Shown: positions 1 to 64,000 of the stretch, piece after piece
How positions within the stretch are numbered: the first letter of the stretch is position 1
How the letters are laid out: each line of letters starts with the position of its first letter
DNA from: Methanococcus voltae PS
GTDB taxonomy: Archaea; AGJL01; Methanococci; Methanococcales; Methanococcaceae
DNA length: 64,000 nt
Assembly (NCBI RefSeq): GCF_024807035.1
Contig: NZ_JANUCQ010000001.1
Span: 1 to 64,000 of the forward strand
Direction of reading: 5' to 3'
The notes under the pieces: model-generated
Databases searched by the model: none
Seen by the model: only the letters and a program-made list of their open reading frames with translations
What the model was told of the DNA's origin: nothing
Position numbers and translations under genes: made by a program

Positions 1-60
1 GGGGTGTAAGTGTCAAGGTTTTCCGAGGCATTAAGCCCGCTAATACTAATAGTTCAAGTG
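1..60 (+). rRNA. 23S ribosomal RNA, 3' end only
   Basis: The first ~60 bases match the conserved 3' terminus of archaeal 23S rRNA, including TTTTCCGAGGC and TACTAATAG near the end. The gene begins outside the window. The exact mature end is uncertain by several bases. AAGTG (56-60) can pair with CACTT (77-81), which may be part of the usual processing stem. No 5S rRNA gene follows before the convergent hisF. Confidence 0.88.
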
Positions 61-89
61 ATAAAAGATATTCTGGACACTTAAAGATA

Positions 90-131
90 TGAGAGCTTAT
101 CTCAATAATGTTAAAAAATTTTATTTTTTTA
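90..131 (+). terminator. Hairpin and U-tract ending the rRNA transcript
   Basis: TGAGA (90-94) pairs with TCTCA (100-104) around a five-base loop, and a T-rich stretch follows at 119-130. This resembles an intrinsic stop for the rRNA operon and lies before the convergent hisF gene. The hairpin is short, so the U-tract is the stronger signal in an archaeon. Confidence 0.5.
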
Positions 132-199
132 TAGGCAAATATATTTATTAATTTAAATATACGAATATTATTTTAAAAAAAATAAAATTAGATTATATA

Positions 200-1063
200 T
201 TATAATCTAACTGGTATTTCTTCTTCAAACATCTCTTTTTTAATTTCTTGAACTGTATATTCTCCATAATGTAATATACTAGCCATAAGAGCAGCATCTG
301 CTAAACCCTGTTTAAAAACATTTTTAACATGCGCTATGTTACCACAACCACCACTTGCAATTACTGGTATTTTGATTGATTTGGAAATTATTGAAGTTAA
401 AGGAATGTCATAGCCTTCTTTTGTTCCATCTGCATCCATACTGGTTAGTAGTATTTCCCCTGCGCCTAGTTCTTCAACTTTTTTGGCCCAAGTAATTGCG
501 TCGATGTTTGTAGCTTCCCTACCCCCATATATATAAATTTGGAACCAAAATTTACCTTTCGAATCTTCATATATATTTTTGTAGGTTAAGCCCTTAATTT
601 CGTTGTAATTATTTGAATCTTCGTTTTCAATGTCATTTTTAATTTCGTCTGCTTTAATATATGTTTTTTTAACATCCATGGCCACCACAACACACTGTGA
701 GCCATAAATAGCGGATGCATCAGATATTAATTGAGGGGTTTTAACTGCAGATGTATTTATGGATATTTTATCAGCACCTGCTCTTAATATCTTTTTAAAG
801 TCGTCCACTGTTTTTATACCGCCCCCTACAGTTAAAGGTATGAAAACTTTTTCAGCAGTTTTTTTTACAACTTCAATTATTATGTCTCTTTTTTCAAAAG
901 ATGCAGTAATGTCTAAAAAGACTAATTCGTCAGCACCCTGTTCATCATATATTTTTGATAATTCAACAGGGTCTCCAGCATCTCTTAATCCTAAAAAATT
1001 AGTTCCTTTAACAACTCTACCTTCTTTAATATCCAAACAAGGTATTATTCTTTTGGTAAGCAT
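200..1063 (-). CDS. hisF: Imidazole glycerol phosphate synthase cyclase subunit HisF
   Basis: HisF forms the imidazole ring of histidine from PRFAR and ammonia supplied by HisH, releasing AICAR. The protein is a (beta/alpha)8 barrel: the [12 protein letters not shown] start with catalytic Asp11, the LTVGGGI phosphate loop near 78-84, the second catalytic Asp130 in VVVAMD, and the ASGGCG loop near the C-terminus are all present. At 287 residues it is longer than the usual ~250-275 because of an Asn/Asp/Glu-rich insert at about 134-172, before YGGREAT. The ATG has GGTGA upstream. It stands apart from the other histidine gene here (hisI, ~13 kb away), as is common in methanococci. Confidence 0.97.
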
Positions 1064-1187
1064 TTTATTTCACCATATATTTAGAATTATATTATAAATA
1101 ATTTTTAATAATTTTTTAATAATTTAACTATTTACAGATATATATTTCATCTGATTAATTTCAATATATTTACTATGGAATTTTCAC

Positions 1188-1958
1188 TTATTTTTTAACA
1201 TTACTTTTATTGTCTTTTAAATCTTTAGCTACTTTTAAAGCTCTAGTCGATGCTAAATCTTTTTTAATATATATTTCTGCTAAATCTTCAGCTAAATTTG
1301 ATAATTCTTTACTGAATTTGTTTCTAGACAATACTATAGGTTCTCCTTTTATCCACTGGTCTTCCACAGTAATTTCATAAGGTAAAACTGCAATGATATC
1401 TTCCAAGATTCCTTCAAACTCTACTATATTTCTATTTTTGTTTAAAACTACCCCTATACAATCTATATCTATTGCGTAAAGTAATTCTTTTGTTTTGATG
1501 GTATTTATAACTCCAGGAATACTATCTTCACCGATAACTATCATTTTATTTACTATTTTTTCATCAAGATTCAAGGAAGAAAATAATAAACTACCTTCAA
1601 CAATGTTCGGAGGTAAGTCGATGATTATTATATCGTACTTATTATTTAATTCATAGATTAAATCTACCATTCTACGCTGATTTAAATCTGTATTGAATGA
1701 ATTAGGACTAGTATCTGATATTATAACGTCCAAATCATCATAATTATGTATAATATCTGTAATATCTAAATTTCCCGATAAGTAAGAATTTAGAGTATAT
1801 GGCGTATCTTCAAATCCAAAAAGCAAAGAGCTAGTTCCTGCATAAATATCACAGTCTATATAGAGTGTTTTTGCTTTACTGCTCAAATAGTATGCAATAT
1901 TGCCGGAAATGGTTGTTTTTCCGGTTCCGCCCTGAATATTGTAAAATCCAATTCTCAT
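1188..1958 (-). CDS. ParA/MinD-like P-loop ATPase
   Basis: This 256-residue protein has the SIMIBI-class fold: a deviant Walker A at residues 8-16 (IQGGTGKTT), a Walker A' region around IIISDTSP, and a Walker B-like IIIIDLPPN at about 113-121. The position that is normally the signature lysine of MinD/ParA ATPases (KGGxGKT) is glutamine here. It stands alone with no ParB or FtsZ partner beside it, so its cargo is unknown. It could act in chromosome or protein positioning, or be a regulatory ATPase. The start follows AGGGGA. Confidence 0.8.
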   Translation of the reverse strand: MRIGFYNIQGGTGKTTISGNIAYYLSSKAKTLYIDCDIYAGTSSLLFGFEDTPYTLNSYLSGNLDITDIIHNYDDLDVIISDTSPNSFNTDLNQRRMVDLIYELNNKYDIIIIDLPPNIVEGSLLFSSLNLDEKIVNKMIVIGEDSIPGVINTIKTKELLYAIDIDCIGVVLNKNRNIVEFEGILEDIIAVLPYEITVEDQWIKGEPIVLSRNKFSKELSNLAEDLAEIYIKKDLASTRALKVAKDLKDNKSNVKK

Positions 1959-2431
1959 AAAATCCCCTAATTTTTTTATTTAGTTTTAATTTTTAATTTT
2001 CTTTAAATTTTTAATTTTAGTTTTAAATGTAAATATATTAATATATATGTCATTAGTCATATATCAAATACCGTAATTTGATAATTTTAAATATTTTATA
2101 ATAATTTAACATAATTAATAGTATTATATTTTTTAATTAAATAAGTTATGCAATACTATAATGCACCACGGATTTTTTATGTGCACAATCAATTATATAA
2201 ATAAGTAATTACTATTATCTATAAAAAAATTAAAATTAATAGTTAGTAATGTAGTAACATTATAGATATGCCTAAGTTTAAGTAAAAAATTTTAACGCTA
2301 ATTTAATCCATATTTTTAATTTATAAATATGATTATATACTAATCAATTATATTACTCAAATTATATTATTAATATTATTAATTTTTAATTATTTTTCAA
2401 AAAGGATAACTTTCCTAAAATGGTGATTTAT
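1959..2431. other. Intergenic region, no gene found
   Basis: This ~470-base, very AT-rich spacer lies between the divergent ParA-like gene and aIF2 beta and must hold both promoters. No open frame with a ribosome binding site, no tRNA-like cloverleaf and no convincing repeat was seen. Many TATA-like strings make it impossible to choose a single promoter by eye. Confidence 0.5.
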
Positions 2432-2842
2432 TTGGACTACAATTACGAAAAATTATTGGACAGGGCAAGAAGTAAGTTGCCAGAAGACGTTTTTAAAGAT
2501 ATAAGGTTTGAAATACCTAAGGCAGATAGCTTTGTAGAAGGTAATAGAACAATTATTAAAAACTTCAAAGAATTGGCTAAATTTATTGAAAGAGATGCAC
2601 ACGAATTCTCCAAATACGTAATGAAAGAATTAGGTACTGCGGGAGATTTAGAAGGTAGTAGATTAATATTACAAGGTAAATTTGGTTACAGATTAGTAAA
2701 TGAAAAAATACAAAACTTTGTAAATGAATACGTACTGTGCCCAGAATGTGGAAAACCAGATACTAAGATAATTAAAGAAGGAAGAATTCATTTCTTAAAA
2801 TGTACTGCTTGCGGTGCTATGAAGCCTGTTAAAACATTATAA
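2432..2842 (+). CDS. eif2b: Translation initiation factor aIF2 subunit beta
   Basis: This is the beta subunit of the heterotrimeric aIF2 that delivers initiator Met-tRNA to the small ribosomal subunit. It has the alpha/beta core of the eIF2-beta/eIF5 family (KADSFVEGNRT...) and a C-terminal zinc ribbon CPEC...CTAC at about residues 103-125. The frame is open from an ATG at 2420, but GGTGA at 2422-2426 sits exactly five bases before the TTG at 2432. I therefore prefer the TTG start, giving 136 residues beginning MDYNYEKLLDRA. With the ATG the protein would be 140 residues and would have no binding site. It is monocistronic. The alpha subunit lies at 50628-51419. Confidence 0.95.
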   Translation: MDYNYEKLLDRARSKLPEDVFKDIRFEIPKADSFVEGNRTIIKNFKELAKFIERDAHEFSKYVMKELGTAGDLEGSRLILQGKFGYRLVNEKIQNFVNEYVLCPECGKPDTKIIKEGRIHFLKCTACGAMKPVKTL

Positions 2843-3074
2843 AATTAATTAGTATTATCTAAATAATACTTTTTTAAATTCTTCATATGTCATATTTTAT
2901 TAAAATAATGCTGATTTTAAATTTATTTTTAATTTTGGTTCTTACTTTGATTATTTTTGTATGTAATTCTGCTTAATATTAATTTATACTTAAAAATTCT
3001 TTTATTCATAGATATATGATTTAGTTTTAATTCTTGAGAATATAATTTACTAAATATATTTAATAGGTGGAATA

Positions 3075-4205
3075 ATGTCAAATAATGATAAAATTACTAT
3101 AGATAGTGGCTCTAATAACGCAAAAGGTTCATTTTGCTATCGTTGTGGTCATGAAGGGGAATTATTAGATGGATTATGTAATTTGTGCTATAGTCAGCTA
3201 AACCCTTTGTTTAATATTGACGATAGAATAACTATCGAAGTTTGCCATATGTGTGGTTCGTATAAAAGAAAACTATGGTGTGACCCGAAAAGTGAAGATA
3301 CTTACGAAATAATGGACGAAATTGCATATTTTGCAGTTAAAGATAATTTAAAAAAATCAAATAAATCTATCGATGTGCAAATAATTCCAAAAGAGGCTAA
3401 GCAATTACCTGGAGGCAAACACTCGAGGGTTGAAATACCAGTCACGATAATCGCAGAGGGTAGATTGATTGGTGAAAAACGAGATAGGACTGAAGAAAAG
3501 GAAGTTATAGTTTATTTAACCATGGTACAATGTCCAAGATGTTCAAGATGTATGTCTAATTATTATGAAGGAACACTACAAGTTAGAGCAATGGGTCGTT
3601 TTTTATCTGAAGAAGAAAGGGTTGAATTGGATGATTTTGTACGGGAAGAAGTAGTAAGAAGACTTAAAAAAGATAGGATGTCATTTATATCTAAATTTAT
3701 AATTCAAAAAGAAGGTTTAGATTACCAGATGGGTTCTATGGGAGCTATAAGAAATATCGCTTCTGCAATAAAAACAAAATATGGCGGTAAATCTCTAGAG
3801 ACTGCCAAATTAGTGGGCGTAGATAAAGATACTGGTAAAGATCAATACCGGATAACCGTATCAATAAGGATACCCCAATACGCAATAGGCGATGTTATCG
3901 CATATAACGAAGCAATATGTGTGGTAACTGCCATATCTGAAGATAAAACACATCTAAAAGTATTGGATAATTCTGAAAAAATAAGTTTAAACTGGAATGA
4001 AATTGAAAAGAATACTTATTTAGTATGCAAGTCTTCAGAATGCCAAACTGCCACTATAATTTCAGTTTCTGACGACACAATAATGGCAATGGATGATAAT
4101 ACGTACGAAGTTTATGAATATAACAACGACGTAAAAACAGAAGAAGGTTCTAAAGTTAAAATCTTCAAAAATGAAGAATTAAATAGGATAATAGATTTAA
4201 GCTAA
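3075..4205 (+). CDS. NMD3-like large-subunit ribosome assembly protein
   Basis: This 376-residue protein is the archaeal relative of eukaryotic NMD3, the adaptor that binds the 60S subunit. In archaea it probably acts in 50S maturation. Zinc-binding pairs are visible in the N-terminal half: CYRC and CNLC (about 21-39), CHMC with a later Cys (about 57-70), and CPRCSRC near 153-159. The C-terminal half has beta-rich OB/SH3-like segments. The start follows AGGTGGA. It directly follows aIF2 beta on the same strand after ~230 bases, so separate transcription is likely. Confidence 0.88.
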
Positions 4206-4308
4206 AAAAATAAATTAATTATTGTATATTATATCTTTAAATTTTTATTTTTCTTTATTCTTTATTTCTTATTTTTTATTTTTTATTTCATTATATTACT
4301 ATTTTTAG

Positions 4309-5232
4309 TTATTTTTTAATTTCATAAGCCCCTTTACCAACGCTAGTTTCGTAAATTGGGCAATCCCAAATTTCTTTAAATATTTTTGCGATTTCGGAGC
4401 TACATTCTTTATTTTTAGGTATTGCAATTATCGCAGGTCCTGAGCCACTAATGGTAATCCCATGTGCAAAATCTTTAACTTTAACTTTTGCTTCATCATA
4501 TCCTTGTATTAATGTAGCTCTACAGGGTTCTACAACTTGATCTCCCATCATATATTTTCCCAAATTTTCAAAATCTTTATTATATATTGAATGAATCATA
4601 CCTGTAGCTTTACCCACATTGTTAACCATTTTTGAGAGGGGAATTTCTTGAGGTAATATTTTCCTAGCTTCTTTGGTGCTAACCTGGATATTTGGGAGTG
4701 CGACAACAACATCCATATCTAAAGGAATGTTTAATACTTCTAATGGTTCATAACTAGTTGTTAGTGTAAAATTACCCATTATACCTGGTGCAACATTATC
4801 TGCATGTGGAGCTCCTGCAGCAACTGCTTCACCCAATGATGCATATTTTATCAATTTTAAATCGTCTAAATTTAACTCAAACAACTTATTAACTGCTACA
4901 GCGACACCTGAACAAGATGCAGAACTGCTACCTAATCCACTACCTGGTTTTATTCCTTTTTGAATTTTAATATGTATACATTCTTGAATATTGAAGTCTT
5001 CCATCATTTTTAAAGCAACAACACCAGCGGTGTTTTGTGTAGGGTCTAAGGGAATTTCTTCAGCTTTTTCACCTGAAACACTTATTTTCACCTTTTCACA
5101 ACATTTACAGGATGATTCTATTATTTCTACAGTTACTAAGTCATATGGCTCTTTAAGTGCAAGACCAAATATATCATAACCTGGACCCAAGTTTGCAGAG
5201 GTTGCAGGGGAATAAATTGTAATTTCTTTCAT
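4309..5232 (-). CDS. thrB: Homoserine kinase ThrB
   Basis: ThrB phosphorylates homoserine on the way to threonine. The 307-residue protein is a GHMP kinase. The N-terminal substrate motif [13 protein letters not shown] is at residues 8-20, the ATP-binding motif [10 protein letters not shown] near 97-106, and the third GHMP motif TISGSGPA near the C-terminus. Length is normal for the family. AGGTG precedes the ATG. It is monocistronic and convergent with nmd3. Confidence 0.96.
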
Positions 5233-5270
5233 TAAAACACCTTAATTATTTTTAAATAAACTTAATATTA

Positions 5271-5300
5271 TTATTTTTATTATTTTTATTATTTTTATTA
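5271..5300. repeat. Tandem 9-bp repeat TTATTTTTA, three copies
   Basis: Three exact copies of TTATTTTTA plus a partial fourth occupy the spacer between the PIN-ATPase gene and thrB. The T-rich strand faces away from the direction of both flanking genes, so it does not look like their terminator. It is probably simple-sequence expansion. Confidence 0.7.
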
Positions 5301-5425
5301 GGTCATATTTCTTATTCATTTGTTAGTATGTAATAGCGTTTAAATTAATATATATAACTGTTTAAAAAAGTTCAATTCTTTTGAATTATATAAAAATAGA
5401 AAATAATTTTGAAAGATATATTCAT

Positions 5426-7336
5426 TTAAAAATCAATATATATATCTTTACCTTTTTTCATTGCTTTTTGAAGTTCTTTTCCAACGTTTGTTTTTTTATT
5501 AATATTTACATTACCACTTGAATTTACCGTAGCCGTGCAAATATAATCCCCATCAACGTATACTTTAATATTTGAACCAATGTAATCTTCGCCTGCTTCT
5601 ATTACAATATGTTTACCGGTTTCAACTAATTTGGTCATTTCATAATCATTTACGTATTCATATGTTGGATAGTCTGCAAGAGGCTCGTTGTTCATAACTT
5701 TTTCTCTTACATTTATTTTTAAACCTAACGTATCTTCAAGTTTTGAAATTTCTTTTCCCCCTTTCCCAATAATTGCAGGAATGTATTTTTCAGAAACTTT
5801 TATTTCAATAGTGTCTTTATTGACTATCGAAACTTCAGGGTAGCATTTTTTAGGCAGTAATTTTTTTAAAACGTCTTTTAGTTTATCTTCTGCATACTTG
5901 AAAACCGGTGTCTCAGTTCGTTGCTGTTTTATTGGCATTACTACAACTTGTTCCCCATATGTATATATCTCATATTCTGGCATTTTAGTTTCAAAGTCTA
6001 CGACCTCTATAATAGGTCTTGCAAGGTCTGATTCTTTCATACCATACGGTACTTTTACATTAAACTCAACTTCGTATACTTTTCCAACTTTTCCGTCTTC
6101 AATAAATATCACAGTATCTACAATTTGAGGTATTATACCTAATTCGACTCTTCCAATTAACCTTTGGATAGAATCTATAGGTTTTGAGGCATGCACTACC
6201 CCAACCATACCAACACCGGCCATCCTCATATCTGCGAATATTTCAAAATCTTTTGTCTTTCTTACTTCATCATATATTGTATAATCGGGTCTTACTAATA
6301 ATAATATATCGCAGGTATTTTCCATTTTATTTTCTAATGGTGCATACTGTGTTATTTCATTGCCAACTTGCAAATCTCTTGGACTTTCCATGGTTTTAAC
6401 AATTTTATTTAGCGATTGGTAACTTTCTGCAAGCGCGGAAACAAATGTTGATTTACCGCTTCCTGGTGCACCAGAAACAAAAATACCTTCAGCTTTTTTC
6501 AATTTTTCGTTCAACTGTTCTGGTAAATTATAACTTTCAAGGGTGGCTTTTGCAATAGGTCTAACAGCAGTAACTTCCAAAGCTTCTGAGAATGGAGGTC
6601 TTGATATAGAAATTCTTAGATTTCCAAGCTGTAATACAGTAGCCCCTCTTTTTTGTATTTCTGTTAAACCGTTATTTTGTTCACTATATCGTAAAATATT
6701 ATCGATTATATATTCCATTTTACCCTTGGATAGTATTTCGGTATTGAATGGTCTTAATACAACACTACCGGGTTTTCCTATTTTAACAAATGGCGTACAT
6801 CCTTCTTTTAAGTGGACTGAAGAAGTATTTTCATCAAAATAATCTTTTAATAATAAATCTACCTTTTCCGTAGCAACTTTCAAGTAGTAAGACTTTATGT
6901 CTTGGGCAACTGCAATATTGTACTGAATCCAATCACTTGTTAGTAATATTGAATCTTTTTCTTTTGCCACATGTCTAATTAAGGCATCTATTTCACCACT
7001 TTTGGCAAGTGAAACCATTTCTAAATTTGGTCTTTCGCCATAGTATGTCAGAATTAAATTACTATCACTATCTTTAACTATTTCGGACAGTTTTTTTAAT
7101 TCTTCAATGCCCATATATCCAATTTCTCTACCTTTGTTCGCTTGAGCCTCTAACTCCGCAACAACGGCTTCTGGAACTATTATTTCACAATTTTTCAATT
7201 TCTTATTTTTGATAAGTTCCGTTATCCTGCCGTCAATAACGACACAGGTATCTAAGGTTATCTTTTCGTCGATTAATTCCTCAAACGTCGGCAACCCTTC
7301 ATATTTTTTATTTTTTAAGTCAGTGTTTAAATCCAA
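5426..7336 (-). CDS. PIN domain / PilT-type ATPase / KH domain protein
   Basis: This large conserved archaeal protein has three recognisable parts. An N-terminal PIN nuclease-like domain (about residues 25-150) has acidic residues in DTCVVIDGRI and LTSDW. A central secretion-type ATPase follows, with a P-loop GAPGSGKST near 288-296 and an arginine-rich MRMAGVGMVG segment. A KH RNA-binding domain near 500-535 carries IIGKGGKEI. RNA processing or decay is a reasonable inference, but no function is established. The frame opens at an ATG at 7357. GGTGA lies five bases before the TTG at 7336, so I chose that start (636 residues). Confidence 0.88.
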   Translation of the reverse strand: MDLNTDLKNKKYEGLPTFEELIDEKITLDTCVVIDGRITELIKNKKLKNCEIIVPEAVVAELEAQANKGREIGYMGIEELKKLSEIVKDSDSNLILTYYGERPNLEMVSLAKSGEIDALIRHVAKEKDSILLTSDWIQYNIAVAQDIKSYYLKVATEKVDLLLKDYFDENTSSVHLKEGCTPFVKIGKPGSVVLRPFNTEILSKGKMEYIIDNILRYSEQNNGLTEIQKRGATVLQLGNLRISISRPPFSEALEVTAVRPIAKATLESYNLPEQLNEKLKKAEGIFVSGAPGSGKSTFVSALAESYQSLNKIVKTMESPRDLQVGNEITQYAPLENKMENTCDILLLVRPDYTIYDEVRKTKDFEIFADMRMAGVGMVGVVHASKPIDSIQRLIGRVELGIIPQIVDTVIFIEDGKVGKVYEVEFNVKVPYGMKESDLARPIIEVVDFETKMPEYEIYTYGEQVVVMPIKQQRTETPVFKYAEDKLKDVLKKLLPKKCYPEVSIVNKDTIEIKVSEKYIPAIIGKGGKEISKLEDTLGLKINVREKVMNNEPLADYPTYEYVNDYEMTKLVETGKHIVIEAGEDYIGSNIKVYVDGDYICTATVNSSGNVNINKKTNVGKELQKAMKKGKDIYIDF

Positions 7337-7589
7337 AAATATCACCATTATGAGCATATAACTTATAAATTACAATAAAGAATACATAATAAATTATACT
7401 TTAAAGAATAGTTTATTTATTTTTATAAATGAGACTCTGTAAATTATAATTTTATTAGAATTGATTACTCTACTAATAATATAAATTCAAATATAAATAT
7501 TTATTAGAATTTTAAAATAAAAATAGTTATGGGATAAATAAATAAGATTAGCGTATTTAATAAATATATCAAAATATAATAATAATCAG

Positions 7590-8060
7590 TTACAATAATT
7601 TTTGAATCTCTGAATTATCGTCATATACTTTGTTTTTTTGAGTTTCTCTATATTCTGCTAATTTTTCAGCAATTTTTTCATTTGAAATTGATAACATCTG
7701 TAATGCCAATATTGCAGCATTTTCTCCTCTATCGATACCTACACAAGCTACAGGTATTCCCGGAGGCATTTGAACAGCGCTTAATAATGCATCTAATCCA
7801 TCGAGTTTACTTTCCACGGGAACTGCAATAACTGGTTTTGTTGTCATTGAAGCCACCACACCTGGCAAATGAGCAGCAAGTCCTGCAATAGCTATAAATA
7901 CAGAGGATTCTGAGCTTTTTACAATTTTTTCAACTAAAGCAGGTGTTCTATGTGCAGAAGCTACGTTTACGGTATACTTTACATCGAATTCCTTTAAAAT
8001 TTTGGTTGCTTTTTCAGCAATTTTAATGTCGCTTTTACTTCCCATTATAATTGTAATCAT
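7590..8060 (-). CDS. purE: N5-carboxyaminoimidazole ribonucleotide mutase PurE
   Basis: PurE carries out the carboxylation/mutase step of purine synthesis that makes CAIR from AIR or N5-CAIR. The 156-residue protein has the characteristic GSKSD (7-11), SAHRTP (39-44), [15 protein letters not shown] and [13 protein letters not shown] segments. Length is standard for the stand-alone enzyme. GGTGA precedes the ATG. Whether this is the mutase or the direct AIR carboxylase cannot be decided from the sequence alone. ndk diverges from it. Confidence 0.96.
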
Positions 8061-8276
8061 AATTCACCATTTTAACATCTATAATGTACTATATTTGATA
8101 TATTATTCTATAATACTCTTTAGTCTATTTGATATATAAAACTGTATTGAAATTTGAAATCATAATTTTAAAATTACTATTTATTATTATTTATGTTTTA
8201 ATTTCAATAAAAACATTAATATTTGGGGGAAATTATAATTTATGTATTTATAAATCATATTTTCGAGGGATATAAA

Positions 8277-8681
8277 ATGATAGAAAGAACTTTTGTGGCT
8301 ATAAAACCTGATGCAGTAAAAAGAAAATTGTCTGGAAAAATAATTCAAAGATTTGAAGATAAAGGATTTGAAATTGTTGAATTAAGAATGTTATTATTGG
8401 ATGATGAGTTATTAGAGCAATATTATGGAGAGCATAAAGGTAAGGACTTCTATAATGACTTAATATCTTTTATGAAATCAGGTCGTATCATAGCAATGGT
8501 TGTTGAAGGTAACGACGCGGTAAAAAATGTGAGAACTATGGTGGGAGCTACAAAGCCTTGGGAAGCAAGTATGGGTACTATACGGGGAGATTATGGATTA
8601 AGCACGCCTCATAATGTTATACACGCATCAGATAGTTTAGAAAGTGCAAAAAGAGAAATTAATTTATTTTTTAAAGATTAA
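8277..8681 (+). CDS. ndk: Nucleoside diphosphate kinase
   Basis: This enzyme transfers the gamma phosphate from ATP to nucleoside diphosphates through a phosphohistidine. The active-site His116 lies in NVIHASDS, and the nucleotide site ATKPWEASMGTIRGDYG (91-107) is intact. I chose the ATG at 8277, which follows CGAGGGA. The frame extends 18 codons further upstream without family resemblance or a binding site. The 134-residue length fits the family. It is divergent from purE. Confidence 0.97.
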   Translation: MIERTFVAIKPDAVKRKLSGKIIQRFEDKGFEIVELRMLLLDDELLEQYYGEHKGKDFYNDLISFMKSGRIIAMVVEGNDAVKNVRTMVGATKPWEASMGTIRGDYGLSTPHNVIHASDSLESAKREINLFFKD

Positions 8682-8794
8682 AAAAATAAAGATTAAAAGT
8701 CTGACTAAGATTATATGAAAATTATTTAAGTCATATAATCTATTTAATTACTTAATTATTTGATTAATTTATTATATACTTTATTTTTATTATT

Positions 8795-10012
8795 TTACCC
8801 ATACATTAAAGATACTTGTGGTCTTATTTCTTCTTTTGGAGTGGTTTTGCTTTTAATTTTGTCGATAGCTTCTTCAAAATCTTTTAATTTAATATATTCT
8901 CTATCTTCTCTAATCGCAAACATACCTGCTTCGGTACAAACTGCTTTCAAATCTGCACCAACCATTCCTTCAGTTAATTTGGCAACATCTTTTAATTCTA
9001 TATTCTTTAAATTCATTTTTGAGGTATGTATCTTTAATATTTCAATTCTACCTTCTTCATCAGGATTTGCTATTTCAATAATCCTGTCAAATCTACCAGG
9101 TCTTAATATGGCAGAATCTAAGATATCAGGTCTGTTTGTAGCTGCAATTATTTTTACATCGCCTCTAGAGTCAAAACCATCCATTTCGGCCAACAATTGC
9201 ATTAAAGTTCTTTGAACTTCTCTATCTCCACCAGTTAGTGATTCAGTTCTTTTACTGGCAACAGCATCAATCTCGTCAATAAAGATGATACATGGCGATT
9301 TCTCTTTTGCTAATTTAAAAACATCTCTAACTAACTTGGCACCTTCTCCGATAAACTTTTTAACTAATTCGGAGCCTACCACTCTAATAAATGAGGCATT
9401 AGTTTCATAAGCAACAGCTTTTGCAAGGAGCGTTTTACCAGTTCCTGGTGGACCGTACAATAAAATACCTTTTGGTGGTACTATCCCTATTTTTTCAAAC
9501 AATTCAGGCTTTTTCAATGGTAATTCTACTACTTCTTTTATTTCTCTAATCTGATTACTTAACCCACCAATTTCTTCAAATGTTATATTAGGTTTTTCTT
9601 CTATTTCCATAGCCATAGCCCTATAGTCTTTTTCTTTGGATAAGACTTCGACTACTGCAAGGGTTTGTTGATTTAAACAAACTCTTTCGCCAGGTACTAT
9701 TTCTTCAGGATCTACAAACTGGGAAATGTTTACTAGGAAGTTAGGGCCGGTAGAACTTTTAACAACTACTTTTCGAGAGCTTATTTTATCGATTACGGTA
9801 CCCATTATAAGAGGGGGAATTCTTAATTTATCTAATTCTCTTTTTAAGATTTCGTTTTCTTTTTTAAGCTGACTATTTTCTCTAGATATGTCTTTATTCT
9901 TTAATTCGGCTCTTAATATTTTATTTTCTAAGTCCATGATGTAATTTCTTTCCTTGTATTCATCAAGGTCTAAGTCATTTATTTCGCTTGAATAATCTTC
10001 AGGATAGTTCAT
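8795..10012 (-). CDS. pan: Proteasome-activating nucleotidase PAN
   Basis: This AAA+ hexameric ATPase unfolds proteins and feeds them to the 20S proteasome. The 405-residue protein has an N-terminal coiled coil (about 25-65), an OB domain (about 70-130) and an AAA module. That module includes Walker A GPPGTGKT, Walker B IIFIDEID and the ATNRPD sensor region. The C-terminus ends MYG, a hydrophobic-Tyr-X motif used to dock and open the proteasome gate. The ATG has a strong GAGGAGG binding site. No proteasome subunit gene is in the window. Confidence 0.97.
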
Positions 10013-10384
10013 GTTATTCCTCCTCGATTTTTAAAGAGGTATCCTTATTTTAATATTTTATAAAAATACTTAAATTTTCAATACACTTTAAATTATATTC
10101 TTAATAATTATTTAATTAATATTTACTTATTAAATATATAATTTAATATATTTTTAATATACTACTTATATATTTTTAATATTATTTTGAGTTATTGTAT
10201 TTATATATTTAATTGAATTATTATAATTGTACTATAAATTATAAAATTAGATATATAATTAAATAAGTACTTAAACTATATATAATTAATAGATTTTTGA
10301 TTCTATAATATAATATAGAATAGTATATATCTTAGAACATATTTTAGTATAATTCAATATAATTAGTATATAAAAGGTGATAAT
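10013..10384. other. Divergent intergenic region, no gene found
   Basis: About 370 bases of extremely AT-rich sequence separate PAN and the MBF1-like gene. It should contain both promoters. TATA-like strings are too frequent to choose one. No RNA gene or open frame with a binding site was seen. Confidence 0.5.
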
Positions 10385-10876
10385 ATGGAATGTGAACTTT
10401 GCGGTAAAATTACTTCAGAACTTTATAAGTCAAAAATAGAGGGGGTTGAAATGTTGTTATGTAAAGAGTGTGCTAAGTTTGGCAAATCTCCAAAAACTTA
10501 TTCAAGATACTCTTTAAACAATGCAGTACCTGTCTCTTCAGATAGGCCTAAAAAGGCTAAAAAACCTATGGGGCATAAGAAAGATATGTTTGATGACTTA
10601 AAAGTTGTCGTAGAAGATTATGGTGACGTAATTCGTAAAGCAAGAGAGAGAAGGAACATAACTATCAAGGAATTAGCTTTAAAAATTGGTATGAAAGAAT
10701 CTACCCTTCATAAATTAGAACGTGGGGAGTTAGAACCTGAAGAAAAATACGTTAAAAAACTCGAAAATAGTTTAGGAATAAACCTTTATGAAGATTCTGA
10801 AGGTTATGAAGATACAAAAGTTAAAAAAGAGTCATTTACATTGGGTGACTTTGTAAAAATTAAAAGAAGAAAATAA
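10385..10876 (+). CDS. MBF1-like transcription factor (zinc ribbon + HTH)
   Basis: This 163-residue protein resembles archaeal multiprotein bridging factor 1. An N-terminal zinc ribbon (CELC at 3-6, CKEC at about 27-30) is followed by a basic linker. A C-terminal Cro/C1-type helix-turn-helix (about 78-135) contains TIKELALKIGMKESTLHKLERGE. Such proteins bridge TBP and other factors in eukaryotes; the archaeal role is less clear. The start has GGTGATAAT upstream. It is divergent from PAN. Confidence 0.9.
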   Translation: MECELCGKITSELYKSKIEGVEMLLCKECAKFGKSPKTYSRYSLNNAVPVSSDRPKKAKKPMGHKKDMFDDLKVVVEDYGDVIRKARERRNITIKELALKIGMKESTLHKLERGELEPEEKYVKKLENSLGINLYEDSEGYEDTKVKKESFTLGDFVKIKRRK

Positions 10877-10881
10877 ATTGA

Positions 10882-10908
10882 TTTTTTATTTTTTATTTTT
10901 TATTTTTC
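10882..10908 (+). terminator. U-rich terminator after the MBF1-like gene
   Basis: Four runs of five to six T separated by single A start just after the stop codon. This is the usual archaeal intrinsic terminator form and has no hairpin. It lies before the convergent membrane-protein/moeA pair. Confidence 0.55.
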
Positions 10909-10988
10909 CAATATTTATATTTTTTAGATTTAGTTTAATATTCTTTTAGAATACGTTTGTTATAAAAAATTAGACTGATTTTTAGTTA

Positions 10989-11264
10989 TTATCTACTATA
11001 TCTATCTTTTTTTATGAATAGTTTAGTATATGCACCTAAATAGTATCCCATATATGATATTAATATAATTTCTATAATTAAACCAATATCTACACCCTGT
11101 AGGTTAATATATAAATTATTAAAGTTATTTAGCGCAACATAAGCAATATAGTAGATAATACCGTTAATTAAGATAACTAAGGGTATTTTTTTAAACGACA
11201 TTACATTTGAATTATAACCCATAAATAAAGAAATCAATATATTGATTGCTATCAATGGTAACAT
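10989..11264 (-). CDS. Small membrane protein of unknown function
   Basis: I do not recognise this 91-residue protein. It has about three hydrophobic segments (roughly 1-16, 25-45 and 58-80) and a basic C-terminus (KLFIKKDRYSR), so it is probably integral to the membrane with the C-terminus inside. AGTGA precedes the ATG. The gene begins four bases after moeA ends, so the two are very likely co-transcribed and possibly translationally coupled. That suggests, but does not show, a link to molybdopterin or molybdate handling. Confidence 0.65.
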   Translation of the reverse strand: MLPLIAINILISLFMGYNSNVMSFKKIPLVILINGIIYYIAYVALNNFNNLYINLQGVDIGLIIEIILISYMGYYLGAYTKLFIKKDRYSR

Positions 11265-11268
11265 ATTT

Positions 11269-12594
11269 TCACTTTTTGAATAGGTGAGCGGTTACAATAT
11301 CTCCTTTTTCATAACCTTCAATATTTTCATCAATTATAACATAACCATCTGCCGAAGATAATGACGAAATTACCCCACTACCTGATATTCTTAAAGGTTC
11401 AGCAAATAGCTTTGAATTAGTATTTTTTGAATTTGAATCATATGTAAGCTTTATTCTCATAATGTCTGTTCTACCAAGGGAAGAAGCAAAATTACGAGTT
11501 AATGGAATTTTCAATGTCTTCAATGGTTTGAAATACTGGTTAAACAATAATTCAAACTGCACGGCTGCAGCTACGGGATATCCCGATAATATATAAATAA
11601 ATTTTGATTGATTTCCTAATTCGATTTTAGAGAAACCGACTGGTCGTCCAGGTCTTATTTTAATACCGTGGTACAGTATTTCTCCTAATTTGCTAATTTC
11701 TTCAAAAGTATAGTCTCTATCGCCTACAGAAGTACCTCCTGTAGTCATAAGTATATCATTTTCTGAAAGTATTTTTAAAATACATTTTTCAATTTCTTTG
11801 GGGTTATCTTCAACATGGTCGTAAGCTTTGGCATCAAATCCACAATTTTTTAATAAACTTTTTAACATAACAGAGTTGGAATTTATGATGGAGCCAGTTT
11901 TGGATATATAGTCCATATTTATTTTTTTGAGTTCATCATTTTTATTATTTACTTCTTTGCCATAATTTTCAAGGCTAATTAATTCATCTCCCGTAGATAA
12001 TATTCCTATTTTTAAATAAGTACAATTTACTTTTTTTATTCCAACTGACGCCAATAGTGCAATATGATAGGGAGTGATAATTTCGCCTTTTTTAATTATT
12101 ATATCTCCTTTTTTAAGGTCTTCCCCTATTTTAGAAACATTTTCAAAAGGATGAACTCCTAAATAAACTTCGATATAATCATCATATTCTTTAACATATT
12201 CCTTCATAACAACAGCGTTTGAGCCTTCGGGAATTTTGGTACCTGTAGATACCTTAGTGGCAAAACCATTTATTAATTCAAAATTTTCATCTCCTACGGT
12301 ATTTTTGCTTTCAAATTTTGAATTTTCTTCTTCATCGAATTCTATTTTTTCTAAAATTATTGGATTATTATCACTTGCTCCAAAAACATCTTCTGCAATT
12401 ACAGAATATCCATCCATAGCTGATTTATTAAATGATGGTAAATCTACAGGCGATACTATATCTTCATGACATATTTTGTTTAAACAATCATTTAAATTAA
12501 ATTCTTTATATTTATCTCTTATAAATTCATCTAACTCTTGAAAAGTTATTTTTTTAGCATCTTCATAAGATATCAATTCTTTTACAAATTTCAA
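11269..12594 (-). CDS. moeA: Molybdopterin molybdenumtransferase MoeA
   Basis: MoeA inserts molybdenum or tungsten into adenylylated molybdopterin. In methanogens the cofactor serves formylmethanofuran dehydrogenase and formate dehydrogenase. The 441-residue protein shows the N-terminal SFNKSAMDGYSV segment, the MoCF-biosynthesis motif TTGGTSVGDRDY near 285-296, RPGRPVGF, and a C-terminal domain with SGSGVISSL. The start is TTG, with GGTGA seven bases upstream and no nearby alternative ATG. An Asn/Lys-rich stretch at about 210-240 appears to be a lineage insert. A small membrane protein follows four bases downstream. Confidence 0.95.
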   Translation of the reverse strand: MKFVKELISYEDAKKITFQELDEFIRDKYKEFNLNDCLNKICHEDIVSPVDLPSFNKSAMDGYSVIAEDVFGASDNNPIILEKIEFDEEENSKFESKNTVGDENFELINGFATKVSTGTKIPEGSNAVVMKEYVKEYDDYIEVYLGVHPFENVSKIGEDLKKGDIIIKKGEIITPYHIALLASVGIKKVNCTYLKIGILSTGDELISLENYGKEVNNKNDELKKINMDYISKTGSIINSNSVMLKSLLKNCGFDAKAYDHVEDNPKEIEKCILKILSENDILMTTGGTSVGDRDYTFEEISKLGEILYHGIKIRPGRPVGFSKIELGNQSKFIYILSGYPVAAAVQFELLFNQYFKPLKTLKIPLTRNFASSLGRTDIMRIKLTYDSNSKNTNSKLFAEPLRISGSGVISSLSSADGYVIIDENIEGYEKGDIVTAHLFKK

Positions 12595-12751
12595 AAAATC
12601 ACCAAACTAGTATCATAAATCATCAGTATTATTCGTAGTTAATATTATGGTTATTTTCGATTATATTATTTTTTATACTATCATAATAATATACATTTTA
12701 AAGACCTATTTAAAATAGCAACTTATGACTATTAAAACAACTGGAGCACTG

Positions 12752-13732
12752 ATGGATACTATGAACGATATTAGGCCTATAATTTGGAATGAAGAGAATA
12801 AAGAACTTATACTGATTGACCAGAGGAAATTACCTGCTAAATTAGAATATTTTACCTGTAAAACTTATAAAGATGTAGCTTTAGCAATAAAAGACATGGT
12901 TGTTAGAGGTGCTCCAGCTATAGGGGTTTCTGCAGCTTATGGAATGGCTTTGGCAGAGTTGGAAAATTCTTCAACTGATTTCATAAAAAAAGCATACGAT
13001 GAATTAAAATTAACGCGACCAACAGCCGTAAATTTATTCTGGGCTTTAGATAAATGTATGGATTCTCATAAAAATGGTATTAGTTTGTTGGACGAAGCAA
13101 AAAGAATACACGAAGAAGACGTTGAATTGTGTAAAAAGATAGGGAAACTTGGTCAAACGTTATTTGAGGACGGGGATGTTATATTGACACATTGTAATGC
13201 CGGGGCTCTTGCTACGTCTGCATACGGCACTGCATTAAGTGTAATTAGATTTGCAAGATATGCGGGAAAAAATATATCCGTAATATCTGATGAGACAAGA
13301 CCAAGATTACAAGGAGCTAAGTTAACTTGTTTTGAGCTAAATTATGAAAACATCCCTGTAACCGCCATATCCGATAATACTGCAGGTTTTTTAATGAAAC
13401 AAGGAAAAGTGGACAAAATAATTGTTGGAGCCGATAGAATATTGGCTGATTACCATGTATTTAATAAAATAGGTACCTATTCGTTGGCAATTTTAGCGAA
13501 ATATCATAACATACCATTTTATGTAGCAGCACCATATTCTACATTTGATTTTGAAAATAGTGTGGGAAATATAGAAATAGAGCAACGTTCTGACGAAGAA
13601 GTTACTCATATAGATGGTGTTAGGATAGTAGCTGAAGGTGTGCCTGTGATTAATTATGCTTTCGATTGTACGCCACCTGAATTAATAACTGCAATTATAA
13701 CAGAGGATAAGATAATTTATCCTAACAAATAA
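12752..13732 (+). CDS. MtnA-family sugar-phosphate isomerase
   Basis: The 326-residue protein belongs to the eIF2B-alpha/beta/delta-like isomerases that include methylthioribose-1-phosphate isomerase and ribose-1,5-bisphosphate isomerase. It has RGAPAIGVSAAYG near 53-65, the cysteine in THCNAGALAT and the acid in GADRI, both expected at the active site. The overall pattern is closest to MtnA, so 5-methylthioribose or 5-deoxyribose salvage is likely. I chose the ATG at 12752, which has GGAG five bases upstream. An upstream ATG at 12725 has no binding site. Confidence 0.85.
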   Translation: MDTMNDIRPIIWNEENKELILIDQRKLPAKLEYFTCKTYKDVALAIKDMVVRGAPAIGVSAAYGMALAELENSSTDFIKKAYDELKLTRPTAVNLFWALDKCMDSHKNGISLLDEAKRIHEEDVELCKKIGKLGQTLFEDGDVILTHCNAGALATSAYGTALSVIRFARYAGKNISVISDETRPRLQGAKLTCFELNYENIPVTAISDNTAGFLMKQGKVDKIIVGADRILADYHVFNKIGTYSLAILAKYHNIPFYVAAPYSTFDFENSVGNIEIEQRSDEEVTHIDGVRIVAEGVPVINYAFDCTPPELITAIITEDKIIYPNK

Positions 13733-13735
13733 TTT

Positions 13736-13800
13736 ATTTTTAATTATTTTATTTTATTTTTATTATATTTTTATTATATTTTTATTATTTTATTTTTAAT
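13736..13800. terminator. T-rich region between convergent genes
   Basis: Repeated TTTTTATTATA and TTTTATTTT units fill the gap after the isomerase stop. The T-rich strand is the sense strand of the plus-strand gene, so this is its likely terminator. For the convergent hisI it lies beyond the stop codon but is A-rich. Confidence 0.5.
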
Positions 13801-13830
13801 TTGCCTAATTTTTATTCTTTTGGGGTTTCA

Positions 13831-14214
13831 TTAATCAAATTTAGTTCCAAAAGATTTGTAACTACCATCTTTTTGTATTTTATTATGGAAGCAAGACATA
13901 TAACCCTCATGGCATGCCCATCCGGTCTGCTCTACTTCAAATAATAATGCATCGCCATCACAATCTCTATATATGTTTAGCACTTTTTGAATATTTCCAC
14001 TTTCTTCTCCTTTTTTCCAAAGTTTTTGACGACTGGTGGAGTAATAGTGCATATATCCAGTTTCTAAAGTTTTTTTAAGGGATTCTTCATTCATAAAGGC
14101 AGTCATTAATACTAAATTTTCCGTACTTTTGACAATTGCCAATATTAACTTATTATTGTCTATATTTCTAAATTTTAAGTTCATATTTTTTAATATATTG
14201 TCATAATTTTCCAT
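13831..14214 (-). CDS. hisI: Phosphoribosyl-AMP cyclohydrolase HisI
   Basis: HisI opens the purine ring of phosphoribosyl-AMP, the third step of histidine synthesis. The 127-residue protein is the stand-alone cyclohydrolase form with no fused HisE domain. Visible motifs are [18 protein letters not shown], the Mg-binding DCDGDALL and the zinc cysteines in [17 protein letters not shown] precedes the ATG. It diverges from the aIF5B gene. Confidence 0.97.
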
Positions 14215-14395
14215 ATTATCACGTTATTCAACATTTTAATTTTATTTTAATAAAGTATTTTAAAATTTTTGGTAAATATTTGTATCTTATTTTAGCATAT
14301 TTTATATAATATATCATACTAATATAAATGATAATTTAATATATTTCATATTATATAATCTCTTTTAAGACTCTCAAATTTGTAATGGTGATATT

Positions 14396-16192
14396 ATGGC
14401 ATTAAGATGCCCTATTGTAAGTGTATTGGGTCACGTAGACCATGGAAAAACTTCTTTATTGGATAAAATTAGAACTACTAGAGTTACAACTCGTGAAGCA
14501 GGCGGTATAACACAACATATCGGTGCAAGTGAAATACCTATTGGGACGATAAAAAAAGTTTCAAAGGATTTATTGAATATATTTAAGGCTGATTTATCGA
14601 TACCTGGTATATTGGTAATTGATACTCCAGGTCACGAAGCTTTTACCTCCTTAAGAAAAAGAGGCGGAGCTTTAGCTGACATTGCTATATTGGTTGTAGA
14701 TATCAATGAAGGATTTAAACCTCAAACCATTGAGGCTATTAATATATTAAAGCAATGCAAAACACCATTTGTAGTTGCAGCGAACAAATTAGATAAGATT
14801 TCAGGATGGAATTCGGTTGAAGGACCTTTTATAACCAATTTCAACGAACAAAAGCAACACCCAAATGCTTTAACAGACTTTGAAATAAAACTTTATGAAA
14901 ATGTAATTGCCCCGTTAAATGAATTAGGTTTTGAAGCAGACGTATTTTCAAGAGTTAAGGATACGACCACAACAATTAACATCTTACCTGTGTCTGCAAT
15001 GACTGGGGAAGGAATACCTGATTTATTGATAATTATTGCAGGTCTTGCTCAAAAATTCTTGGAGCAAAAATTGGGTTTAAATGTAGATGGTTATGCTAAA
15101 GGAACCGTTTTAGAAATAAAAGAGGAAAAAGGTTTAGGAAAAACAATTGACGCTATAATATATGACGGAATTGCAAAAGCTGGTGATTACGTAGTTATTG
15201 GAAATCCTGATGGTATTATAACTTCAAAAGTGAAAGCACTATTAAAGCCTAAGGCTTTAGACGAAATGATGGATCCTCGGGATAAATTTAAACCTTCAAA
15301 ACAAATTGTAGCGGCTACCGGGGTTAAAATATCCGCTCCAGATTTAGATAATGTAATTGCAGGTAGTCCTTTGAGAATAGTTCCTAAATCACAAATAGAG
15401 GTAGCCAAAGAGGAAATTGTTCAAGAAATAGAGGATTTTGAAATTAAATTAGATGAAGAAGGTATCATCATAAAAGCTGACACAATGGGTTCATTGGAGG
15501 CTTTAGCTACTGAATTAAGGAAAAAAGATGTTAAAATAAAAAAGGCCGAAGTTGGGGACGTTAATAAAAAAGATGTTATTGAAGCGGCATCTTATGCAAT
15601 ATCAAATCCTTACAACGGAGCTATAATAGCTTTTAACGCTAAAGTATTGAATGACGCAAAATTAGAACTAGAAAAGAACGACGTAAAATTGTTCGAAGAT
15701 AAAATTATTTATAAATTGGTCGAAGATTATGAAGATTGGATTAAAGAATTGGAAGAATCTTTAAAATCTGATGAATTAAATAAATTGACAAAGCCTGCAA
15801 TATTAAAAATTTTACCAAACTGTATATTTAGGCAGAAAGCACCTGCAGTTTGTGGTGTTGAAGTATTATATGGTACTTTGAAAGTTGGTAGTAACATAAT
15901 GTTGGAAGATGGTAAAAGAGTAGGTTATGTTAAAGAACTTAGAAACAATCAACAAGAAACAATAAAAGAAGCAAAAGTTGGTATGCAAGTTCCTGTTTCA
16001 ATTGATGGCTCTTTAATATTGGGTAGACACGCTAAAGAAGAAGATATATTGTATGTGGAAGTTCCAGAACCTGAAGTTAGAAAATTTTACCATGAATACA
16101 AGTCTGAATTAAGGGGCGACGAACTAGAGGCACTAAATCGATATACTGAATTAAAACAAAAAGTCGAAAATAATGTATTTTGGGGTATGTAA
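14396..16192 (+). CDS. infB: Translation initiation factor aIF5B (IF2-like GTPase)
   Basis: This GTPase promotes ribosomal subunit joining. The 598-residue protein starts directly with the G domain: G1 GHVDHGKT at residues 12-19, G3 DTPGHEAF and G4 NKLD. Beta-barrel domain II, an alpha/beta domain III and the C-terminal domain IV follow, as in archaeal eIF5B. There is no intein and no long N-terminal extension. GGTGATATT precedes the ATG. Confidence 0.97.
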   Translation: MALRCPIVSVLGHVDHGKTSLLDKIRTTRVTTREAGGITQHIGASEIPIGTIKKVSKDLLNIFKADLSIPGILVIDTPGHEAFTSLRKRGGALADIAILVVDINEGFKPQTIEAINILKQCKTPFVVAANKLDKISGWNSVEGPFITNFNEQKQHPNALTDFEIKLYENVIAPLNELGFEADVFSRVKDTTTTINILPVSAMTGEGIPDLLIIIAGLAQKFLEQKLGLNVDGYAKGTVLEIKEEKGLGKTIDAIIYDGIAKAGDYVVIGNPDGIITSKVKALLKPKALDEMMDPRDKFKPSKQIVAATGVKISAPDLDNVIAGSPLRIVPKSQIEVAKEEIVQEIEDFEIKLDEEGIIIKADTMGSLEALATELRKKDVKIKKAEVGDVNKKDVIEAASYAISNPYNGAIIAFNAKVLNDAKLELEKNDVKLFEDKIIYKLVEDYEDWIKELEESLKSDELNKLTKPAILKILPNCIFRQKAPAVCGVEVLYGTLKVGSNIMLEDGKRVGYVKELRNNQQETIKEAKVGMQVPVSIDGSLILGRHAKEEDILYVEVPEPEVRKFYHEYKSELRGDELEALNRYTELKQKVENNVFWGM

Positions 16193-16622
16193 TTACGTCA
16201 AAAAGTGTATTATTTATTTACAAAATACGCTTATTTTTTAGATTTTTTATTTATTATCGCTAATAATATATACCTAAAAATACCTATAGATATAATAGTA
16301 AACTACTATTATCTATTAAAACATTTATTATATTTGGACTAATTTTTTTAAACTATGATTTTAAAAAAGTAAGGTATTTTAAAAAATAATAATTTTGGTA
16401 TATATGATGTTCGATAATATACGAATAATTATTAATATAATATATGATTGAGTATTAGTAATTAATATGTTTTAAAAATTTATTATCTATTATTTATTAT
16501 CTATTATTTATTATCTATTATTTAATTTGAAATTAGATTTTATCTTGATGTATGAAATATATGTTTTATAAATTTAATAATATTATAACACATACTTTCG
16601 CCCAATCCAATGGAGGCATAAT
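16193..16622. other. Intergenic region with a tandem repeat
   Basis: About 430 bases between aIF5B and the RCK-DHH gene, both on the plus strand. It contains T-rich segments after aIF5B, a 14-bp tandem repeat at 16481-16522 and TATA-like sequence. No open frame with a binding site or RNA gene was found. Confidence 0.5.
16481..16522. repeat. Three exact tandem copies of a 14-bp unit
   Basis: TTATTATCTATTAT is repeated exactly three times in a row, ~100 bases upstream of the RCK-DHH start. It is within the AT-rich background but more regular than the surroundings, and copy number could vary between strains. Confidence 0.85.
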
Positions 16623-18092
16623 ATGATATTAGCAATAGGTTATGGTGCATTTGGTCGTAAGGTAGTAAATTGTGCTAAAAAATTGGACAAACTTACTATA
16701 ATAGACGTTAACGAAGACGTTTTTGAATCGTTGGGTAATGGAACATTTAACCACATTGTAGGTGATGCGGGGCAATTAGAAGTTTTAAACCGTGCTAAAA
16801 TCACTGAAGCTGATACAATATTAATCATGACGAATAATAACGATTTGAATCGTAAAATAGCAGAATTGGTGCAGTCTATAAATGATAAGGCATATGTAAT
16901 TGTTAGAGGTATTGTAAAATATCCCGAACTTTACGAAGGATTAAATGTTGATAAGGTAATTTACCCCTTAGAAAGCGCAGCTAAAGATGTAGTTCATGAG
17001 ATACAAAAATCAAAGTTAAGAAGGAAGTTGTTGGACTTAAGAAAAGTTGTAGAGGACGCAAAAGTCAAATATAATAATTTATGTAGTGACGAAAATAACT
17101 TAGAAGACTGCTGTTTTGATGCACACTTTTTAATAATGCTACATAATAATCCCGACCCTGATGCAATGGCAAGTGCAATGGCTTTAAAAACAATTTTAGA
17201 TAGGTGGGGGGCATCTTCTAAAATTGCATATGCCGGAAAAATTGGTTATGATGAAAATAAAGCAATGGTTAACCTATTGGGGATTAAGTTAAAGAATATA
17301 TTGGAAGTAGACACGGATAAATACTGTGGTATTGCAGTAGTAGATTCCTCAAGCTATACTTCGCTTTATTCTGAAATTGACCGTTCAAAAGAAATAAATA
17401 TTTTAATTGACCACCATAAAGATGGCGATATTGTTGCAGATTATTCCGATATACAGTCAGAAGCTGGCGCTACCGCAACAATTATAACCACATACTTAAT
17501 TCAGCTAGGTATTGAACCAGATAGACATCTAGCTACTGCTTTATATTACGCAATAGTTTCAGATACAAATAACTTCAAAAGAAATGCTTCAAAAATGGAT
17601 TTCGAAATTGCAAGTTATTTGCAAGGTTTAATGGATACAAAAGTATTGGAAATGATTGAAAATCCTGAAATAGAAACTGAAACCATGGACGTTTTAGCTA
17701 AAGCTATTTCCAATAGAAAAATAATTAAGGGAAATATTGCATTATCTTACGTTGGGAATATTAAAAATAGGGACGCATTACCAAGAGCAGCGGATTTCTT
17801 ACTCAAGATGGAAGGCATATACACCACATATATTTTTGGTATTGCAGATGATAATATTCATATAAGTGCAAGGACTAAAGATTTAAGAGTTGATTTGGGA
17901 ACTTTAATGAACGAGGCGTTCATGGGTGGTGGTCATCAGGCTTCAGCAGCCGCATGTATCCCTTTAGGCATATTTGAATCGGTTTCTGATAAAGTTTCCT
18001 TAAGACAATTGGTTGAAGAAGCAATCCAAAATAAAATATTATCCACTATGGGTATCTACGAGGATGAATCTTCAAACAGTGGTTCTGAGTAA
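16623..18092 (+). CDS. RCK (TrkA-N) domain fused to DHH/DHHA1 phosphoesterase
   Basis: This 489-residue protein joins two modules. Residues ~1-125 form a Rossmann-like RCK/TrkA-N domain (GYGAFGRKVV, then IIDVN), a nucleotide-binding regulatory fold. Residues ~160-475 form a DHH phosphoesterase: LHNNPDPDAMASA (motif I), VVDSSS, the IDHHKD motif, and GGGHQASAAA of DHHA1. Relatives are annotated RecJ-like and cleave ssDNA, short oligonucleotides or cyclic dinucleotides. The RCK part suggests ligand control of the hydrolase. Substrate is not decided by the sequence. GGAGG precedes the ATG. A T-rich terminator follows. Confidence 0.88.
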   Translation: MILAIGYGAFGRKVVNCAKKLDKLTIIDVNEDVFESLGNGTFNHIVGDAGQLEVLNRAKITEADTILIMTNNNDLNRKIAELVQSINDKAYVIVRGIVKYPELYEGLNVDKVIYPLESAAKDVVHEIQKSKLRRKLLDLRKVVEDAKVKYNNLCSDENNLEDCCFDAHFLIMLHNNPDPDAMASAMALKTILDRWGASSKIAYAGKIGYDENKAMVNLLGIKLKNILEVDTDKYCGIAVVDSSSYTSLYSEIDRSKEINILIDHHKDGDIVADYSDIQSEAGATATIITTYLIQLGIEPDRHLATALYYAIVSDTNNFKRNASKMDFEIASYLQGLMDTKVLEMIENPEIETETMDVLAKAISNRKIIKGNIALSYVGNIKNRDALPRAADFLLKMEGIYTTYIFGIADDNIHISARTKDLRVDLGTLMNEAFMGGGHQASAAACIPLGIFESVSDKVSLRQLVEEAIQNKILSTMGIYEDESSNSGSE

Positions 18093-18124
18093 CAATAAAT
18101 CTACGATTTAATAAATACGCTCTT

Positions 18125-18180
18125 AAATTTTATTTTTTATATTATTATTATTATTATTTTTCCATATTATATTTTATTTT
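18125..18180 (+). terminator. T-rich terminator after the RCK-DHH gene
   Basis: Several T runs (TTTTATTTTTTATA and later TTTTTCC) begin ~30 bases after the stop codon, without a strong hairpin. This is typical of archaeal intrinsic termination. Confidence 0.4.
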
Positions 18181-18305
18181 TAGTCCGACATTATTTTTAA
18201 ATTAACTTATATACTCTAGCATAAAAATACTCTCTAAACCATTAATTTAAAATACTATTTTAAAGTATATTATTTTAAAAATAGACTAATGAGTAGGGAT
18301 GCTAT

Positions 18306-19085
18306 ATGAGTGTTAAAGAGTATATGACTAAAAAAGTGAATACATTACCGTTAAATGCAACAGTATGTGATGCAATAAAGCTCGTAGAAGATACTACTCA
18401 TGATACATTTCCAATTGTTGAATCTGGAAAAATTATCGGGATAGTTTCAGTACATGATTTAATAGGGAAGGAAAAAGATGAAAAAATAAAGAATATCATG
18501 ACCGATATTAGAGAAATGGTTGTAACTTATCCTGACGCGGATGTATTAAACATTGGTAGGGTTATGTTCAGAACAGGATTTTCTAAATTACCTGTTGTGG
18601 ATAAAAAGAATAATTTGTTGGGTATACTAACCAATACAGATGTTTTAAGGTCTCAAATTGAAAAGACTACCCCTAAGAAATTAGAGAAAATTGTCAAAAC
18701 TTATAGAACTTTAGGATATGATTTAGAAGTATACAAGGATATTGTCCCTGTCGAAGAACTTAAACCTACTCAAAATAAAGTTTATGAAGATGAATTATAT
18801 GGTCGTATTTATGAACTAGAGCGGGGTTTAGCAGAGCCTCTAATTGTTATAAAAACAAATCTTACTAAATACATTATAGTAGATGGTCATCATAGGGCGG
18901 TTGCAGCAAATAAATTAAAGGTTGATACATTAGATGCTTATGTGCTAAATATAAAAACCGCTAAGAAGTTAGGTATAGAAAAAACGGCAGAAAAGCAAGG
19001 TTTAAACTCTTTATGTGATATACAAGTTTTAGACCCTTCAAATGATATAAATAATGATATATGTAGTCTAAAAATATATGAATAA
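18306..19085 (+). CDS. CBS-pair protein with C-terminal ParB/sulfiredoxin-fold domain
   Basis: Two CBS repeats fill residues ~1-118 (MSVKEYMTKKVNTLP, GIVSVHDLIG and GILTNTDVLR), a typical adenosyl-ligand sensor. The C-terminal part (~140-235) has a ParB N-domain-like segment with LYGRIYELERGLAEPLIV and DGHHRAVAA. This fold includes ParB nucleotidases, sulfiredoxin and the archaeal free-serine kinase SerK. The protein could be a ligand-controlled kinase or nucleotidase. Calling it SerK would be speculation. No partition partner lies nearby. A GTAGGGAT site precedes the ATG. Confidence 0.85.
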   Translation: MSVKEYMTKKVNTLPLNATVCDAIKLVEDTTHDTFPIVESGKIIGIVSVHDLIGKEKDEKIKNIMTDIREMVVTYPDADVLNIGRVMFRTGFSKLPVVDKKNNLLGILTNTDVLRSQIEKTTPKKLEKIVKTYRTLGYDLEVYKDIVPVEELKPTQNKVYEDELYGRIYELERGLAEPLIVIKTNLTKYIIVDGHHRAVAANKLKVDTLDAYVLNIKTAKKLGIEKTAEKQGLNSLCDIQVLDPSNDINNDICSLKIYE

Positions 19086-19096
19086 ATTAAATTTTT

Positions 19097-19765
19097 TTAT
19101 TTTATATTATTTTTTATCTTATCTAGTAAGTTTAAAGGATTATTGATTAATGATTTTTTAACTTCATCCTGGGTCATGCCGCAACCAAAGCCTACTTTTT
19201 CAGCAAATTCAAAAGATATTAAATCACTCGGGGCGTGAGAATCTGTATTGATTACCGTAGGTATATTATATTTTCTAGCAACGTTTAAAACATGCCCATT
19301 TGACAAAGAATGACCTTTTCTTGATGTTATTTCAAGATAAATATCGTTTTCCTTTAAATTTTTCCCCGTCTCGTCATCTATTAATCCACCATGCGCTAAT
19401 ATATCAACATCTTCCGATAGCGATGAATAATAATTTGTTTTTTCTTCAACAGGCTCCACTAACGTTTCGCCATGTACTAAAACTAATTCAACACCTTCAT
19501 CTTTACATTTTTTTGCGATTTTAGGTATTGATTTTGGAGGGATATGTGTCAATTCTATACCTGCAATTACTTCAATATCCCAGTATTTTTTTAACTCTTT
19601 TTTAGTTTCAAGACCCATTTGTATTAATTCTTTATAATTTGAAATGTCACCGTGGTCTGTTAATGCAATAGTCTTATGTTTTAAAGCTATGGCTCTTCTT
19701 ACAAGTTCTGAAGGTAGTAATTCTCCATCACTATATATAGTGTGAGTGTGAAATTCATGTCGCAT
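19097..19765 (-). CDS. PHP-domain phosphoesterase
   Basis: The 222-residue protein is a polymerase-and-histidinol-phosphatase family hydrolase. Metal-binding motifs are HTHTIYSDGE at the N-terminus, LTDHGD, GIELTH, ILAHGG, and NTDSHAP near the C-terminus. The family includes histidinol phosphatases and trinucleotide phosphoesterases; exact substrate is unknown. I start at the ATG at 19765, because the GTG three codons upstream (19774) is part of its own GTGAT binding site. It is convergent with the CBS-ParB gene. Confidence 0.88.
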   Translation of the reverse strand: MRHEFHTHTIYSDGELLPSELVRRAIALKHKTIALTDHGDISNYKELIQMGLETKKELKKYWDIEVIAGIELTHIPPKSIPKIAKKCKDEGVELVLVHGETLVEPVEEKTNYYSSLSEDVDILAHGGLIDDETGKNLKENDIYLEITSRKGHSLSNGHVLNVARKYNIPTVINTDSHAPSDLISFEFAEKVGFGCGMTQDEVKKSLINNPLNLLDKIKNNIK

Positions 19766-19907
19766 ATATATCACATTATAAATTTACTTTTATTATTTTT
19801 TATTTTTATTATATTTATTTTTTTATTATTACACAAATAATCTTTATTTTAATATATTTTATATCTTATAATATATAATATCCATTATCGATATTTTAGG
19901 TGATATT

Positions 19908-20579
19908 ATGAATTTAAAAAATAATTTTGGTAATCCCGTATCTTTGAGTCATAATTTAATAAATTTTGTTTTTCCCGGCGACCCAGAATATAAAATCTCT
20001 AAAATAGATGTAGATAATTTCAAAATCTCTAAAATAGAGTTTAACTCCCATATTGGTACACATATTGATTTCCCCGGACATTTAAATCATAAAAATGTAA
20101 ACGATACTGATTTTTCAAAATTTCCAAAATCTTATTTAAAATTAATGGATAATAAGATTATTTATGAAAATGCACTATGTATATTTTATAATTCAAAAAA
20201 TACAGAATATTTTGAAAATGAGGATAAATTCAATGAATTAAAAGATATTATTAATAAAAATAATGTTAAAATATTGATTTTGAATACAAATACATATAAA
20301 TTATGGGGTAATCCCGAATATTTTAATCATGATTTAAAATTAGATAAATATTTAGAAAGAATTTTAGAATTGAATATTGATATAATAGCTACAGATTGCG
20401 CTTCTATTGGAAATTACAATGTTCATAAGAAATTATTGGATAAAATGTTGATAATAGAAAATTTAACTAATTTGGAGTTTTTCTATAATCAAATTTTTGT
20501 TTTTTTGGGTATGCCATTAGATATCAATATTCCTGATGGGTCCCCTATTAATATTATTGGATTTATTAATAAGTACTAA
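19908..20579 (+). CDS. Cyclase-family metal hydrolase (kynurenine formamidase-like)
   Basis: The 223-residue protein belongs to the cyclase/arylformamidase family. The diagnostic HIGTHIDFPGH metal-binding motif lies at about residues 49-59, DCASIGN near 163-169 and the FLGMPLDI end segment. Family members hydrolyse N-formyl or cyclic amides; no substrate can be assigned. GGTGATATT precedes the ATG. It sits ~110 bases upstream of hmd on the same strand, but hmd appears to have its own promoter. Confidence 0.85.
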   Translation: MNLKNNFGNPVSLSHNLINFVFPGDPEYKISKIDVDNFKISKIEFNSHIGTHIDFPGHLNHKNVNDTDFSKFPKSYLKLMDNKIIYENALCIFYNSKNTEYFENEDKFNELKDIINKNNVKILILNTNTYKLWGNPEYFNHDLKLDKYLERILELNIDIIATDCASIGNYNVHKKLLDKMLIIENLTNLEFFYNQIFVFLGMPLDINIPDGSPINIIGFINKY

Positions 20580-20593
20580 CTACCCAAGTACTC

Positions 20594-20610
20594 TATTAGA
20601 AATTCTAATA
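20594..20610. promoter_or_regulatory. Perfect 8-1-8 palindrome upstream of hmd TATA box
   Basis: TATTAGAA-A-TTCTAATA is an exact inverted repeat with a one-base centre. It ends about five bases before the TATA-like GTATATATATC at 20616-20626, so it overlaps or abuts the BRE position. No T-tract follows, arguing against a terminator for the upstream gene. It is a strong candidate operator or activator site for hmd. Confidence 0.6.
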
Positions 20611-20615
20611 CTAAT

Positions 20616-20682
20616 GTATATATATCTTAATACCCAACAATAAAATATTGTATATTATATATTAGAGAAACCTTTAGAGGTG
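20616..20682 (+). promoter_or_regulatory. hmd promoter and ribosome binding site
   Basis: A TATA-like GTATATATATC (20616-20626) lies ~62-72 bases before the hmd ATG. Transcription would be expected to start near 20650, leaving a ~38-base leader. AGAGGTG at 20676-20682 is the ribosome binding site, five bases from the ATG. Confidence 0.55.
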
Positions 20683-20687
20683 TACTT

Positions 20688-21719
20688 ATGAAAGTAGCAA
20701 TATTAGGTGCAGGATGTTACAGAACACACGCAGCAGCTGGAATTACAAACTTTTCAAGAGCTTCAGAAGTAGCTAAACAAGTAGGAATCCCAGAAATTGC
20801 AATGACACACTCAACAATTTTAATGGGTGCAGAATTATTACATTTAGTTAACGAAATTGATGAAATAGTAATTGCAGACCCTTGCTTTGCAGAAGGAAAT
20901 GAAATGGTAGTTTTAGACAACTTTGACTACGCAAAAGTTATGGAAGCTCATTTGGCAGGAAAAGCTGAAGAAGTTATGCCAGAAATCAGAGACGCAGTTA
21001 AAGCTAAGGCAAAAGAATTACCAAAACCACCTAAAGCTTGTATACACTTTGTAAACCCTGAAAAAGTGGGTTTAAAAGTTACTGCAGACGATAAAGACGC
21101 AGTTAAAGACGCAGATATTGTTATTACATGGTTACCAAAAGGAGGCAGCCAACCTGCAATTATTGAAAAATTCGTAGCAAACATTAAAGAAGGAGCAATT
21201 GTTACACACGCATGTACAATCCCAACCCCTAAATTTGCTAAAATCTTTAAAGACTTAGGTAGAGACGATTTAAACATTATCTCATACCACCCTGGAGCAG
21301 TTCCAGAAATGAAAGGACAAGTATTCATTTCAGAAGGATTCGCAACAGAAGAAGCAGTTGAAAACTTCTTTGAAATTGCAAACACTGCAAGAGGTGTAGC
21401 TTTCAAAATGCCAGCTAATTTAATCAGCCCTGTATGTGACATGGGTTCAGCAGTTACTGCACCAGTTTACGCAGGTATTTTAGCTTACAGAGATGCAGTT
21501 ACCCAAATTTTAGGTGCTCCTGCAGACTTTGCACAAATGATGGCAGATGAAGCTATTACTCAAATATTGGAATTAATGAGAAATGAAGGAATCAAAGGCA
21601 TGGAAGATAAATTAGACCCTAAAGCTTTAACAGGTACTGCAGACAGTATGTGTTTCGGTCCTTTAGCTGATATCTTACCAGCTTCCTTAAAAGTTCTCGA
21701 AAAACACGGAAAACAATAA
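20688..21719 (+). CDS. hmd: H2-forming methylenetetrahydromethanopterin dehydrogenase Hmd ([Fe]-hydrogenase)
   Basis: Hmd reversibly transfers hydride from H2 to methenyl-tetrahydromethanopterin using the iron-guanylylpyridinol cofactor. The 343-residue protein has the Rossmann start VAILGAGCYRTHAA with His14, the iron-ligating Cys176 in THACTIPT and His201 in SYHPGAV. It uses C-ending AAC, GAC and TAC codons far more than its neighbours, as expected for a highly expressed gene. It has its own promoter with an upstream palindrome and a T-rich terminator. hcgA follows, linking enzyme and cofactor synthesis. Confidence 0.98.
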   Translation: MKVAILGAGCYRTHAAAGITNFSRASEVAKQVGIPEIAMTHSTILMGAELLHLVNEIDEIVIADPCFAEGNEMVVLDNFDYAKVMEAHLAGKAEEVMPEIRDAVKAKAKELPKPPKACIHFVNPEKVGLKVTADDKDAVKDADIVITWLPKGGSQPAIIEKFVANIKEGAIVTHACTIPTPKFAKIFKDLGRDDLNIISYHPGAVPEMKGQVFISEGFATEEAVENFFEIANTARGVAFKMPANLISPVCDMGSAVTAPVYAGILAYRDAVTQILGAPADFAQMMADEAITQILELMRNEGIKGMEDKLDPKALTGTADSMCFGPLADILPASLKVLEKHGKQ

Positions 21720-21730
21720 ATTAAATTTAA

Positions 21731-21776
21731 TTTCTCTTTTTTTATTGTTTATTTTGTTTATTGTTTATTTTTAATT
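21731..21776 (+). terminator. T-rich terminator between hmd and hcgA
   Basis: A block of T runs (CTCTTTTTTTATTG followed by TTTATTTTG repeats) fills most of the 73-base gap and ends just before the hcgA binding site. It may stop most hmd transcripts while leaving a low level of read-through into hcgA. Confidence 0.5.
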
Positions 21777-21792
21777 TACACGAGGTGTGCAT

Positions 21793-22935
21793 ATGTCACT
21801 TGGTGAAATAAGACATAATTTTCAGCAATTAAAGACAAATGTCTATAATTTAATTTCTGAGAATTTTAATGATATTAACATTACGGATGAAACAAGTTTG
21901 AATAATTATATTATTAAAAATAATTGCAACACTGAAGAATATGAAAAATTACTTCAGAAAAATAAGTTAAACAATAGTATAATTACAAAAGAACAAGCTT
22001 TAGAACTTTTTAATATATCAAAAATATCTGATTATTTGGAATTATTTTCAATTTCTTCACAATTAAGGGACTTGTTTTTTAATTCTATCGAAATAACCTC
22101 TACTATACATATTACAAACATATGTAGTGTTACCCCAAAATGCAAATATTGTGGCTATGCTACGGGGACTTCAACAGAGGGTTATGTAAAACCTTTTAAG
22201 ACTTCTGATGACATGATACAGAAATCCGCCAAAGCAATAGAATCTTCAGGAATTAAGCGAGTAAGCTGTTCTTCAGGTCATGGATATGATGGTTCAGAAG
22301 TTTTAAGAGCTTTACAAAATGTTAAAAAAGTTTCTAACTTAAAAGTTTTAGTTAATGCAGGTGCTGATTTAACCGATAACTGTATAAAACATTTAAAAAA
22401 TAATAATGTAGATACAATATGTTGTAATCTAGAAAGTATCAATGAAGAAGTGTTTAATTCTGTGAAACCCGGTGAAAACTTACAAAATAGGATAAAAGTA
22501 TGTAAAAATATATTAAAACACGATGTTGAACTTTCTTCAGGACTTTTAATCGGACTTGGCGAATCTTACGAAGATAGGGTTAAACATTTAGATTTTTTAA
22601 AAAAAATGGATGTAAAAGAGATTCCAATAATGGGTTTCAATCCTTATAAAAACACACCTATGGAGCATCATCCAAAATGTTCTGCTTTAGAGCAGGCAAA
22701 AACCATCGCAATAACAAGATTGATGTTTCCAAATATTAGAATAACTTCGCCTACGCCAACTATCGGGGCAGAATTGATGCAATACGCGTTAATGGCTGGA
22801 GCAAGTAATGTGGCTACTGTAATTCCAGAAAATCACCCAATGAATATTGTAGGCGTGGGAAGTCCAAAAACCGGTAATTTAAATAATGTAGTTAAAATGA
22901 TTGAAGAAATTGGCTTAATTCCAGATATTTGTTAA
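21793..22935 (+). CDS. hcgA: Radical SAM protein HcgA (FeGP cofactor synthesis)
   Basis: HcgA (HmdB) is a radical SAM enzyme required for making the guanylylpyridinol cofactor of Hmd. The 380-residue protein resembles BioB/HydE. Its cluster motif has the Hcg-type spacing C-x5-C-x2-C (CSVTPKCKYC) instead of the usual CxxxCxxC. SSGHGYDG and GLLIGLGESYEDR segments of the barrel follow. GAGGTG lies five bases before the ATG at 21793. A GTG two codons upstream is part of that site. It follows hmd after 73 bases. Confidence 0.92.
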   Translation: MSLGEIRHNFQQLKTNVYNLISENFNDINITDETSLNNYIIKNNCNTEEYEKLLQKNKLNNSIITKEQALELFNISKISDYLELFSISSQLRDLFFNSIEITSTIHITNICSVTPKCKYCGYATGTSTEGYVKPFKTSDDMIQKSAKAIESSGIKRVSCSSGHGYDGSEVLRALQNVKKVSNLKVLVNAGADLTDNCIKHLKNNNVDTICCNLESINEEVFNSVKPGENLQNRIKVCKNILKHDVELSSGLLIGLGESYEDRVKHLDFLKKMDVKEIPIMGFNPYKNTPMEHHPKCSALEQAKTIAITRLMFPNIRITSPTPTIGAELMQYALMAGASNVATVIPENHPMNIVGVGSPKTGNLNNVVKMIEEIGLIPDIC

Positions 22936-23090
22936 GTTTTTGGTTATTAATCTTAGTTATTAATATCGGTTATTAATTATCATTTATTAATTATTTAATT
23001 TATTTTTAAAATACCGTCTATTTTAATTATACTAAATTATACGATATATTATTAAATAAATTTACTTAAATTTGATAATGGGGTTATAAA

Positions 23091-24626
23091 ATGCTGGAAT
23101 TAATTAAAGAATCAGTAAATAATCCAATGGCTGCATTGGAATTGAAAGGAATTATTAATAAGAAATTAATTACTAGTAAATTAAAAGAATCTGATATTAT
23201 TGAAATAGTAGATACATTAGGAAATTTTGAACTCGATGAATTATATAAATTGGGGAATAATTTTAGAAAATTTCCGATGGGTTGTGATTTAGTAGAATTG
23301 GGCGTAGGTCCTTGTTCTTCTACATTAGATTTACGAGAATTCTTAGAAAATTGTACTTTAACCGACCATATGGGATTCCCCATTCACTTGTGTGCTTATG
23401 CAATAGCAGATATTGCAGAAAAAGAGAATATGACTCCCTTTGAAGTAATGGACAAAATATATAATTTAGTCGATGTGCCTCTTGATTTAGACCATTTTGG
23501 GGAAAATGGACCTATGCGATTTCCAAAAGAGATAACACATTGTATGGGGGAATGTTATAACCAAGGTCCTCCATATAAAGGTTGTCCAAAAGACAGAATA
23601 CATAAGCGTCTTTTAGATAAAGAGCAAAAATATGCTTACGAATTCGAAGATTGGATAAAAAAATCTTCCACAGTCTGTGTAAATGTGGTAAAAGAACAAG
23701 GTGGCGAAGAACATAGTGCATCTATTGACGAAATGGAAAAAGTAGTTAGTGCTTCAAAAAAATTTGGAAAAGGTATAGAGGGTATTTTCCACATTGGCGA
23801 TGGCTATGATGACTTAATAACGGGATTAACAGCATGTAATGATTTGGATGTGGATGTTTTCGTGGTTGAAGGTGGTCCTTTTAATCGTTCAAATGATAGG
23901 TTAAAAGATTTTGCCAAATCAATAGTTGCTTCCCGTATATTGGTGAAAGGAGGCGTTGTAGCCACAAATGGAGCTTACGAAGATGAATGTAGAGTTGGTC
24001 TAAGAAGTGGATTAAATGTTATATTAACTGGTTTTGTGGGTAATCACCACGGTTATATGTGTGGCTATAAGCCAGGAACTGCAAAAAGAACTAATTTTGG
24101 ACTTCCAAGAGTTTTAAGTATCGTAAAAGAAGAGTTGGCTAATTTAAATATATGTTTAGCAACTAAAAACCAATTGGAGGCAATATCCAAAGGTAACAAG
24201 TTTTTAACATATAATAATAAATCATATATTTACCCTGAGACTGTAGGTAACTACTTTATGGGGGATGCACACTTTACAACAGTTAAAGACAGTAATTTGG
24301 GTAGAAAACCTTATTTCGGTAAAAATTTAAATTCATTGGAAGAAGAGCTTGGAAATTATGATAAATTAGGTTTATTGGGTGCAAGATACATTTCATGGGG
24401 AATTGCTAACAATTTAAAGCCTGAAGAAGTTTATATTAGTGATGTGGACCCTTGGGTAGAAAAAGCAACTATAAAAATTTTAAATGATAATGGTATCAAT
24501 GCTTACGCTTGCAATGGACGTGATAAGGAAGTTATTAAAAATGCGGATAAGTCTGTAATTACTACAATGATACCTGAAATAATGATAAGAATAATGAAAA
24601 AAACAAATGCAATTAATCTATTCTAA
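23091..24626 (+). CDS. hcgG: HcgG-like protein (FeGP cofactor synthesis)
   Basis: This 511-residue protein is Cys-rich in its N-terminal half (MGCDLVELGVGPC, THCMGEC and YKGCPKD). It has a Rossmann-like C-terminal part, where GLLGARYISWGIA and EEVYISDVDPW resemble a nucleotide or SAM site. I recognise it as HcgG, a conserved hmd-co-occurring gene, mainly from this pattern and its place after hmd-hcgA. The chemical step is not established. Other hcg genes (B-F) are not in the window. GGGGTTATAAA precedes the ATG. The 155-base gap to hcgA leaves room for its own promoter. Confidence 0.72.
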   Translation: MLELIKESVNNPMAALELKGIINKKLITSKLKESDIIEIVDTLGNFELDELYKLGNNFRKFPMGCDLVELGVGPCSSTLDLREFLENCTLTDHMGFPIHLCAYAIADIAEKENMTPFEVMDKIYNLVDVPLDLDHFGENGPMRFPKEITHCMGECYNQGPPYKGCPKDRIHKRLLDKEQKYAYEFEDWIKKSSTVCVNVVKEQGGEEHSASIDEMEKVVSASKKFGKGIEGIFHIGDGYDDLITGLTACNDLDVDVFVVEGGPFNRSNDRLKDFAKSIVASRILVKGGVVATNGAYEDECRVGLRSGLNVILTGFVGNHHGYMCGYKPGTAKRTNFGLPRVLSIVKEELANLNICLATKNQLEAISKGNKFLTYNNKSYIYPETVGNYFMGDAHFTTVKDSNLGRKPYFGKNLNSLEEELGNYDKLGLLGARYISWGIANNLKPEEVYISDVDPWVEKATIKILNDNGINAYACNGRDKEVIKNADKSVITTMIPEIMIRIMKKTNAINLF

Positions 24627-24742
24627 AAAACAAATTAAATAATAAACTAAAATAAGATAGATTAAATATAATTTATTAATAAATTATACAAATAACTACT
24701 ATTTCTATTCTTTTTTCTATTTTTTTATTTGTAATATACGGA

Positions 24743-25678
24743 TTATAAAATTTTAATTTTTGCAGTAGCTTTTCTATCTGCCCAACACTGAATACAAATT
24801 CCTACAGGTAAAGAAGCAGTGTGACAACCGTTAATTTCAATAAATACGTCTAAAGCAGTGGTATTTCCTCCGAGACCCATTGCACCTATTTTTAATGAAT
24901 TTATCATTTCTAATAATTCTTCTTCCATTTTAGAAATTTTTTTATCTTTATTACGTTCCCCTAAATTTCTTAAAAGTGCTTTTTTTGCTAATTTCAATGA
25001 TAAGTCCGCAGTTCCACCAATACCAACCCCTAAAACTATGGGTGGACAAGGTTTACCTCCTGAAGATACAACCGTGTCTAGTATAAATTTTTTTATCCCT
25101 TCTATCCCTTCTGCAGGAGTTAGCATCTTTAAAGCACTCATATTTTCGCTACCTGCTCCTTTCGGAAATACTGTAATTTCTATTTCATTTTCAAGTTTTT
25201 TATCAAATTCAAAGTTGACAAATGGGGAACCTAAACCCGTATTTGTCTTTAAATTCTCCCTAGTTAATGGATTAACTACATTAGGTCTTAAAGGTACGGA
25301 GGATGTAGCTTTTTCTACACCTAATTTTATGTTATCTATTATTTCCATGATTTTGGTTGAATCTATATTGTTACCTATTTTTAAAAATACGACTGGTACA
25401 CCAGTATCTTGACATAGAGGTATTTTTTTATTTTCTGCAATCTCGTTATTTTTTATAATTGCCTTTAAAATATCTTTTGATATTTGTTTTTCTTCAATAT
25501 TTTCGGCATCTTCAAGTGCTTTTTTAACGTCTTCCTTTAAATATATCGTAGATATATTAAATAATTCTTCAACAATGTCTGATACTTCCGAAATATTAGG
25601 TATGGATTTATTATAACAATTAGTTCCATTATATTTATTTTTAATATCTTTAATTTTTAATTCATTTGTATTTTTCAT
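24743..25678 (-). CDS. fumA: Fumarate hydratase class I, alpha subunit
   Basis: This is the N-terminal (alpha) half of the two-subunit, oxygen-sensitive [4Fe-4S] fumarase, which interconverts fumarate and malate in the partial reductive citrate pathway of methanogens. The 311-residue protein has the cluster-ligand segment IPLCQDTGVP (near 110), GAGSENMSAL, PPIVLGVGIGGTAD and a late CHTASLPVG. The beta subunit is not adjacent and must be elsewhere. GATGGGA precedes the ATG. It is convergent with hcgG. Confidence 0.95.
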   Translation of the reverse strand: MKNTNELKIKDIKNKYNGTNCYNKSIPNISEVSDIVEELFNISTIYLKEDVKKALEDAENIEEKQISKDILKAIIKNNEIAENKKIPLCQDTGVPVVFLKIGNNIDSTKIMEIIDNIKLGVEKATSSVPLRPNVVNPLTRENLKTNTGLGSPFVNFEFDKKLENEIEITVFPKGAGSENMSALKMLTPAEGIEGIKKFILDTVVSSGGKPCPPIVLGVGIGGTADLSLKLAKKALLRNLGERNKDKKISKMEEELLEMINSLKIGAMGLGGNTTALDVFIEINGCHTASLPVGICIQCWADRKATAKIKIL

Positions 25679-25763
25679 ATTTTCCCATCTTACTTTGGAT
25701 TTATTTGCACTATATTATTTTATTTTTAGTTTATTTTTCATTTTTCATTTTTTTATGATATAA

Positions 25764-26876
25764 TTACATTAACTTCTTGTATTTGTAGAATATCCTACAA
25801 GTTCCTTCGTCAGATACCATACAGCTACCAACTGGATTAATAGGGTCGCAAGCTTTTCCAAATAGCTTACAGTCTGTAGGTAGCTTTTCTCCTCTCAATA
25901 TTTCACTACATATACATCCTTTATTTATTTTTTCCTTAATTTCTGGCATATCGATAATGTTTTTAATATCATACTGTTTAAATTCGTCTTTTAAATCAAA
26001 TCCTCCGTTTTTAATGACGGGGAATCCCCTCCACGCTACATCTTTATCTTTAAATACTGTATTTATCATTTTCTGAGCTACAACGTTTCCCTGTTCTCTA
26101 ACCCCTCTAATGTATTCATTTTCTACTTTTGCAACGCCATCTTTAATCTGTTTTAAAAGCATTACTAAGGACATAAGCACATCTGTAGGTTCAAAACCTG
26201 CAATAACCATTGGGGCGTGATATTTTTCACAAGGTGCATAATATGGTTCTAACCCTGTAATTGTAGAAACGTGACCTGGGCATATAAAGCCATCTAAGTT
26301 TAATTTGGAGCCCCCTCCTAGTAAGAAATCCATTACTGGAGGTGTTTGTCTGTGGCAATTATGAATATAAAAATCAAGATTGTTATCAGAATCTGAGTTC
26401 TTAAGACTATCGTATCTAGATTTAAGGGATATTAATTCAGCAGCTGTCGTCGGAGCCGTAGTTTCAAATCCTATTGCAACAAAAACTACTTTTTTATCTG
26501 TAGTTTTTGCTATTTTCACAGCTTCGGGTATTCCTGATACTACTCTAATATCTGCACCCTCGGATTGTAATTGCATTAGCGATTTATCGCTACCTGGAAC
26601 TCTGTACATGTCACCCAATGTAGCTATTGTATAACCTTCTTCTGCTAAATATATGGCTTCATCAATTTCCTTTTGTGTTGTAACACATACAGGACAGCCC
26701 GGACCTGGCACAACAGTTATATTTTTCGGTAAAACGTCTCTTATTCCATAATTGCAAATGGTATGTTCATGAGAACCACATACGTGCATAATTTTTACAT
26801 CCCTATCTATTTCTTTACTAAAATCACTTATTTTATCGATTGCTTTTTTAATTATTGGTTTACTATTTATATCCAT
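25764..26876 (-). CDS. hypD: Hydrogenase maturation protein HypD
   Basis: HypD is the [4Fe-4S] scaffold on which the Fe(CN)2CO group of [NiFe]-hydrogenases is assembled with HypC. The 370-residue protein has the conserved CGSHEHT, GPGCPVC, GFETTAPT, HNCHRQTPP and GFICPGHVS motifs, plus the C-terminal cluster cysteines (CICSEILRG, FGKACDP). Two adjacent ATG codons follow GAGGGTAT. I use the second because spacing is better. It stands apart from hypE (~14 kb away). Confidence 0.96.
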   Translation of the reverse strand: MDINSKPIIKKAIDKISDFSKEIDRDVKIMHVCGSHEHTICNYGIRDVLPKNITVVPGPGCPVCVTTQKEIDEAIYLAEEGYTIATLGDMYRVPGSDKSLMQLQSEGADIRVVSGIPEAVKIAKTTDKKVVFVAIGFETTAPTTAAELISLKSRYDSLKNSDSDNNLDFYIHNCHRQTPPVMDFLLGGGSKLNLDGFICPGHVSTITGLEPYYAPCEKYHAPMVIAGFEPTDVLMSLVMLLKQIKDGVAKVENEYIRGVREQGNVVAQKMINTVFKDKDVAWRGFPVIKNGGFDLKDEFKQYDIKNIIDMPEIKEKINKGCICSEILRGEKLPTDCKLFGKACDPINPVGSCMVSDEGTCRIFYKYKKLM

Positions 26877-27221
26877 CATATACCCTCATTTAAACTTTAT
26901 ATTCCCTATTATTCTATTATTTTATTATTCTATTATTCTAAGATTTTAATAAATTACAATATTTAAGTATTTTTAAAACACTGATTAAAATATATTAATA
27001 ATATATTTGTATTTAATATATACGTTATGAATTGAATTTATGGATATATTACTTTTAAAATTTTCATGTTTAATTAGATTGAAAAACTATATATCATATA
27101 AATATCTATAATTTATAGCAATCGTCATAATCTTAGAAAAATGACAATAATCTTAAATTATTAATTATTATCAGCCATGATTATGGTTTAAAAAGTATAT
27201 ATGGACTCAGAGGTGTTTTTT
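26877..27221. other. Divergent intergenic region, no gene found
   Basis: About 345 bases between hypD and the NAC gene. It has TATTATTCTA-type repeats (~26895-26940) next to hypD. ATAATCTTA occurs twice (near 27131 and 27149) upstream of NAC. No RNA gene or credible short coding frame was found. Confidence 0.5.
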
Positions 27222-27605
27222 ATGTTCCCAGGTGGCGGAAGAATGAATCCAAGAATGATAAAACAAATGCAAAATATGATGAAAGATATGGGTATGGATG
27301 CAAAAGACATTAAAGCTTTAAAAGTCACAATTGAATTAGATGACAAGCTTTTAGTTTTTGAAAAGCCAAAAGTTCAAGTAATGGACATGATGGGTAATAA
27401 AACATACTCTATAACCGGTAGAGCTAAAAAAGTTGCTAAAACTGTGGAAACTATAGAAGATGTCGAAGTAACTTTGGATATAACAAAAGAAGATATTGAA
27501 ATGGTAGTTTCACAATGTAATGTTACAGAAGAAGAAGCTAGAAAAGCATTGGAAGAAGCTAATGGGGATATAGCAGAAGCTATATTGAAATTAGGTGAAA
27601 ATTAA
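27222..27605 (+). CDS. nac: Nascent polypeptide-associated complex protein
   Basis: Archaeal NAC forms a homodimer that contacts nascent chains at the ribosome exit. The 127-residue protein starts FPGGGRMNPRMIKQMQNMMK, followed by the beta-barrel NAC domain (about 35-80). A C-terminal UBA domain (about 88-126) contains DIEMVVSQCNVTEEEARKAL. I chose the ATG at 27222, with GAGGTG six bases upstream. The frame opens seven codons earlier at 27201 without a site. It is monocistronic. Confidence 0.96.
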   Translation: MFPGGGRMNPRMIKQMQNMMKDMGMDAKDIKALKVTIELDDKLLVFEKPKVQVMDMMGNKTYSITGRAKKVAKTVETIEDVEVTLDITKEDIEMVVSQCNVTEEEARKALEEANGDIAEAILKLGEN

Positions 27606-27843
27606 TTTTAATTAATTAATATTCAAATAAATTATAATAACGAATAATAATCCCATTTTATCTTTAAATTTTTATTTTTTACATGGAGATTACATTTATT
27701 AAATATTATAGCATATTATGAGCTATTACGATTGTTATACTATTTTTTAGTAAACATAGTGGAGTAGCAAATTTATATAAATTGTTATTTTATAATTTAA
27801 TTAACTATTAATTTACAAATATTTCAATATGTTGGTGTTTCAT

Positions 27844-29190
27844 ATGGATATCGAAGGATATGTTAGAAGAAATTTAAAAAAGGGCGTTTCTGAAGATAAA
27901 ATAATAGATGTGGGTTTTAAACGTGTTTTAGAATTAAAAGAAGTAAATGAAGAATGGGCAAAGAAATTTGTTGGCGCAGTAATTGAAGAAGTTAAGACAA
28001 CGGAAAAATACAAAGATATTGATGATAATGACTTAAAATATTTACTTGGTTCAAGTACTTCCGATGTTACCATGGGTAAAATGGGCGTAGGTAGTAGAGG
28101 ACAGGGCGATTTCTTTGTACATCGAGAAATAGCCCGTATAATTGGAACTACAAATCAAATAACCGAAGTAGATAGTACGGAGCAAGATGACGCAGGTGTC
28201 GTAAAAGCAGATGCAAAATACGTTGTAGTAGCAGTAGATGGTACTCACTCACGATTAAGTGATTTTCCATTTTTAGCTGGTTTTCACGTTGCAAGAGCTG
28301 CTTTAAGAGACGTTTATGTTATGGGTGCTGATGCAGTTGCCTTAATTAGCGATGTCCATTTGGCAGATGATGGAGACGTTGCAAAAATCTTAGAATATAC
28401 CGCAGGTGTTTGTGCTGTTTCTGAAGCTATAAATGTACCCTTAGTTGCAGGTAGTACTTTAAGAGTAGGCGGTGATATGGTATTAGGTGACCGTTTGGTA
28501 AGTTCAGTAGCTGCAATAGGTGTAATAGAAGAAGGAAAGCCGACTGCAAGAAAAAGAGCGGAAGTGGGCGATGTAATATTAATGACTAAAGGTAGTGGTG
28601 GCGGTACTATATCTACAACTGGTCTTTACTATGGTGATTTTGACGCTATAAATCAAACTATAAACGTTGATTTTTTGAAAGCTTGCAAAGGATTAATAAA
28701 TGCTGATTTATTAAAAGATATTCACGTAATGACTGACGTAACCAATGGTGGACTTAGGGGGGATGCTTATGAAATCTCAAATACGGCAAAAGTATCCTTA
28801 CAAGTTGAAAAAGAAAAAGTTTACAACTTGGTCGATGAAAAAGTATTAAAAATGCTAGAAAATCTTAATATAGACCCATTAGGGGTTTCAATAGATAGTT
28901 TATTAATTATAGCTCCAAAAGATAAAGTTGAAGAAATTAAGAATCACACTGGTGCCGAAGTAATTGGGGTAGTTGCAGAAGGAGATACTAGCTACTTAAT
29001 TGATAATGGGGAGAAAATCCCATTAATACCTAAATTTAGAGAGGCCGCATATACTCCAGTTAAAAAAATAGTTGGAGAGCAAAAACCTGAAGATTTCGAA
29101 GAGATGAAGTCAAAAGTTGCAACATCATGCGATGAAGCAATTGCTAAAAAAGATTTTGTTGTAAAAAAATTAAAAAATAATATTGAATAA
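27844..29190 (+). CDS. PurM/AIR-synthase superfamily protein, function unknown
   Basis: Residues ~1-95 form a helical N-terminal region. The remainder is a PurM-like ATP-binding fold related to AIR synthase, SelD, ThiL and HypE, with VAVDGTHSRL, ALRDVYVMGADAVAL and a VTNGGLRGDAYEI segment. At 448 residues it is longer than AIR synthase and lacks the HypE C-terminal cysteine tail. A phosphotransfer role is plausible but the substrate is unknown. GGTG precedes the ATG at 27844; the upstream in-frame ATG at 27829 overlaps that site. Related genes are common in methanogens. Confidence 0.8.
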   Translation: MDIEGYVRRNLKKGVSEDKIIDVGFKRVLELKEVNEEWAKKFVGAVIEEVKTTEKYKDIDDNDLKYLLGSSTSDVTMGKMGVGSRGQGDFFVHREIARIIGTTNQITEVDSTEQDDAGVVKADAKYVVVAVDGTHSRLSDFPFLAGFHVARAALRDVYVMGADAVALISDVHLADDGDVAKILEYTAGVCAVSEAINVPLVAGSTLRVGGDMVLGDRLVSSVAAIGVIEEGKPTARKRAEVGDVILMTKGSGGGTISTTGLYYGDFDAINQTINVDFLKACKGLINADLLKDIHVMTDVTNGGLRGDAYEISNTAKVSLQVEKEKVYNLVDEKVLKMLENLNIDPLGVSIDSLLIIAPKDKVEEIKNHTGAEVIGVVAEGDTSYLIDNGEKIPLIPKFREAAYTPVKKIVGEQKPEDFEEMKSKVATSCDEAIAKKDFVVKKLKNNIE

Positions 29191-29235
29191 TATTATTTTT
29201 ATTATTAAGTATTTACCAATTATTTATTTACTTAT

Positions 29236-29430
29236 TTATTTTCCCATTGGTAAATCTAATTCTTTTAATAATTTACCAATATTTGCAGGTTTTACAATAT
29301 TTATATCTATTTTTTTATCTTTAACAGTAATTTCTACAGTTTTTTGGTCTTCAACAGATAATTGAACGCCAACTCCTTTTTTTTCCAATATTTCCACTAA
29401 ATTAACTACCATTTCCATATCTTTATCCAT
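29236..29430 (-). CDS. Small conserved-looking protein, function unknown
   Basis: This 64-residue acidic protein (MDKDMEMVVNLVEILEKKG...) has a predicted helix then alternating beta pattern (VEITVKDKKIDINIV). There are no membrane segments or cysteines. A clean GGTGGAATT binding site before the ATG supports it as a real gene. It is convergent with the PurM-like gene and follows the aldolase at 71 bases. I do not recognise a family. Confidence 0.7.
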   Translation of the reverse strand: MDKDMEMVVNLVEILEKKGVGVQLSVEDQKTVEITVKDKKIDINIVKPANIGKLLKELDLPMGK

Positions 29431-29500
29431 AATTCCACCAAGATTTAGTTTTCATAACTTAGTTTTTAGTTTTTATTTTTCTAATATATGTCATCTTAGT

Positions 29501-30499
29501 TTATTTTATTTTTTCAGATTCATACTGTTTTAAAAGTATTTCATCTCTTATTTTTTCTTTTATTTCTGGTTTTAGGAATTCTAAGGCATCTTCTACAGTT
29601 TTGTTATTATATACTATCTCATTAATTGCATAAGTTAAAGCTACTGCGTCTAATAATGATTTTTGATGAATATTTCGCCCTGTGGCACAACCTGATGCTC
29701 CACTAATATTTAGTTGTTCAGAAAGGATTTTTAAGAATTCTTCTGGTTTTTTACTAGAGCCTCCAGCACATATGACTTTTGTTCTACCTGCAGAAGCCAC
29801 TGCATCTTTAAAATCTACTTCTGGTTCTTTAGATTTAGGATAATTAACTTTTACGAAATCAGCACCTATGCAAGCCCCTACTCCAGTAGCTCCGGCAATT
29901 AAATTAGGGTCTTTTTCATTCCTAATGGCTTTACCTCGTGGATATATCCATATAACTGCAATTAATCCATTTTTATGAGCTTCATGGATTAAACGGCTAG
30001 CTTCGGATAGCATAATATTTTCAAATTCACTCCCTAAATAGATGGTATATCCTATTCCCCTTATTTTTAAGCCCGTTCTCTTTTTAAATTCCACTATGTC
30101 ATTTACATCAATCAATAATGTACTAATAGGGTCTTTTTGACAGGTTTCTACCAAATTGGTCTTTGAATTTAATTTTACGATGTAGTTTATATCAGGATAA
30201 TCTTTCCCATATCTACATATTAATCCAAATTGGGTGGCAAAAGCCCCAATTTTACCATATTTAGCTATTTTAAATAAATGTTCTGGATTTGCATCTTCGA
30301 TGGATATTCCATCACCTTTGAAATCGTTATTTAAATGCTCTATTTTCTGGTCTCCTGCAAATATGAATAATTTGCCAGTTTCTTTGGTTATAGCACTGTA
30401 ATTTGATACATATTCATTAACATTCTCTTCCCAAATATCCAAGGGAATATATATTTTATGACTTAGCTTTAAAGGCTCTTTTGAGTTGAAATTGGTGAT
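29501..30499 (-). CDS. Class I fructose-bisphosphate aldolase-like protein, probable AUC start
   Basis: The protein is a class I (Schiff-base) aldolase of the archaeal FBA family. FAGDQKIEHLN lies near the N-terminus, IWIYPRGKAI and GADFVKVNYP (candidate active-site lysine) in the middle, and ICAGGSSKKPEE with GCATGRNIHQ at the end. It would serve gluconeogenesis and glycolysis. The first conventional start is a TTG at 30442 with no binding site, inside IPLDIWEE. The frame is open upstream. GGGGTGA (30504-30510) lies four bases before an in-frame ATC at 30499, where ATG would normally be, giving 332 residues. I annotate that extension; the start codon itself is an inference. Confidence 0.82.
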   Translation of the reverse strand: MTNFNSKEPLKLSHKIYIPLDIWEENVNEYVSNYSAITKETGKLFIFAGDQKIEHLNNDFKGDGISIEDANPEHLFKIAKYGKIGAFATQFGLICRYGKDYPDINYIVKLNSKTNLVETCQKDPISTLLIDVNDIVEFKKRTGLKIRGIGYTIYLGSEFENIMLSEASRLIHEAHKNGLIAVIWIYPRGKAIRNEKDPNLIAGATGVGACIGADFVKVNYPKSKEPEVDFKDAVASAGRTKVICAGGSSKKPEEFLKILSEQLNISGASGCATGRNIHQKSLLDAVALTYAINEIVYNNKTVEDALEFLKPEIKEKIRDEILLKQYESEKIK

Positions 30500-30644
30500 A
30501 ATTTCACCCCTATTTCATTTTTTACGATTATAATCTATTTATGATATGCGTTTGCGTTTTAATTAATTATATAATTTCTTCTTAAGAATATTTGTAATTT
30601 GTTATTTAATAAAGTACTGATTTGAATTTATATTCTAATATTCT

Positions 30645-31319
30645 TTATAAAAATCTATGTACATATATAACCGCTAAAAGCCAAAATACTCCCATAATTA
30701 AGGCTTCAGGTCTCCTTAATGTACGTTTTAAAGGATAAAGTGCCTTACAACCCATTGGTGTTACACAATCGCCAACTATATGGGATAAATATCCCACAAA
30801 TATGGGAACGGCGAAATGAGATAGGCCCTGTAAATTTAAAACTGGAGGTATTAAAAAATAAAATACTATCCAGCTCGCAACTGCAATAGATATGGTTTTT
30901 GCTAATAGTTTATCGTTTGTTACCATAATTAGTGCAATAATACATGCTATTATTGGAGATAATATGGATAATTTGAGTATAATATATCCTAAAGCTAGAG
31001 AGCCAAGTATCATGGCTATGAAAGTATGTGTTAATCCTCGATGGTCTGCATAATAAGGTACTGCATAAATTAAAGCGGTTAATATCGCCGCTATAAAGTA
31101 ATCTAAATTAAAAAATGCTGGTTTAAACAAATAGCTTAATACTAGCAATGCTAAAAAGCCCCCTGCAATATATAACCCTCTATTAACGATTTCAGATTTT
31201 ACATCATGATCTAAATCAGGGTATAAAGCACCCGCAACAACTAAAAAAATCTGTTCTGGTGATGATATAAATGGTAATCCCATAATAATGCCCAATGTAA
31301 CATGCCCTTTCCAATTCAT
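30645..31319 (-). CDS. YdjM-type membrane metal-dependent hydrolase
   Basis: The 224-residue protein has about five to six membrane segments. Histidine/aspartate motifs typical of the LexA-binding/YdjM (DUF457-like) membrane hydrolases are present: NWKGHVTLG, ALYPDLDHD, DHRGLTHT and SHIVGDCVTPMG. Biological role is unknown; a membrane lipid or phosphoester hydrolase is conceivable. I chose the ATG at 31319. The GTG four codons earlier is part of the GGTGA binding site. Confidence 0.82.
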   Translation of the reverse strand: MNWKGHVTLGIIMGLPFISSPEQIFLVVAGALYPDLDHDVKSEIVNRGLYIAGGFLALLVLSYLFKPAFFNLDYFIAAILTALIYAVPYYADHRGLTHTFIAMILGSLALGYIILKLSILSPIIACIIALIMVTNDKLLAKTISIAVASWIVFYFLIPPVLNLQGLSHFAVPIFVGYLSHIVGDCVTPMGCKALYPLKRTLRRPEALIMGVFWLLAVIYVHRFL

Positions 31320-31536
31320 AATTAAATTCACCGTTTAAAACTATCAATTATATTTATAATAAGATAAAGTGTATTTTATATATATAATAATCTTTTGAGT
31401 TTCAACAAATATGATAATAATTACTAAATTGGTTAAGCTAAAATACTATAAAACAATAAAACATGAAATTAAAATAAATTATAAACTTTAATAATTAAAT
31501 TAAAAATAAAATAAAGGATAATTTGAGATTTAAAGA

Positions 31537-33123
31537 TTAAACTCCCAAAAATCTTGCTGAAAAGTACAATGTGCCGATAGTACTTCCTAAATTTGCCAAT
31601 GCTGCAACCATCAAAATTTTCATAGTATTTATTTCAAGTAATTGACTTATACTATCTACTTTAAACATATTTTGTATATCATTAAGTGATATAGGTCTGT
31701 ATTTTAATTCCATAGCGCCTGCAACCCATCCCGCACCTATAAAAGGACATAATGAAGTTAATGGGGCGGCTATAAATGCAACAATCGCAGTTATTGGTTT
31801 GCCTCTAGCAATAACTACCCCCAACGAAGATAGGATTCCATTTATTAATACCCATTCTATCGTTAATTGTTGTAATAGCTCTGGATTTGAGGATGCAACG
31901 TAAAATCCGTAGATTATAATGGCCAATATTACGAAAGGTATCAATTTTAGTATCCATTTGAATATTTTTTTAATTAATGAATCTTTTTTTTTATTTTCCA
32001 TTATTTCGGATAAATCTATGGTTTTTTTATTTTCTAAATCTCTTAAATAATTTGTAATACCTTTTTTATGACCTGCTCCGATTATTGCAACTATTTTATT
32101 TCTTCCAAAACTATAATCATATAGATTTTTCGCCATATATTTGTCTCTTTCATCAACTAATACTGTATAAAATGTTGGTGACGCATCTTTTAATATTTCG
32201 ATTAATTCATCAGCGCTTCCTATCATTTCGTCAATAGTTTCCTTATCAAGTTCTATTTCTTCACTATCTCCACCGTATAGGTCTGTAAAAAGTTTTATTT
32301 TATCTTTTAAACTCATACTACTTATTAATCTTGATAGTGTAATATCGATGGGTCTATCCATTAGCAAAAGCGGTTTTTGACTATCTATACTCAATGATAT
32401 AGCCTCTTTCATTTCACTACCTGGTTTTATGTTAAATTTTTCACCAATGGTCTTTTGAAAGTCTGCTAATACATTATGTAGTAAGTACTGACTTATTTTA
32501 TTATGTTTTATGGCCGTCATCAAGTCCATAGGTTTATCTTCTAATGGTAATCTTATTATGTGGTAATTATTCAAATTTAAAGGCATTAAATTATATTCAA
32601 TTTTATTTTCTATTTCTGATTCATTTTCAATTCGATTTTCAGTATCTTCCAATTCTTCCAATTCTTCGTTACTTTTAGGTATTAAATAAGATAAAGAATT
32701 TACTCTACCTTGATTATCTGCTAGAATCATTAATTTTTTTTCTTCAACTGCTAAGTCTTCCGCGTTGGATAATTCTAATAGCATAACGTGCTTTTTGCTA
32801 TTTTCTTTTTTTAAGTCTTCTAAATTATCAATATTTTTAGTATCAAGATTATCATCTGATTTATTAGCTACGTTTAAAGTTTCTAATTCCTGTACCACAT
32901 ATATTGAGGATATTTTGTTCCCATTTAAATTTTTTGAAAAGATGGTGCCTTTACGTTCTTGAAACATTTTGAAAAATCTATTCTGATCAAGTTCTATAGC
33001 GATAATATCGGGATTTATTTCCTTAACGGCTTTTGATACATCTTCTATACTTTTATCCGAAACGTGTGCAGTACCTATTAAATGTATTTCACATTCGTTC
33101 TGTCCGTTATTAATTTTAATCAT
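31537..33123 (-). CDS. TraB-family membrane protein with large insert
   Basis: The protein belongs to the TraB/PrgY (GumN-like) family. It has the N-terminal IHLIGTAHVSDKS motif, IAIELDQNRF, a DERDKYMAKN segment and IGAGHKKGI near 345-355. Several membrane helices at the C-terminus (about 380-525) follow. Archaeal members are usually ~390-400 residues; this one is 528. The excess is a Glu/Asn/Lys/Ser-rich stretch at roughly 70-190, between the two conserved parts. Function in archaea is unknown; a membrane protease-like role has been suggested for the family. I start at the ATG at 33123, which follows GTGATAACC. Confidence 0.82.
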   Translation of the reverse strand: MIKINNGQNECEIHLIGTAHVSDKSIEDVSKAVKEINPDIIAIELDQNRFFKMFQERKGTIFSKNLNGNKISSIYVVQELETLNVANKSDDNLDTKNIDNLEDLKKENSKKHVMLLELSNAEDLAVEEKKLMILADNQGRVNSLSYLIPKSNEELEELEDTENRIENESEIENKIEYNLMPLNLNNYHIIRLPLEDKPMDLMTAIKHNKISQYLLHNVLADFQKTIGEKFNIKPGSEMKEAISLSIDSQKPLLLMDRPIDITLSRLISSMSLKDKIKLFTDLYGGDSEEIELDKETIDEMIGSADELIEILKDASPTFYTVLVDERDKYMAKNLYDYSFGRNKIVAIIGAGHKKGITNYLRDLENKKTIDLSEIMENKKKDSLIKKIFKWILKLIPFVILAIIIYGFYVASSNPELLQQLTIEWVLINGILSSLGVVIARGKPITAIVAFIAAPLTSLCPFIGAGWVAGAMELKYRPISLNDIQNMFKVDSISQLLEINTMKILMVAALANLGSTIGTLYFSARFLGV

Positions 33124-33461
33124 GGTTATCACGTGTAAATTAATTATTAAATTCATTTTGACAAATTAAATTGTATAATTACTTGTAATTTTAATATTCC
33201 CATCTTTACTTTTTGGTGGATTAAATATGCACAATATAAATATGGGCTAAGATATATAAAATATGGGTTAAAAAGTATATCATATTATATTATATATCAA
33301 AAGTTAATATGTTAAGTATATTATTAAATATATAAATTTATGGATTAAACATATTAAGGAACGATAAAATTTTTAAAATTACATTATTTCTTATTATTAA
33401 TATTAGTTTTGTAGTATATTATTAAATTTGTATTAAATTATTATATCGGCGGTTGATAGAA

Positions 33462-33923
33462 ATGACTATAAAAGAAATCATGAAGAAACCTATTTCAATT
33501 AAACAAGACGATGAGATATATGATTTAATAAAATTACTGAGAACCCATAAAATAAGTGGAGTTCCGGTATTGGATAATGACAATTATTTGGTAGGAATTG
33601 TTTCTGAAAGTGATGTTATAAGAGCTTTGGTTGTTCAGGATAGCGATATAAACTTAATAGCTCCTTCACCTTTGGATTTAGTCGAATTACCTTTAAAGAC
33701 AATATTTAAGATGGATGAATATAGAAAAGAAATAAATGAAGCTTTAAAAACCAAAGTTTCAGAGATTATGACTACTGATGTTATCTATATAACTGTAGAT
33801 TCTTCAGTATCTGACGCAGCAACTTTGATGGCGGATAAAAAAATAAATAGGTTACCTATTGTAAATAATGGTATTTTGGAAGGTATAATTACAAGAGGAG
33901 ACTTAATGGAAGAATTAATATAA
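33462..33923 (+). CDS. CBS-domain pair protein
   Basis: The 153-residue protein is little more than two CBS repeats (TIKEIMKKPISI...GVPVLDN...GIVSESDVIRAL, then VSEIMTTDVIYI...RLPIVNNGILEGIITRGDLM). These pairs bind adenosine nucleotides or SAM and usually control a partner. No partner is obvious: mptG follows after 143 bases. The start is the ATG at 33462 preceded by GCGGTTGATAG. A TTG nine bases upstream belongs to that site. Confidence 0.88.
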   Translation: MTIKEIMKKPISIKQDDEIYDLIKLLRTHKISGVPVLDNDNYLVGIVSESDVIRALVVQDSDINLIAPSPLDLVELPLKTIFKMDEYRKEINEALKTKVSEIMTTDVIYITVDSSVSDAATLMADKKINRLPIVNNGILEGIITRGDLMEELI

Positions 33924-34066
33924 TAAAATAGTATTATTATATCGTAATTTTAATATAGTAAAATAATCCAAAATTTTTATAACTTTATAACTTGTATAAT
34001 TTGACAAAAAAATATCTAAATGCTACATCTACTGTGAATGGTATTTTAATAATGGAGTAGATTATT

Positions 34067-35062
34067 ATGAAAATAATATCCCCTTGTAGGATACATATGG
34101 GACTTATAGATATGAATGGTAGTGTTGGACGAATTGACGGCGGTATAGGTGCTACTTTAGACCATCCCAATTGTGAAATTTCCGGAAAAGAAAGTAATGA
34201 AATAGAGATACAATTTAGTAACTCTATAATTAATAATACCCCTGAAGAAGATTTAAAATCATTACATGACAGGATATACCACTCTTCAAAAAATGTTTTA
34301 AAGGAAATCGGTCAGGAAGGAGTTTATTTAAAAGTAAATGACGTAATTCCTGCACATACTGGATTAGGTAGTGGAACGCAGGTTTCATTATCAACTGGTA
34401 AATTAACCTCTTCGATTTACGGATATGATTTGGATGCTTATTCCATTGCAAAATTAACTGGAAGGGGGGGTACATCAGGTATTGGAGTTTCCGGATTTGA
34501 ATTTGGAGGTTTTATAGTAGATGGAGGACACAGTTTTGGAAAATCTGGTGAAAAAACAGATTATAGGCCATCATCCGCATCAAAAAATGTTAAGCCAGCT
34601 CCTTTACTATTTAGACATGATTTTAACTGGGAAGTAGTCTTAACAATACCTAAAATTCCAACTGAAGAACAAGTATCTGATAAAAAGGAAGTAGATATCT
34701 TTAAAAAATATTGTCCTGTCCCTGAAGATTATGTAAATAGATTCTGTAGGCTCGTACTTATGAAGATGATGCCAGCAGTTATTGAAAATAATATGGAGTC
34801 TTTTGGAGAATGTATAAACGAAATACAGGGTTTGGGTTTTAAAGGTGCAGAAGTTCAATTGCAAAATTCTACATTGAAAAATCTACTTAAACACTTGCAA
34901 AATACTTCATACAGTGGGTTATCAAGTTTTGGGCCTACTATATACTCATTAGGCGATAAAAAAGAAATTATGGAACAATCCAAAGAATTTTTTGATAAAG
35001 AAGGATTGGATGGGGAAATAATTGTTTCAAAAGGTAATAATACAGGTTATAAATTGATTTAA
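34067..35062 (+). CDS. mptG: Beta-ribofuranosylaminobenzene 5'-phosphate synthase MptG
   Basis: MptG joins 4-hydroxybenzoate or p-aminobenzoate with PRPP in the first dedicated step of the methanopterin arm. The 331-residue protein is a GHMP-type fold, with SPCRIHMGLIDMNG at 5-18, GGIGATLDHP, and the glycine-rich HTGLGSGTQVSL near 98-109. SSFGPTIYS lies near the C-terminus. GGAG precedes the ATG. It links to Hmd here only through the tetrahydromethanopterin C1 carrier. Confidence 0.93.
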   Translation: MKIISPCRIHMGLIDMNGSVGRIDGGIGATLDHPNCEISGKESNEIEIQFSNSIINNTPEEDLKSLHDRIYHSSKNVLKEIGQEGVYLKVNDVIPAHTGLGSGTQVSLSTGKLTSSIYGYDLDAYSIAKLTGRGGTSGIGVSGFEFGGFIVDGGHSFGKSGEKTDYRPSSASKNVKPAPLLFRHDFNWEVVLTIPKIPTEEQVSDKKEVDIFKKYCPVPEDYVNRFCRLVLMKMMPAVIENNMESFGECINEIQGLGFKGAEVQLQNSTLKNLLKHLQNTSYSGLSSFGPTIYSLGDKKEIMEQSKEFFDKEGLDGEIIVSKGNNTGYKLI

Positions 35063-35240
35063 TAACTTATATCTTTAATTTAATAATTTAATTATCTTAT
35101 TTCTATCTTATTTTTATTTTACTTTTATTTCGTCCGCGAATGTATCATTTTTTAATTTTAACAGGTATCCCATATATTTAAATATATGATTGCCCATAGG
35201 TACTAATCTTATAATTCAATAATATCCGTGGTGTATATTT

Positions 35241-35906
35241 ATGATAGTTGACTTTCAGATGGTTTTTATATTATTTTCTTCATTATTTGCCATATTAAAT
35301 CCTTTTGGCGTGATTCCTCCGTTTTTATCATTAACTAGTGGTTATTCGGAGTCTGAGAAAATTAAGATAATCCAAAAATCAATGATTGCTGCATTTTTGA
35401 TATTATTAGTATCTGGGCTATTGGGAAAATATGTAATAGCATTTTTTGGCGTATCCATACCTGCAATACGTATAACAGGGGGAGTTTTAGTCTTCATTGT
35501 AGCTTTGGAGATTATAACCGGCAATTCTACAAAACAGAAGGCGTTAAAATCCGATTTACCCGAGCAATGTTATGAAGTAGATGATATTTCCGTAGTTCCT
35601 CTTACAATACCATTATATGCAGGCCCTGGTGCCATAAGTACCATGATAGCGTTAACTGCACAATCTAGTAGCTATATACATATTATGTACCTAACAATGG
35701 CTTTAATAATGTGTATTGTAATTTCATATATTATACTTAGATTTTCAAAAGATTTGGAAAAAAAGCTTGGAAAAGTTGGTTTTAACGTACTTACGAAATT
35801 AATGGGTTTAATGCTCATGGCAATAGCTGTACAGATGCTTTTAGATGGTATAGGTGGGTATGTAGGGTTGGAAAATTCTGCAAATATTATATTTAATAAT
35901 ACATAA
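35241..35906 (+). CDS. MarC-family integral membrane protein
   Basis: The 221-residue protein has about six hydrophobic helices and MarC-family signatures: NPFGVIPPFLSLT at about 20-32, IPAIRITGGVLVF and VPLTIPLYAGPGAIST. The family is widespread with unknown function; the old link to antibiotic resistance is not supported. GGTG precedes the ATG. It is convergent with the small zinc-ribbon gene. Confidence 0.92.
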   Translation: MIVDFQMVFILFSSLFAILNPFGVIPPFLSLTSGYSESEKIKIIQKSMIAAFLILLVSGLLGKYVIAFFGVSIPAIRITGGVLVFIVALEIITGNSTKQKALKSDLPEQCYEVDDISVVPLTIPLYAGPGAISTMIALTAQSSSYIHIMYLTMALIMCIVISYIILRFSKDLEKKLGKVGFNVLTKLMGLMLMAIAVQMLLDGIGGYVGLENSANIIFNNT

Positions 35907-35962
35907 TCTATTTATATATTTTAAAATAATTTTTATGGCTTTTACATTACATTTTTTAATTT

Positions 35963-36316
35963 CTATTTTTTAATTTCTATTTTTTGAAAATCATTCAATT
36001 TCTGGGAAAGTTCCAATAATTCAGATATTAAATTGCTAATTTTGTAAATTTTATCTAAATCAGTTTCTTTTTCAAGTAAATTACACAAAAAACTTATTTT
36101 ATCTTCAATTACCTTATTATGATTTATATTTTTTAAATTTAAAGAATTTAATTCGTTTTTACTTACTATATCGGATGTATCATCTTTACAATTTGGACAA
36201 TACTCTATTCCATTTTTTTGAAATAGTGGGAAATTACAGGTTTTACAATGTTTACTTAACATTTTAGCCCCCGATAGTAATTCTTTAGATATTTTTGAAA
36301 GTTCATCATTTTTGAT
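35963..36316 (-). CDS. Autoantigen p27 (SSSCA1)-like zinc-ribbon protein, probable AUC start
   Basis: The protein has a zinc ribbon CKTC...CPNC and a helical C-terminus, as in the archaeal SSSCA1/p27 family. The first ATG (36262) would give 99 residues. The frame is open 18 codons further up and encodes ELSKISKELLSGAKML, which fits the conserved N-terminal helix of the family. There is no ATG, GTG or TTG in that stretch. An ATC at 36316 lies after GAGATGATACT, at the spacing used by normal starts. I annotate 117 residues from there. The alternative is the ATG at 36262 with GGGGG upstream. Confidence 0.75.
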   Translation of the reverse strand: MKNDELSKISKELLSGAKMLSKHCKTCNFPLFQKNGIEYCPNCKDDTSDIVSKNELNSLNLKNINHNKVIEDKISFLCNLLEKETDLDKIYKISNLISELLELSQKLNDFQKIEIKK

Positions 36317-36588
36317 AGTATCATCTCATTAATAATTTTTCATCTAATTTATCTAATTTATCTAATTTTATATTATATTTTCTCTATTTTTACCATTACT
36401 TTATTATTTAATTTATATATTTTTAAAATCATAAATCATATTAAGATATAATAAGGCTAAAACCAAATAATTGTTTAAAATAATTTACTAAAAAAACTTG
36501 TAATCGATTTTTGGTAAAGATATTATGTTATCCAAAGTATTTATATACTAATTCATTCAATATATGAAAAAGGATACATGGTGATAAT

Positions 36589-38085
36589 TTGTTTTCAGAT
36601 AAAATAAACAATGCTAAAAAAGCATATACATTTGATGATGTTTTATTAATACCTAATAAATCATATGTAGAGCCAAAAAGTACTAGTTTAAGTACCAATT
36701 TATCAGGGGTTAACTTAAACGTACCTGTAATTTCTGCAGCTATGGATACAGTTTCAGAAAAAGAAATGGCTATCGCTTTAGCTAGAAGAGGGGGAATGGC
36801 AGTAATTCACAGAAATATGACCATTGAAGAGCAAGTAAAGCAAGTAAGCGCTGTTAAAAGGGCTGAAAATTTAGTGGTTAGAGAAGTTTTTACGGTATCA
36901 CCAGAATTAACTGTTTCAGACGCTGAAATGATAATGTACGAAAATGAAATCAGCGGACTTCCAGTAGTGGACAATAATAAGACTCTTTTGGGCATCATTA
37001 CAACAAGAGATTTAAAATTCATACCAGATATGAATTTAAAAGTAAAAGATGTCATGACTAAGGATGTATTGCATGCACATGAAGATACGCCTTACGAAGA
37101 AATATTAAACCGATTATATGAGAATAAAATCGAAAGAATGCCTATTTTGGAAAAAGAAACTAATATATTAATCGGAATGGTTACCTTAAGAGATATATTA
37201 AAGAGAAGAAAATATCCTGAAGCAGTTAGGGATAAAGAAGGAAATTTATTGGTTGCTGCAGCTTGTGGTCCAAATGATTTTGGAAGAGCAAAAGCATTAA
37301 TTGAAGCAAAAGTGGATGTTATAGCAATTGATTGTGCACATGCTCACAATATGGCTGTAGTTGAGAATGTTAAGAAATTTAAAGAATTATTAAATGGTAC
37401 AAAGGTTAAATTATTCGTTGGTAATATTGCTACCAAAGAAGCTGCAGAAGATTTAATTAAAGCTGGTGCAGATGCTATTAAAGTAGGTATTGGACCAGGT
37501 TCAATCTGTACAACAAGAGTTGTTGCAGGAGTTGGGGTGCCTCAATTAACAGCAATAGCTGAAATTGCAGACGTTGCAAAAAAATACGGGGTACCAGTAA
37601 TAGCTGACGGTGGTATTAAATACAGTGGGGATGTTGCAAAAGCAATAGCTGCAGGAGCTTCCGCAGTTATGTTGGGAAGTCTTTTAGCAGGTACTGAAGA
37701 AGCACCGGGGCAATTAATAACAATCAATGGTAGAAAATACAAACAATATAGAGGAATGGGTTCATTAGGCGCAATGTGTGGCAGTTCTGGAAACGTTGCA
37801 GACAGATACTTCCAAAAAAGTGATGGAGCACACATGAAACACACTAAGTTAGTTCCAGAAGGAATTGAAGGTGCAGTACCTTACAAAGGTTCAGTTAGCG
37901 ATATATTGTTCCAAATTGCAGGTGGCTTAAGGTCCTCAATGGGATACTGTGGTTCTGAAAACATTGAAGAAATGCATGAAAAAGCTAGATTTGTGATAAT
38001 AACACAAAGCGGACAAAAAGAAAGTCACCCTCATGACGTTTTAATTACAAATGAAGCGCCAAACTACCCTTTAAACTCTAAATAA
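36589..38085 (+). CDS. guaB: Inosine-5'-monophosphate dehydrogenase GuaB
   Basis: GuaB oxidises IMP to XMP, the committed step of GTP synthesis. The 498-residue protein is full length. The barrel start is [13 protein letters not shown], a CBS pair occupies about 95-210, and the catalytic loop GPGSICTTR carries the active-site cysteine. The flap region [11 protein letters not shown] follows. The start is TTG, with GGTGAT three bases upstream (36580-36585). There is no close ATG alternative, so TTG is the probable true start. Confidence 0.97.
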
Positions 38086-38273
38086 TGTAAAATAATTCTT
38101 TTAATTTTTTTAAAATCTATTTTTAATATTCAGAAAAGAGCTAATTTTTTAATTTCATACAATATTATTAGTTTAACTTGTAAGATACTATTTTGTAATA
38201 TAATACAATCTATTAAAAATAGTAAAAAATAATTTATTTTAAGATATTTATTGATAATTTATTTCATTCTAGT

Positions 38274-39134
38274 TTATTCTATTTTATCGCCAATTTTTCC
38301 TCTGATTTGTATAAATCTGTTTAACAAATCTTTTGTAATTTCTCCAGCTTCACCATTGTTGATGATTCTACCGTCAATCTCTACAACGTGAATTAATTCG
38401 GCAGCGGTACCTGTAATAAATAATTCGTCTGCAGTATATAAATCGTGAATTGTTAAGTTTTCCTCTAAAATTGTATATCCTGCTTCTTTTGCTAACTCTA
38501 TTGCAGTATCTCTTGTAATACCTCTTAATACACTTGTTGATACAGGAGGTGTTCTTATAACTCCTTTTTTAACTACAAATACGTTGTCTCCAGTTCCTTC
38601 TGCAACATATCCATTTTTATCTAATAAGAAAGCTTCATGAACGCCTGCGGCGTTAGCTTGTATTTTCGCAAGGATACTATTTAAGTAATTTAATGACTTA
38701 ACAGCAGGATTTAAAACATCGACAGGTAACCTTCTGATTCCAGAAACAATAGTTTTTATACCTTGGTCACCCAATAAAGGATTCATAGGTTCTGCAATAC
38801 AGAATATGGTAGGTTTTGAACATTTTCTTGGGTCTAGACCTAAGTCACCTACCCCTCTAGTAACTACGAGCCTTATGTACGCATCATTTAATTTATTTAC
38901 TTTTAACGTTTCTATTACTACTTTAGACATTTCTTCTCTACTTATATCAATTTTAATATCTAAAGATGCAGCTGATTCATACAATCTATCAACGTGTTCT
39001 GTTAATTTAAATACAACACCTTCGTAAGCTCTTATACCTTCAAATACCCCATCTCCGTATAATAAACCATGGTCATATACTGAAACTTTGGCATCTTCTT
39101 TATTTACGAATTTTCCATCCATGTAAATCTTCAT
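38274..39134 (-). CDS. ilvE: Branched-chain amino acid aminotransferase IlvE
   Basis: IlvE makes valine, leucine and isoleucine from their keto acids using glutamate. The 286-residue protein is a fold-type IV PLP enzyme. YGDGVFEGIRAYEG is near 27-40, the phosphate-binding region VKSLNYLNSILAK carries the PLP lysine at about 145, and GTAAELIHVVEIDGR lies near the C-terminus. GGTGA precedes the ATG. Confidence 0.96.
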   Translation of the reverse strand: MKIYMDGKFVNKEDAKVSVYDHGLLYGDGVFEGIRAYEGVVFKLTEHVDRLYESAASLDIKIDISREEMSKVVIETLKVNKLNDAYIRLVVTRGVGDLGLDPRKCSKPTIFCIAEPMNPLLGDQGIKTIVSGIRRLPVDVLNPAVKSLNYLNSILAKIQANAAGVHEAFLLDKNGYVAEGTGDNVFVVKKGVIRTPPVSTSVLRGITRDTAIELAKEAGYTILEENLTIHDLYTADELFITGTAAELIHVVEIDGRIINNGEAGEITKDLLNRFIQIRGKIGDKIE

Positions 39135-39360
39135 AAATTCACCAACATTGATATATTTTTATTTTAAGGCTATTTTAATATTGTTATTGATATTATTTAT
39201 TAATGTATATTTAAATTATTTTATTATTATGTAGTATACTATTTATATATTTATTTGCATATATCGATAAATAGTAATTTTTTATTAGTTTTTTACTTTT
39301 TAGCTTTTAATTTTAATTATTAACTTTTATTTTTTAATTTTTATTCTTTTTAACTTAATT

Positions 39361-40563
39361 TTATTTTTTATTTACATCACAAAGATTATTTATCAAATTA
39401 TCAAGATGTTCAAATTCTAAATGGGGCATAATTACAATTCTAAGCGCATTAGTACATCTACAAACTGAAACATAAATTCCTTTTTCCTTTAACTTATTAC
39501 AGGTTTCTTTTGCATTTTCGTCTTTAATTGCTACAATATTTAAAACGGGTTCAATAACAGTTTCAAAACCATTTTCCTTTAATTTTCTAGTTAGATAAGC
39601 AGTTTTTTCCATACATTCATTTGTTATTTTGGCGTATCCCTCCTTACCTAATAAGTTTAATAATCCCCAAGTGGTAGCAGCCCCTACACCAGTACGTGTA
39701 CCCAATATGGTGGCTTGTAACGTTTCTGTTAGGTAAGGTGCTTCAATATCCAAATAAGTCTTGTAGTTTTTATTTCTAAAAATTATTCCTCCTGCAGATA
39801 TTGGAGACAAACCCATTTTATGGGGGTCAATTGTAATTGTTGTTACGCCTTCAAGTTTAAAGTCGAAATCGTAATTATAATTTTTGAGTTTATATTTATC
39901 TTCTAAGAATGGTATCACAAAGCCACCAAATGCCGCATCTACATGTAATGGTATACCATTTTCGTACCCTATTTTGGATAATTCGTTTATATTATCTATA
40001 GTTCCTAATTCGGTACATCCCGCAATTCCCACAATACCCGAAACATAATTTTCTCCTTTTTTAGATATTGTATCCTCAACATAGTCTTTAATCCATTTTA
40101 CATCGGATGTATAGTATTCTGTTAAAGGAGGTCTTATTAAGTTCAAATTCATCATATCTTTTGATTTATCAAATGAAAAATGGGCTGTTTCGGGTATTAT
40201 TATATTTGATGACTTTACAATTTTATCGGTATTATTGGTACTATTTACGTTAGATTTGGACATATTATTAAACAAACGCATAGCTGTTATGTTAGCTTCA
40301 GTACCTCCCGAAATGATATATCCAAAAGCTTCGGGATTATTTAGTAATTTACCAATTATAGATATAGATTCTTCTTCTAACATTTTGGTTCCTTTAAATA
40401 ACCCAGGGTCTCCCAAATTAGTTTCATAAAACATTTTTATTATTTCTAAAGTCATTGGATGGGGTTTTGTACACATGGACCCAAATATATTCCCTGTTTC
40501 GTATTTTAAGTCTAAATACCTATATTTTTGTAATTGTTCCAATATTTCGTTGTTAGTTACCAT
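39361..40563 (-). CDS. mfnA: L-tyrosine/L-aspartate decarboxylase MfnA
   Basis: MfnA is a group II PLP decarboxylase that makes tyramine for methanofuran and can also make beta-alanine from aspartate. The 400-residue protein contains [37 protein letters not shown] and the PLP-lysine motif [10 protein letters not shown] at about 245-254. GGTG precedes the ATG. Methanofuran and methanopterin (mptG) genes are both nearby but not in one operon. Confidence 0.94.
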
Positions 40564-40845
40564 TATGACACCAATTAATATATAATTTATAAATAATTTG
40601 TATTTTATGTTTATACTTATTTAATTGAATTTTTAGCATTCAATCTCTAATAATCAATAAACTATACTATTATATATAAAATTATTCAGGTCTTTTGAGA
40701 CATAAATAACATAATTAAATATTCTTAAAAGAATAGAATTATTTGATACGATATTGATATTAAAACCGAATATGGTATAAAATATATAAAATATATAAAA
40801 TAGAATTAAAAAAGTTATTATATGCAATAATATTTAGTAATTATA

Positions 40846-41850
40846 TTAGCAAACTCTAGGGATTGGGTCTCCAATTGGGGTATCAACAACTCTTTTACCT
40901 ACTAAAGTTTCCATAATTACGCCTTTGTGTTCCGAAGTTACATCACCAACAATTTGCGCATTTTTACCTAATGGATGTTCTTTGATAATTTCCAGTGCTT
41001 TTTCTGCGTCTTTTTTAGGTATTGCCATAACAACTTTTCCTTCATTTGCAACAGTTAATGGGTCAATACCTAGAGCTTCAGATATAAATTTAACTTCTTC
41101 ACTTAATGGTATTTTGTCTTCCTGCAATGTAACGCCTAAACCGCTTTTTTCAGCCATTTCATTCAATGAGTCTGCAAGCCCCCCTCTTGTAGGGTCTTTC
41201 ATCGCATTAATTGTTATTCCTGAGGATAATACCGACTGAATTAAACCATTAACTGGTGCAACATCTGATTTTAGGTCTGATTCCATGTCAAAACCTTCTC
41301 TACTTAAAAGGATTGTTAAACCATGTTCTGCAAGGTTTCCAGTTACAATTATGGAATCTCCTTCTTTCATACCTTTATCTCTGATTGCTTTTCCTTTTTC
41401 AACAATACCTATCCCTGCAGATGAAATGATGATGTCTGAAACATTTGAAACCTTTGTATCCCCTGTAATTACTGCTACGCCAGCTTCTTCACATGCAAGG
41501 TTTATTGAAGCCATTATTTCTTTTAATTGTTCTATGTCAAAACCTTCTGGTAACACAAAAGACATAGAAAGAGCTAAAGGTTTTGCACCCATAACCGAAA
41601 GGTCATTGACAGTACCACAAACTGAAATTCTACCAATATCCCCGCCTTTAAAAAATATTGGGTCTACAGTATGGCCATCAACCGTAAAAACAATTTCATT
41701 ATCCCCTATAGGAATTGTAGAACCATCGTCTAAATCTTGAAGCCCAATACCGCCATTAACCTGAGTGGTTGATAAGCTACCTAATATTACATCCCCTATT
41801 AAATTTTGCATTACTTTACCGCCTGCGCCGTGCATTCTCGTAATTTTCAC
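40846..41850 (-). CDS. hypE: Hydrogenase maturation protein HypE
   Basis: HypE dehydrates a carbamoyl group on its own C-terminal cysteine to the thiocyanate that supplies cyanide for [NiFe]-hydrogenase. The 334-residue PurM-like protein has HGAGGKVMQ at the start, TVDGHTVDPIFF, TGDTKV and DPTRGGLADSLNE. It ends in PIPRVC, the expected essential terminal cysteine. The start is GTG, eight bases after AAGGAG. Confidence 0.96.
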   Translation of the reverse strand: MKITRMHGAGGKVMQNLIGDVILGSLSTTQVNGGIGLQDLDDGSTIPIGDNEIVFTVDGHTVDPIFFKGGDIGRISVCGTVNDLSVMGAKPLALSMSFVLPEGFDIEQLKEIMASINLACEEAGVAVITGDTKVSNVSDIIISSAGIGIVEKGKAIRDKGMKEGDSIIVTGNLAEHGLTILLSREGFDMESDLKSDVAPVNGLIQSVLSSGITINAMKDPTRGGLADSLNEMAEKSGLGVTLQEDKIPLSEEVKFISEALGIDPLTVANEGKVVMAIPKKDAEKALEIIKEHPLGKNAQIVGDVTSEHKGVIMETLVGKRVVDTPIGDPIPRVC

Positions 41851-42190
41851 AAAACCAACTCCTTTTTAATTCAATACATGTTACCTATTCACGATAAATT
41901 TTCATAATATTGTTTTTTTAATTTATGTATTACTACTATAATATTGTTATTATTTTAATTTTTAACAGTAAACTATTTATTTGATGATATACCAGTTATC
42001 CATATTAGAAAATAATATAGTATCTTACGATATATATGCGAAAATATTTTTCTTATAAGGGTATTATATATTAATATAGAATTCTTTACATATTCTCCTA
42101 CATAATATTTTAATATAATACAATTAATTTTTAAATATTAAAAATTTAAGTATTTTATATATAAAAATTACTTATTTGGGTGGTAATATT
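41851..42190. other. Divergent intergenic region, no gene found
   Basis: About 340 AT-rich bases between hypE and comA. ATAATATTGTT occurs twice on the hypE side (near 41904 and 41940). A TATA-like TTTTATATATAAAA lies at ~42152-42165, and would leave a very short comA leader. No gene was seen. Confidence 0.45.
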
Positions 42191-42955
42191 ATGCAATCTT
42201 TTTCATTTTTAAAAATACCAGTACATAATGGATTAACAATGATAATAGACAAAGGTCAAAGTCCTGAATATGTAGAACATAGTATGAAAGTTTTTGCAAA
42301 CTATATAACATGTGCTAAATTCGGTTGGGGAACCTCTGCAGTTCAATCAGAGGAAATTTTGAAGGAAAAAATAGAAATATACAAAAAATATGGTGTTAAG
42401 CCATACCCTGGTGGCACATTATTTGAATATGCTCTTAAAGAGGGTAAATTTTTAGAATTTTTAGATTATTGTAATAATTTGGGTTTTGAATGCGTCGAAA
42501 TTTCGGACGGTTCAATGGAAATCGATTTTGATTTAAAATGCGAATGCATTAAAAAAGCAAAAGAATATGGATTCATTGTATTATCTGAAATCGGTAAAAA
42601 AAGCATCGAAGAAGATGCAAAAATCCCAATTTCTAAAAAAATAGCAGATTTAAAACTTGAAATTGAAGCAGGTTCTGATTTTGTCATTTTAGAAGGTCGT
42701 GAAGGCGGTAAATCAATTGGGTTATACGATGAAAAGGGCAATTTAAAACAAGATGACCTTGAACAAATCGTAAATTCAGATATTGATTTTAAAAAATTGA
42801 TTTTTGAAGCTCCACTTAAAAATCAACAGGTTGAATTTATAGAAAGATTTGGAAATAGTGTAAATTTAGGAAATATAGCTTTTGACGATGTAATTTCCTT
42901 AGAAACACTAAGAACTGGACTTAGGGGCGATACTTTCGGTAAAATACCTAAGTAA
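42191..42955 (+). CDS. comA: Phosphosulfolactate synthase ComA
   Basis: ComA adds sulfite to phosphoenolpyruvate, the first step of coenzyme M synthesis in methanococci. The 254-residue barrel protein shows the family's GLTMIIDKGQ, AKFGWGTSAV, PYPGGTLFE, EISDGSMEI and VILEGREGGKSIG segments. I chose the ATG at 42191, six bases after GGGTGGT; the frame opens at a TTG five codons upstream that belongs to that site. The next three genes run in the same direction. Confidence 0.95.
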   Translation: MQSFSFLKIPVHNGLTMIIDKGQSPEYVEHSMKVFANYITCAKFGWGTSAVQSEEILKEKIEIYKKYGVKPYPGGTLFEYALKEGKFLEFLDYCNNLGFECVEISDGSMEIDFDLKCECIKKAKEYGFIVLSEIGKKSIEEDAKIPISKKIADLKLEIEAGSDFVILEGREGGKSIGLYDEKGNLKQDDLEQIVNSDIDFKKLIFEAPLKNQQVEFIERFGNSVNLGNIAFDDVISLETLRTGLRGDTFGKIPK

Positions 42956-43028
42956 TATTAATAAATTTAAATATTCTTATTTATTAAATCAATGAGATTT
43001 TACTTTCTTATATGTGGATGGTGAAGTT

Positions 43029-43817
43029 ATGGAAATCACAGAAATTAAAATAATCGGTGGCGTGGATAAGTGCGGAAATCCTGAAAACGTCAAGGAATTA
43101 ATTGTAAAAAAAGGAGAAATTTTTGGAGTAGTTGGTCCCACAGGTAGCGGTAAATCAAACCTAATTAGTGACATTGAACAATTATCACAAGGGGATACCG
43201 TTTCGGGCAGGAAAATAATGATTAACAACGAAGTTCCAAGTTCAGACATGAGAAGAGACCCTAGAAAAAGAAGAATTGCTCAATTATCTCAAAATATGAA
43301 CTTTTTAGCAGATATGACTGTTGAGGAGTTTTTAATAATGCATGCAAAAAGTAGAGGGATAAATTCTGAAGGTTTAGTTGATAAAGTAATAGAACTTGCA
43401 AATAATTTAACCGGAGAACCAATTAAAAAAGATTATAACCTTACAATATTGAGTGGGGGACAATCAAGAAGTTTAATGGTTGCCGATGTAGCAGTTATTA
43501 GTGATTCTCCTATCGTATTAATTGACGAAATTGAAAACGCAGGAATTAAAAAGCACGAAGCTTTAGAATTACTCGCAGGCTATGGTAAAATTGTAATGGT
43601 AATTACTCACGACCCTGTTTTGGCATTAATGACTAATAGGCGAGTTGTAATGAAAAATGGAGCCATGACTGAAATAATTGAGACGTCAGACGAGGAAAAA
43701 GAAGTTTCAAAACGATTAAATGATTTAGATGGTTGGATGCTTTCAATGCGTGAAAAAGTAAGGCATGGTGAGAAATTAAGTATTGGGGATATTCAAAATA
43801 CTTGTAAAACATGCTAA
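43029..43817 (+). CDS. ABC-type ATPase, first gene of a three-gene putative metal-maturation set
   Basis: The 262-residue protein is a soluble ABC ATPase: Walker A GPTGSGKS near 37-44, a Q-loop region ([18 protein letters not shown]), signature LSGGQSRS, Walker [10 protein letters not shown] and an H-loop histidine in VITHDP. There is no membrane part or partner permease. It differs from importers in the sequence between the Walker motifs. GGTGA precedes the ATG. A HypB-like GTPase and an Fe-S protein follow in the same direction, so I infer a role in cofactor or metal-centre assembly. Function is not known to me. Confidence 0.82.
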
Positions 43818-43934
43818 TTATGTATTAAATATTAAATAAATTAATTATATAATTTATATTTTTAAAGCTAATTTTAAAATAATTTTACAATATTAATCAA
43901 TAATTTAATATATAAAATATATTTGGGTGAATTT

Positions 43935-44639
43935 ATGAAAGTAGTTATTGTAGCAGGTACGCCAGGAGCTGGGAAAACATCTGTAATGACTCACACAATT
44001 AAACAATTGCAAAAGAAAGGTAAAAAAACCGCAGTTATCAAGATAGACTGTTTATATACTGATGACGATGTACGATATGGTAAATTAGGAGTTCCAACTT
44101 TAATTGGTCTTAGTAAAGATATGTGTCCTGACCATTTTGCCATCTACAATATTGAAGAAATGGTAGAATGGGCTAAGGAGCAAAATACGGATACCTTAAT
44201 TATTGAAACCGCAGGTTTATGCCACCGTTGTGCACCATATACTAAAAACAGTTTAGGTGTTTGTGTAATAGATGCTACATCAGGTCCAAATACCCCTAGA
44301 AAGGTTGGACCATTTTTAACAAGTGCGGATGTTGTAGCAATTACAAAAGGGGATATAATCTCACAAGCTGAAAGAGAAGTTTTTAGGGAGCGAGTGCTCG
44401 AAATGAATCCAAACTGTACTATTTATGACGTAAATGGATTAAGTGGTCAAGGTTGTGCGGAAATAGCAGAAGAAATAACCGAAGCTAAAGACATAACTGA
44501 TTTGGAAAATGAACTTTTAAGACATAATGCACCACTTTCCGTATGTACTTTATGTGTAGGTGAAACAAGAATTGCTAAAAAGTATCATAGGGGAGTTTTA
44601 AGAAGAATAGATGGATTTACAAAGTATGTGGGAGAATAA
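43935..44639 (+). CDS. HypB/CooC-like SIMIBI GTPase
   Basis: The 234-residue protein has a P-loop GTPGAGKTS at about 8-16, a switch region with [26 protein letters not shown] and a NKxD-like ITKGD specificity motif. It resembles HypB and UreG/CooC nickel-insertion GTPases. Cysteines occur in CHRC and CTLC pairs, which could bind metal. It is not HypB itself: the N-terminal His-rich region and the usual CxxC-GC motifs are absent. GGGTGAATTT precedes the ATG at 43935. It lies between the ABC ATPase and the Fe-S protein. Confidence 0.82.
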
Positions 44640-44679
44640 TATTTATAAATTTTAATATTTTTTATTAAATGGTGAAAAT

Positions 44680-45396
44680 ATGACTAATTCGGATAAAAAA
44701 ACTTTGGAATCTATGATTAACGAATTATTACCTAATTACAACTGTGGAGCTTGTGGTTTTAAAAGATGTGATTCATTTACTGAAAGTGTTTTATTGGGTG
44801 ATGATATCAAAAAATGCCCATTTCTTTTAAAAGATGATTTTAAATCTAATTTCGAAGAATTAACTAGTTTATTAAATCAAAATAAAGATTTAATAGCGAA
44901 AAATATTAAAAAATCTGAAACTAGGGGAAATGGTTGCTGTTCTACTAATGGGGAGCTTACTGGATTAATCGATGGTTACGAAGCAGATTTTTTATTAGAC
45001 CCACTTAAAAATGAACATTCTTGTAGGGAAACTCTATTAATTACAAGTCCACTTGCCAAAGATTTAAAAATAGGCGACTATATCCAATATAGACCCTTAG
45101 CATGCCCTTTACCTCATTTTGCTAAGATAATAGATATTTCACATGGCATGCACGTTATACATATCGAAGGACCATGTCATAGAGTAACCGGTGAGAAAAA
45201 GGACTATGTTAATGTAGGCGTAGCTCTTATAATGGCTTTCGAGGGCATGGTTTCAAAAGGTAAAATGCCCGAAGTTGGAAAAACTGTGAAGTTTATCCCT
45301 ACGCATTGCATGATGCAAAAAGTACATAGTGGCGTAGTTGTAGAAGCCGAAGGGGATAGGGTATTAATCGAAGGAATTGATTTAAAAGTTTGGTAA
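44680..45396 (+). CDS. Fe-S cluster protein of the ATPase/GTPase set
   Basis: The 238-residue protein starts with a CdhD/CdhE-like 4Fe-4S motif, CGACGFKRC with a further Cys in KKCPF (about 22-47). Its remainder has several conserved-looking cysteines and histidines (GNGCCS, EHSCRE, LACPLPHF, EGPCHR and THCMM). The 41-base gap from the GTPase indicates one transcript. I recognise the cluster domain but not a named family for the rest. It may be an electron donor or a metal-binding scaffold for the neighbouring NTPases. Confidence 0.8.
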   Translation: MTNSDKKTLESMINELLPNYNCGACGFKRCDSFTESVLLGDDIKKCPFLLKDDFKSNFEELTSLLNQNKDLIAKNIKKSETRGNGCCSTNGELTGLIDGYEADFLLDPLKNEHSCRETLLITSPLAKDLKIGDYIQYRPLACPLPHFAKIIDISHGMHVIHIEGPCHRVTGEKKDYVNVGVALIMAFEGMVSKGKMPEVGKTVKFIPTHCMMQKVHSGVVVEAEGDRVLIEGIDLKVW

Positions 45397-45468
45397 TTAC
45401 TTAAAATTATAGCATAAAAATAGTTAAAATTAATAATATTAATAATATTAAAAATATTTAAAAGATTA

Positions 45469-45494
45469 ATATATATATATATATATATATATAT
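45469..45494. repeat. (AT)13 dinucleotide run
   Basis: Twenty-six bases of uninterrupted AT lie between the convergent Fe-S protein gene and larC, touching the larC stop. Such runs are prone to slippage. The run can also extrude as a cruciform. Confidence 0.9.
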
Positions 45495-46748
45495 TTAAAA
45501 TAATCTTTTTTCATCAAATTGTTTTTTTACAATTTCAGAAACTTTTCTTAATGGAATTTCTAGTTCTTCAGATATTCTTTTTAAATCTTCATATTCTGGT
45601 TTTATATTCACTAATTTATTGTTTATGTACGAATATTTCACATTTATTCTAAATTTTCTGTCGTTAAGTTCTACTAACATATGTAGTAATTTTCTATCTG
45701 CAACATATCTATTAAATTCGGTTATTCTGATTCCTAATGTACCAGTCTCTTCCATCAAAAGTTTTGTGTATTTTTCAAATTCTGCGTATTTACAAATGAT
45801 TGTTATCTTATTTGCAGGTCTATTTTTTTTACCGATAACGGGCGTTACAAAGACATCAGAAGCACCTTCTTCCATTACTTTGTTAATCACATGTCCAATA
45901 ATTTCCCCTGATATATCATCTACATTAGTTTCCAATAGTGCCATTTTTTCTTCTGAAATATTTTCAAAGTCCAAATTACTAATTTCTAAAATTCTTAATA
46001 TATTTGGGGTATTTTTTAAGTCTTTAGTACCTGCACCATATCCTATTTTTAAAATTTTAGAAGAAGGGTAACTTTCACAAAATTCCGAGGTTATATTGCA
46101 TAATATGGCTATTCCGGTTGGTGTTGTAAGCTCGCCTACTTCTATTTCCTCTAAATTATCGTTTTTTGGGGTTTGAAGTCTTTGAAATGGTGCATTATGT
46201 TTTTTAAGTATTTCTAAAACTGCAGGGACCGGAACTGGCAATATTCCATGGTCTATATTTACATAGCCATTCCCTAAAACCGGGTACGTTGATATTATTT
46301 GATTTAATGGATATTCACACTTTTCCAAGATATATATACTACCTACGATATCTAAAACGGTATCTAAAGAAGCTACTTCGTGCAAATGGAAATTATCGCC
46401 ATGTATATTTTTTTCAGCAAGTATTAAATCATCAACAATGTTTTCACAAGTTGAAATGCTTTCATCGGTCATATTCAATTTTTCACATACTTTTAAGACA
46501 CATTTTTTAAGCATTTCTGGATTACCAAACTTTTTTTCATCTATTAAAATTTCCATGTATTTTGACATTATTCCTAATTTTTTCATATTTAAAATATCTA
46601 CAGATATACATTTACAATTTTCTAACTCATTTATTTTAGATACGACGTCTTCTATAAGGTCATATCGTTCTGTTAAATCCAAAAGTGAATTTATTAACAT
46701 ATCTCCGGAAATACCTGATATTTTGGGGTCTATAAGTAAATATTTCAA
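45495..46748 (-). CDS. larC: LarC-like nickel insertion protein
   Basis: LarC is a CTP-dependent nickel insertase that completes the nickel-pincer cofactor of lactate racemase. Relatives are common in methanogens that have no obvious lactate racemase. The 417-residue protein has GISGDML at the N-terminus, HLHEVASLDTVLDIVGS near 119-135, the TTPTGIAIL segment and the C-terminal LETNVDDISGE and KKNRPANKI region. The start is TTG after GGTGTAATT. larA, larB and larE are not in the window. It is convergent with the HypB-like/Fe-S set. Confidence 0.9.
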   Translation of the reverse strand: MKYLLIDPKISGISGDMLINSLLDLTERYDLIEDVVSKINELENCKCISVDILNMKKLGIMSKYMEILIDEKKFGNPEMLKKCVLKVCEKLNMTDESISTCENIVDDLILAEKNIHGDNFHLHEVASLDTVLDIVGSIYILEKCEYPLNQIISTYPVLGNGYVNIDHGILPVPVPAVLEILKKHNAPFQRLQTPKNDNLEEIEVGELTTPTGIAILCNITSEFCESYPSSKILKIGYGAGTKDLKNTPNILRILEISNLDFENISEEKMALLETNVDDISGEIIGHVINKVMEEGASDVFVTPVIGKKNRPANKITIICKYAEFEKYTKLLMEETGTLGIRITEFNRYVADRKLLHMLVELNDRKFRINVKYSYINNKLVNIKPEYEDLKRISEELEIPLRKVSEIVKKQFDEKRLF

Positions 46749-46956
46749 AATTACACCTTTTTTAGATTTATTTTCATAAAAGATAATTTAATAAATCAGT
46801 ACTTTATATGTAGAATACGATATTTGATAATAATTATATTGTATATACTAATTATAATATATCTATTCTATCGGTTAATAATTAGATATATTCTATTGCT
46901 ATTATCACAAAATTAAATCTTAATAATATATTGAAATTAAATTAATTGGAGATATT

Positions 46957-47778
46957 ATGTACATATTTAAAGTAGCATATGATGGAAGATATAGTTTTCA
47001 ATTACAACCTCATGAAAAAACAGTATGTGACGTTTTAACAAATATTTTAGTAGATTGTGGTTACTTGTCAAAATTTAAGAAACCCCTATATTATGGGGGT
47101 CGAACGGACTTAGGTGTTTCAGCACTAGGAAATTTTGTAATTTATGATTTAGATAAAGAGCCCATATTATCGCATATTTATTCAAGATGTAATGATTCTG
47201 GCATATGGGTTTTGGGATATCAGAAAATAGATAGCTTTCCGGAAGTGAAACATAGGCATTATAGATATATCTTACCAAAAGTTGACATATATGGTAATTT
47301 TCATGATTTAAACAGGGTTTTAAAAGTTTCAGAATGCTTAATTGGAACTCATTCTTTTCATAACCTATCCAAGAGGGATAAGAAGAAAAACCGAGACCCA
47401 GTAAGAACAATTTATGATATAAAAGTTTCAGATGATAAGTATTTTATAACCTTAGATATCTATGGAAAGAGCTTTTTATGGAATATGATTAGAAAAATTA
47501 TCGGTTTAATCTCAAAAATCGGTATTTCAAACATGACTAACGAAGAAATCGAAGAATATATGAAAAAGGTTTTCAATCCTGAAATTAAGGTAGGTTCGCA
47601 AATCGGGCCCGCAGAAGGTCTCGTATTGGTTGATGCAAAAACAGATGTTGAATTTAAATATGATAGCTATGTTTTAAAAAAGTTTAATGAAGATACCACC
47701 CATACAATGAATGAGAAAATTCGAAGATTGGGCGTATATACATCAATGAATGAAATTTCTAGAAATTTTAAAATTTAG
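46957..47778 (+). CDS. truA: tRNA pseudouridine synthase TruA
   Basis: TruA makes pseudouridine at positions 38-40 of tRNA. The catalytic aspartate is Asp51 in GGRTDLGVSA; the RHYRYILP and SFLWNMIRKIIGLI motifs are also present. Length (273) is normal. GGAG lies before the ATG. It is divergent from larC and followed by a gene of unknown function after 173 bases. Confidence 0.94.
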   Translation: MYIFKVAYDGRYSFQLQPHEKTVCDVLTNILVDCGYLSKFKKPLYYGGRTDLGVSALGNFVIYDLDKEPILSHIYSRCNDSGIWVLGYQKIDSFPEVKHRHYRYILPKVDIYGNFHDLNRVLKVSECLIGTHSFHNLSKRDKKKNRDPVRTIYDIKVSDDKYFITLDIYGKSFLWNMIRKIIGLISKIGISNMTNEEIEEYMKKVFNPEIKVGSQIGPAEGLVLVDAKTDVEFKYDSYVLKKFNEDTTHTMNEKIRRLGVYTSMNEISRNFKI

Positions 47779-47951
47779 TTTTTTTAATTTTTTAATTTTA
47801 TTTTAGATTTAAATCTTAGACATTATATATTAAATGAAACATAATAATCATATTAAAAATTTTACAATTCAATTCAATTCAATTGTAAGTATATTACGAT
47901 TATAAGCATAGTTTAAGATATAAGCATAATTCAAATTATGGAAGTGAATTT

Positions 47952-48668
47952 ATGGTAAACTACATATCTTCTATAAGCGTAGATATCTCTTCAAATGATG
48001 TAGGCACTAATCCGGAAGTTAATTCAAAGATAAATAGGGAATTAACAACTTTATTTAAAGATATGGGCGTAAAATCAACTATTACAAATATAACCGGCGA
48101 TGATATAGTAATAACGTCGCAAGTCCCTGAAGGTCTTGTAAATGAAGTTAATCAATCAGTATTTAAATTATTACACAAATATGCAGAAAGTTATGACGAT
48201 TTAAACGGAGTTTCAATTACTCCTGAGGATGCCGATGAGGGCGTTTCTTATGCAATTGCTAAAACCGAGTCACAATATGGGGATTCTATAATAATATCTT
48301 TTGATACGTATTGTGGCGAGAGCTTTGTAGATGAAGTAGCTTTATTTGTGGAAGAAATAGGTAAAAGGTATGGTTACGATTGCTCCTCAAGCGTTTCAAA
48401 TACGCCTAAGGAAATTCATGGTATAGGTTATTCTGGTATTACTACTGACGACCCCGTAGTAATTATTACTTTAAAAGAGGTTAAAGACCTTAAAAAAATT
48501 GCAGGAATGATATATGGTGGATTACTTGCGTTTGACAATGTATACTATGTTAAAAAAGGTTCCGCAATAGAAATAATGCCTCCTGGAGTTATATACACGA
48601 TGTCAGCATTTTTAAATGGAAATTCTATTGATTTATACGAAGGTATTAAAAAAAGAATTAATTTTTAA
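47952..48668 (+). CDS. Uncharacterised protein, probably methanogen-specific
   Basis: I do not recognise this 238-residue protein. It is acidic and soluble, with no signal peptide. It looks like two alpha/beta halves: VNYISSISVDISSN... then GDSIIISFDTYCGESFVDEVALFVEE. Beta-strand-rich segments (DDPVVIITLKEVKDLK) precede a Gly-rich MIYGGLLAFDN. There is a single cysteine in DTYCGE and one in DCSSS. AAGTGA precedes the ATG. It stands between truA and the marker-9 protein. Confidence 0.8.
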   Translation: MVNYISSISVDISSNDVGTNPEVNSKINRELTTLFKDMGVKSTITNITGDDIVITSQVPEGLVNEVNQSVFKLLHKYAESYDDLNGVSITPEDADEGVSYAIAKTESQYGDSIIISFDTYCGESFVDEVALFVEEIGKRYGYDCSSSVSNTPKEIHGIGYSGITTDDPVVIITLKEVKDLKKIAGMIYGGLLAFDNVYYVKKGSAIEIMPPGVIYTMSAFLNGNSIDLYEGIKKRINF

Positions 48669-48742
48669 TATATTAGCATTTAATATATTAGTAATAATTT
48701 TTTTATTAATATATTATTTTTTATATTCTGTATTTTATTATA

Positions 48743-49219
48743 TTATTTGTTTTCACTAACTGCAACGATTTTTTGAGCTTCCTTATATGCTTCAACTAAA
48801 TCGCCTGTTTCGAGTATAGCTTTTTCAGCAACTTCTTTTGGGATTCCTTTTTCAGCAAATTTTTCAATTGTAGCTTGAATAACTTTGGAATTTTTCAAAA
48901 TTTCTTCAGAAAGCTTTTGTTTTAATTCCATGTACTCATCTTCGCCCATTCCTATTTTTAGCATTTCACTATCTCTAAATGGACAAGGTTTTGTTATTTT
49001 ACAGCACCAAACTAAGCTACCAAAACAGGTGTTCTTACCTTCTCCGAGCCTTGTTTTTTTTCCAAAATCTTCTTTAATCTTTGAAAATTCGTCGGGGGTT
49101 ATTCCAAGAACTTCGATTGCTTTATGCAATGGACAATATTTAACCGGAGGGCAACAAAATGCAAGACCCCTAAAATCTCCGCCTCTACAAATGTGCGAAG
49201 GAGAATTTTCCCATACCAT
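48743..49219 (-). CDS. Methanogenesis marker 9-like Cys-rich protein
   Basis: The 158-residue protein has two Cys-rich blocks: CRGGDFRGLAFCCPPVKYC (about 11-29) and CFGSLVWCCKITKPC (about 65-79), each followed by a helical stretch. A C-terminal UBA-like segment (EKGIPKEVAEKAILETGDLVE) follows. I recognise the CRGGDFRG pattern as putative methanogenesis marker protein 9, found only in methanogens and with no known biochemical role. Metal or cluster binding is an inference from the cysteines. GGTGATAGT precedes the ATG. Confidence 0.78.
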   Translation of the reverse strand: MVWENSPSHICRGGDFRGLAFCCPPVKYCPLHKAIEVLGITPDEFSKIKEDFGKKTRLGEGKNTCFGSLVWCCKITKPCPFRDSEMLKIGMGEDEYMELKQKLSEEILKNSKVIQATIEKFAEKGIPKEVAEKAILETGDLVEAYKEAQKIVAVSENK

Positions 49220-49359
49220 ACTATCACCAAATACTAATTAGACTATTTATCTTAGAATTATAATTTATTGCGATGTCTTATTATATATTAATTTACATTT
49301 GAAATTAGATTAAACTTTATTTTAAGCTTTATTATTATGTTTATCTAATTGTTATTTTA

Positions 49360-50166
49360 CTATTCCTTTAAAAATTCTTTAATACAATAAATACTTTCTT
49401 TAATCATTTTATCGGTTAATTCTTTACCATAATTAGCATCTACGATTGCAGGTTTATTTTCAACCATTTCAGCTTCTTCATTAATATATTTATTATTTTG
49501 ACGTGCCTCTACTAATCCAACCATTCCTATTTCTTCATAGTTCAAAGGGTTATGTTTATTCATTTTTTTCTCTTCATAGATTCCGATATACTTTCCAATC
49601 GATAATTCTTCACTATATGCGTGAATATATCCAAAGGACTTTACATCAATTTTTAATTTTTCAATATTTCCATAATCTTTAAAATTATGTTTTATTTTTT
49701 TAAGGTATTCTAAATCTACATCTACATCTGAATCCATATCTAATTCTTTACTGTAACTATTTTCAAGTCTTTTTTTGATATTATCCTTTAAAAAATCTAT
49801 TTTTTTGGAAATGTCTGAATTACCGCCGTGGCAATTAATTATTAACAATTTATTTATTCCTATTTTTGAATATTTGATGATTATATCTTCCAATTCAGAA
49901 ATTATATCTTCTAAGGAGTTATGTATGCCATGTTTAACATAATCATACTCTGTAGATGTACAAACGGTTCCTAAAAATTTTACACCCGTTTTCAATGCAA
50001 CATTAAAAGCCACGTAAGACGCTATTTTAATATCTGTATCGATTGGCAATGCCGAACCATGATTTTCTAGATACGAACCCATTGCAATAACGCCTATTTC
50101 ATGAACTTTTTTGTTTTCTTCAAGTAATTTTCCAGAATTTAATCTTAATTCAAATATATCACTCAT
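49360..50166 (-). CDS. arfB: FAPy deformylase ArfB (creatininase family)
   Basis: ArfB removes formate from the ring-opened GTP product made by the archaeal GTP cyclohydrolase, on the way to riboflavin, F420 and F0 precursors. The 268-residue creatininase-fold protein shows the metal-binding ENHGSALPIDTD (34-45), TSTEYDYVKHG and INCHGGNSD motifs. A GTGAT site precedes the ATG. An acidic/Lys-rich insert is visible at about 135-160. Confidence 0.88.
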   Translation of the reverse strand: MSDIFELRLNSGKLLEENKKVHEIGVIAMGSYLENHGSALPIDTDIKIASYVAFNVALKTGVKFLGTVCTSTEYDYVKHGIHNSLEDIISELEDIIIKYSKIGINKLLIINCHGGNSDISKKIDFLKDNIKKRLENSYSKELDMDSDVDVDLEYLKKIKHNFKDYGNIEKLKIDVKSFGYIHAYSEELSIGKYIGIYEEKKMNKHNPLNYEEIGMVGLVEARQNNKYINEEAEMVENKPAIVDANYGKELTDKMIKESIYCIKEFLKE

Positions 50167-50418
50167 TATATCACAAAATATTACAAAAGTTTAAAGTATA
50201 TCATAAATTTAAAGTTATAACGATTTAAAATCAAAAGTTTCAATTTTTAATGTTCAATTGAATTTTTAATTATTTTGGTAGTTAACTTATTTAACATTAG
50301 TTATTTGATTTTATCAAAGCATCTGAACTAAGTTAAAAAATATATAATTCTAAAAAATAGGAAATTGGATTGTAATAAAATATTTGATTATTTTGTTAAT
50401 TTTATTTTTATTACTTTA

Positions 50419-50586
50419 TTATTCGTTTAAGTTGGCTCTATCTTTAAATTTTAAAGCTCTTCTATATGTTCCGTATTTATCCAATGGCGAATATCTAGGC
50501 GGTTTAACTGTTATTGCTTTACCACCGCACTTGCAGACATTTTGCATAGTATATTCTCCACATAGTGTGCATTTTTTTAATTGCAT
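50419..50586 (-). CDS. nop10: H/ACA ribonucleoprotein protein Nop10
   Basis: This 55-residue protein was found by reading the minus strand between arfB and aIF2 alpha. It has the Nop10 zinc ribbon (CTLCGEYTM...CKC) and the conserved PPRYSPLDKYGTYRRALK segment. It stabilises the archaeal pseudouridylation RNP with Cbf5. The second of two adjacent ATG codons has GGTGA four bases upstream. It follows aIF2 alpha after 41 bases, the arrangement seen in many archaea, and is presumably co-transcribed with it. Confidence 0.95.
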   Translation of the reverse strand: MQLKKCTLCGEYTMQNVCKCGGKAITVKPPRYSPLDKYGTYRRALKFKDRANLNE

Positions 50587-50627
50587 CATCTCACCTTTGT
50601 GAGTATATTACGTAATTATATACATAA

Positions 50628-51419
50628 TTATTCTTCAATTCTTATAAAGTCGCCTTTTCCGTCAGCATATTTAACAATATCGTTCATAGCTTCATTAGCT
50701 ACACTTCTTAAGACTTCTTCACCGCTTTTATAATCTGGCGCAATTACTTCGATTCTATATTTTGGAGCCCCAATGTAGGAAACGTCAACTTGAACATCTT
50801 CGTAAGGATTAGCTTTTATTGCTTTTTTAATTACTTTTTTAATTACTTTTATTCCATCTGGTTCTGTAGTTGAAAGTGATAACATACCATCTACTTTAAC
50901 ATTTGAGAGTTCGATGTTCTCTTTTGCAATCTTATATAATTCTTCTGTCCACTCTTTTGAGATATCCATATCTTCAAAAGCTTCTTCTCCTTCAATAACT
51001 AAGGATTCAAACGCAACATATAATTCTCCGAATTCTTCTTCAATTGTGTATCCTACTTCTTTCCAAGCATCTTCTAAAGATTTACCAAGTTTTTCTGATG
51101 CAAATTGTAATAATTTTTCAGCTCTTTGGAATCTTTTCCATTCTTGAACTTTTGCTCTTTTCTGCTGGTCTGTAACTCTTTTTAATGATAAATCAATCTG
51201 ATTTTTATTAGGATTTACTCTTACAACCTTTGCAACGACTCTTTGTCCTTTTTTAATGTGATCTCTTATGTTTTTAATCCAACCTGATGAAACTTCAGAG
51301 ATGTGTACCATACCCTCTTTTTTAGGGTATTCTAATAATTCAACAAATGCACCAAATGATTTAACGTCACTTACATTTCCTATTACAATATCGCCTTCTT
51401 CTGGAAAATTAGATTTCAT
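50628..51419 (-). CDS. eif2a: Translation initiation factor aIF2 subunit alpha
   Basis: This is the alpha subunit of aIF2, which binds the gamma subunit and mRNA/tRNA. The 263-residue protein has an N-terminal S1 domain (about 8-85, with GAFVELLEYPKKEGMVHISEVS), a central helical domain and a C-terminal alpha/beta domain (IGAPKYRIEVIAPDYK). AGGTG precedes the ATG. It sits in the conserved L44e-S27e-aIF2alpha-Nop10 order. Confidence 0.97.
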   Translation of the reverse strand: MKSNFPEEGDIVIGNVSDVKSFGAFVELLEYPKKEGMVHISEVSSGWIKNIRDHIKKGQRVVAKVVRVNPNKNQIDLSLKRVTDQQKRAKVQEWKRFQRAEKLLQFASEKLGKSLEDAWKEVGYTIEEEFGELYVAFESLVIEGEEAFEDMDISKEWTEELYKIAKENIELSNVKVDGMLSLSTTEPDGIKVIKKVIKKAIKANPYEDVQVDVSYIGAPKYRIEVIAPDYKSGEEVLRSVANEAMNDIVKYADGKGDFIRIEE

Positions 51420-51738
51420 GATATTACACCTTAAATTTTATAATATATTCTAAAAAAAGTTAAGCTACTTTTCTTTTTCTTTTTTCTTTTTCTTTTCTAT
51501 TTTTAACTTATTATTTTATGATATGTATTTTCCGAAATAAATAAGTAATAATATAAATTTAACAATTGATTACAAATTACAAAATTAAAATTATACTATA
51601 TCAATATAATATTAATGTATAATATATAAAGTTATACAATAATTTTCATAATAGAATAAATGATTATAAAACAATGTTAAATTTTAATGATTAAAAAAGA
51701 AGAGTTTTATGATTACAAATATTATACGAACGTATAAT
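51420..51738. other. Intergenic region, no gene found
   Basis: About 320 bases split S27e from aIF2 alpha within an otherwise conserved gene order. It includes a TTTCTTTTTC-type stretch near aIF2 alpha (51468-51495) and AT-rich sequence that probably holds an aIF2 alpha promoter. No small gene with a binding site was found. Confidence 0.5.
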
Positions 51739-51924
51739 TTATTGTAATACTTCGAGTATTTTAGCTTTTATTGAACCTTTTGAAGCTTTAGGTTCTGCAA
51801 TTGTTTTACCGCATGCTGTACATTTAACAACTGTTGATGGGCAACCAAATAAAACTTGTTGGTTGTTGCAATCTGTACATTGTACTTTTAAAAATCTGCT
51901 TTTTGGTCTTGGTATTAATTCCAT
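51739..51924 (-). CDS. rps27e: Small ribosomal subunit protein S27e
   Basis: This 61-residue zinc-ribbon ribosomal protein has paired cysteines CTDC and CTAC and the family's ELIPRPKSRFLKVQC start. I use the ATG at 51924, with GGTGA five bases upstream; the frame opens three codons earlier at a GTG inside that site. It follows L44e after 60 bases. Confidence 0.97.
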   Translation of the reverse strand: MELIPRPKSRFLKVQCTDCNNQQVLFGCPSTVVKCTACGKTIAEPKASKGSIKAKILEVLQ

Positions 51925-51984
51925 GTTTCTCACCTTTATTTCACTATCTATTAAAAATTAAATGTAGAAATATGTTGAATTTAC

Positions 51985-52266
51985 TTATTCAACTAATTCA
52001 AACATTCTAGCTCTGAATCCACCGTTGCTTCTTGTGTGCATTTTTCCACATTCTGCACATTTGTATCTTAAATCCAATTTTTTAATTGGTTTTGCTCCAC
52101 CAGGTAATGGTCTTGGGTAACCCCCGTAACCTGCAGTTACTCTTCTGAATAACCTTTGACCTCTTCTCAATTCACTTGCTTTTCTCTTTTTAGCTCTTTC
52201 TACTGTATGAACGGTGTGTTTTTTACAGTATGGACAATATCTTTTAATTTTCTTTTTCATTTTCAT
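51985..52266 (-). CDS. rpl44e: Large ribosomal subunit protein L44e
   Basis: The 93-residue protein has the L44e signature: [11 protein letters not shown] at 11-21, the basic [16 protein letters not shown] region and a second zinc pair [13 protein letters not shown] lies six bases before the first ATG. Its start overlaps the end of the GINS gene by 23 bases, which implies translation coupling within one operon. Confidence 0.98.
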
Positions 52267-53017
52267 AAATAGTCACCTGTTCCACTATTTTGTGTTTCTC
52301 TAAAATTTTTGAAAATCTCCCATCTAAAGAAATTAAATCATTTTTATTTAAACCATAAACACAATTTCCATCTGTAAAATATGGAAACTTGTGATTGACT
52401 CTTACAATATGAATATCTCTTTCAGTATTTATAACTTTTGGTATTTCATCATCTATATTTTTAAAAACATTATCTTGAAAATCAGAGTCTAAATTTGAAG
52501 AATAATCCTTTTTAAGTTCATTTTTTTCAAAATTTTCAGTTAATTTTTCTAAATTTTCTTTTAAATTTCTGGATAACTCGTTAGAACCATTTGATACACT
52601 ATCATCTTGCAATGCGGTATTTTTGACCTTAATTTGCATACTTTTTGCACTATTTGGGTCATAATTTTTAACAGAAGCATCTATAATATTTTCAAAGTTG
52701 GTTAAAAAATCAGAGTTGTCACTACATAAAGTGGTATCTATAAGATTGTTAATAATCTTATAAATTTCCTTTTCATCTTCAATTAATAATTCAGGGTTTT
52801 CATTTAAAATAATAATTTTATATAATCTTACCTTTAATAACGAAGACGAATAGTATTTTACACGATTGATTTTTTTTACATCTAAATCGTTGATATTATC
52901 TTTTTTAGAAATGCTTTCCACATATTGTTTAATATCTGAATAAAGACTTTCTGATATTTTAAGCAATTTTGGAGATGCTATTTCATCAAAAAAAGCATTT
53001 TTAGCTTTATTATACAT
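52244..53017 (-). CDS. GINS complex subunit Gins51
   Basis: GINS links the MCM helicase to the archaeal replisome (CMG). The 257-residue protein has a helical A domain (about 1-105). A small B domain at the C-terminus carries [29 protein letters not shown] and [14 protein letters not shown]-before-B order marks Gins51. The linker (about 115-195) is unusually long and Asn/Ser/Lys-rich. Its place directly after PCNA, and overlapping L44e, is the conserved archaeal neighbourhood and supports the call. AAGTGA precedes the ATG. Confidence 0.82.
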
Positions 53018-53124
53018 ATTTTCACTTATTTTAGTTATTATTTATTACTAAATTCTTACTCATACTATTATTCCTAATTAGATACTAAAGTTTTAATTGA
53101 AGTATTTAATTAATATAACTTCAA

Positions 53125-53937
53125 TTAAGATTCAATTCTTGGTGCAAGTAAAAATACTAATTTAGCGCCACCAATATTATATTCTACTTTAACAGGCATA
53201 TCTTCGCCTAAGTATATGTCTAAAATATCTTCTGATGCAGTAGACTTTGTTATATCTTTTAAGTATGCAAGATTGAAAGTACTCTTTGAGTTTTCCAATA
53301 CTTTATATTCAACCATTACATTGTTTATAACTTCTTCGCTTTCCACAGCTCCTTCATTCTCTTCTGAACTTACAACTTCTGTTTCCGATTTTGAAAGTGA
53401 GAATATTGTTTCGCTGTAGTTTAAATCTCCTTTTGAAGATATTACAAATTGATTATCACTTGAATTAACGCTTAAGATAATATGGTCGTTTACCAATTCT
53501 GAGTCCTTTAAAGCTTCTACAAATGCACCTGCTTTGATAGATACTTTGTTTGGGTACTCTATGTCTGGAACTTTTAAATTATTTGATGAAATGTCGTACA
53601 ACGCCATTGAGAAGTTTCTTGTAACATTGTTTTTAAACGTAGTAAGCAATTTATTTTTTTCTTCATCATATTCCATAATTATTGTATCATTACTTTTAGA
53701 CCTTGCCATTATCTTTTTTAAGGCCTCTAAGTCTATACCTAAATCGTGTATTCCACTAATGTACTCTGAAAATACGGTTTTAGGAATGTTTAAACTGACT
53801 AAAGCCACGTGTGAAGGGTCCATAGCACTTGCCTTAATTCCTTCTTCATCTACTTCGAAACATATTTCATCTACTAAGTTACTTGTAGCATTGATTATTT
53901 TTTTGAAGTCTTTTGCATCACAAACTGCTTTAAACAT
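53125..53937 (-). CDS. pcn: DNA polymerase sliding clamp PCNA
   Basis: PCNA encircles DNA as a trimer and tethers polymerase, ligase and other partners. The 270-residue protein has the first-domain [14 protein letters not shown] start and [11 protein letters not shown]. The interdomain loop and the C-terminal [11 protein letters not shown] follow. Usual archaeal length is ~245-250. The excess is a Glu/Ser-rich insert at about 184-204 in the second domain. GGTGA precedes the ATG. The GINS gene follows at 107 bases. Confidence 0.97.
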
Positions 53938-54243
53938 TTGCTCACCACTATTTTTTTAAATAATATCTCTAAAAATATTTAGAAGTTAGATTTAATTAAT
54001 AAATTTAATATCAATTTAATATCAATTTAATTTTAAACATAATTAATTTTAAACATTTTTTATTATATTTTACTAACTATATGTAAATAACTATATGTAT
54101 CTAATGTTTTGTTTTTAATTTAAATACTCTATTAAAAATATCAAATACATATTAAAAAAAATAAATAGCATAAATTAGAGTTATTGCATTTTTATTCTAA
54201 TTTATAACGTGTATGATTAATTAATTTGACTATTTTATTTAAT
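53938..54243. other. Intergenic region, no gene found
   Basis: About 305 bases upstream of PCNA and downstream of the LysR gene. Short direct repeats are visible (TTTAATATCAA twice; TTTTAAACAT twice; AACTATATGTA twice between 53995 and 54100). They look like AT-rich drift, although the PCNA promoter must be here. Confidence 0.5.
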
Positions 54244-55134
54244 TTAATCTCCTTTTACAAAATCCCAGAATGATTTTATAGCACTAGGGTTTTTAGGTCT
54301 TTTACCTCTAACTAAGTACAAGTATCTTGTAAGGTCTAAGTCTTCTATTGGAACTATTTTTAAAAAGCCAGCTTCTGCTGATTTTTTCGCAGGAATTTCT
54401 GAAATAATACTTACTCCGTAACCTTCGGAAACAGCCGTGATAATAGATGACGTACTTCCTAAACTCATAACTGTATGTAAATCCATCATTGAATATCCTT
54501 TTTTATTCAATGCATCTATTAGTATTTCACGAGTTCCTGAACCAACTTCCCTATCGACGTAATCTTCTTTTAATACATCGGATAATTTTGCGATTGGTTT
54601 TTTAGCTAAGGAATGGTCATTAGGCACTACTAAAACTAACCTATCTTTTCCTATAACGATGTTATCGTAATTCTTATCATATATGTTTCCAACTGCGATA
54701 ATATCAACGTTTCTTTCCTCGAGCAATTTGAAACATTTTTCTGAGTCTGTAATTTGAATTTCAAAGTTAACGTCTTTGTATTCTTTTTTATACTCTTTTA
54801 TAATACTTGGTATTAAGTATTCACCTGGTGTGGTACTTGCAGCAATCCTAATAATACCTTCAGGGTTTTCATGTAACATTTTCATTTGCTGTTTTGAGTT
54901 ATTAATGAATTCTAAAACTTTTTCCGCATTTTCTAATAATATAGTTCCTTCAACGGTTAAATCAACCCCTTCGGGAGTTCTTAAAAATAATTGCGCATCA
55001 AAAAACTTTTCAAGCACGGATATATGATTACTAACGGTACCTTGCGTAACGCCTAATCTTTTAGCGGCTTTTGAGAAGCTTTTAGTTTTTGCAGCATGTA
55101 GAAAAGTTTGAAAGTAACTTATTTTTGGGTCCAT
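54244..55134 (-). CDS. LysR-family transcriptional regulator
   Basis: The 296-residue protein has an N-terminal winged helix-turn-helix (about 1-62, with FSKAAKRLGVTQGTVSNHISVLE). A periplasmic-binding-like ligand domain follows (about 90-290; EGIIRIAASTTPGEYLIPSI and VDREVGSGTREIL). LysR regulators usually control a divergent neighbour; the divergent gene here is the PLP-fold protein at 55462. The ATG at 55134 has AGTGATATT upstream. Two earlier ATG codons at 55161/55158 lack a site. Confidence 0.92.
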   Translation of the reverse strand: MDPKISYFQTFLHAAKTKSFSKAAKRLGVTQGTVSNHISVLEKFFDAQLFLRTPEGVDLTVEGTILLENAEKVLEFINNSKQQMKMLHENPEGIIRIAASTTPGEYLIPSIIKEYKKEYKDVNFEIQITDSEKCFKLLEERNVDIIAVGNIYDKNYDNIVIGKDRLVLVVPNDHSLAKKPIAKLSDVLKEDYVDREVGSGTREILIDALNKKGYSMMDLHTVMSLGSTSSIITAVSEGYGVSIISEIPAKKSAEAGFLKIVPIEDLDLTRYLYLVRGKRPKNPSAIKSFWDFVKGD

Positions 55135-55461
55135 AATATCACTATCGCTATTCGCCATCATTATTATTTTAATTAAATGATTTTAATATGTCTTTTAGTA
55201 TAATTTGAATTTTCATAATTGTTTAAATATATATTATATTATAATATTCTATATGCTAATTAATTCAATATTCAAGATATTATATTAAACTAATAATACA
55301 TATTAAAAAAACTAATATATATAATTAATCTAAATATACGTCCTACCAAATAAATAAGTTAATACCTTGAACGTTAATATTGTATTTATTAATCATATTT
55401 GTAATAGCTTTTGGAATAATGTATCATTTATTAAAGATTTAAATTAGTTGAGGAGATTTTA
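55135..55461. other. LysR / PLP-protein divergent control region
   Basis: About 325 AT-rich bases separate the divergent LysR and PLP-fold genes, which is where a LysR operator would be expected. I could not find a convincing T-N11-A palindrome that stands out from the background. No gene was seen. Confidence 0.4.
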
Positions 55462-56502
55462 ATGATAGTATTACCATATAGAAAACCGTGCATGGAGGCA
55501 CTGGTTTTAAAAGAAGGGAATGAACAAGAAACTTCGTTAGTTATTAATTCAATTCTTAAAAATAATTATCATATACATTATTTGCCATCGGGAGATGCTT
55601 CTATATACATGGCGTGTAATATCTTAAATTTTTATAATTCTAAAAATTCAAACCTTGAAAATTGTGTGAATGCTATAATACCGGATATGGGGGCGTGGAA
55701 TGGTTTTAAAAATTATTCTGAACTATTGGGTTTTGATATAATTAGTTTGAAAACTGAAGACGGCGTAATAAATCCAAAGTATTTAAAAACATTTTTTGAA
55801 AACCTGGTTTATGGGCAAAGTAATGAATCAATTCCAAAAGATATATTGAATGTTTTATTCATTACCTCATCTGCAGGGTACTTACAAAGTCAAAAAATAA
55901 AAGAAATAGCCGAATTATGCAAAGAATATAATGTTATACTCTTTGAAGATATTTCTGGAAAAGTTGGTGGTAATTGTGGTTATGGCGATTTAATAGTATG
56001 TTCTACAGGCTCTCCAAAGATTATAAACTGCGAGTACGGGGGTTTTTTCGGTCTTTCAAGTGATTTCATGAAATTAATAGACGACGCAGAACACTCAAAA
56101 GAGATAAAAAATAATGCTAAAAAAATATTAAAGACTTATAAAATTCCAAATATCTATGGTTCAATAATGTACGAAGCATTAAATGCAAAAGAAACATATC
56201 AAAAATATGTGGAATATTGTATGTATATAAAGGGAAAGATAAATCATTCTGAATTTTTAAACGAAGAGGGTATTTCATTATTTATTAATTCAAAAAATCC
56301 AAATAAATTTTCAAAACAGATAAATGAACATATTAAATTATCAAATGGTAAATCACTAGTTACAAAATGTCCGAATAAAAATAGGATACTAAAAGACGGA
56401 GTCGTTTTAGAAATAAAAAAATTAGATTTAAATCATATCTCTATAAGAGATTTAGATGAAATATGTAATATCATTAATGAAATTTCAAAACAGCTACATT
56501 AA
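55462..56502 (+). CDS. UPF0425-like pyridoxal-phosphate-fold protein
   Basis: The 346-residue protein has the aspartate-aminotransferase/DegT-type fold. A Gly/Ser phosphate-binding region (LPSGDASIYMACNI) is near 40-53, DVFED-like LFEDISGKVGG in the middle, and a candidate PLP lysine in STGSPKII near 195. It matches the methanococcal UPF0425 family, for which no reaction is known. GAGGAG precedes the ATG. It is divergent from a LysR regulator, which may control it. Confidence 0.78.
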   Translation: MIVLPYRKPCMEALVLKEGNEQETSLVINSILKNNYHIHYLPSGDASIYMACNILNFYNSKNSNLENCVNAIIPDMGAWNGFKNYSELLGFDIISLKTEDGVINPKYLKTFFENLVYGQSNESIPKDILNVLFITSSAGYLQSQKIKEIAELCKEYNVILFEDISGKVGGNCGYGDLIVCSTGSPKIINCEYGGFFGLSSDFMKLIDDAEHSKEIKNNAKKILKTYKIPNIYGSIMYEALNAKETYQKYVEYCMYIKGKINHSEFLNEEGISLFINSKNPNKFSKQINEHIKLSNGKSLVTKCPNKNRILKDGVVLEIKKLDLNHISIRDLDEICNIINEISKQLH

Positions 56503-56550
56503 ATGATAGCTAAATGATTAAGAAAATGAATATCAAAATAAAAAAATAAT

Positions 56551-57621
56551 TTAATTAATTTTTTCAATTAATAATCCGCAATTTCCCAAGAATTTATATT
56601 TGAATCCATAACCTAATAATTCCAAGGTATCTATAATTTCAGACCTTGATAAATACCCTATAAAGTATTTATTTAAGCTTTGGTAGAATTCAAATAATTC
56701 TATGCTAACATTTGCTGAATCTTTAAAGAATTCTTCAATTATTATTAATTTTCCATTCTTTTTTAATGAATCCATCATTTTTCTCAAGAATAATCTTGGA
56801 GATTTTGCATAACTAAGTGTATGTGTACAAATTACGCTGTCGTATTTAGTTTTAGGTATGGTTTCGCTAAAATCTAATGTTTTTAATTTTGCACATTCGA
56901 TTCCATTTCGTTCTAATCTACTTTCTGCCATTTTAATTAGCTTTTTAGATATATCTACACCCATGTATTGACCATTTGGTGCTACTTTTGAGCTAAAGTA
57001 TAATGGAGAGCGAGAACCACAACCTACATCTAAGATATAATCTCCTTTTTTGATATCTAATACTTCAAAAGCTGCAGTTCTTGTTATATCCATAAATTCA
57101 GTATTTAATAACATATCCCATATATCTGCATCTTTTTTAAAGTTTAATAGTATCTCAGGATGATTATAACCTATTAAAGCATATTGAAATAGACTTGTTC
57201 TGAAGTCGTATTGTGCAATATAATCATCCATTAAATCTTGGTATTTTGGGTGAATAGATGAATACTTAAATTCATTATTTAATTCTAAGGTATTATCATC
57301 GTAATTCTCTCTGATAAGCCCTAAACTAACTGCGGTATTTACATATTTCAATATAAAATCTTTATTTGGATATTCTAGCATGGAAAGCAAATTTTCTTTT
57401 GTAGGCATATGTAAGTCTATTATTTTGTATATTCCGAATTTTAAACCTTGCCTAAAAAATGTGCCCAATAATTCATTATTTAGATATTCTACTGCATAAT
57501 CCATGCATCTAAAATTCTTCATGTATTCTTCTTCCTCTATTATTGAAATATCGTTATAGTACCCAACTTCTGTATTCATCTTACCATCTTCTAAATCGCT
57601 TGTATAATCAAATCTATCCAT
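56551..57621 (-). CDS. SAM-dependent methyltransferase with N-terminal helical domain
   Basis: The 356-residue protein has an acidic N-terminus, a helical/winged region (about 30-105), then a class I methyltransferase domain. Motif I is ILDVGCGSRSPL near 198-209; GVDISKKLIKMAESRL and a post-motif CTHTLSYA follow. The layout resembles small-molecule O-methyltransferases that dimerise through an N-terminal winged helix. Substrate is unknown. The ATG at 57621 follows GGTGAAATC and begins four bases after the EarA-like gene ends, so the two are co-transcribed and probably co-translated. Confidence 0.83.
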   Translation of the reverse strand: MDRFDYTSDLEDGKMNTEVGYYNDISIIEEEEYMKNFRCMDYAVEYLNNELLGTFFRQGLKFGIYKIIDLHMPTKENLLSMLEYPNKDFILKYVNTAVSLGLIRENYDDNTLELNNEFKYSSIHPKYQDLMDDYIAQYDFRTSLFQYALIGYNHPEILLNFKKDADIWDMLLNTEFMDITRTAAFEVLDIKKGDYILDVGCGSRSPLYFSSKVAPNGQYMGVDISKKLIKMAESRLERNGIECAKLKTLDFSETIPKTKYDSVICTHTLSYAKSPRLFLRKMMDSLKKNGKLIIIEEFFKDSANVSIELFEFYQSLNKYFIGYLSRSEIIDTLELLGYGFKYKFLGNCGLLIEKIN

Positions 57622-57625
57622 GATT

Positions 57626-57958
57626 TCACCATTTATCAGAAGAATCATAATCTTTTAAATATTCTACAACAGTCTTTCCATATTCCGTCATTTGATATAT
57701 TTTCATACCTTCTCTTCCATCGCAAGATACTAAACCTAATTCAATAAGCGAAGAACTGCCATTGTACCGATTTCCCATACCTTTTAAGCAACCTAATACG
57801 TTACTCGGATCTGATTTAACTCTTCGAGATAATTCAGATAAGTAAGTCCCGTGCGGATGAACATCATATAGGAAATACACTATTCTTTTTCGAAGTTTAC
57901 TCTTGTTTAAAGACCTAATAATTGTAGGATTTATAAACATCATGTCATGAGAACCCAC
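57626..57958 (-). CDS. EarA-like winged-helix regulator
   Basis: The 110-residue protein is a basic winged-helix DNA-binding protein: RKRIVYFLYDVHPHGTYLSELSRRVKSDPSNVLGCLKG carries the recognition helix (broken here as a description, residues about 22-60), then a wing. It resembles EarA, the activator of archaellum genes in Methanococcus maripaludis; I make that call from pattern memory. The start is GTG at 57958 with GAGGTG six bases upstream (57965-57970). In-frame ATG codons at 57943 and 57940 are alternatives. A palindrome lies in its promoter. Confidence 0.7.
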   Translation of the reverse strand: MGSHDMMFINPTIIRSLNKSKLRKRIVYFLYDVHPHGTYLSELSRRVKSDPSNVLGCLKGMGNRYNGSSSLIELGLVSCDGREGMKIYQMTEYGKTVVEYLKDYDSSDKW

Positions 57959-57986
57959 TTATGACACCTCGGAGGATTGTCTAAAA

Positions 57987-57999
57987 CCCTTTTAAAGGG
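57987..57999. promoter_or_regulatory. Perfect 6-1-6 palindrome in the EarA-like promoter
   Basis: CCCTTT-T-AAAGGG is exact. It is one of the few G/C-ended palindromes in an AT-rich region. It lies 29 bases before the GTG start and just downstream of a TATA-like element. A bound protein there would block transcription initiation, so autoregulation is plausible. Confidence 0.6.
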
Positions 58000-58001
58000 A
58001 C

Positions 58002-58016
58002 ATATATACTTATAAA
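58002..58016 (-). promoter_or_regulatory. TATA box of the EarA-like gene
   Basis: On the minus strand the sequence reads TTTATAAGTATATAT. It is ~45-58 bases before the GTG start, which places transcription initiation at about 57980, inside or next to the palindrome at 57987-57999. Confidence 0.5.
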
Positions 58017-58549
58017 CTATTACTAAATTGTTACTAATTTGACAACATTATCTATAAAAATTTAAACATTATTCAATGTTGAAACAATATCTATACTAAA
58101 TATTTACAAAGGGTCGTATTACTAAATAAACTAATATATAGTTGTATTGTTTATTATATATAAATATAACCTACTTAAAAGAACTAAATATTAGATTTAT
58201 TAATGGGCAATATTTATAACATATATCGAAAGTAATATATAGTATAAATGTTGACCAGCAATCATTTATATAGTATTAATATAAAATTATTTTAAAATGT
58301 CTATTTTTTAAATAGTAAGACTTAAGACCATATTTAATAATTTAATAACATTTAATGGTTATAAAATATAATTATCCTTTATTTACTGGATAAAAAGCAT
58401 AATAAATCTATATATGCAGTTAGTTTTTATCACGTTTACTTATTTAGTAATAATTAATATTAAAAAAATTAAAATATGTATTATTGAAATTGTAAAAAAA
58501 TCTAAAAAAATTAAATCAAAGTTAAAAATAAATTAATTACGGGGGCTAT
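58017..58549. other. Long intergenic region, no gene found
   Basis: Over 500 bases between the EarA-like gene and the 3' end of the 904-residue secreted protein gene. It has a short hairpin AACATT-ATTC-AATGTT (58065-58080), near-repeats TTACTAAATTG/TTACTAATTTG (58019-58040), and T-rich minus-strand sequence near 58493-58530 that could end the upstream gene. No coding frame with a binding site was found. Confidence 0.5.
58493..58530 (-). terminator. U-rich terminator of the 904-residue protein gene
   Basis: Plus-strand A runs (seven A's twice, then AAAAATAAA) read as T runs on the minus strand, ~20-55 bases beyond the stop codon. There is no clear hairpin. Confidence 0.4.
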
Positions 58550-61264
58550 TTAGTTTATAAGTCCCCCAATAATAGGTATCGATTTTATTGCTCCAGTAAT
58601 TGAATTGAATATATTGGAAACCATATCATCAGAACTATTGTCTTGATTTTCTTCGACGTCAGACGTAGTTTTTACATCTGTGTTTGTATTTTGATTTTCC
58701 ATATTGTCTCGATTGGTGCTATCTTTGGTTTCTTCATTATTATTTTGAATTTCATATCTATTGTTTATAGTAGAAGTTTCTTCTTTCTCTTCCACTATCG
58801 AATTTTTCCCATTTTCATATTTTATTTTAATGGATTTTTTCAATGTTACGGGTTTTAAAACACCATTTACACTAACAAAATCTGGTATTTTCGTATTTAT
58901 TTCAATTTTATATTCATTTCCGTCTTTTAATTTTTCATTGAATTTTAAAGTAATTGGCTTTACTTCCATAGAATGAAGATATATATTTTTAGGTATTGTA
59001 TCGTGTATTTTTTCGTCATCTTTGTATATACTTATCCAGTATTCAAAGTTAAGGTCGACTGGGTATATGATTACTAACCCCGAAGATAGTTTTAATGATA
59101 ATCCTTCCTCATGGGCTTCAAAGTCATATATGTTTATTGGTGCTAATACTGTGGTTGATTCCACCGTATTACTTTTTATTCTACTTAATACGTCTATATT
59201 TGAAAATCTACCTATTTTAGCATTCATTTGAGGATATATATTTGAAGTCGAACCTACAAAGTAGCAATATTCAAAGTCTTTAAATTCATCATGTGGCTTT
59301 ATTCTTAATAATGTATATCCGCTAAATCCTTCCTCATAATTTATTTTAAAGTTGAAAGTTTCATAATCTATAGTCGAATAGCCAGGCTTTAATTCTGTAT
59401 TTATTATATCGCTTTGTGCTCTTAATTTTCCGTTTAAATCATATGTTTCTATTTGCATTGTACAATCTACAGGAACAGATAGTTTATTTCTCAAAGTTAT
59501 AAATAGTTCGTTTTCAAATCCTGCAACTGGTTGAGGTACAAATAAACCTCCGTTATTACCTATGACAGTAGCCCTAGGCAATACTGTATTATTATAGTTC
59601 ATATCGCCAAATTGGAATATATTAAACACATTAAAGTGCAATTTTAATTCATGGTCATCTTCAGTTATTCTTTCGGGAATTATTACTTTTGCAGAGATAT
59701 CTCCGTTTATTTCCCTGTTGAATTTGACATTTACCGTATATGTTTTCGTTTCATGAGCAGATAGTTCAAATTTGATTTCTTCTTCGCTGTAGTTAACTGC
59801 ACCTTCTATAAATTCATCAGAAAGTTCCAAAGTACCGCTAATTGTTTTATTATACATATTTTTAACAGTAAGCTTTAAAGGATATGTTTTACCAACTAAT
59901 ATATTACCAGAATGGTTGGATATTCTTTGAACATCTTTATCATACGGGAATTCCACGTCTGTAATAGTAATTGGAGGTACTTCGATGTATTCTTCGTCAG
60001 CATCTTCTTCTAAATTATTTATGTAGTACCCGGACAATGTTTTTAGCTCAGTACTAATGTCGATTTTATTTTTATCAGGTAAAAGATTTAAAAGTATATA
60101 TTTTGTACTATACTCCGATTCTTCAAATTTGCATAATTCATTATATTGAATATTTTCATTTTCATCTTTAATTTTAATTCGTGCTTCTAAATCTTCGTCA
60201 TAATAATTAGTATAGTTTAATTTTATAATTACGGGATATTTTTCATTTTTTAAATATGCCCTAGGTATTAATTCTGAATTTCCATATCTATCCTTATTTA
60301 AGTAATCTAAAATTTCTTCGTCCTGTATTTTATATTTATTATAATAATCCCTTAATAAATTATCATAGCTGTCGTTTATTTTAGTTAAAACTTCAAAATC
60401 ATTTAATATAATAGGAAATGAGAATGATTTTTTAGTTTCTTTAAGGTCGTAAGTTATATAATTACCTACTTTTTTCTTAATAGTTTCCTGTTCGTTAGTG
60501 GTATAACTGTGTAAACCCATTGTTTGAGTATGAACCTGTATTTTAAATTGTTCATCTTCGGATTCTATTCTGGGAACTCTAAAACTCACTTCTTTTTCTG
60601 AATTTAATGACATATATATAGTTTTTTTATCATTAACTCCATTGTAGTATACATCTTCATTATCCTCTTCCTCGGATTCACTTGAATCCTCATCATAATC
60701 TGTGGATACAGCACTTATCCAAGTTACAACCTCATAATCAGATTGAGCATAAGGATTGCTTTTTAAAGTGATAGTAAACCAATTTCCTGTACAATATTCC
60801 AGTGTTTTTTTATTTTCTTCTGTGTAGCTACCACTACAGTTGATATATTTTACATCCATTGGACTTCTTACATCAACGGTTATGGACTTAGAGCCTATAT
60901 TTTCGCCATCATCATTGATTAAATCAATATCTACTTTGTTATCCCCTATTTCCGTAAATTGGGGTTTAAGTTCTATAATTTTTTCAATATGTTTGTTTGG
61001 CGATAGCGGGATGTATGGCGATTCCCAGGTGATATCGTCCCATTCAGCTACTACTTTTACATTTTGTTGGTACTCATCGTAATTTACCAAACTTAAATAG
61101 ATTATGGGGGAGCTTGTATCTATCATTGGACCCCCTTCCATAGGATTTTGACCCTGATTCCATATCTTGGTAATTTTTACGCCCTCTTCGTCCTTACAGA
61201 GTCCGGGGGTAATTGTGAGTAGTAGTAAAAAAAGAGTTAAAATTGTTTTAAATTTTATCTTCAT
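58550..61264 (-). CDS. Large secreted surface protein
   Basis: The 904-residue protein has a typical signal peptide (MKIKFK, hydrophobic core, cleavage near GLCKD at about 21-24). It is then almost entirely beta-rich with many Asn-X-Ser/Thr sequons, as expected for an N-glycosylated archaeal exterior protein. Repeating Ig-like or CARDB-like folds are suggested by alternating strands. A low-complexity Asn/Glu/Thr stretch (~830-880) is followed by a short hydrophobic tail (NIFNSITGAIKSIPIIGGLI) that may anchor it. I recognise no named family. GATGGGATATT precedes the ATG. It diverges from another exported protein. Confidence 0.82.
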   Translation of the reverse strand: MKIKFKTILTLFLLLLTITPGLCKDEEGVKITKIWNQGQNPMEGGPMIDTSSPIIYLSLVNYDEYQQNVKVVAEWDDITWESPYIPLSPNKHIEKIIELKPQFTEIGDNKVDIDLINDDGENIGSKSITVDVRSPMDVKYINCSGSYTEENKKTLEYCTGNWFTITLKSNPYAQSDYEVVTWISAVSTDYDEDSSESEEEDNEDVYYNGVNDKKTIYMSLNSEKEVSFRVPRIESEDEQFKIQVHTQTMGLHSYTTNEQETIKKKVGNYITYDLKETKKSFSFPIILNDFEVLTKINDSYDNLLRDYYNKYKIQDEEILDYLNKDRYGNSELIPRAYLKNEKYPVIIKLNYTNYYDEDLEARIKIKDENENIQYNELCKFEESEYSTKYILLNLLPDKNKIDISTELKTLSGYYINNLEEDADEEYIEVPPITITDVEFPYDKDVQRISNHSGNILVGKTYPLKLTVKNMYNKTISGTLELSDEFIEGAVNYSEEEIKFELSAHETKTYTVNVKFNREINGDISAKVIIPERITEDDHELKLHFNVFNIFQFGDMNYNNTVLPRATVIGNNGGLFVPQPVAGFENELFITLRNKLSVPVDCTMQIETYDLNGKLRAQSDIINTELKPGYSTIDYETFNFKINYEEGFSGYTLLRIKPHDEFKDFEYCYFVGSTSNIYPQMNAKIGRFSNIDVLSRIKSNTVESTTVLAPINIYDFEAHEEGLSLKLSSGLVIIYPVDLNFEYWISIYKDDEKIHDTIPKNIYLHSMEVKPITLKFNEKLKDGNEYKIEINTKIPDFVSVNGVLKPVTLKKSIKIKYENGKNSIVEEKEETSTINNRYEIQNNNEETKDSTNRDNMENQNTNTDVKTTSDVEENQDNSSDDMVSNIFNSITGAIKSIPIIGGLIN

Positions 61265-61555
61265 AATATCCCATTTTTAACTTTTAAATGTTTTAAGTCT
61301 ATAATCCGTTATTTAATATTTTTTTGTGTAAGTGTTTATGTATATAGTTTTAAAATTTAGAAATCCTATTTATTTATTGAAAAGCTATAAAAATTTAAAA
61401 AACAATATAGTATATTATATACAATTTAAACATTCTGTAAATTTTTTAAATTAGCCATGGGCGATAAATAGTTAATTAAATACATATTAGATTATTGTTA
61501 TTAAATTTATTAATACTAAAACGTTAGTTAGTACAAACTAAGTTTAGGTGGGCAA
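61265..61555. promoter_or_regulatory. Shared divergent control region of two exported-protein genes
   Basis: About 290 AT-rich bases lie between the two large exported-protein genes, which therefore share a regulatory region. An inverted repeat TTAGTT-AGTACA-AACTAA (61524-61541) sits 14 bases before the plus-strand ATG, overlapping the leader. GGTGG at 61547-61551 is the binding site. Confidence 0.45.
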
Positions 61556-63379
61556 ATGACCGTAGGCATTAAAAATAATTCAAAAAAATGTTATAAAGTG
61601 CATAATAAAGCTTTAATGTTATCTTTTGTAATTATTACACTCCTTTTTGGATTAATGGGCTCTGTAAGTTCAGAAATGGCATATAAATGGGTTAGTGAAG
61701 AACCTATTAAGTTTATCGCACTTTCAAATGTTAAATCGACTTATGAGCTGGAAAAATATTTGAATTCTGATGATTTAGTGATATTTTATTTGGATAAAAA
61801 TTTTAAAGTGAATAATGAAGGAGAAAGTTTTTTGAAAAAACTTGGTATTTACTCTAGAATTGATTATACTAAATATATAGGGAGGTCAAGGGAGGAAAAT
61901 CCGTACTATATCTTTAAAATAGATAACGAAGAGTATTTTGCATTAGATACTTTTGATAGAGATAAATTATACTTTCAAGAATATGTAGAATTATCTCCAA
62001 AAAAGATATTTTTACCAAAGGAACCAGATTTTACCAGTAAAAGCTTCATGGATTTCTTAGGAAATTTTGTATCTAGTAATGGGGCTAAATTTGCTTATTT
62101 AAATAAAGTTCCAAATGGATACAATGAGAGTTTGATTTGGGGGGTGGCAGTACAAAACATCATGCCAGATAGCACTGGTGATGGCGTTATTCAGATTTCA
62201 GGATACAATATGATTGTAGATGTAATTGATTCGGATTTAATATTGAAAAAATTAAAATTAATAGACGATTATTCAAAAGAAATTAAATCAAATTACACTT
62301 ATATATCCACAGGTGCTGAAAATCTAAATGTTTTGGACGTAAATACAAAAGAACCAATTTCCAAATATCGTGAATTTTACATCATAGAAGATTTTTTAAG
62401 ACAAGAAACTAGAAATGATAATTTGTATTCTAGATATGGCGATGGAAACGGCTACAATACTAAATATCTTAAAAATAAGGATTTAATGGCTTTTAGCTTT
62501 TATCCGATGGTATATTTAGATAAAAGCCCAGATTCTATTAGAAATGACCCAATAGGTAGTTACTACCCTACAAGTTATGATTATCAATACTTATCAAATG
62601 GAGATTACTGGATGAACTCAAGAGCTTCGGAAACAGGTTATTTCCAGTATGATAATGACGAAATCCTTGAAGATGTTGGATATTCCAAAATAAAACGACA
62701 AACTTGGACGTTAGGTGATGAACAACTTTCTTTAAGGGAAGAAAACGAACTTAAAAATAAATATGACGCATTTAATTATTGGTACTGTAAAAATTACGGA
62801 TATTTAACTACAAATGGCGTAAATGCAATTATATTGCCTTCTTCAGATGAAAATTTAACTGATATGATATTTGATAATACAGATAATGAAGATATAATAT
62901 GGAAATCTACTCTGGCTAACTCCAATAATGGGATTTCATACATTGTAGTGCCAGGTGAAAATAATTATTATATTAAAAACAACGTATCGATATTACAAGT
63001 TCCAAATTTCTTAAATACTCAAAATTCGATTTCTTATATAAAAAGTTACTATAAACAACCAGAAAATGAAGAATTCGGCGTTTATGTAACGGATACAATT
63101 TACTTTAATAAAACTGTATTGAAAAATTTAGATTCAAATAGGGTATGGATTTGCTCTTTCGAGGAGTTTTCAAATTGGAATAAGGATTATACTAGAACTA
63201 ATATGGGTTTAAATAATGGAAATATTGTATTAACTACAAATATGAACCAAAAACCTAAAATTACCTACTATGAAAATAATATTGAGTATACTGATTCTCC
63301 AAAATACGAAAATGGAAAGTATTATTTAAAATTTGGCAGTATTTCAAAATATGGGGACAATACAATAGTAGGACCTTAA
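61556..63379 (+). CDS. Large exported protein with N-terminal signal/anchor
   Basis: The 607-residue protein begins with a basic stretch then a hydrophobic segment (about 19-40, ALMLSFVIITLLFGLMGSVSS) that is a signal peptide or membrane anchor. The rest is polar, Tyr/Asn-rich and contains many Asn-X-Ser/Thr sites. No enzyme motif or C-terminal membrane helix was seen. GGTGG precedes the ATG. It is divergent from the 904-residue secreted protein, which suggests that they are regulated and may act together at the cell surface. I do not recognise a family. Confidence 0.8.
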   Translation: MTVGIKNNSKKCYKVHNKALMLSFVIITLLFGLMGSVSSEMAYKWVSEEPIKFIALSNVKSTYELEKYLNSDDLVIFYLDKNFKVNNEGESFLKKLGIYSRIDYTKYIGRSREENPYYIFKIDNEEYFALDTFDRDKLYFQEYVELSPKKIFLPKEPDFTSKSFMDFLGNFVSSNGAKFAYLNKVPNGYNESLIWGVAVQNIMPDSTGDGVIQISGYNMIVDVIDSDLILKKLKLIDDYSKEIKSNYTYISTGAENLNVLDVNTKEPISKYREFYIIEDFLRQETRNDNLYSRYGDGNGYNTKYLKNKDLMAFSFYPMVYLDKSPDSIRNDPIGSYYPTSYDYQYLSNGDYWMNSRASETGYFQYDNDEILEDVGYSKIKRQTWTLGDEQLSLREENELKNKYDAFNYWYCKNYGYLTTNGVNAIILPSSDENLTDMIFDNTDNEDIIWKSTLANSNNGISYIVVPGENNYYIKNNVSILQVPNFLNTQNSISYIKSYYKQPENEEFGVYVTDTIYFNKTVLKNLDSNRVWICSFEEFSNWNKDYTRTNMGLNNGNIVLTTNMNQKPKITYYENNIEYTDSPKYENGKYYLKFGSISKYGDNTIVGP

Positions 63380-63412
63380 TATATATTGAGAATCGTATTT
63401 TTTATAATAGGA

Positions 63413-63452
63413 TAATTTTTCTATTTTTTTATTTTATTTTATTTTATTTTTG
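63413..63452 (+). terminator. T-rich terminator after the 607-residue protein gene
   Basis: AATTTTTCTATTTTTTTATT is followed by four TTTTA units within 75 bases of the stop codon. The convergent FAD protein ends beyond it. Confidence 0.5.
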
Positions 63453-63497
63453 GCCAATAATTCAAAATATATTAAAAAGTATATTAAAAAAAATATA

Positions 63498-64000
63498 TTA
63501 TAATTTATTAATGTGATTTAAAACTTCAATAACACTTAATGACACGCCTTCTACTTCAATACCACCTTTTCCTTTTACCCCGTCACCAACTAAGTATAAT
63601 TTATCATTAACAACTGGTTTTAAATCTGTCCCATTGGAGGCATGGTTAACTGGGCACTCATCACGATATGTTTGTATTGCAAGTATCTTATAATCTTCTT
63701 TTTTATGTCCGGTAAATTCTTCAGAAAATAAGTTATCAATATCTTCCAAAACTAAATCTATTTCATCGTTTATGTTATTTTTTATCTGAGTAGCATGTGC
63801 CATTATTAAATTATGCCCTTCTTTAGCTAATGATTTATCTACATTCGACGGTTGATTAAATCCATTCAATCGTTCTGCTTCGGTAGTAAATACTACACCA
63901 TTATGAGTTATTAACTTATTTCTAGAACCAATACTAACTTTGATACCTTTAGATGGTATTGGCATTTTATTTTTATTAATAAAGTTTAAATTACTAATTT
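63498..64000 (-). CDS. FAD-dependent oxidoreductase, C-terminal part (runs off the window)
   Basis: The reading frame is open to the window edge, so the gene's 5' part lies outside. The visible ~166 residues end in KLYLVGDGVKGKGGIEVEGVSLSVIEVLN, the typical FAD-binding C-terminal motif of the phytoene desaturase/NAD(P)-FAD oxidoreductase family (GDG followed by a glycine-rich helix). An internal ATG at 63965 is not a likely start, because these proteins need an N-terminal GxGxxG Rossmann motif. Substrate is unknown. Confidence 0.8.
   Translation of the reverse strand, partial: ISNLNFINKNKMPIPSKGIKVSIGSRNKLITHNGVVFTTEAERLNGFNQPSNVDKSLAKEGHNLIMAHATQIKNNINDEIDLVLEDIDNLFSEEFTGHKKEDYKILAIQTYRDECPVNHASNGTDLKPVVNDKLYLVGDGVKGKGGIEVEGVSLSVIEVLNHINKL

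Follow-up and report, generated by a model that had tools for sequence, protein, structure and literature searches.

The hmd gene of Methanococcus voltae PS, coding for the [Fe]-hydrogenase (H2-forming methylene-H4MPT dehydrogenase), lies at positions 20688-21719 (+ strand; TIGR01723, 588 bits, cut-off 341) of the 64,000-nucleotide stretch that was analysed as a whole, hereafter the window. It is followed on the same strand by hmdB/hcgA, which encodes a radical SAM cofactor maturase (21787-22935; TIGR03957), and by the cofactor biosynthesis gene hmdC/hcgG (23091-24626; TIGR03958). No operator is seen in the 67-bp gap between hmd and hmdB/hcgA, and the latter gene probably shares the hmd transcript, to which hmdC/hcgG possibly belongs as well. 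An hmdII paralogue was not found in this genome and its two nearest relatives (G005 and G006) and is present in genomes G002-G004.

Between the stop codon of a cyclase-like gene (20579) and the hmd ATG (20688) lies the 17-bp palindrome TATTAGAAATTCTAATA (20594-20610, no strand assigned), for which the preliminary description had given eight exact pairs around a central A and a position beside the BRE/TATA of the hydrogenase gene. Both statements hold: the arms read TATTAGAA-A-TTCTAATA, the TATA box TATATATAT recognised from the sequence occupies 20617-20625 (+), with the BRE position at 20611-20616 between palindrome and TATA, and the downstream ORF is hmd by TIGR01723. Inside the palindrome lies the 15-bp core ATTAG-N5-CTAAT (20595-20609, likewise unstranded), which the TATA box follows at a distance of 7 bp. 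A scan of the window with Rfam and for tRNAs found nothing; elsewhere in the window, an intergenic run of alternating AT occupies 45469-45493.

Taken by itself the palindrome is not exceptional, and the case rests on comparison. TATTAGAAATTCTAATA occurs exactly once in the 1.78 Mb genome, yet perfect palindromes of this build (arms of 8 bp, gap of 1 bp) occur seven times in the window versus 4.6 times in shuffles, and 289 of 20,000 shuffles (1.4%) of the 108-bp hmd intergenic region contain one. A genome-wide search allowing up to three mismatches gave 201 matches versus 210 in the reversed control, thus no excess. Exact ATTAG-N5-CTAAT is clearly above the control in some genomes only (8 vs 1 in G004, 11 vs 3 in G021) and is not enriched in most, this genome included (11 vs 10). 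An identical 15-mer at C1:635796 of the same genome sits where two genes converge and was put down to chance. What argues for a non-chance origin of the palindrome at hmd is that it is conserved, keeps a fixed distance to the TATA box and recurs at other selenium-linked promoters.

The comparison with other Methanococcus strains suggested in the preliminary description was made on the upstream regions of 21 hmd genes of the family. The palindrome and the block through the TATA box are identical in the two nearest relatives, and the roughly 20 bp to the left of the palindrome have diverged. In the maripaludis-like genomes G001, G002 and G003, a 15-mer of the form ATTAR-N5-YTAAT (ATTAAATAATCTAAT or ATTAGATAAGTTAAT) precedes TTTATATA by 8 bp at hmd, and the DNA further upstream is unrelated, so that the site travels with the hmd promoter. 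In another genus, G019 carries ATTAGAATATTTAAT 8 bp before TTATATAA at hmd. The distance between operator and TATA box is thus 7-8 bp throughout the Methanococcus hmd promoters and in G019. The best site score upstream of hmd was reached in 0 of 2000 shuffles for this genome, G005, G006 and G003, in one of 2000 for G001 and G019, and in 16 of 2000 for G002, where support is weaker. The seventh Methanococcus genome, G004, holds a weak remnant at hmd only, and in most genomes of the Methanothermococcus/Methanocaldococcus type hrsM (see below) is present and a comparable hmd site was not found. Judged by sequence, the hmd site belongs to Methanococcus and one neighbouring genus, not to the whole family.

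A candidate for the protein that would bind this site has its gene 34 kb away, still within the window. The gene hrsM (P0002; 54244-55161, - strand) specifies a selenium metabolism-associated LysR-type regulator (NF040786 LysR_Sec_metab, 257 bits, cut-off 250), and the archaeal members of this subfamily have been equated with HrsM (PMC5322559). Orthologues are present in 20 of the 22 family genomes, with a DNA-binding domain 74-100% identical to that of the window's protein; in this domain, HrsM and the second LysR protein of the genus have little in common. The gene beside hrsM (P0003) was considered as selD, and no Pfam or NCBIfam family matched it. LysR-type regulators use T-N11-A dyads, and ATTAGAAATTCTAAT at 20595-20609 is a 15-bp dyad of exactly this form.

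The promoter of hrsM itself contains ATTAGTTTTTTTAAT (hrsM strand; 55302-55316, unstranded), a proposed autoregulatory operator that abuts the hrsM TATA box (55316-55323). The pattern TATATTAGTTTTT[C/T]TAAT is found in 12 of 20 hrsM promoters from four genera; the other eight upstream regions, all from genus g2, lack the site. The most widely shared 15-mer of the hrsM promoters, found de novo, overlaps ATTAGTTTTT[C/T]TAAT, and with a matrix built from the hrsM promoters alone, central bases ignored, the hmd palindrome outranks every other 15-mer of the window. The same first rank was obtained with a matrix from the non-hmd regulon sites.

The second line of comparison comes from the frc-vhc region, where HrsM has been reported to bind the stretch between frc and vhc and so to repress the Cys isogenes, i.e., those of the selenium-free hydrogenases (PMC11097638). 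In six of six Methanococcus genomes with both operons, two ATTAG-N5-CTAAT-like sites exactly 21 bp apart lie just before the vhcD start, between the TATA box and the start codon. In this genome, G005 and G006, the site beside the start codon matches 10/10, and in G001, G003 and G004 the vhc sites deviate by one or two bases (degenerate in G004). A spacing of 21 bp is as expected for a LysR tetramer. At hmd, inspection by eye at 21 and 27 bp from the palindrome revealed no further site, only weak half-site resemblances.

Similar sites stand at further promoters. TusA/YedF-like genes (TusA PF01206; best NCBIfam match selenium_YedF, below cut-off) carry the operator upstream of TTTATATA in the geometry of hmd in most family genomes, and a further copy frequently lies some 70-100 bp away, close to the start codon. 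YedE-like half transporter genes (best match seleno_YedE, below cut-off) show two sites in a comparable arrangement, and in Methanococcus the genes for the double-cubane reductase (NF040772, over cut-off) have sites around the TATA box. Several of these members came from searches with a pattern that derives from the hmd palindrome, and the TusA/YedF-like, YedE-like and double-cubane genes therefore extend the case without being independent proof; the evidence from hrsM and frc-vhc alone is independent of the palindrome. At the selenium hydrogenase (fru/vhu) and other NiFe hydrogenase loci, neither a 10/10 site nor a conserved site was found. Tus transcripts, possibly those of the TusA/YedF-like gene, rise on selenium depletion (PMC11097638).

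A number of additional matches were recorded. At the double-cubane loci L237, L238, L239, L240, L061 and L081, HrsM-like sites lie just upstream of the TATA box, and four of the loci read have a second site about 80 bp downstream. A xylose-isomerase-like TIM-barrel gene is preceded by an HrsM-like site before the TATA box in G000 (the window's genome), G001, G002 and G003 (L241:908, L246:729, L078:1522 and L242:811). A ZIP-family metal transporter gene (Pfam) of G000 has a perfect ATTAGATTATCTAAT upstream (L063:1666), and the same sequence occurs in G005 (L072:1592) before an ORF of similar placement and length. Further matches lie near an asparagine-synthase-like gene, an MFS transporter and CBS proteins. 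Within the window, 58121-58218 holds two operator-like sites, ACTAAATAAACTAAT and ATTAGATTTATTAAT; the latter (58190-58204, +) stands 8 bp before a TATA-like TTTATA, an arrangement also present in G005 (C1:452521), and is followed by no sizeable gene on that strand, with a small ORF and a methyltransferase gene on the other.

On the physiological side, selenium depletion of M. maripaludis raises the mRNA of hmd, hcgA and hcgG by 5.2, 4.2 and 3.9 log2 units, respectively, with no direct mechanism given for hmd (PMC11097638). In the literature searched, this response had been seen before and was accounted for solely by compensation for the loss of F420 reduction. Under H2 limitation the Hmd protein of M. 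maripaludis falls (PMC2723118), but, according to that paper, hmd mRNA was unchanged in an earlier transcriptome. These data bear on the preliminary description, which had suggested regulation of hmd through the palindrome in response to H2 or metal supply. The operator idea gains support from the conservation, the distance to the TATA box and the LysR-type form of the site. H2 and metals are not the inputs to which these data point, since the site marks selenium-regulated or selenium-linked promoters together with hrsM, and in M. maripaludis hmd mRNA showed no change on H2 limitation and climbs by 5.2 log2 units on selenium depletion. The remark that no operator of this form had been described agrees with our literature search, which turned up neither an hmd operator nor an HrsM consensus nor any statement linking HrsM to hmd, the primary HrsM papers (2004, 2018) being outside its reach.

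From our point of view, the palindrome is quite probably an operator through which HrsM controls hmd, repressing it at ample selenium. We infer from sequence the binding of HrsM at hmd, the sign of its effect and the transfer to this species. In such a model, HrsM would recognise ATTAG-N5-CTAAT as a T-N11-A site and, at ample selenium, possibly together with selenophosphate as suggested in published work, would sit just upstream of BRE/TATA, where it could hinder TBP/TFB, so that hmd would stay low and the selenium hydrogenases would be used. With selenium scarce, HrsM would change or leave, and hmd, with hcgA/hcgG downstream of it, and the selenium-free Frc/Vhc hydrogenases would be switched on at the same time. 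Several observations count against this reading: G001 keeps the sites and has no HrsM, most hrsM-bearing genomes of the other genera show no comparable hmd site and G004 a weak one, no second site was seen at hmd, and the exact motif is not enriched in most genomes.

It can also be imagined that the site is a genuine HrsM operator of opposite sign, with HrsM upstream of the BRE recruiting TBP/TFB at low selenium. We infer repression as the simplest model and regard such activation on selenium depletion as its main rival, though an unlikely one; this estimate concerns the sign alone, the identification of HrsM being common to both readings. The position just upstream of BRE/TATA, at hmd as well as at the TusA-like genes, would suit an activator, and an hrsM mutant with reduced expression of both isogene sets, cited in PMC5322559, points the same way. 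However, PMC11097638 describes HrsM as a repressor of the Cys isogenes via frc-vhc, and the hrsM site abutting its own TATA box and the vhc sites between TATA and start both fit repression. Less probable still is an operator of a different regulator, an H2-, nickel- or growth-rate-responsive or other dimeric protein that shares the HrsM half-site. The drop of Hmd protein on H2 limitation (PMC2723118) would be in line with it, but the mRNA did not change according to the same paper, the same 15-mer recurs at selenium-linked promoters and at hrsM itself, and the other LysR protein of the genus is hardly like HrsM in its DNA-binding domain.

Such a different regulator also finds an argument in G001, which is without HrsM, has one other LysR protein only, and retains the sites of hmd, of vhc, of the TusA-like gene and of the reductase gene, so that the site does not vanish with the regulator. 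From this genome hmdII and Fru/Vhu-type large subunits are missing as well, and Frc/Vhc and PSTK have been kept. Since hmdII and the Fru/Vhu-type genes lie near hrsM in G003, one recent deletion of a selenium-hydrogenase cluster including hrsM is a plausible explanation for the joint loss; alternatively, a second protein may use the sites in G001. Least of all do we favour a chance palindrome, or an RNA hairpin or terminator of the upstream cyclase gene, kept merely through close kinship, a reading that we consider very improbable. Palindromes of this size are indeed common in AT-rich DNA here, this one lies 15 bp past the upstream stop codon, and a 25-nt piece is more stable when folded than the majority of its shuffles (z -3.6). 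Its energy is just -3.4 kcal/mol, however, and that of 61 nt is -4.6 (z -1.0), a folding too weak for us to retain a hairpin or terminator; moreover, the maripaludis-like genomes keep the distance from site to TATA box behind unrelated upstream DNA, and the palindrome matches the motif of the hrsM promoters.

If HrsM does act directly on hmd, the gene would belong to the switch by which selenocysteine-containing hydrogenases are exchanged for their cysteine counterparts. A consensus open to testing would become available for HrsM, which is among the few archaeal LysR regulators whose signal is known, and the shared site would name further candidate selenium genes. More tentatively, and with somewhat less than even confidence, one could speculate that HrsM governs a regulon throughout the Methanococcales by way of a single operator consensus. 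Many of its promoters would have two operators, one on either side of the transcription start, and in the lineage that has lost HrsM the operators would persist, perhaps in the service of another protein. One operator would then lie just before BRE/TATA and the other near the start codon, 70-100 bp apart, and such a regulon would tie selenium status to the [Fe]-hydrogenase, Frc/Vhc, the YedE-like transporter, the TusA/YedF-like protein and the double-cubane reductase.

Among known systems, LysR-type sites in general share the 15-bp T-N11-A dyad with the one at hmd and find a parallel in the tandem vhc copies two helical turns apart; they differ from the hmd site in that hmd offers an archaeal BRE/TATA context, a perfect 17-bp symmetry and no visible second site. 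The NrpR operators of Methanococcus (GGAA-N6-TTCC, as cited in PMC2723118) are likewise short palindromic promoter operators; their consensus is not matched by the hmd palindrome, and they serve nitrogen regulation, unlike the selenium role proposed here. A further close counterpart is the HrsM operator or operators of frc-vhc in M. voltae and M. maripaludis, a likeness judged by the motif described here. There, a pair of sites spaced by 21 bp is located between TATA box and start, whereas hmd has a single perfect palindrome upstream of BRE/TATA; both share the 15-bp ATTAG-N5-CTAAT core, the presence of hrsM and, as we propose, the same selenium switch.
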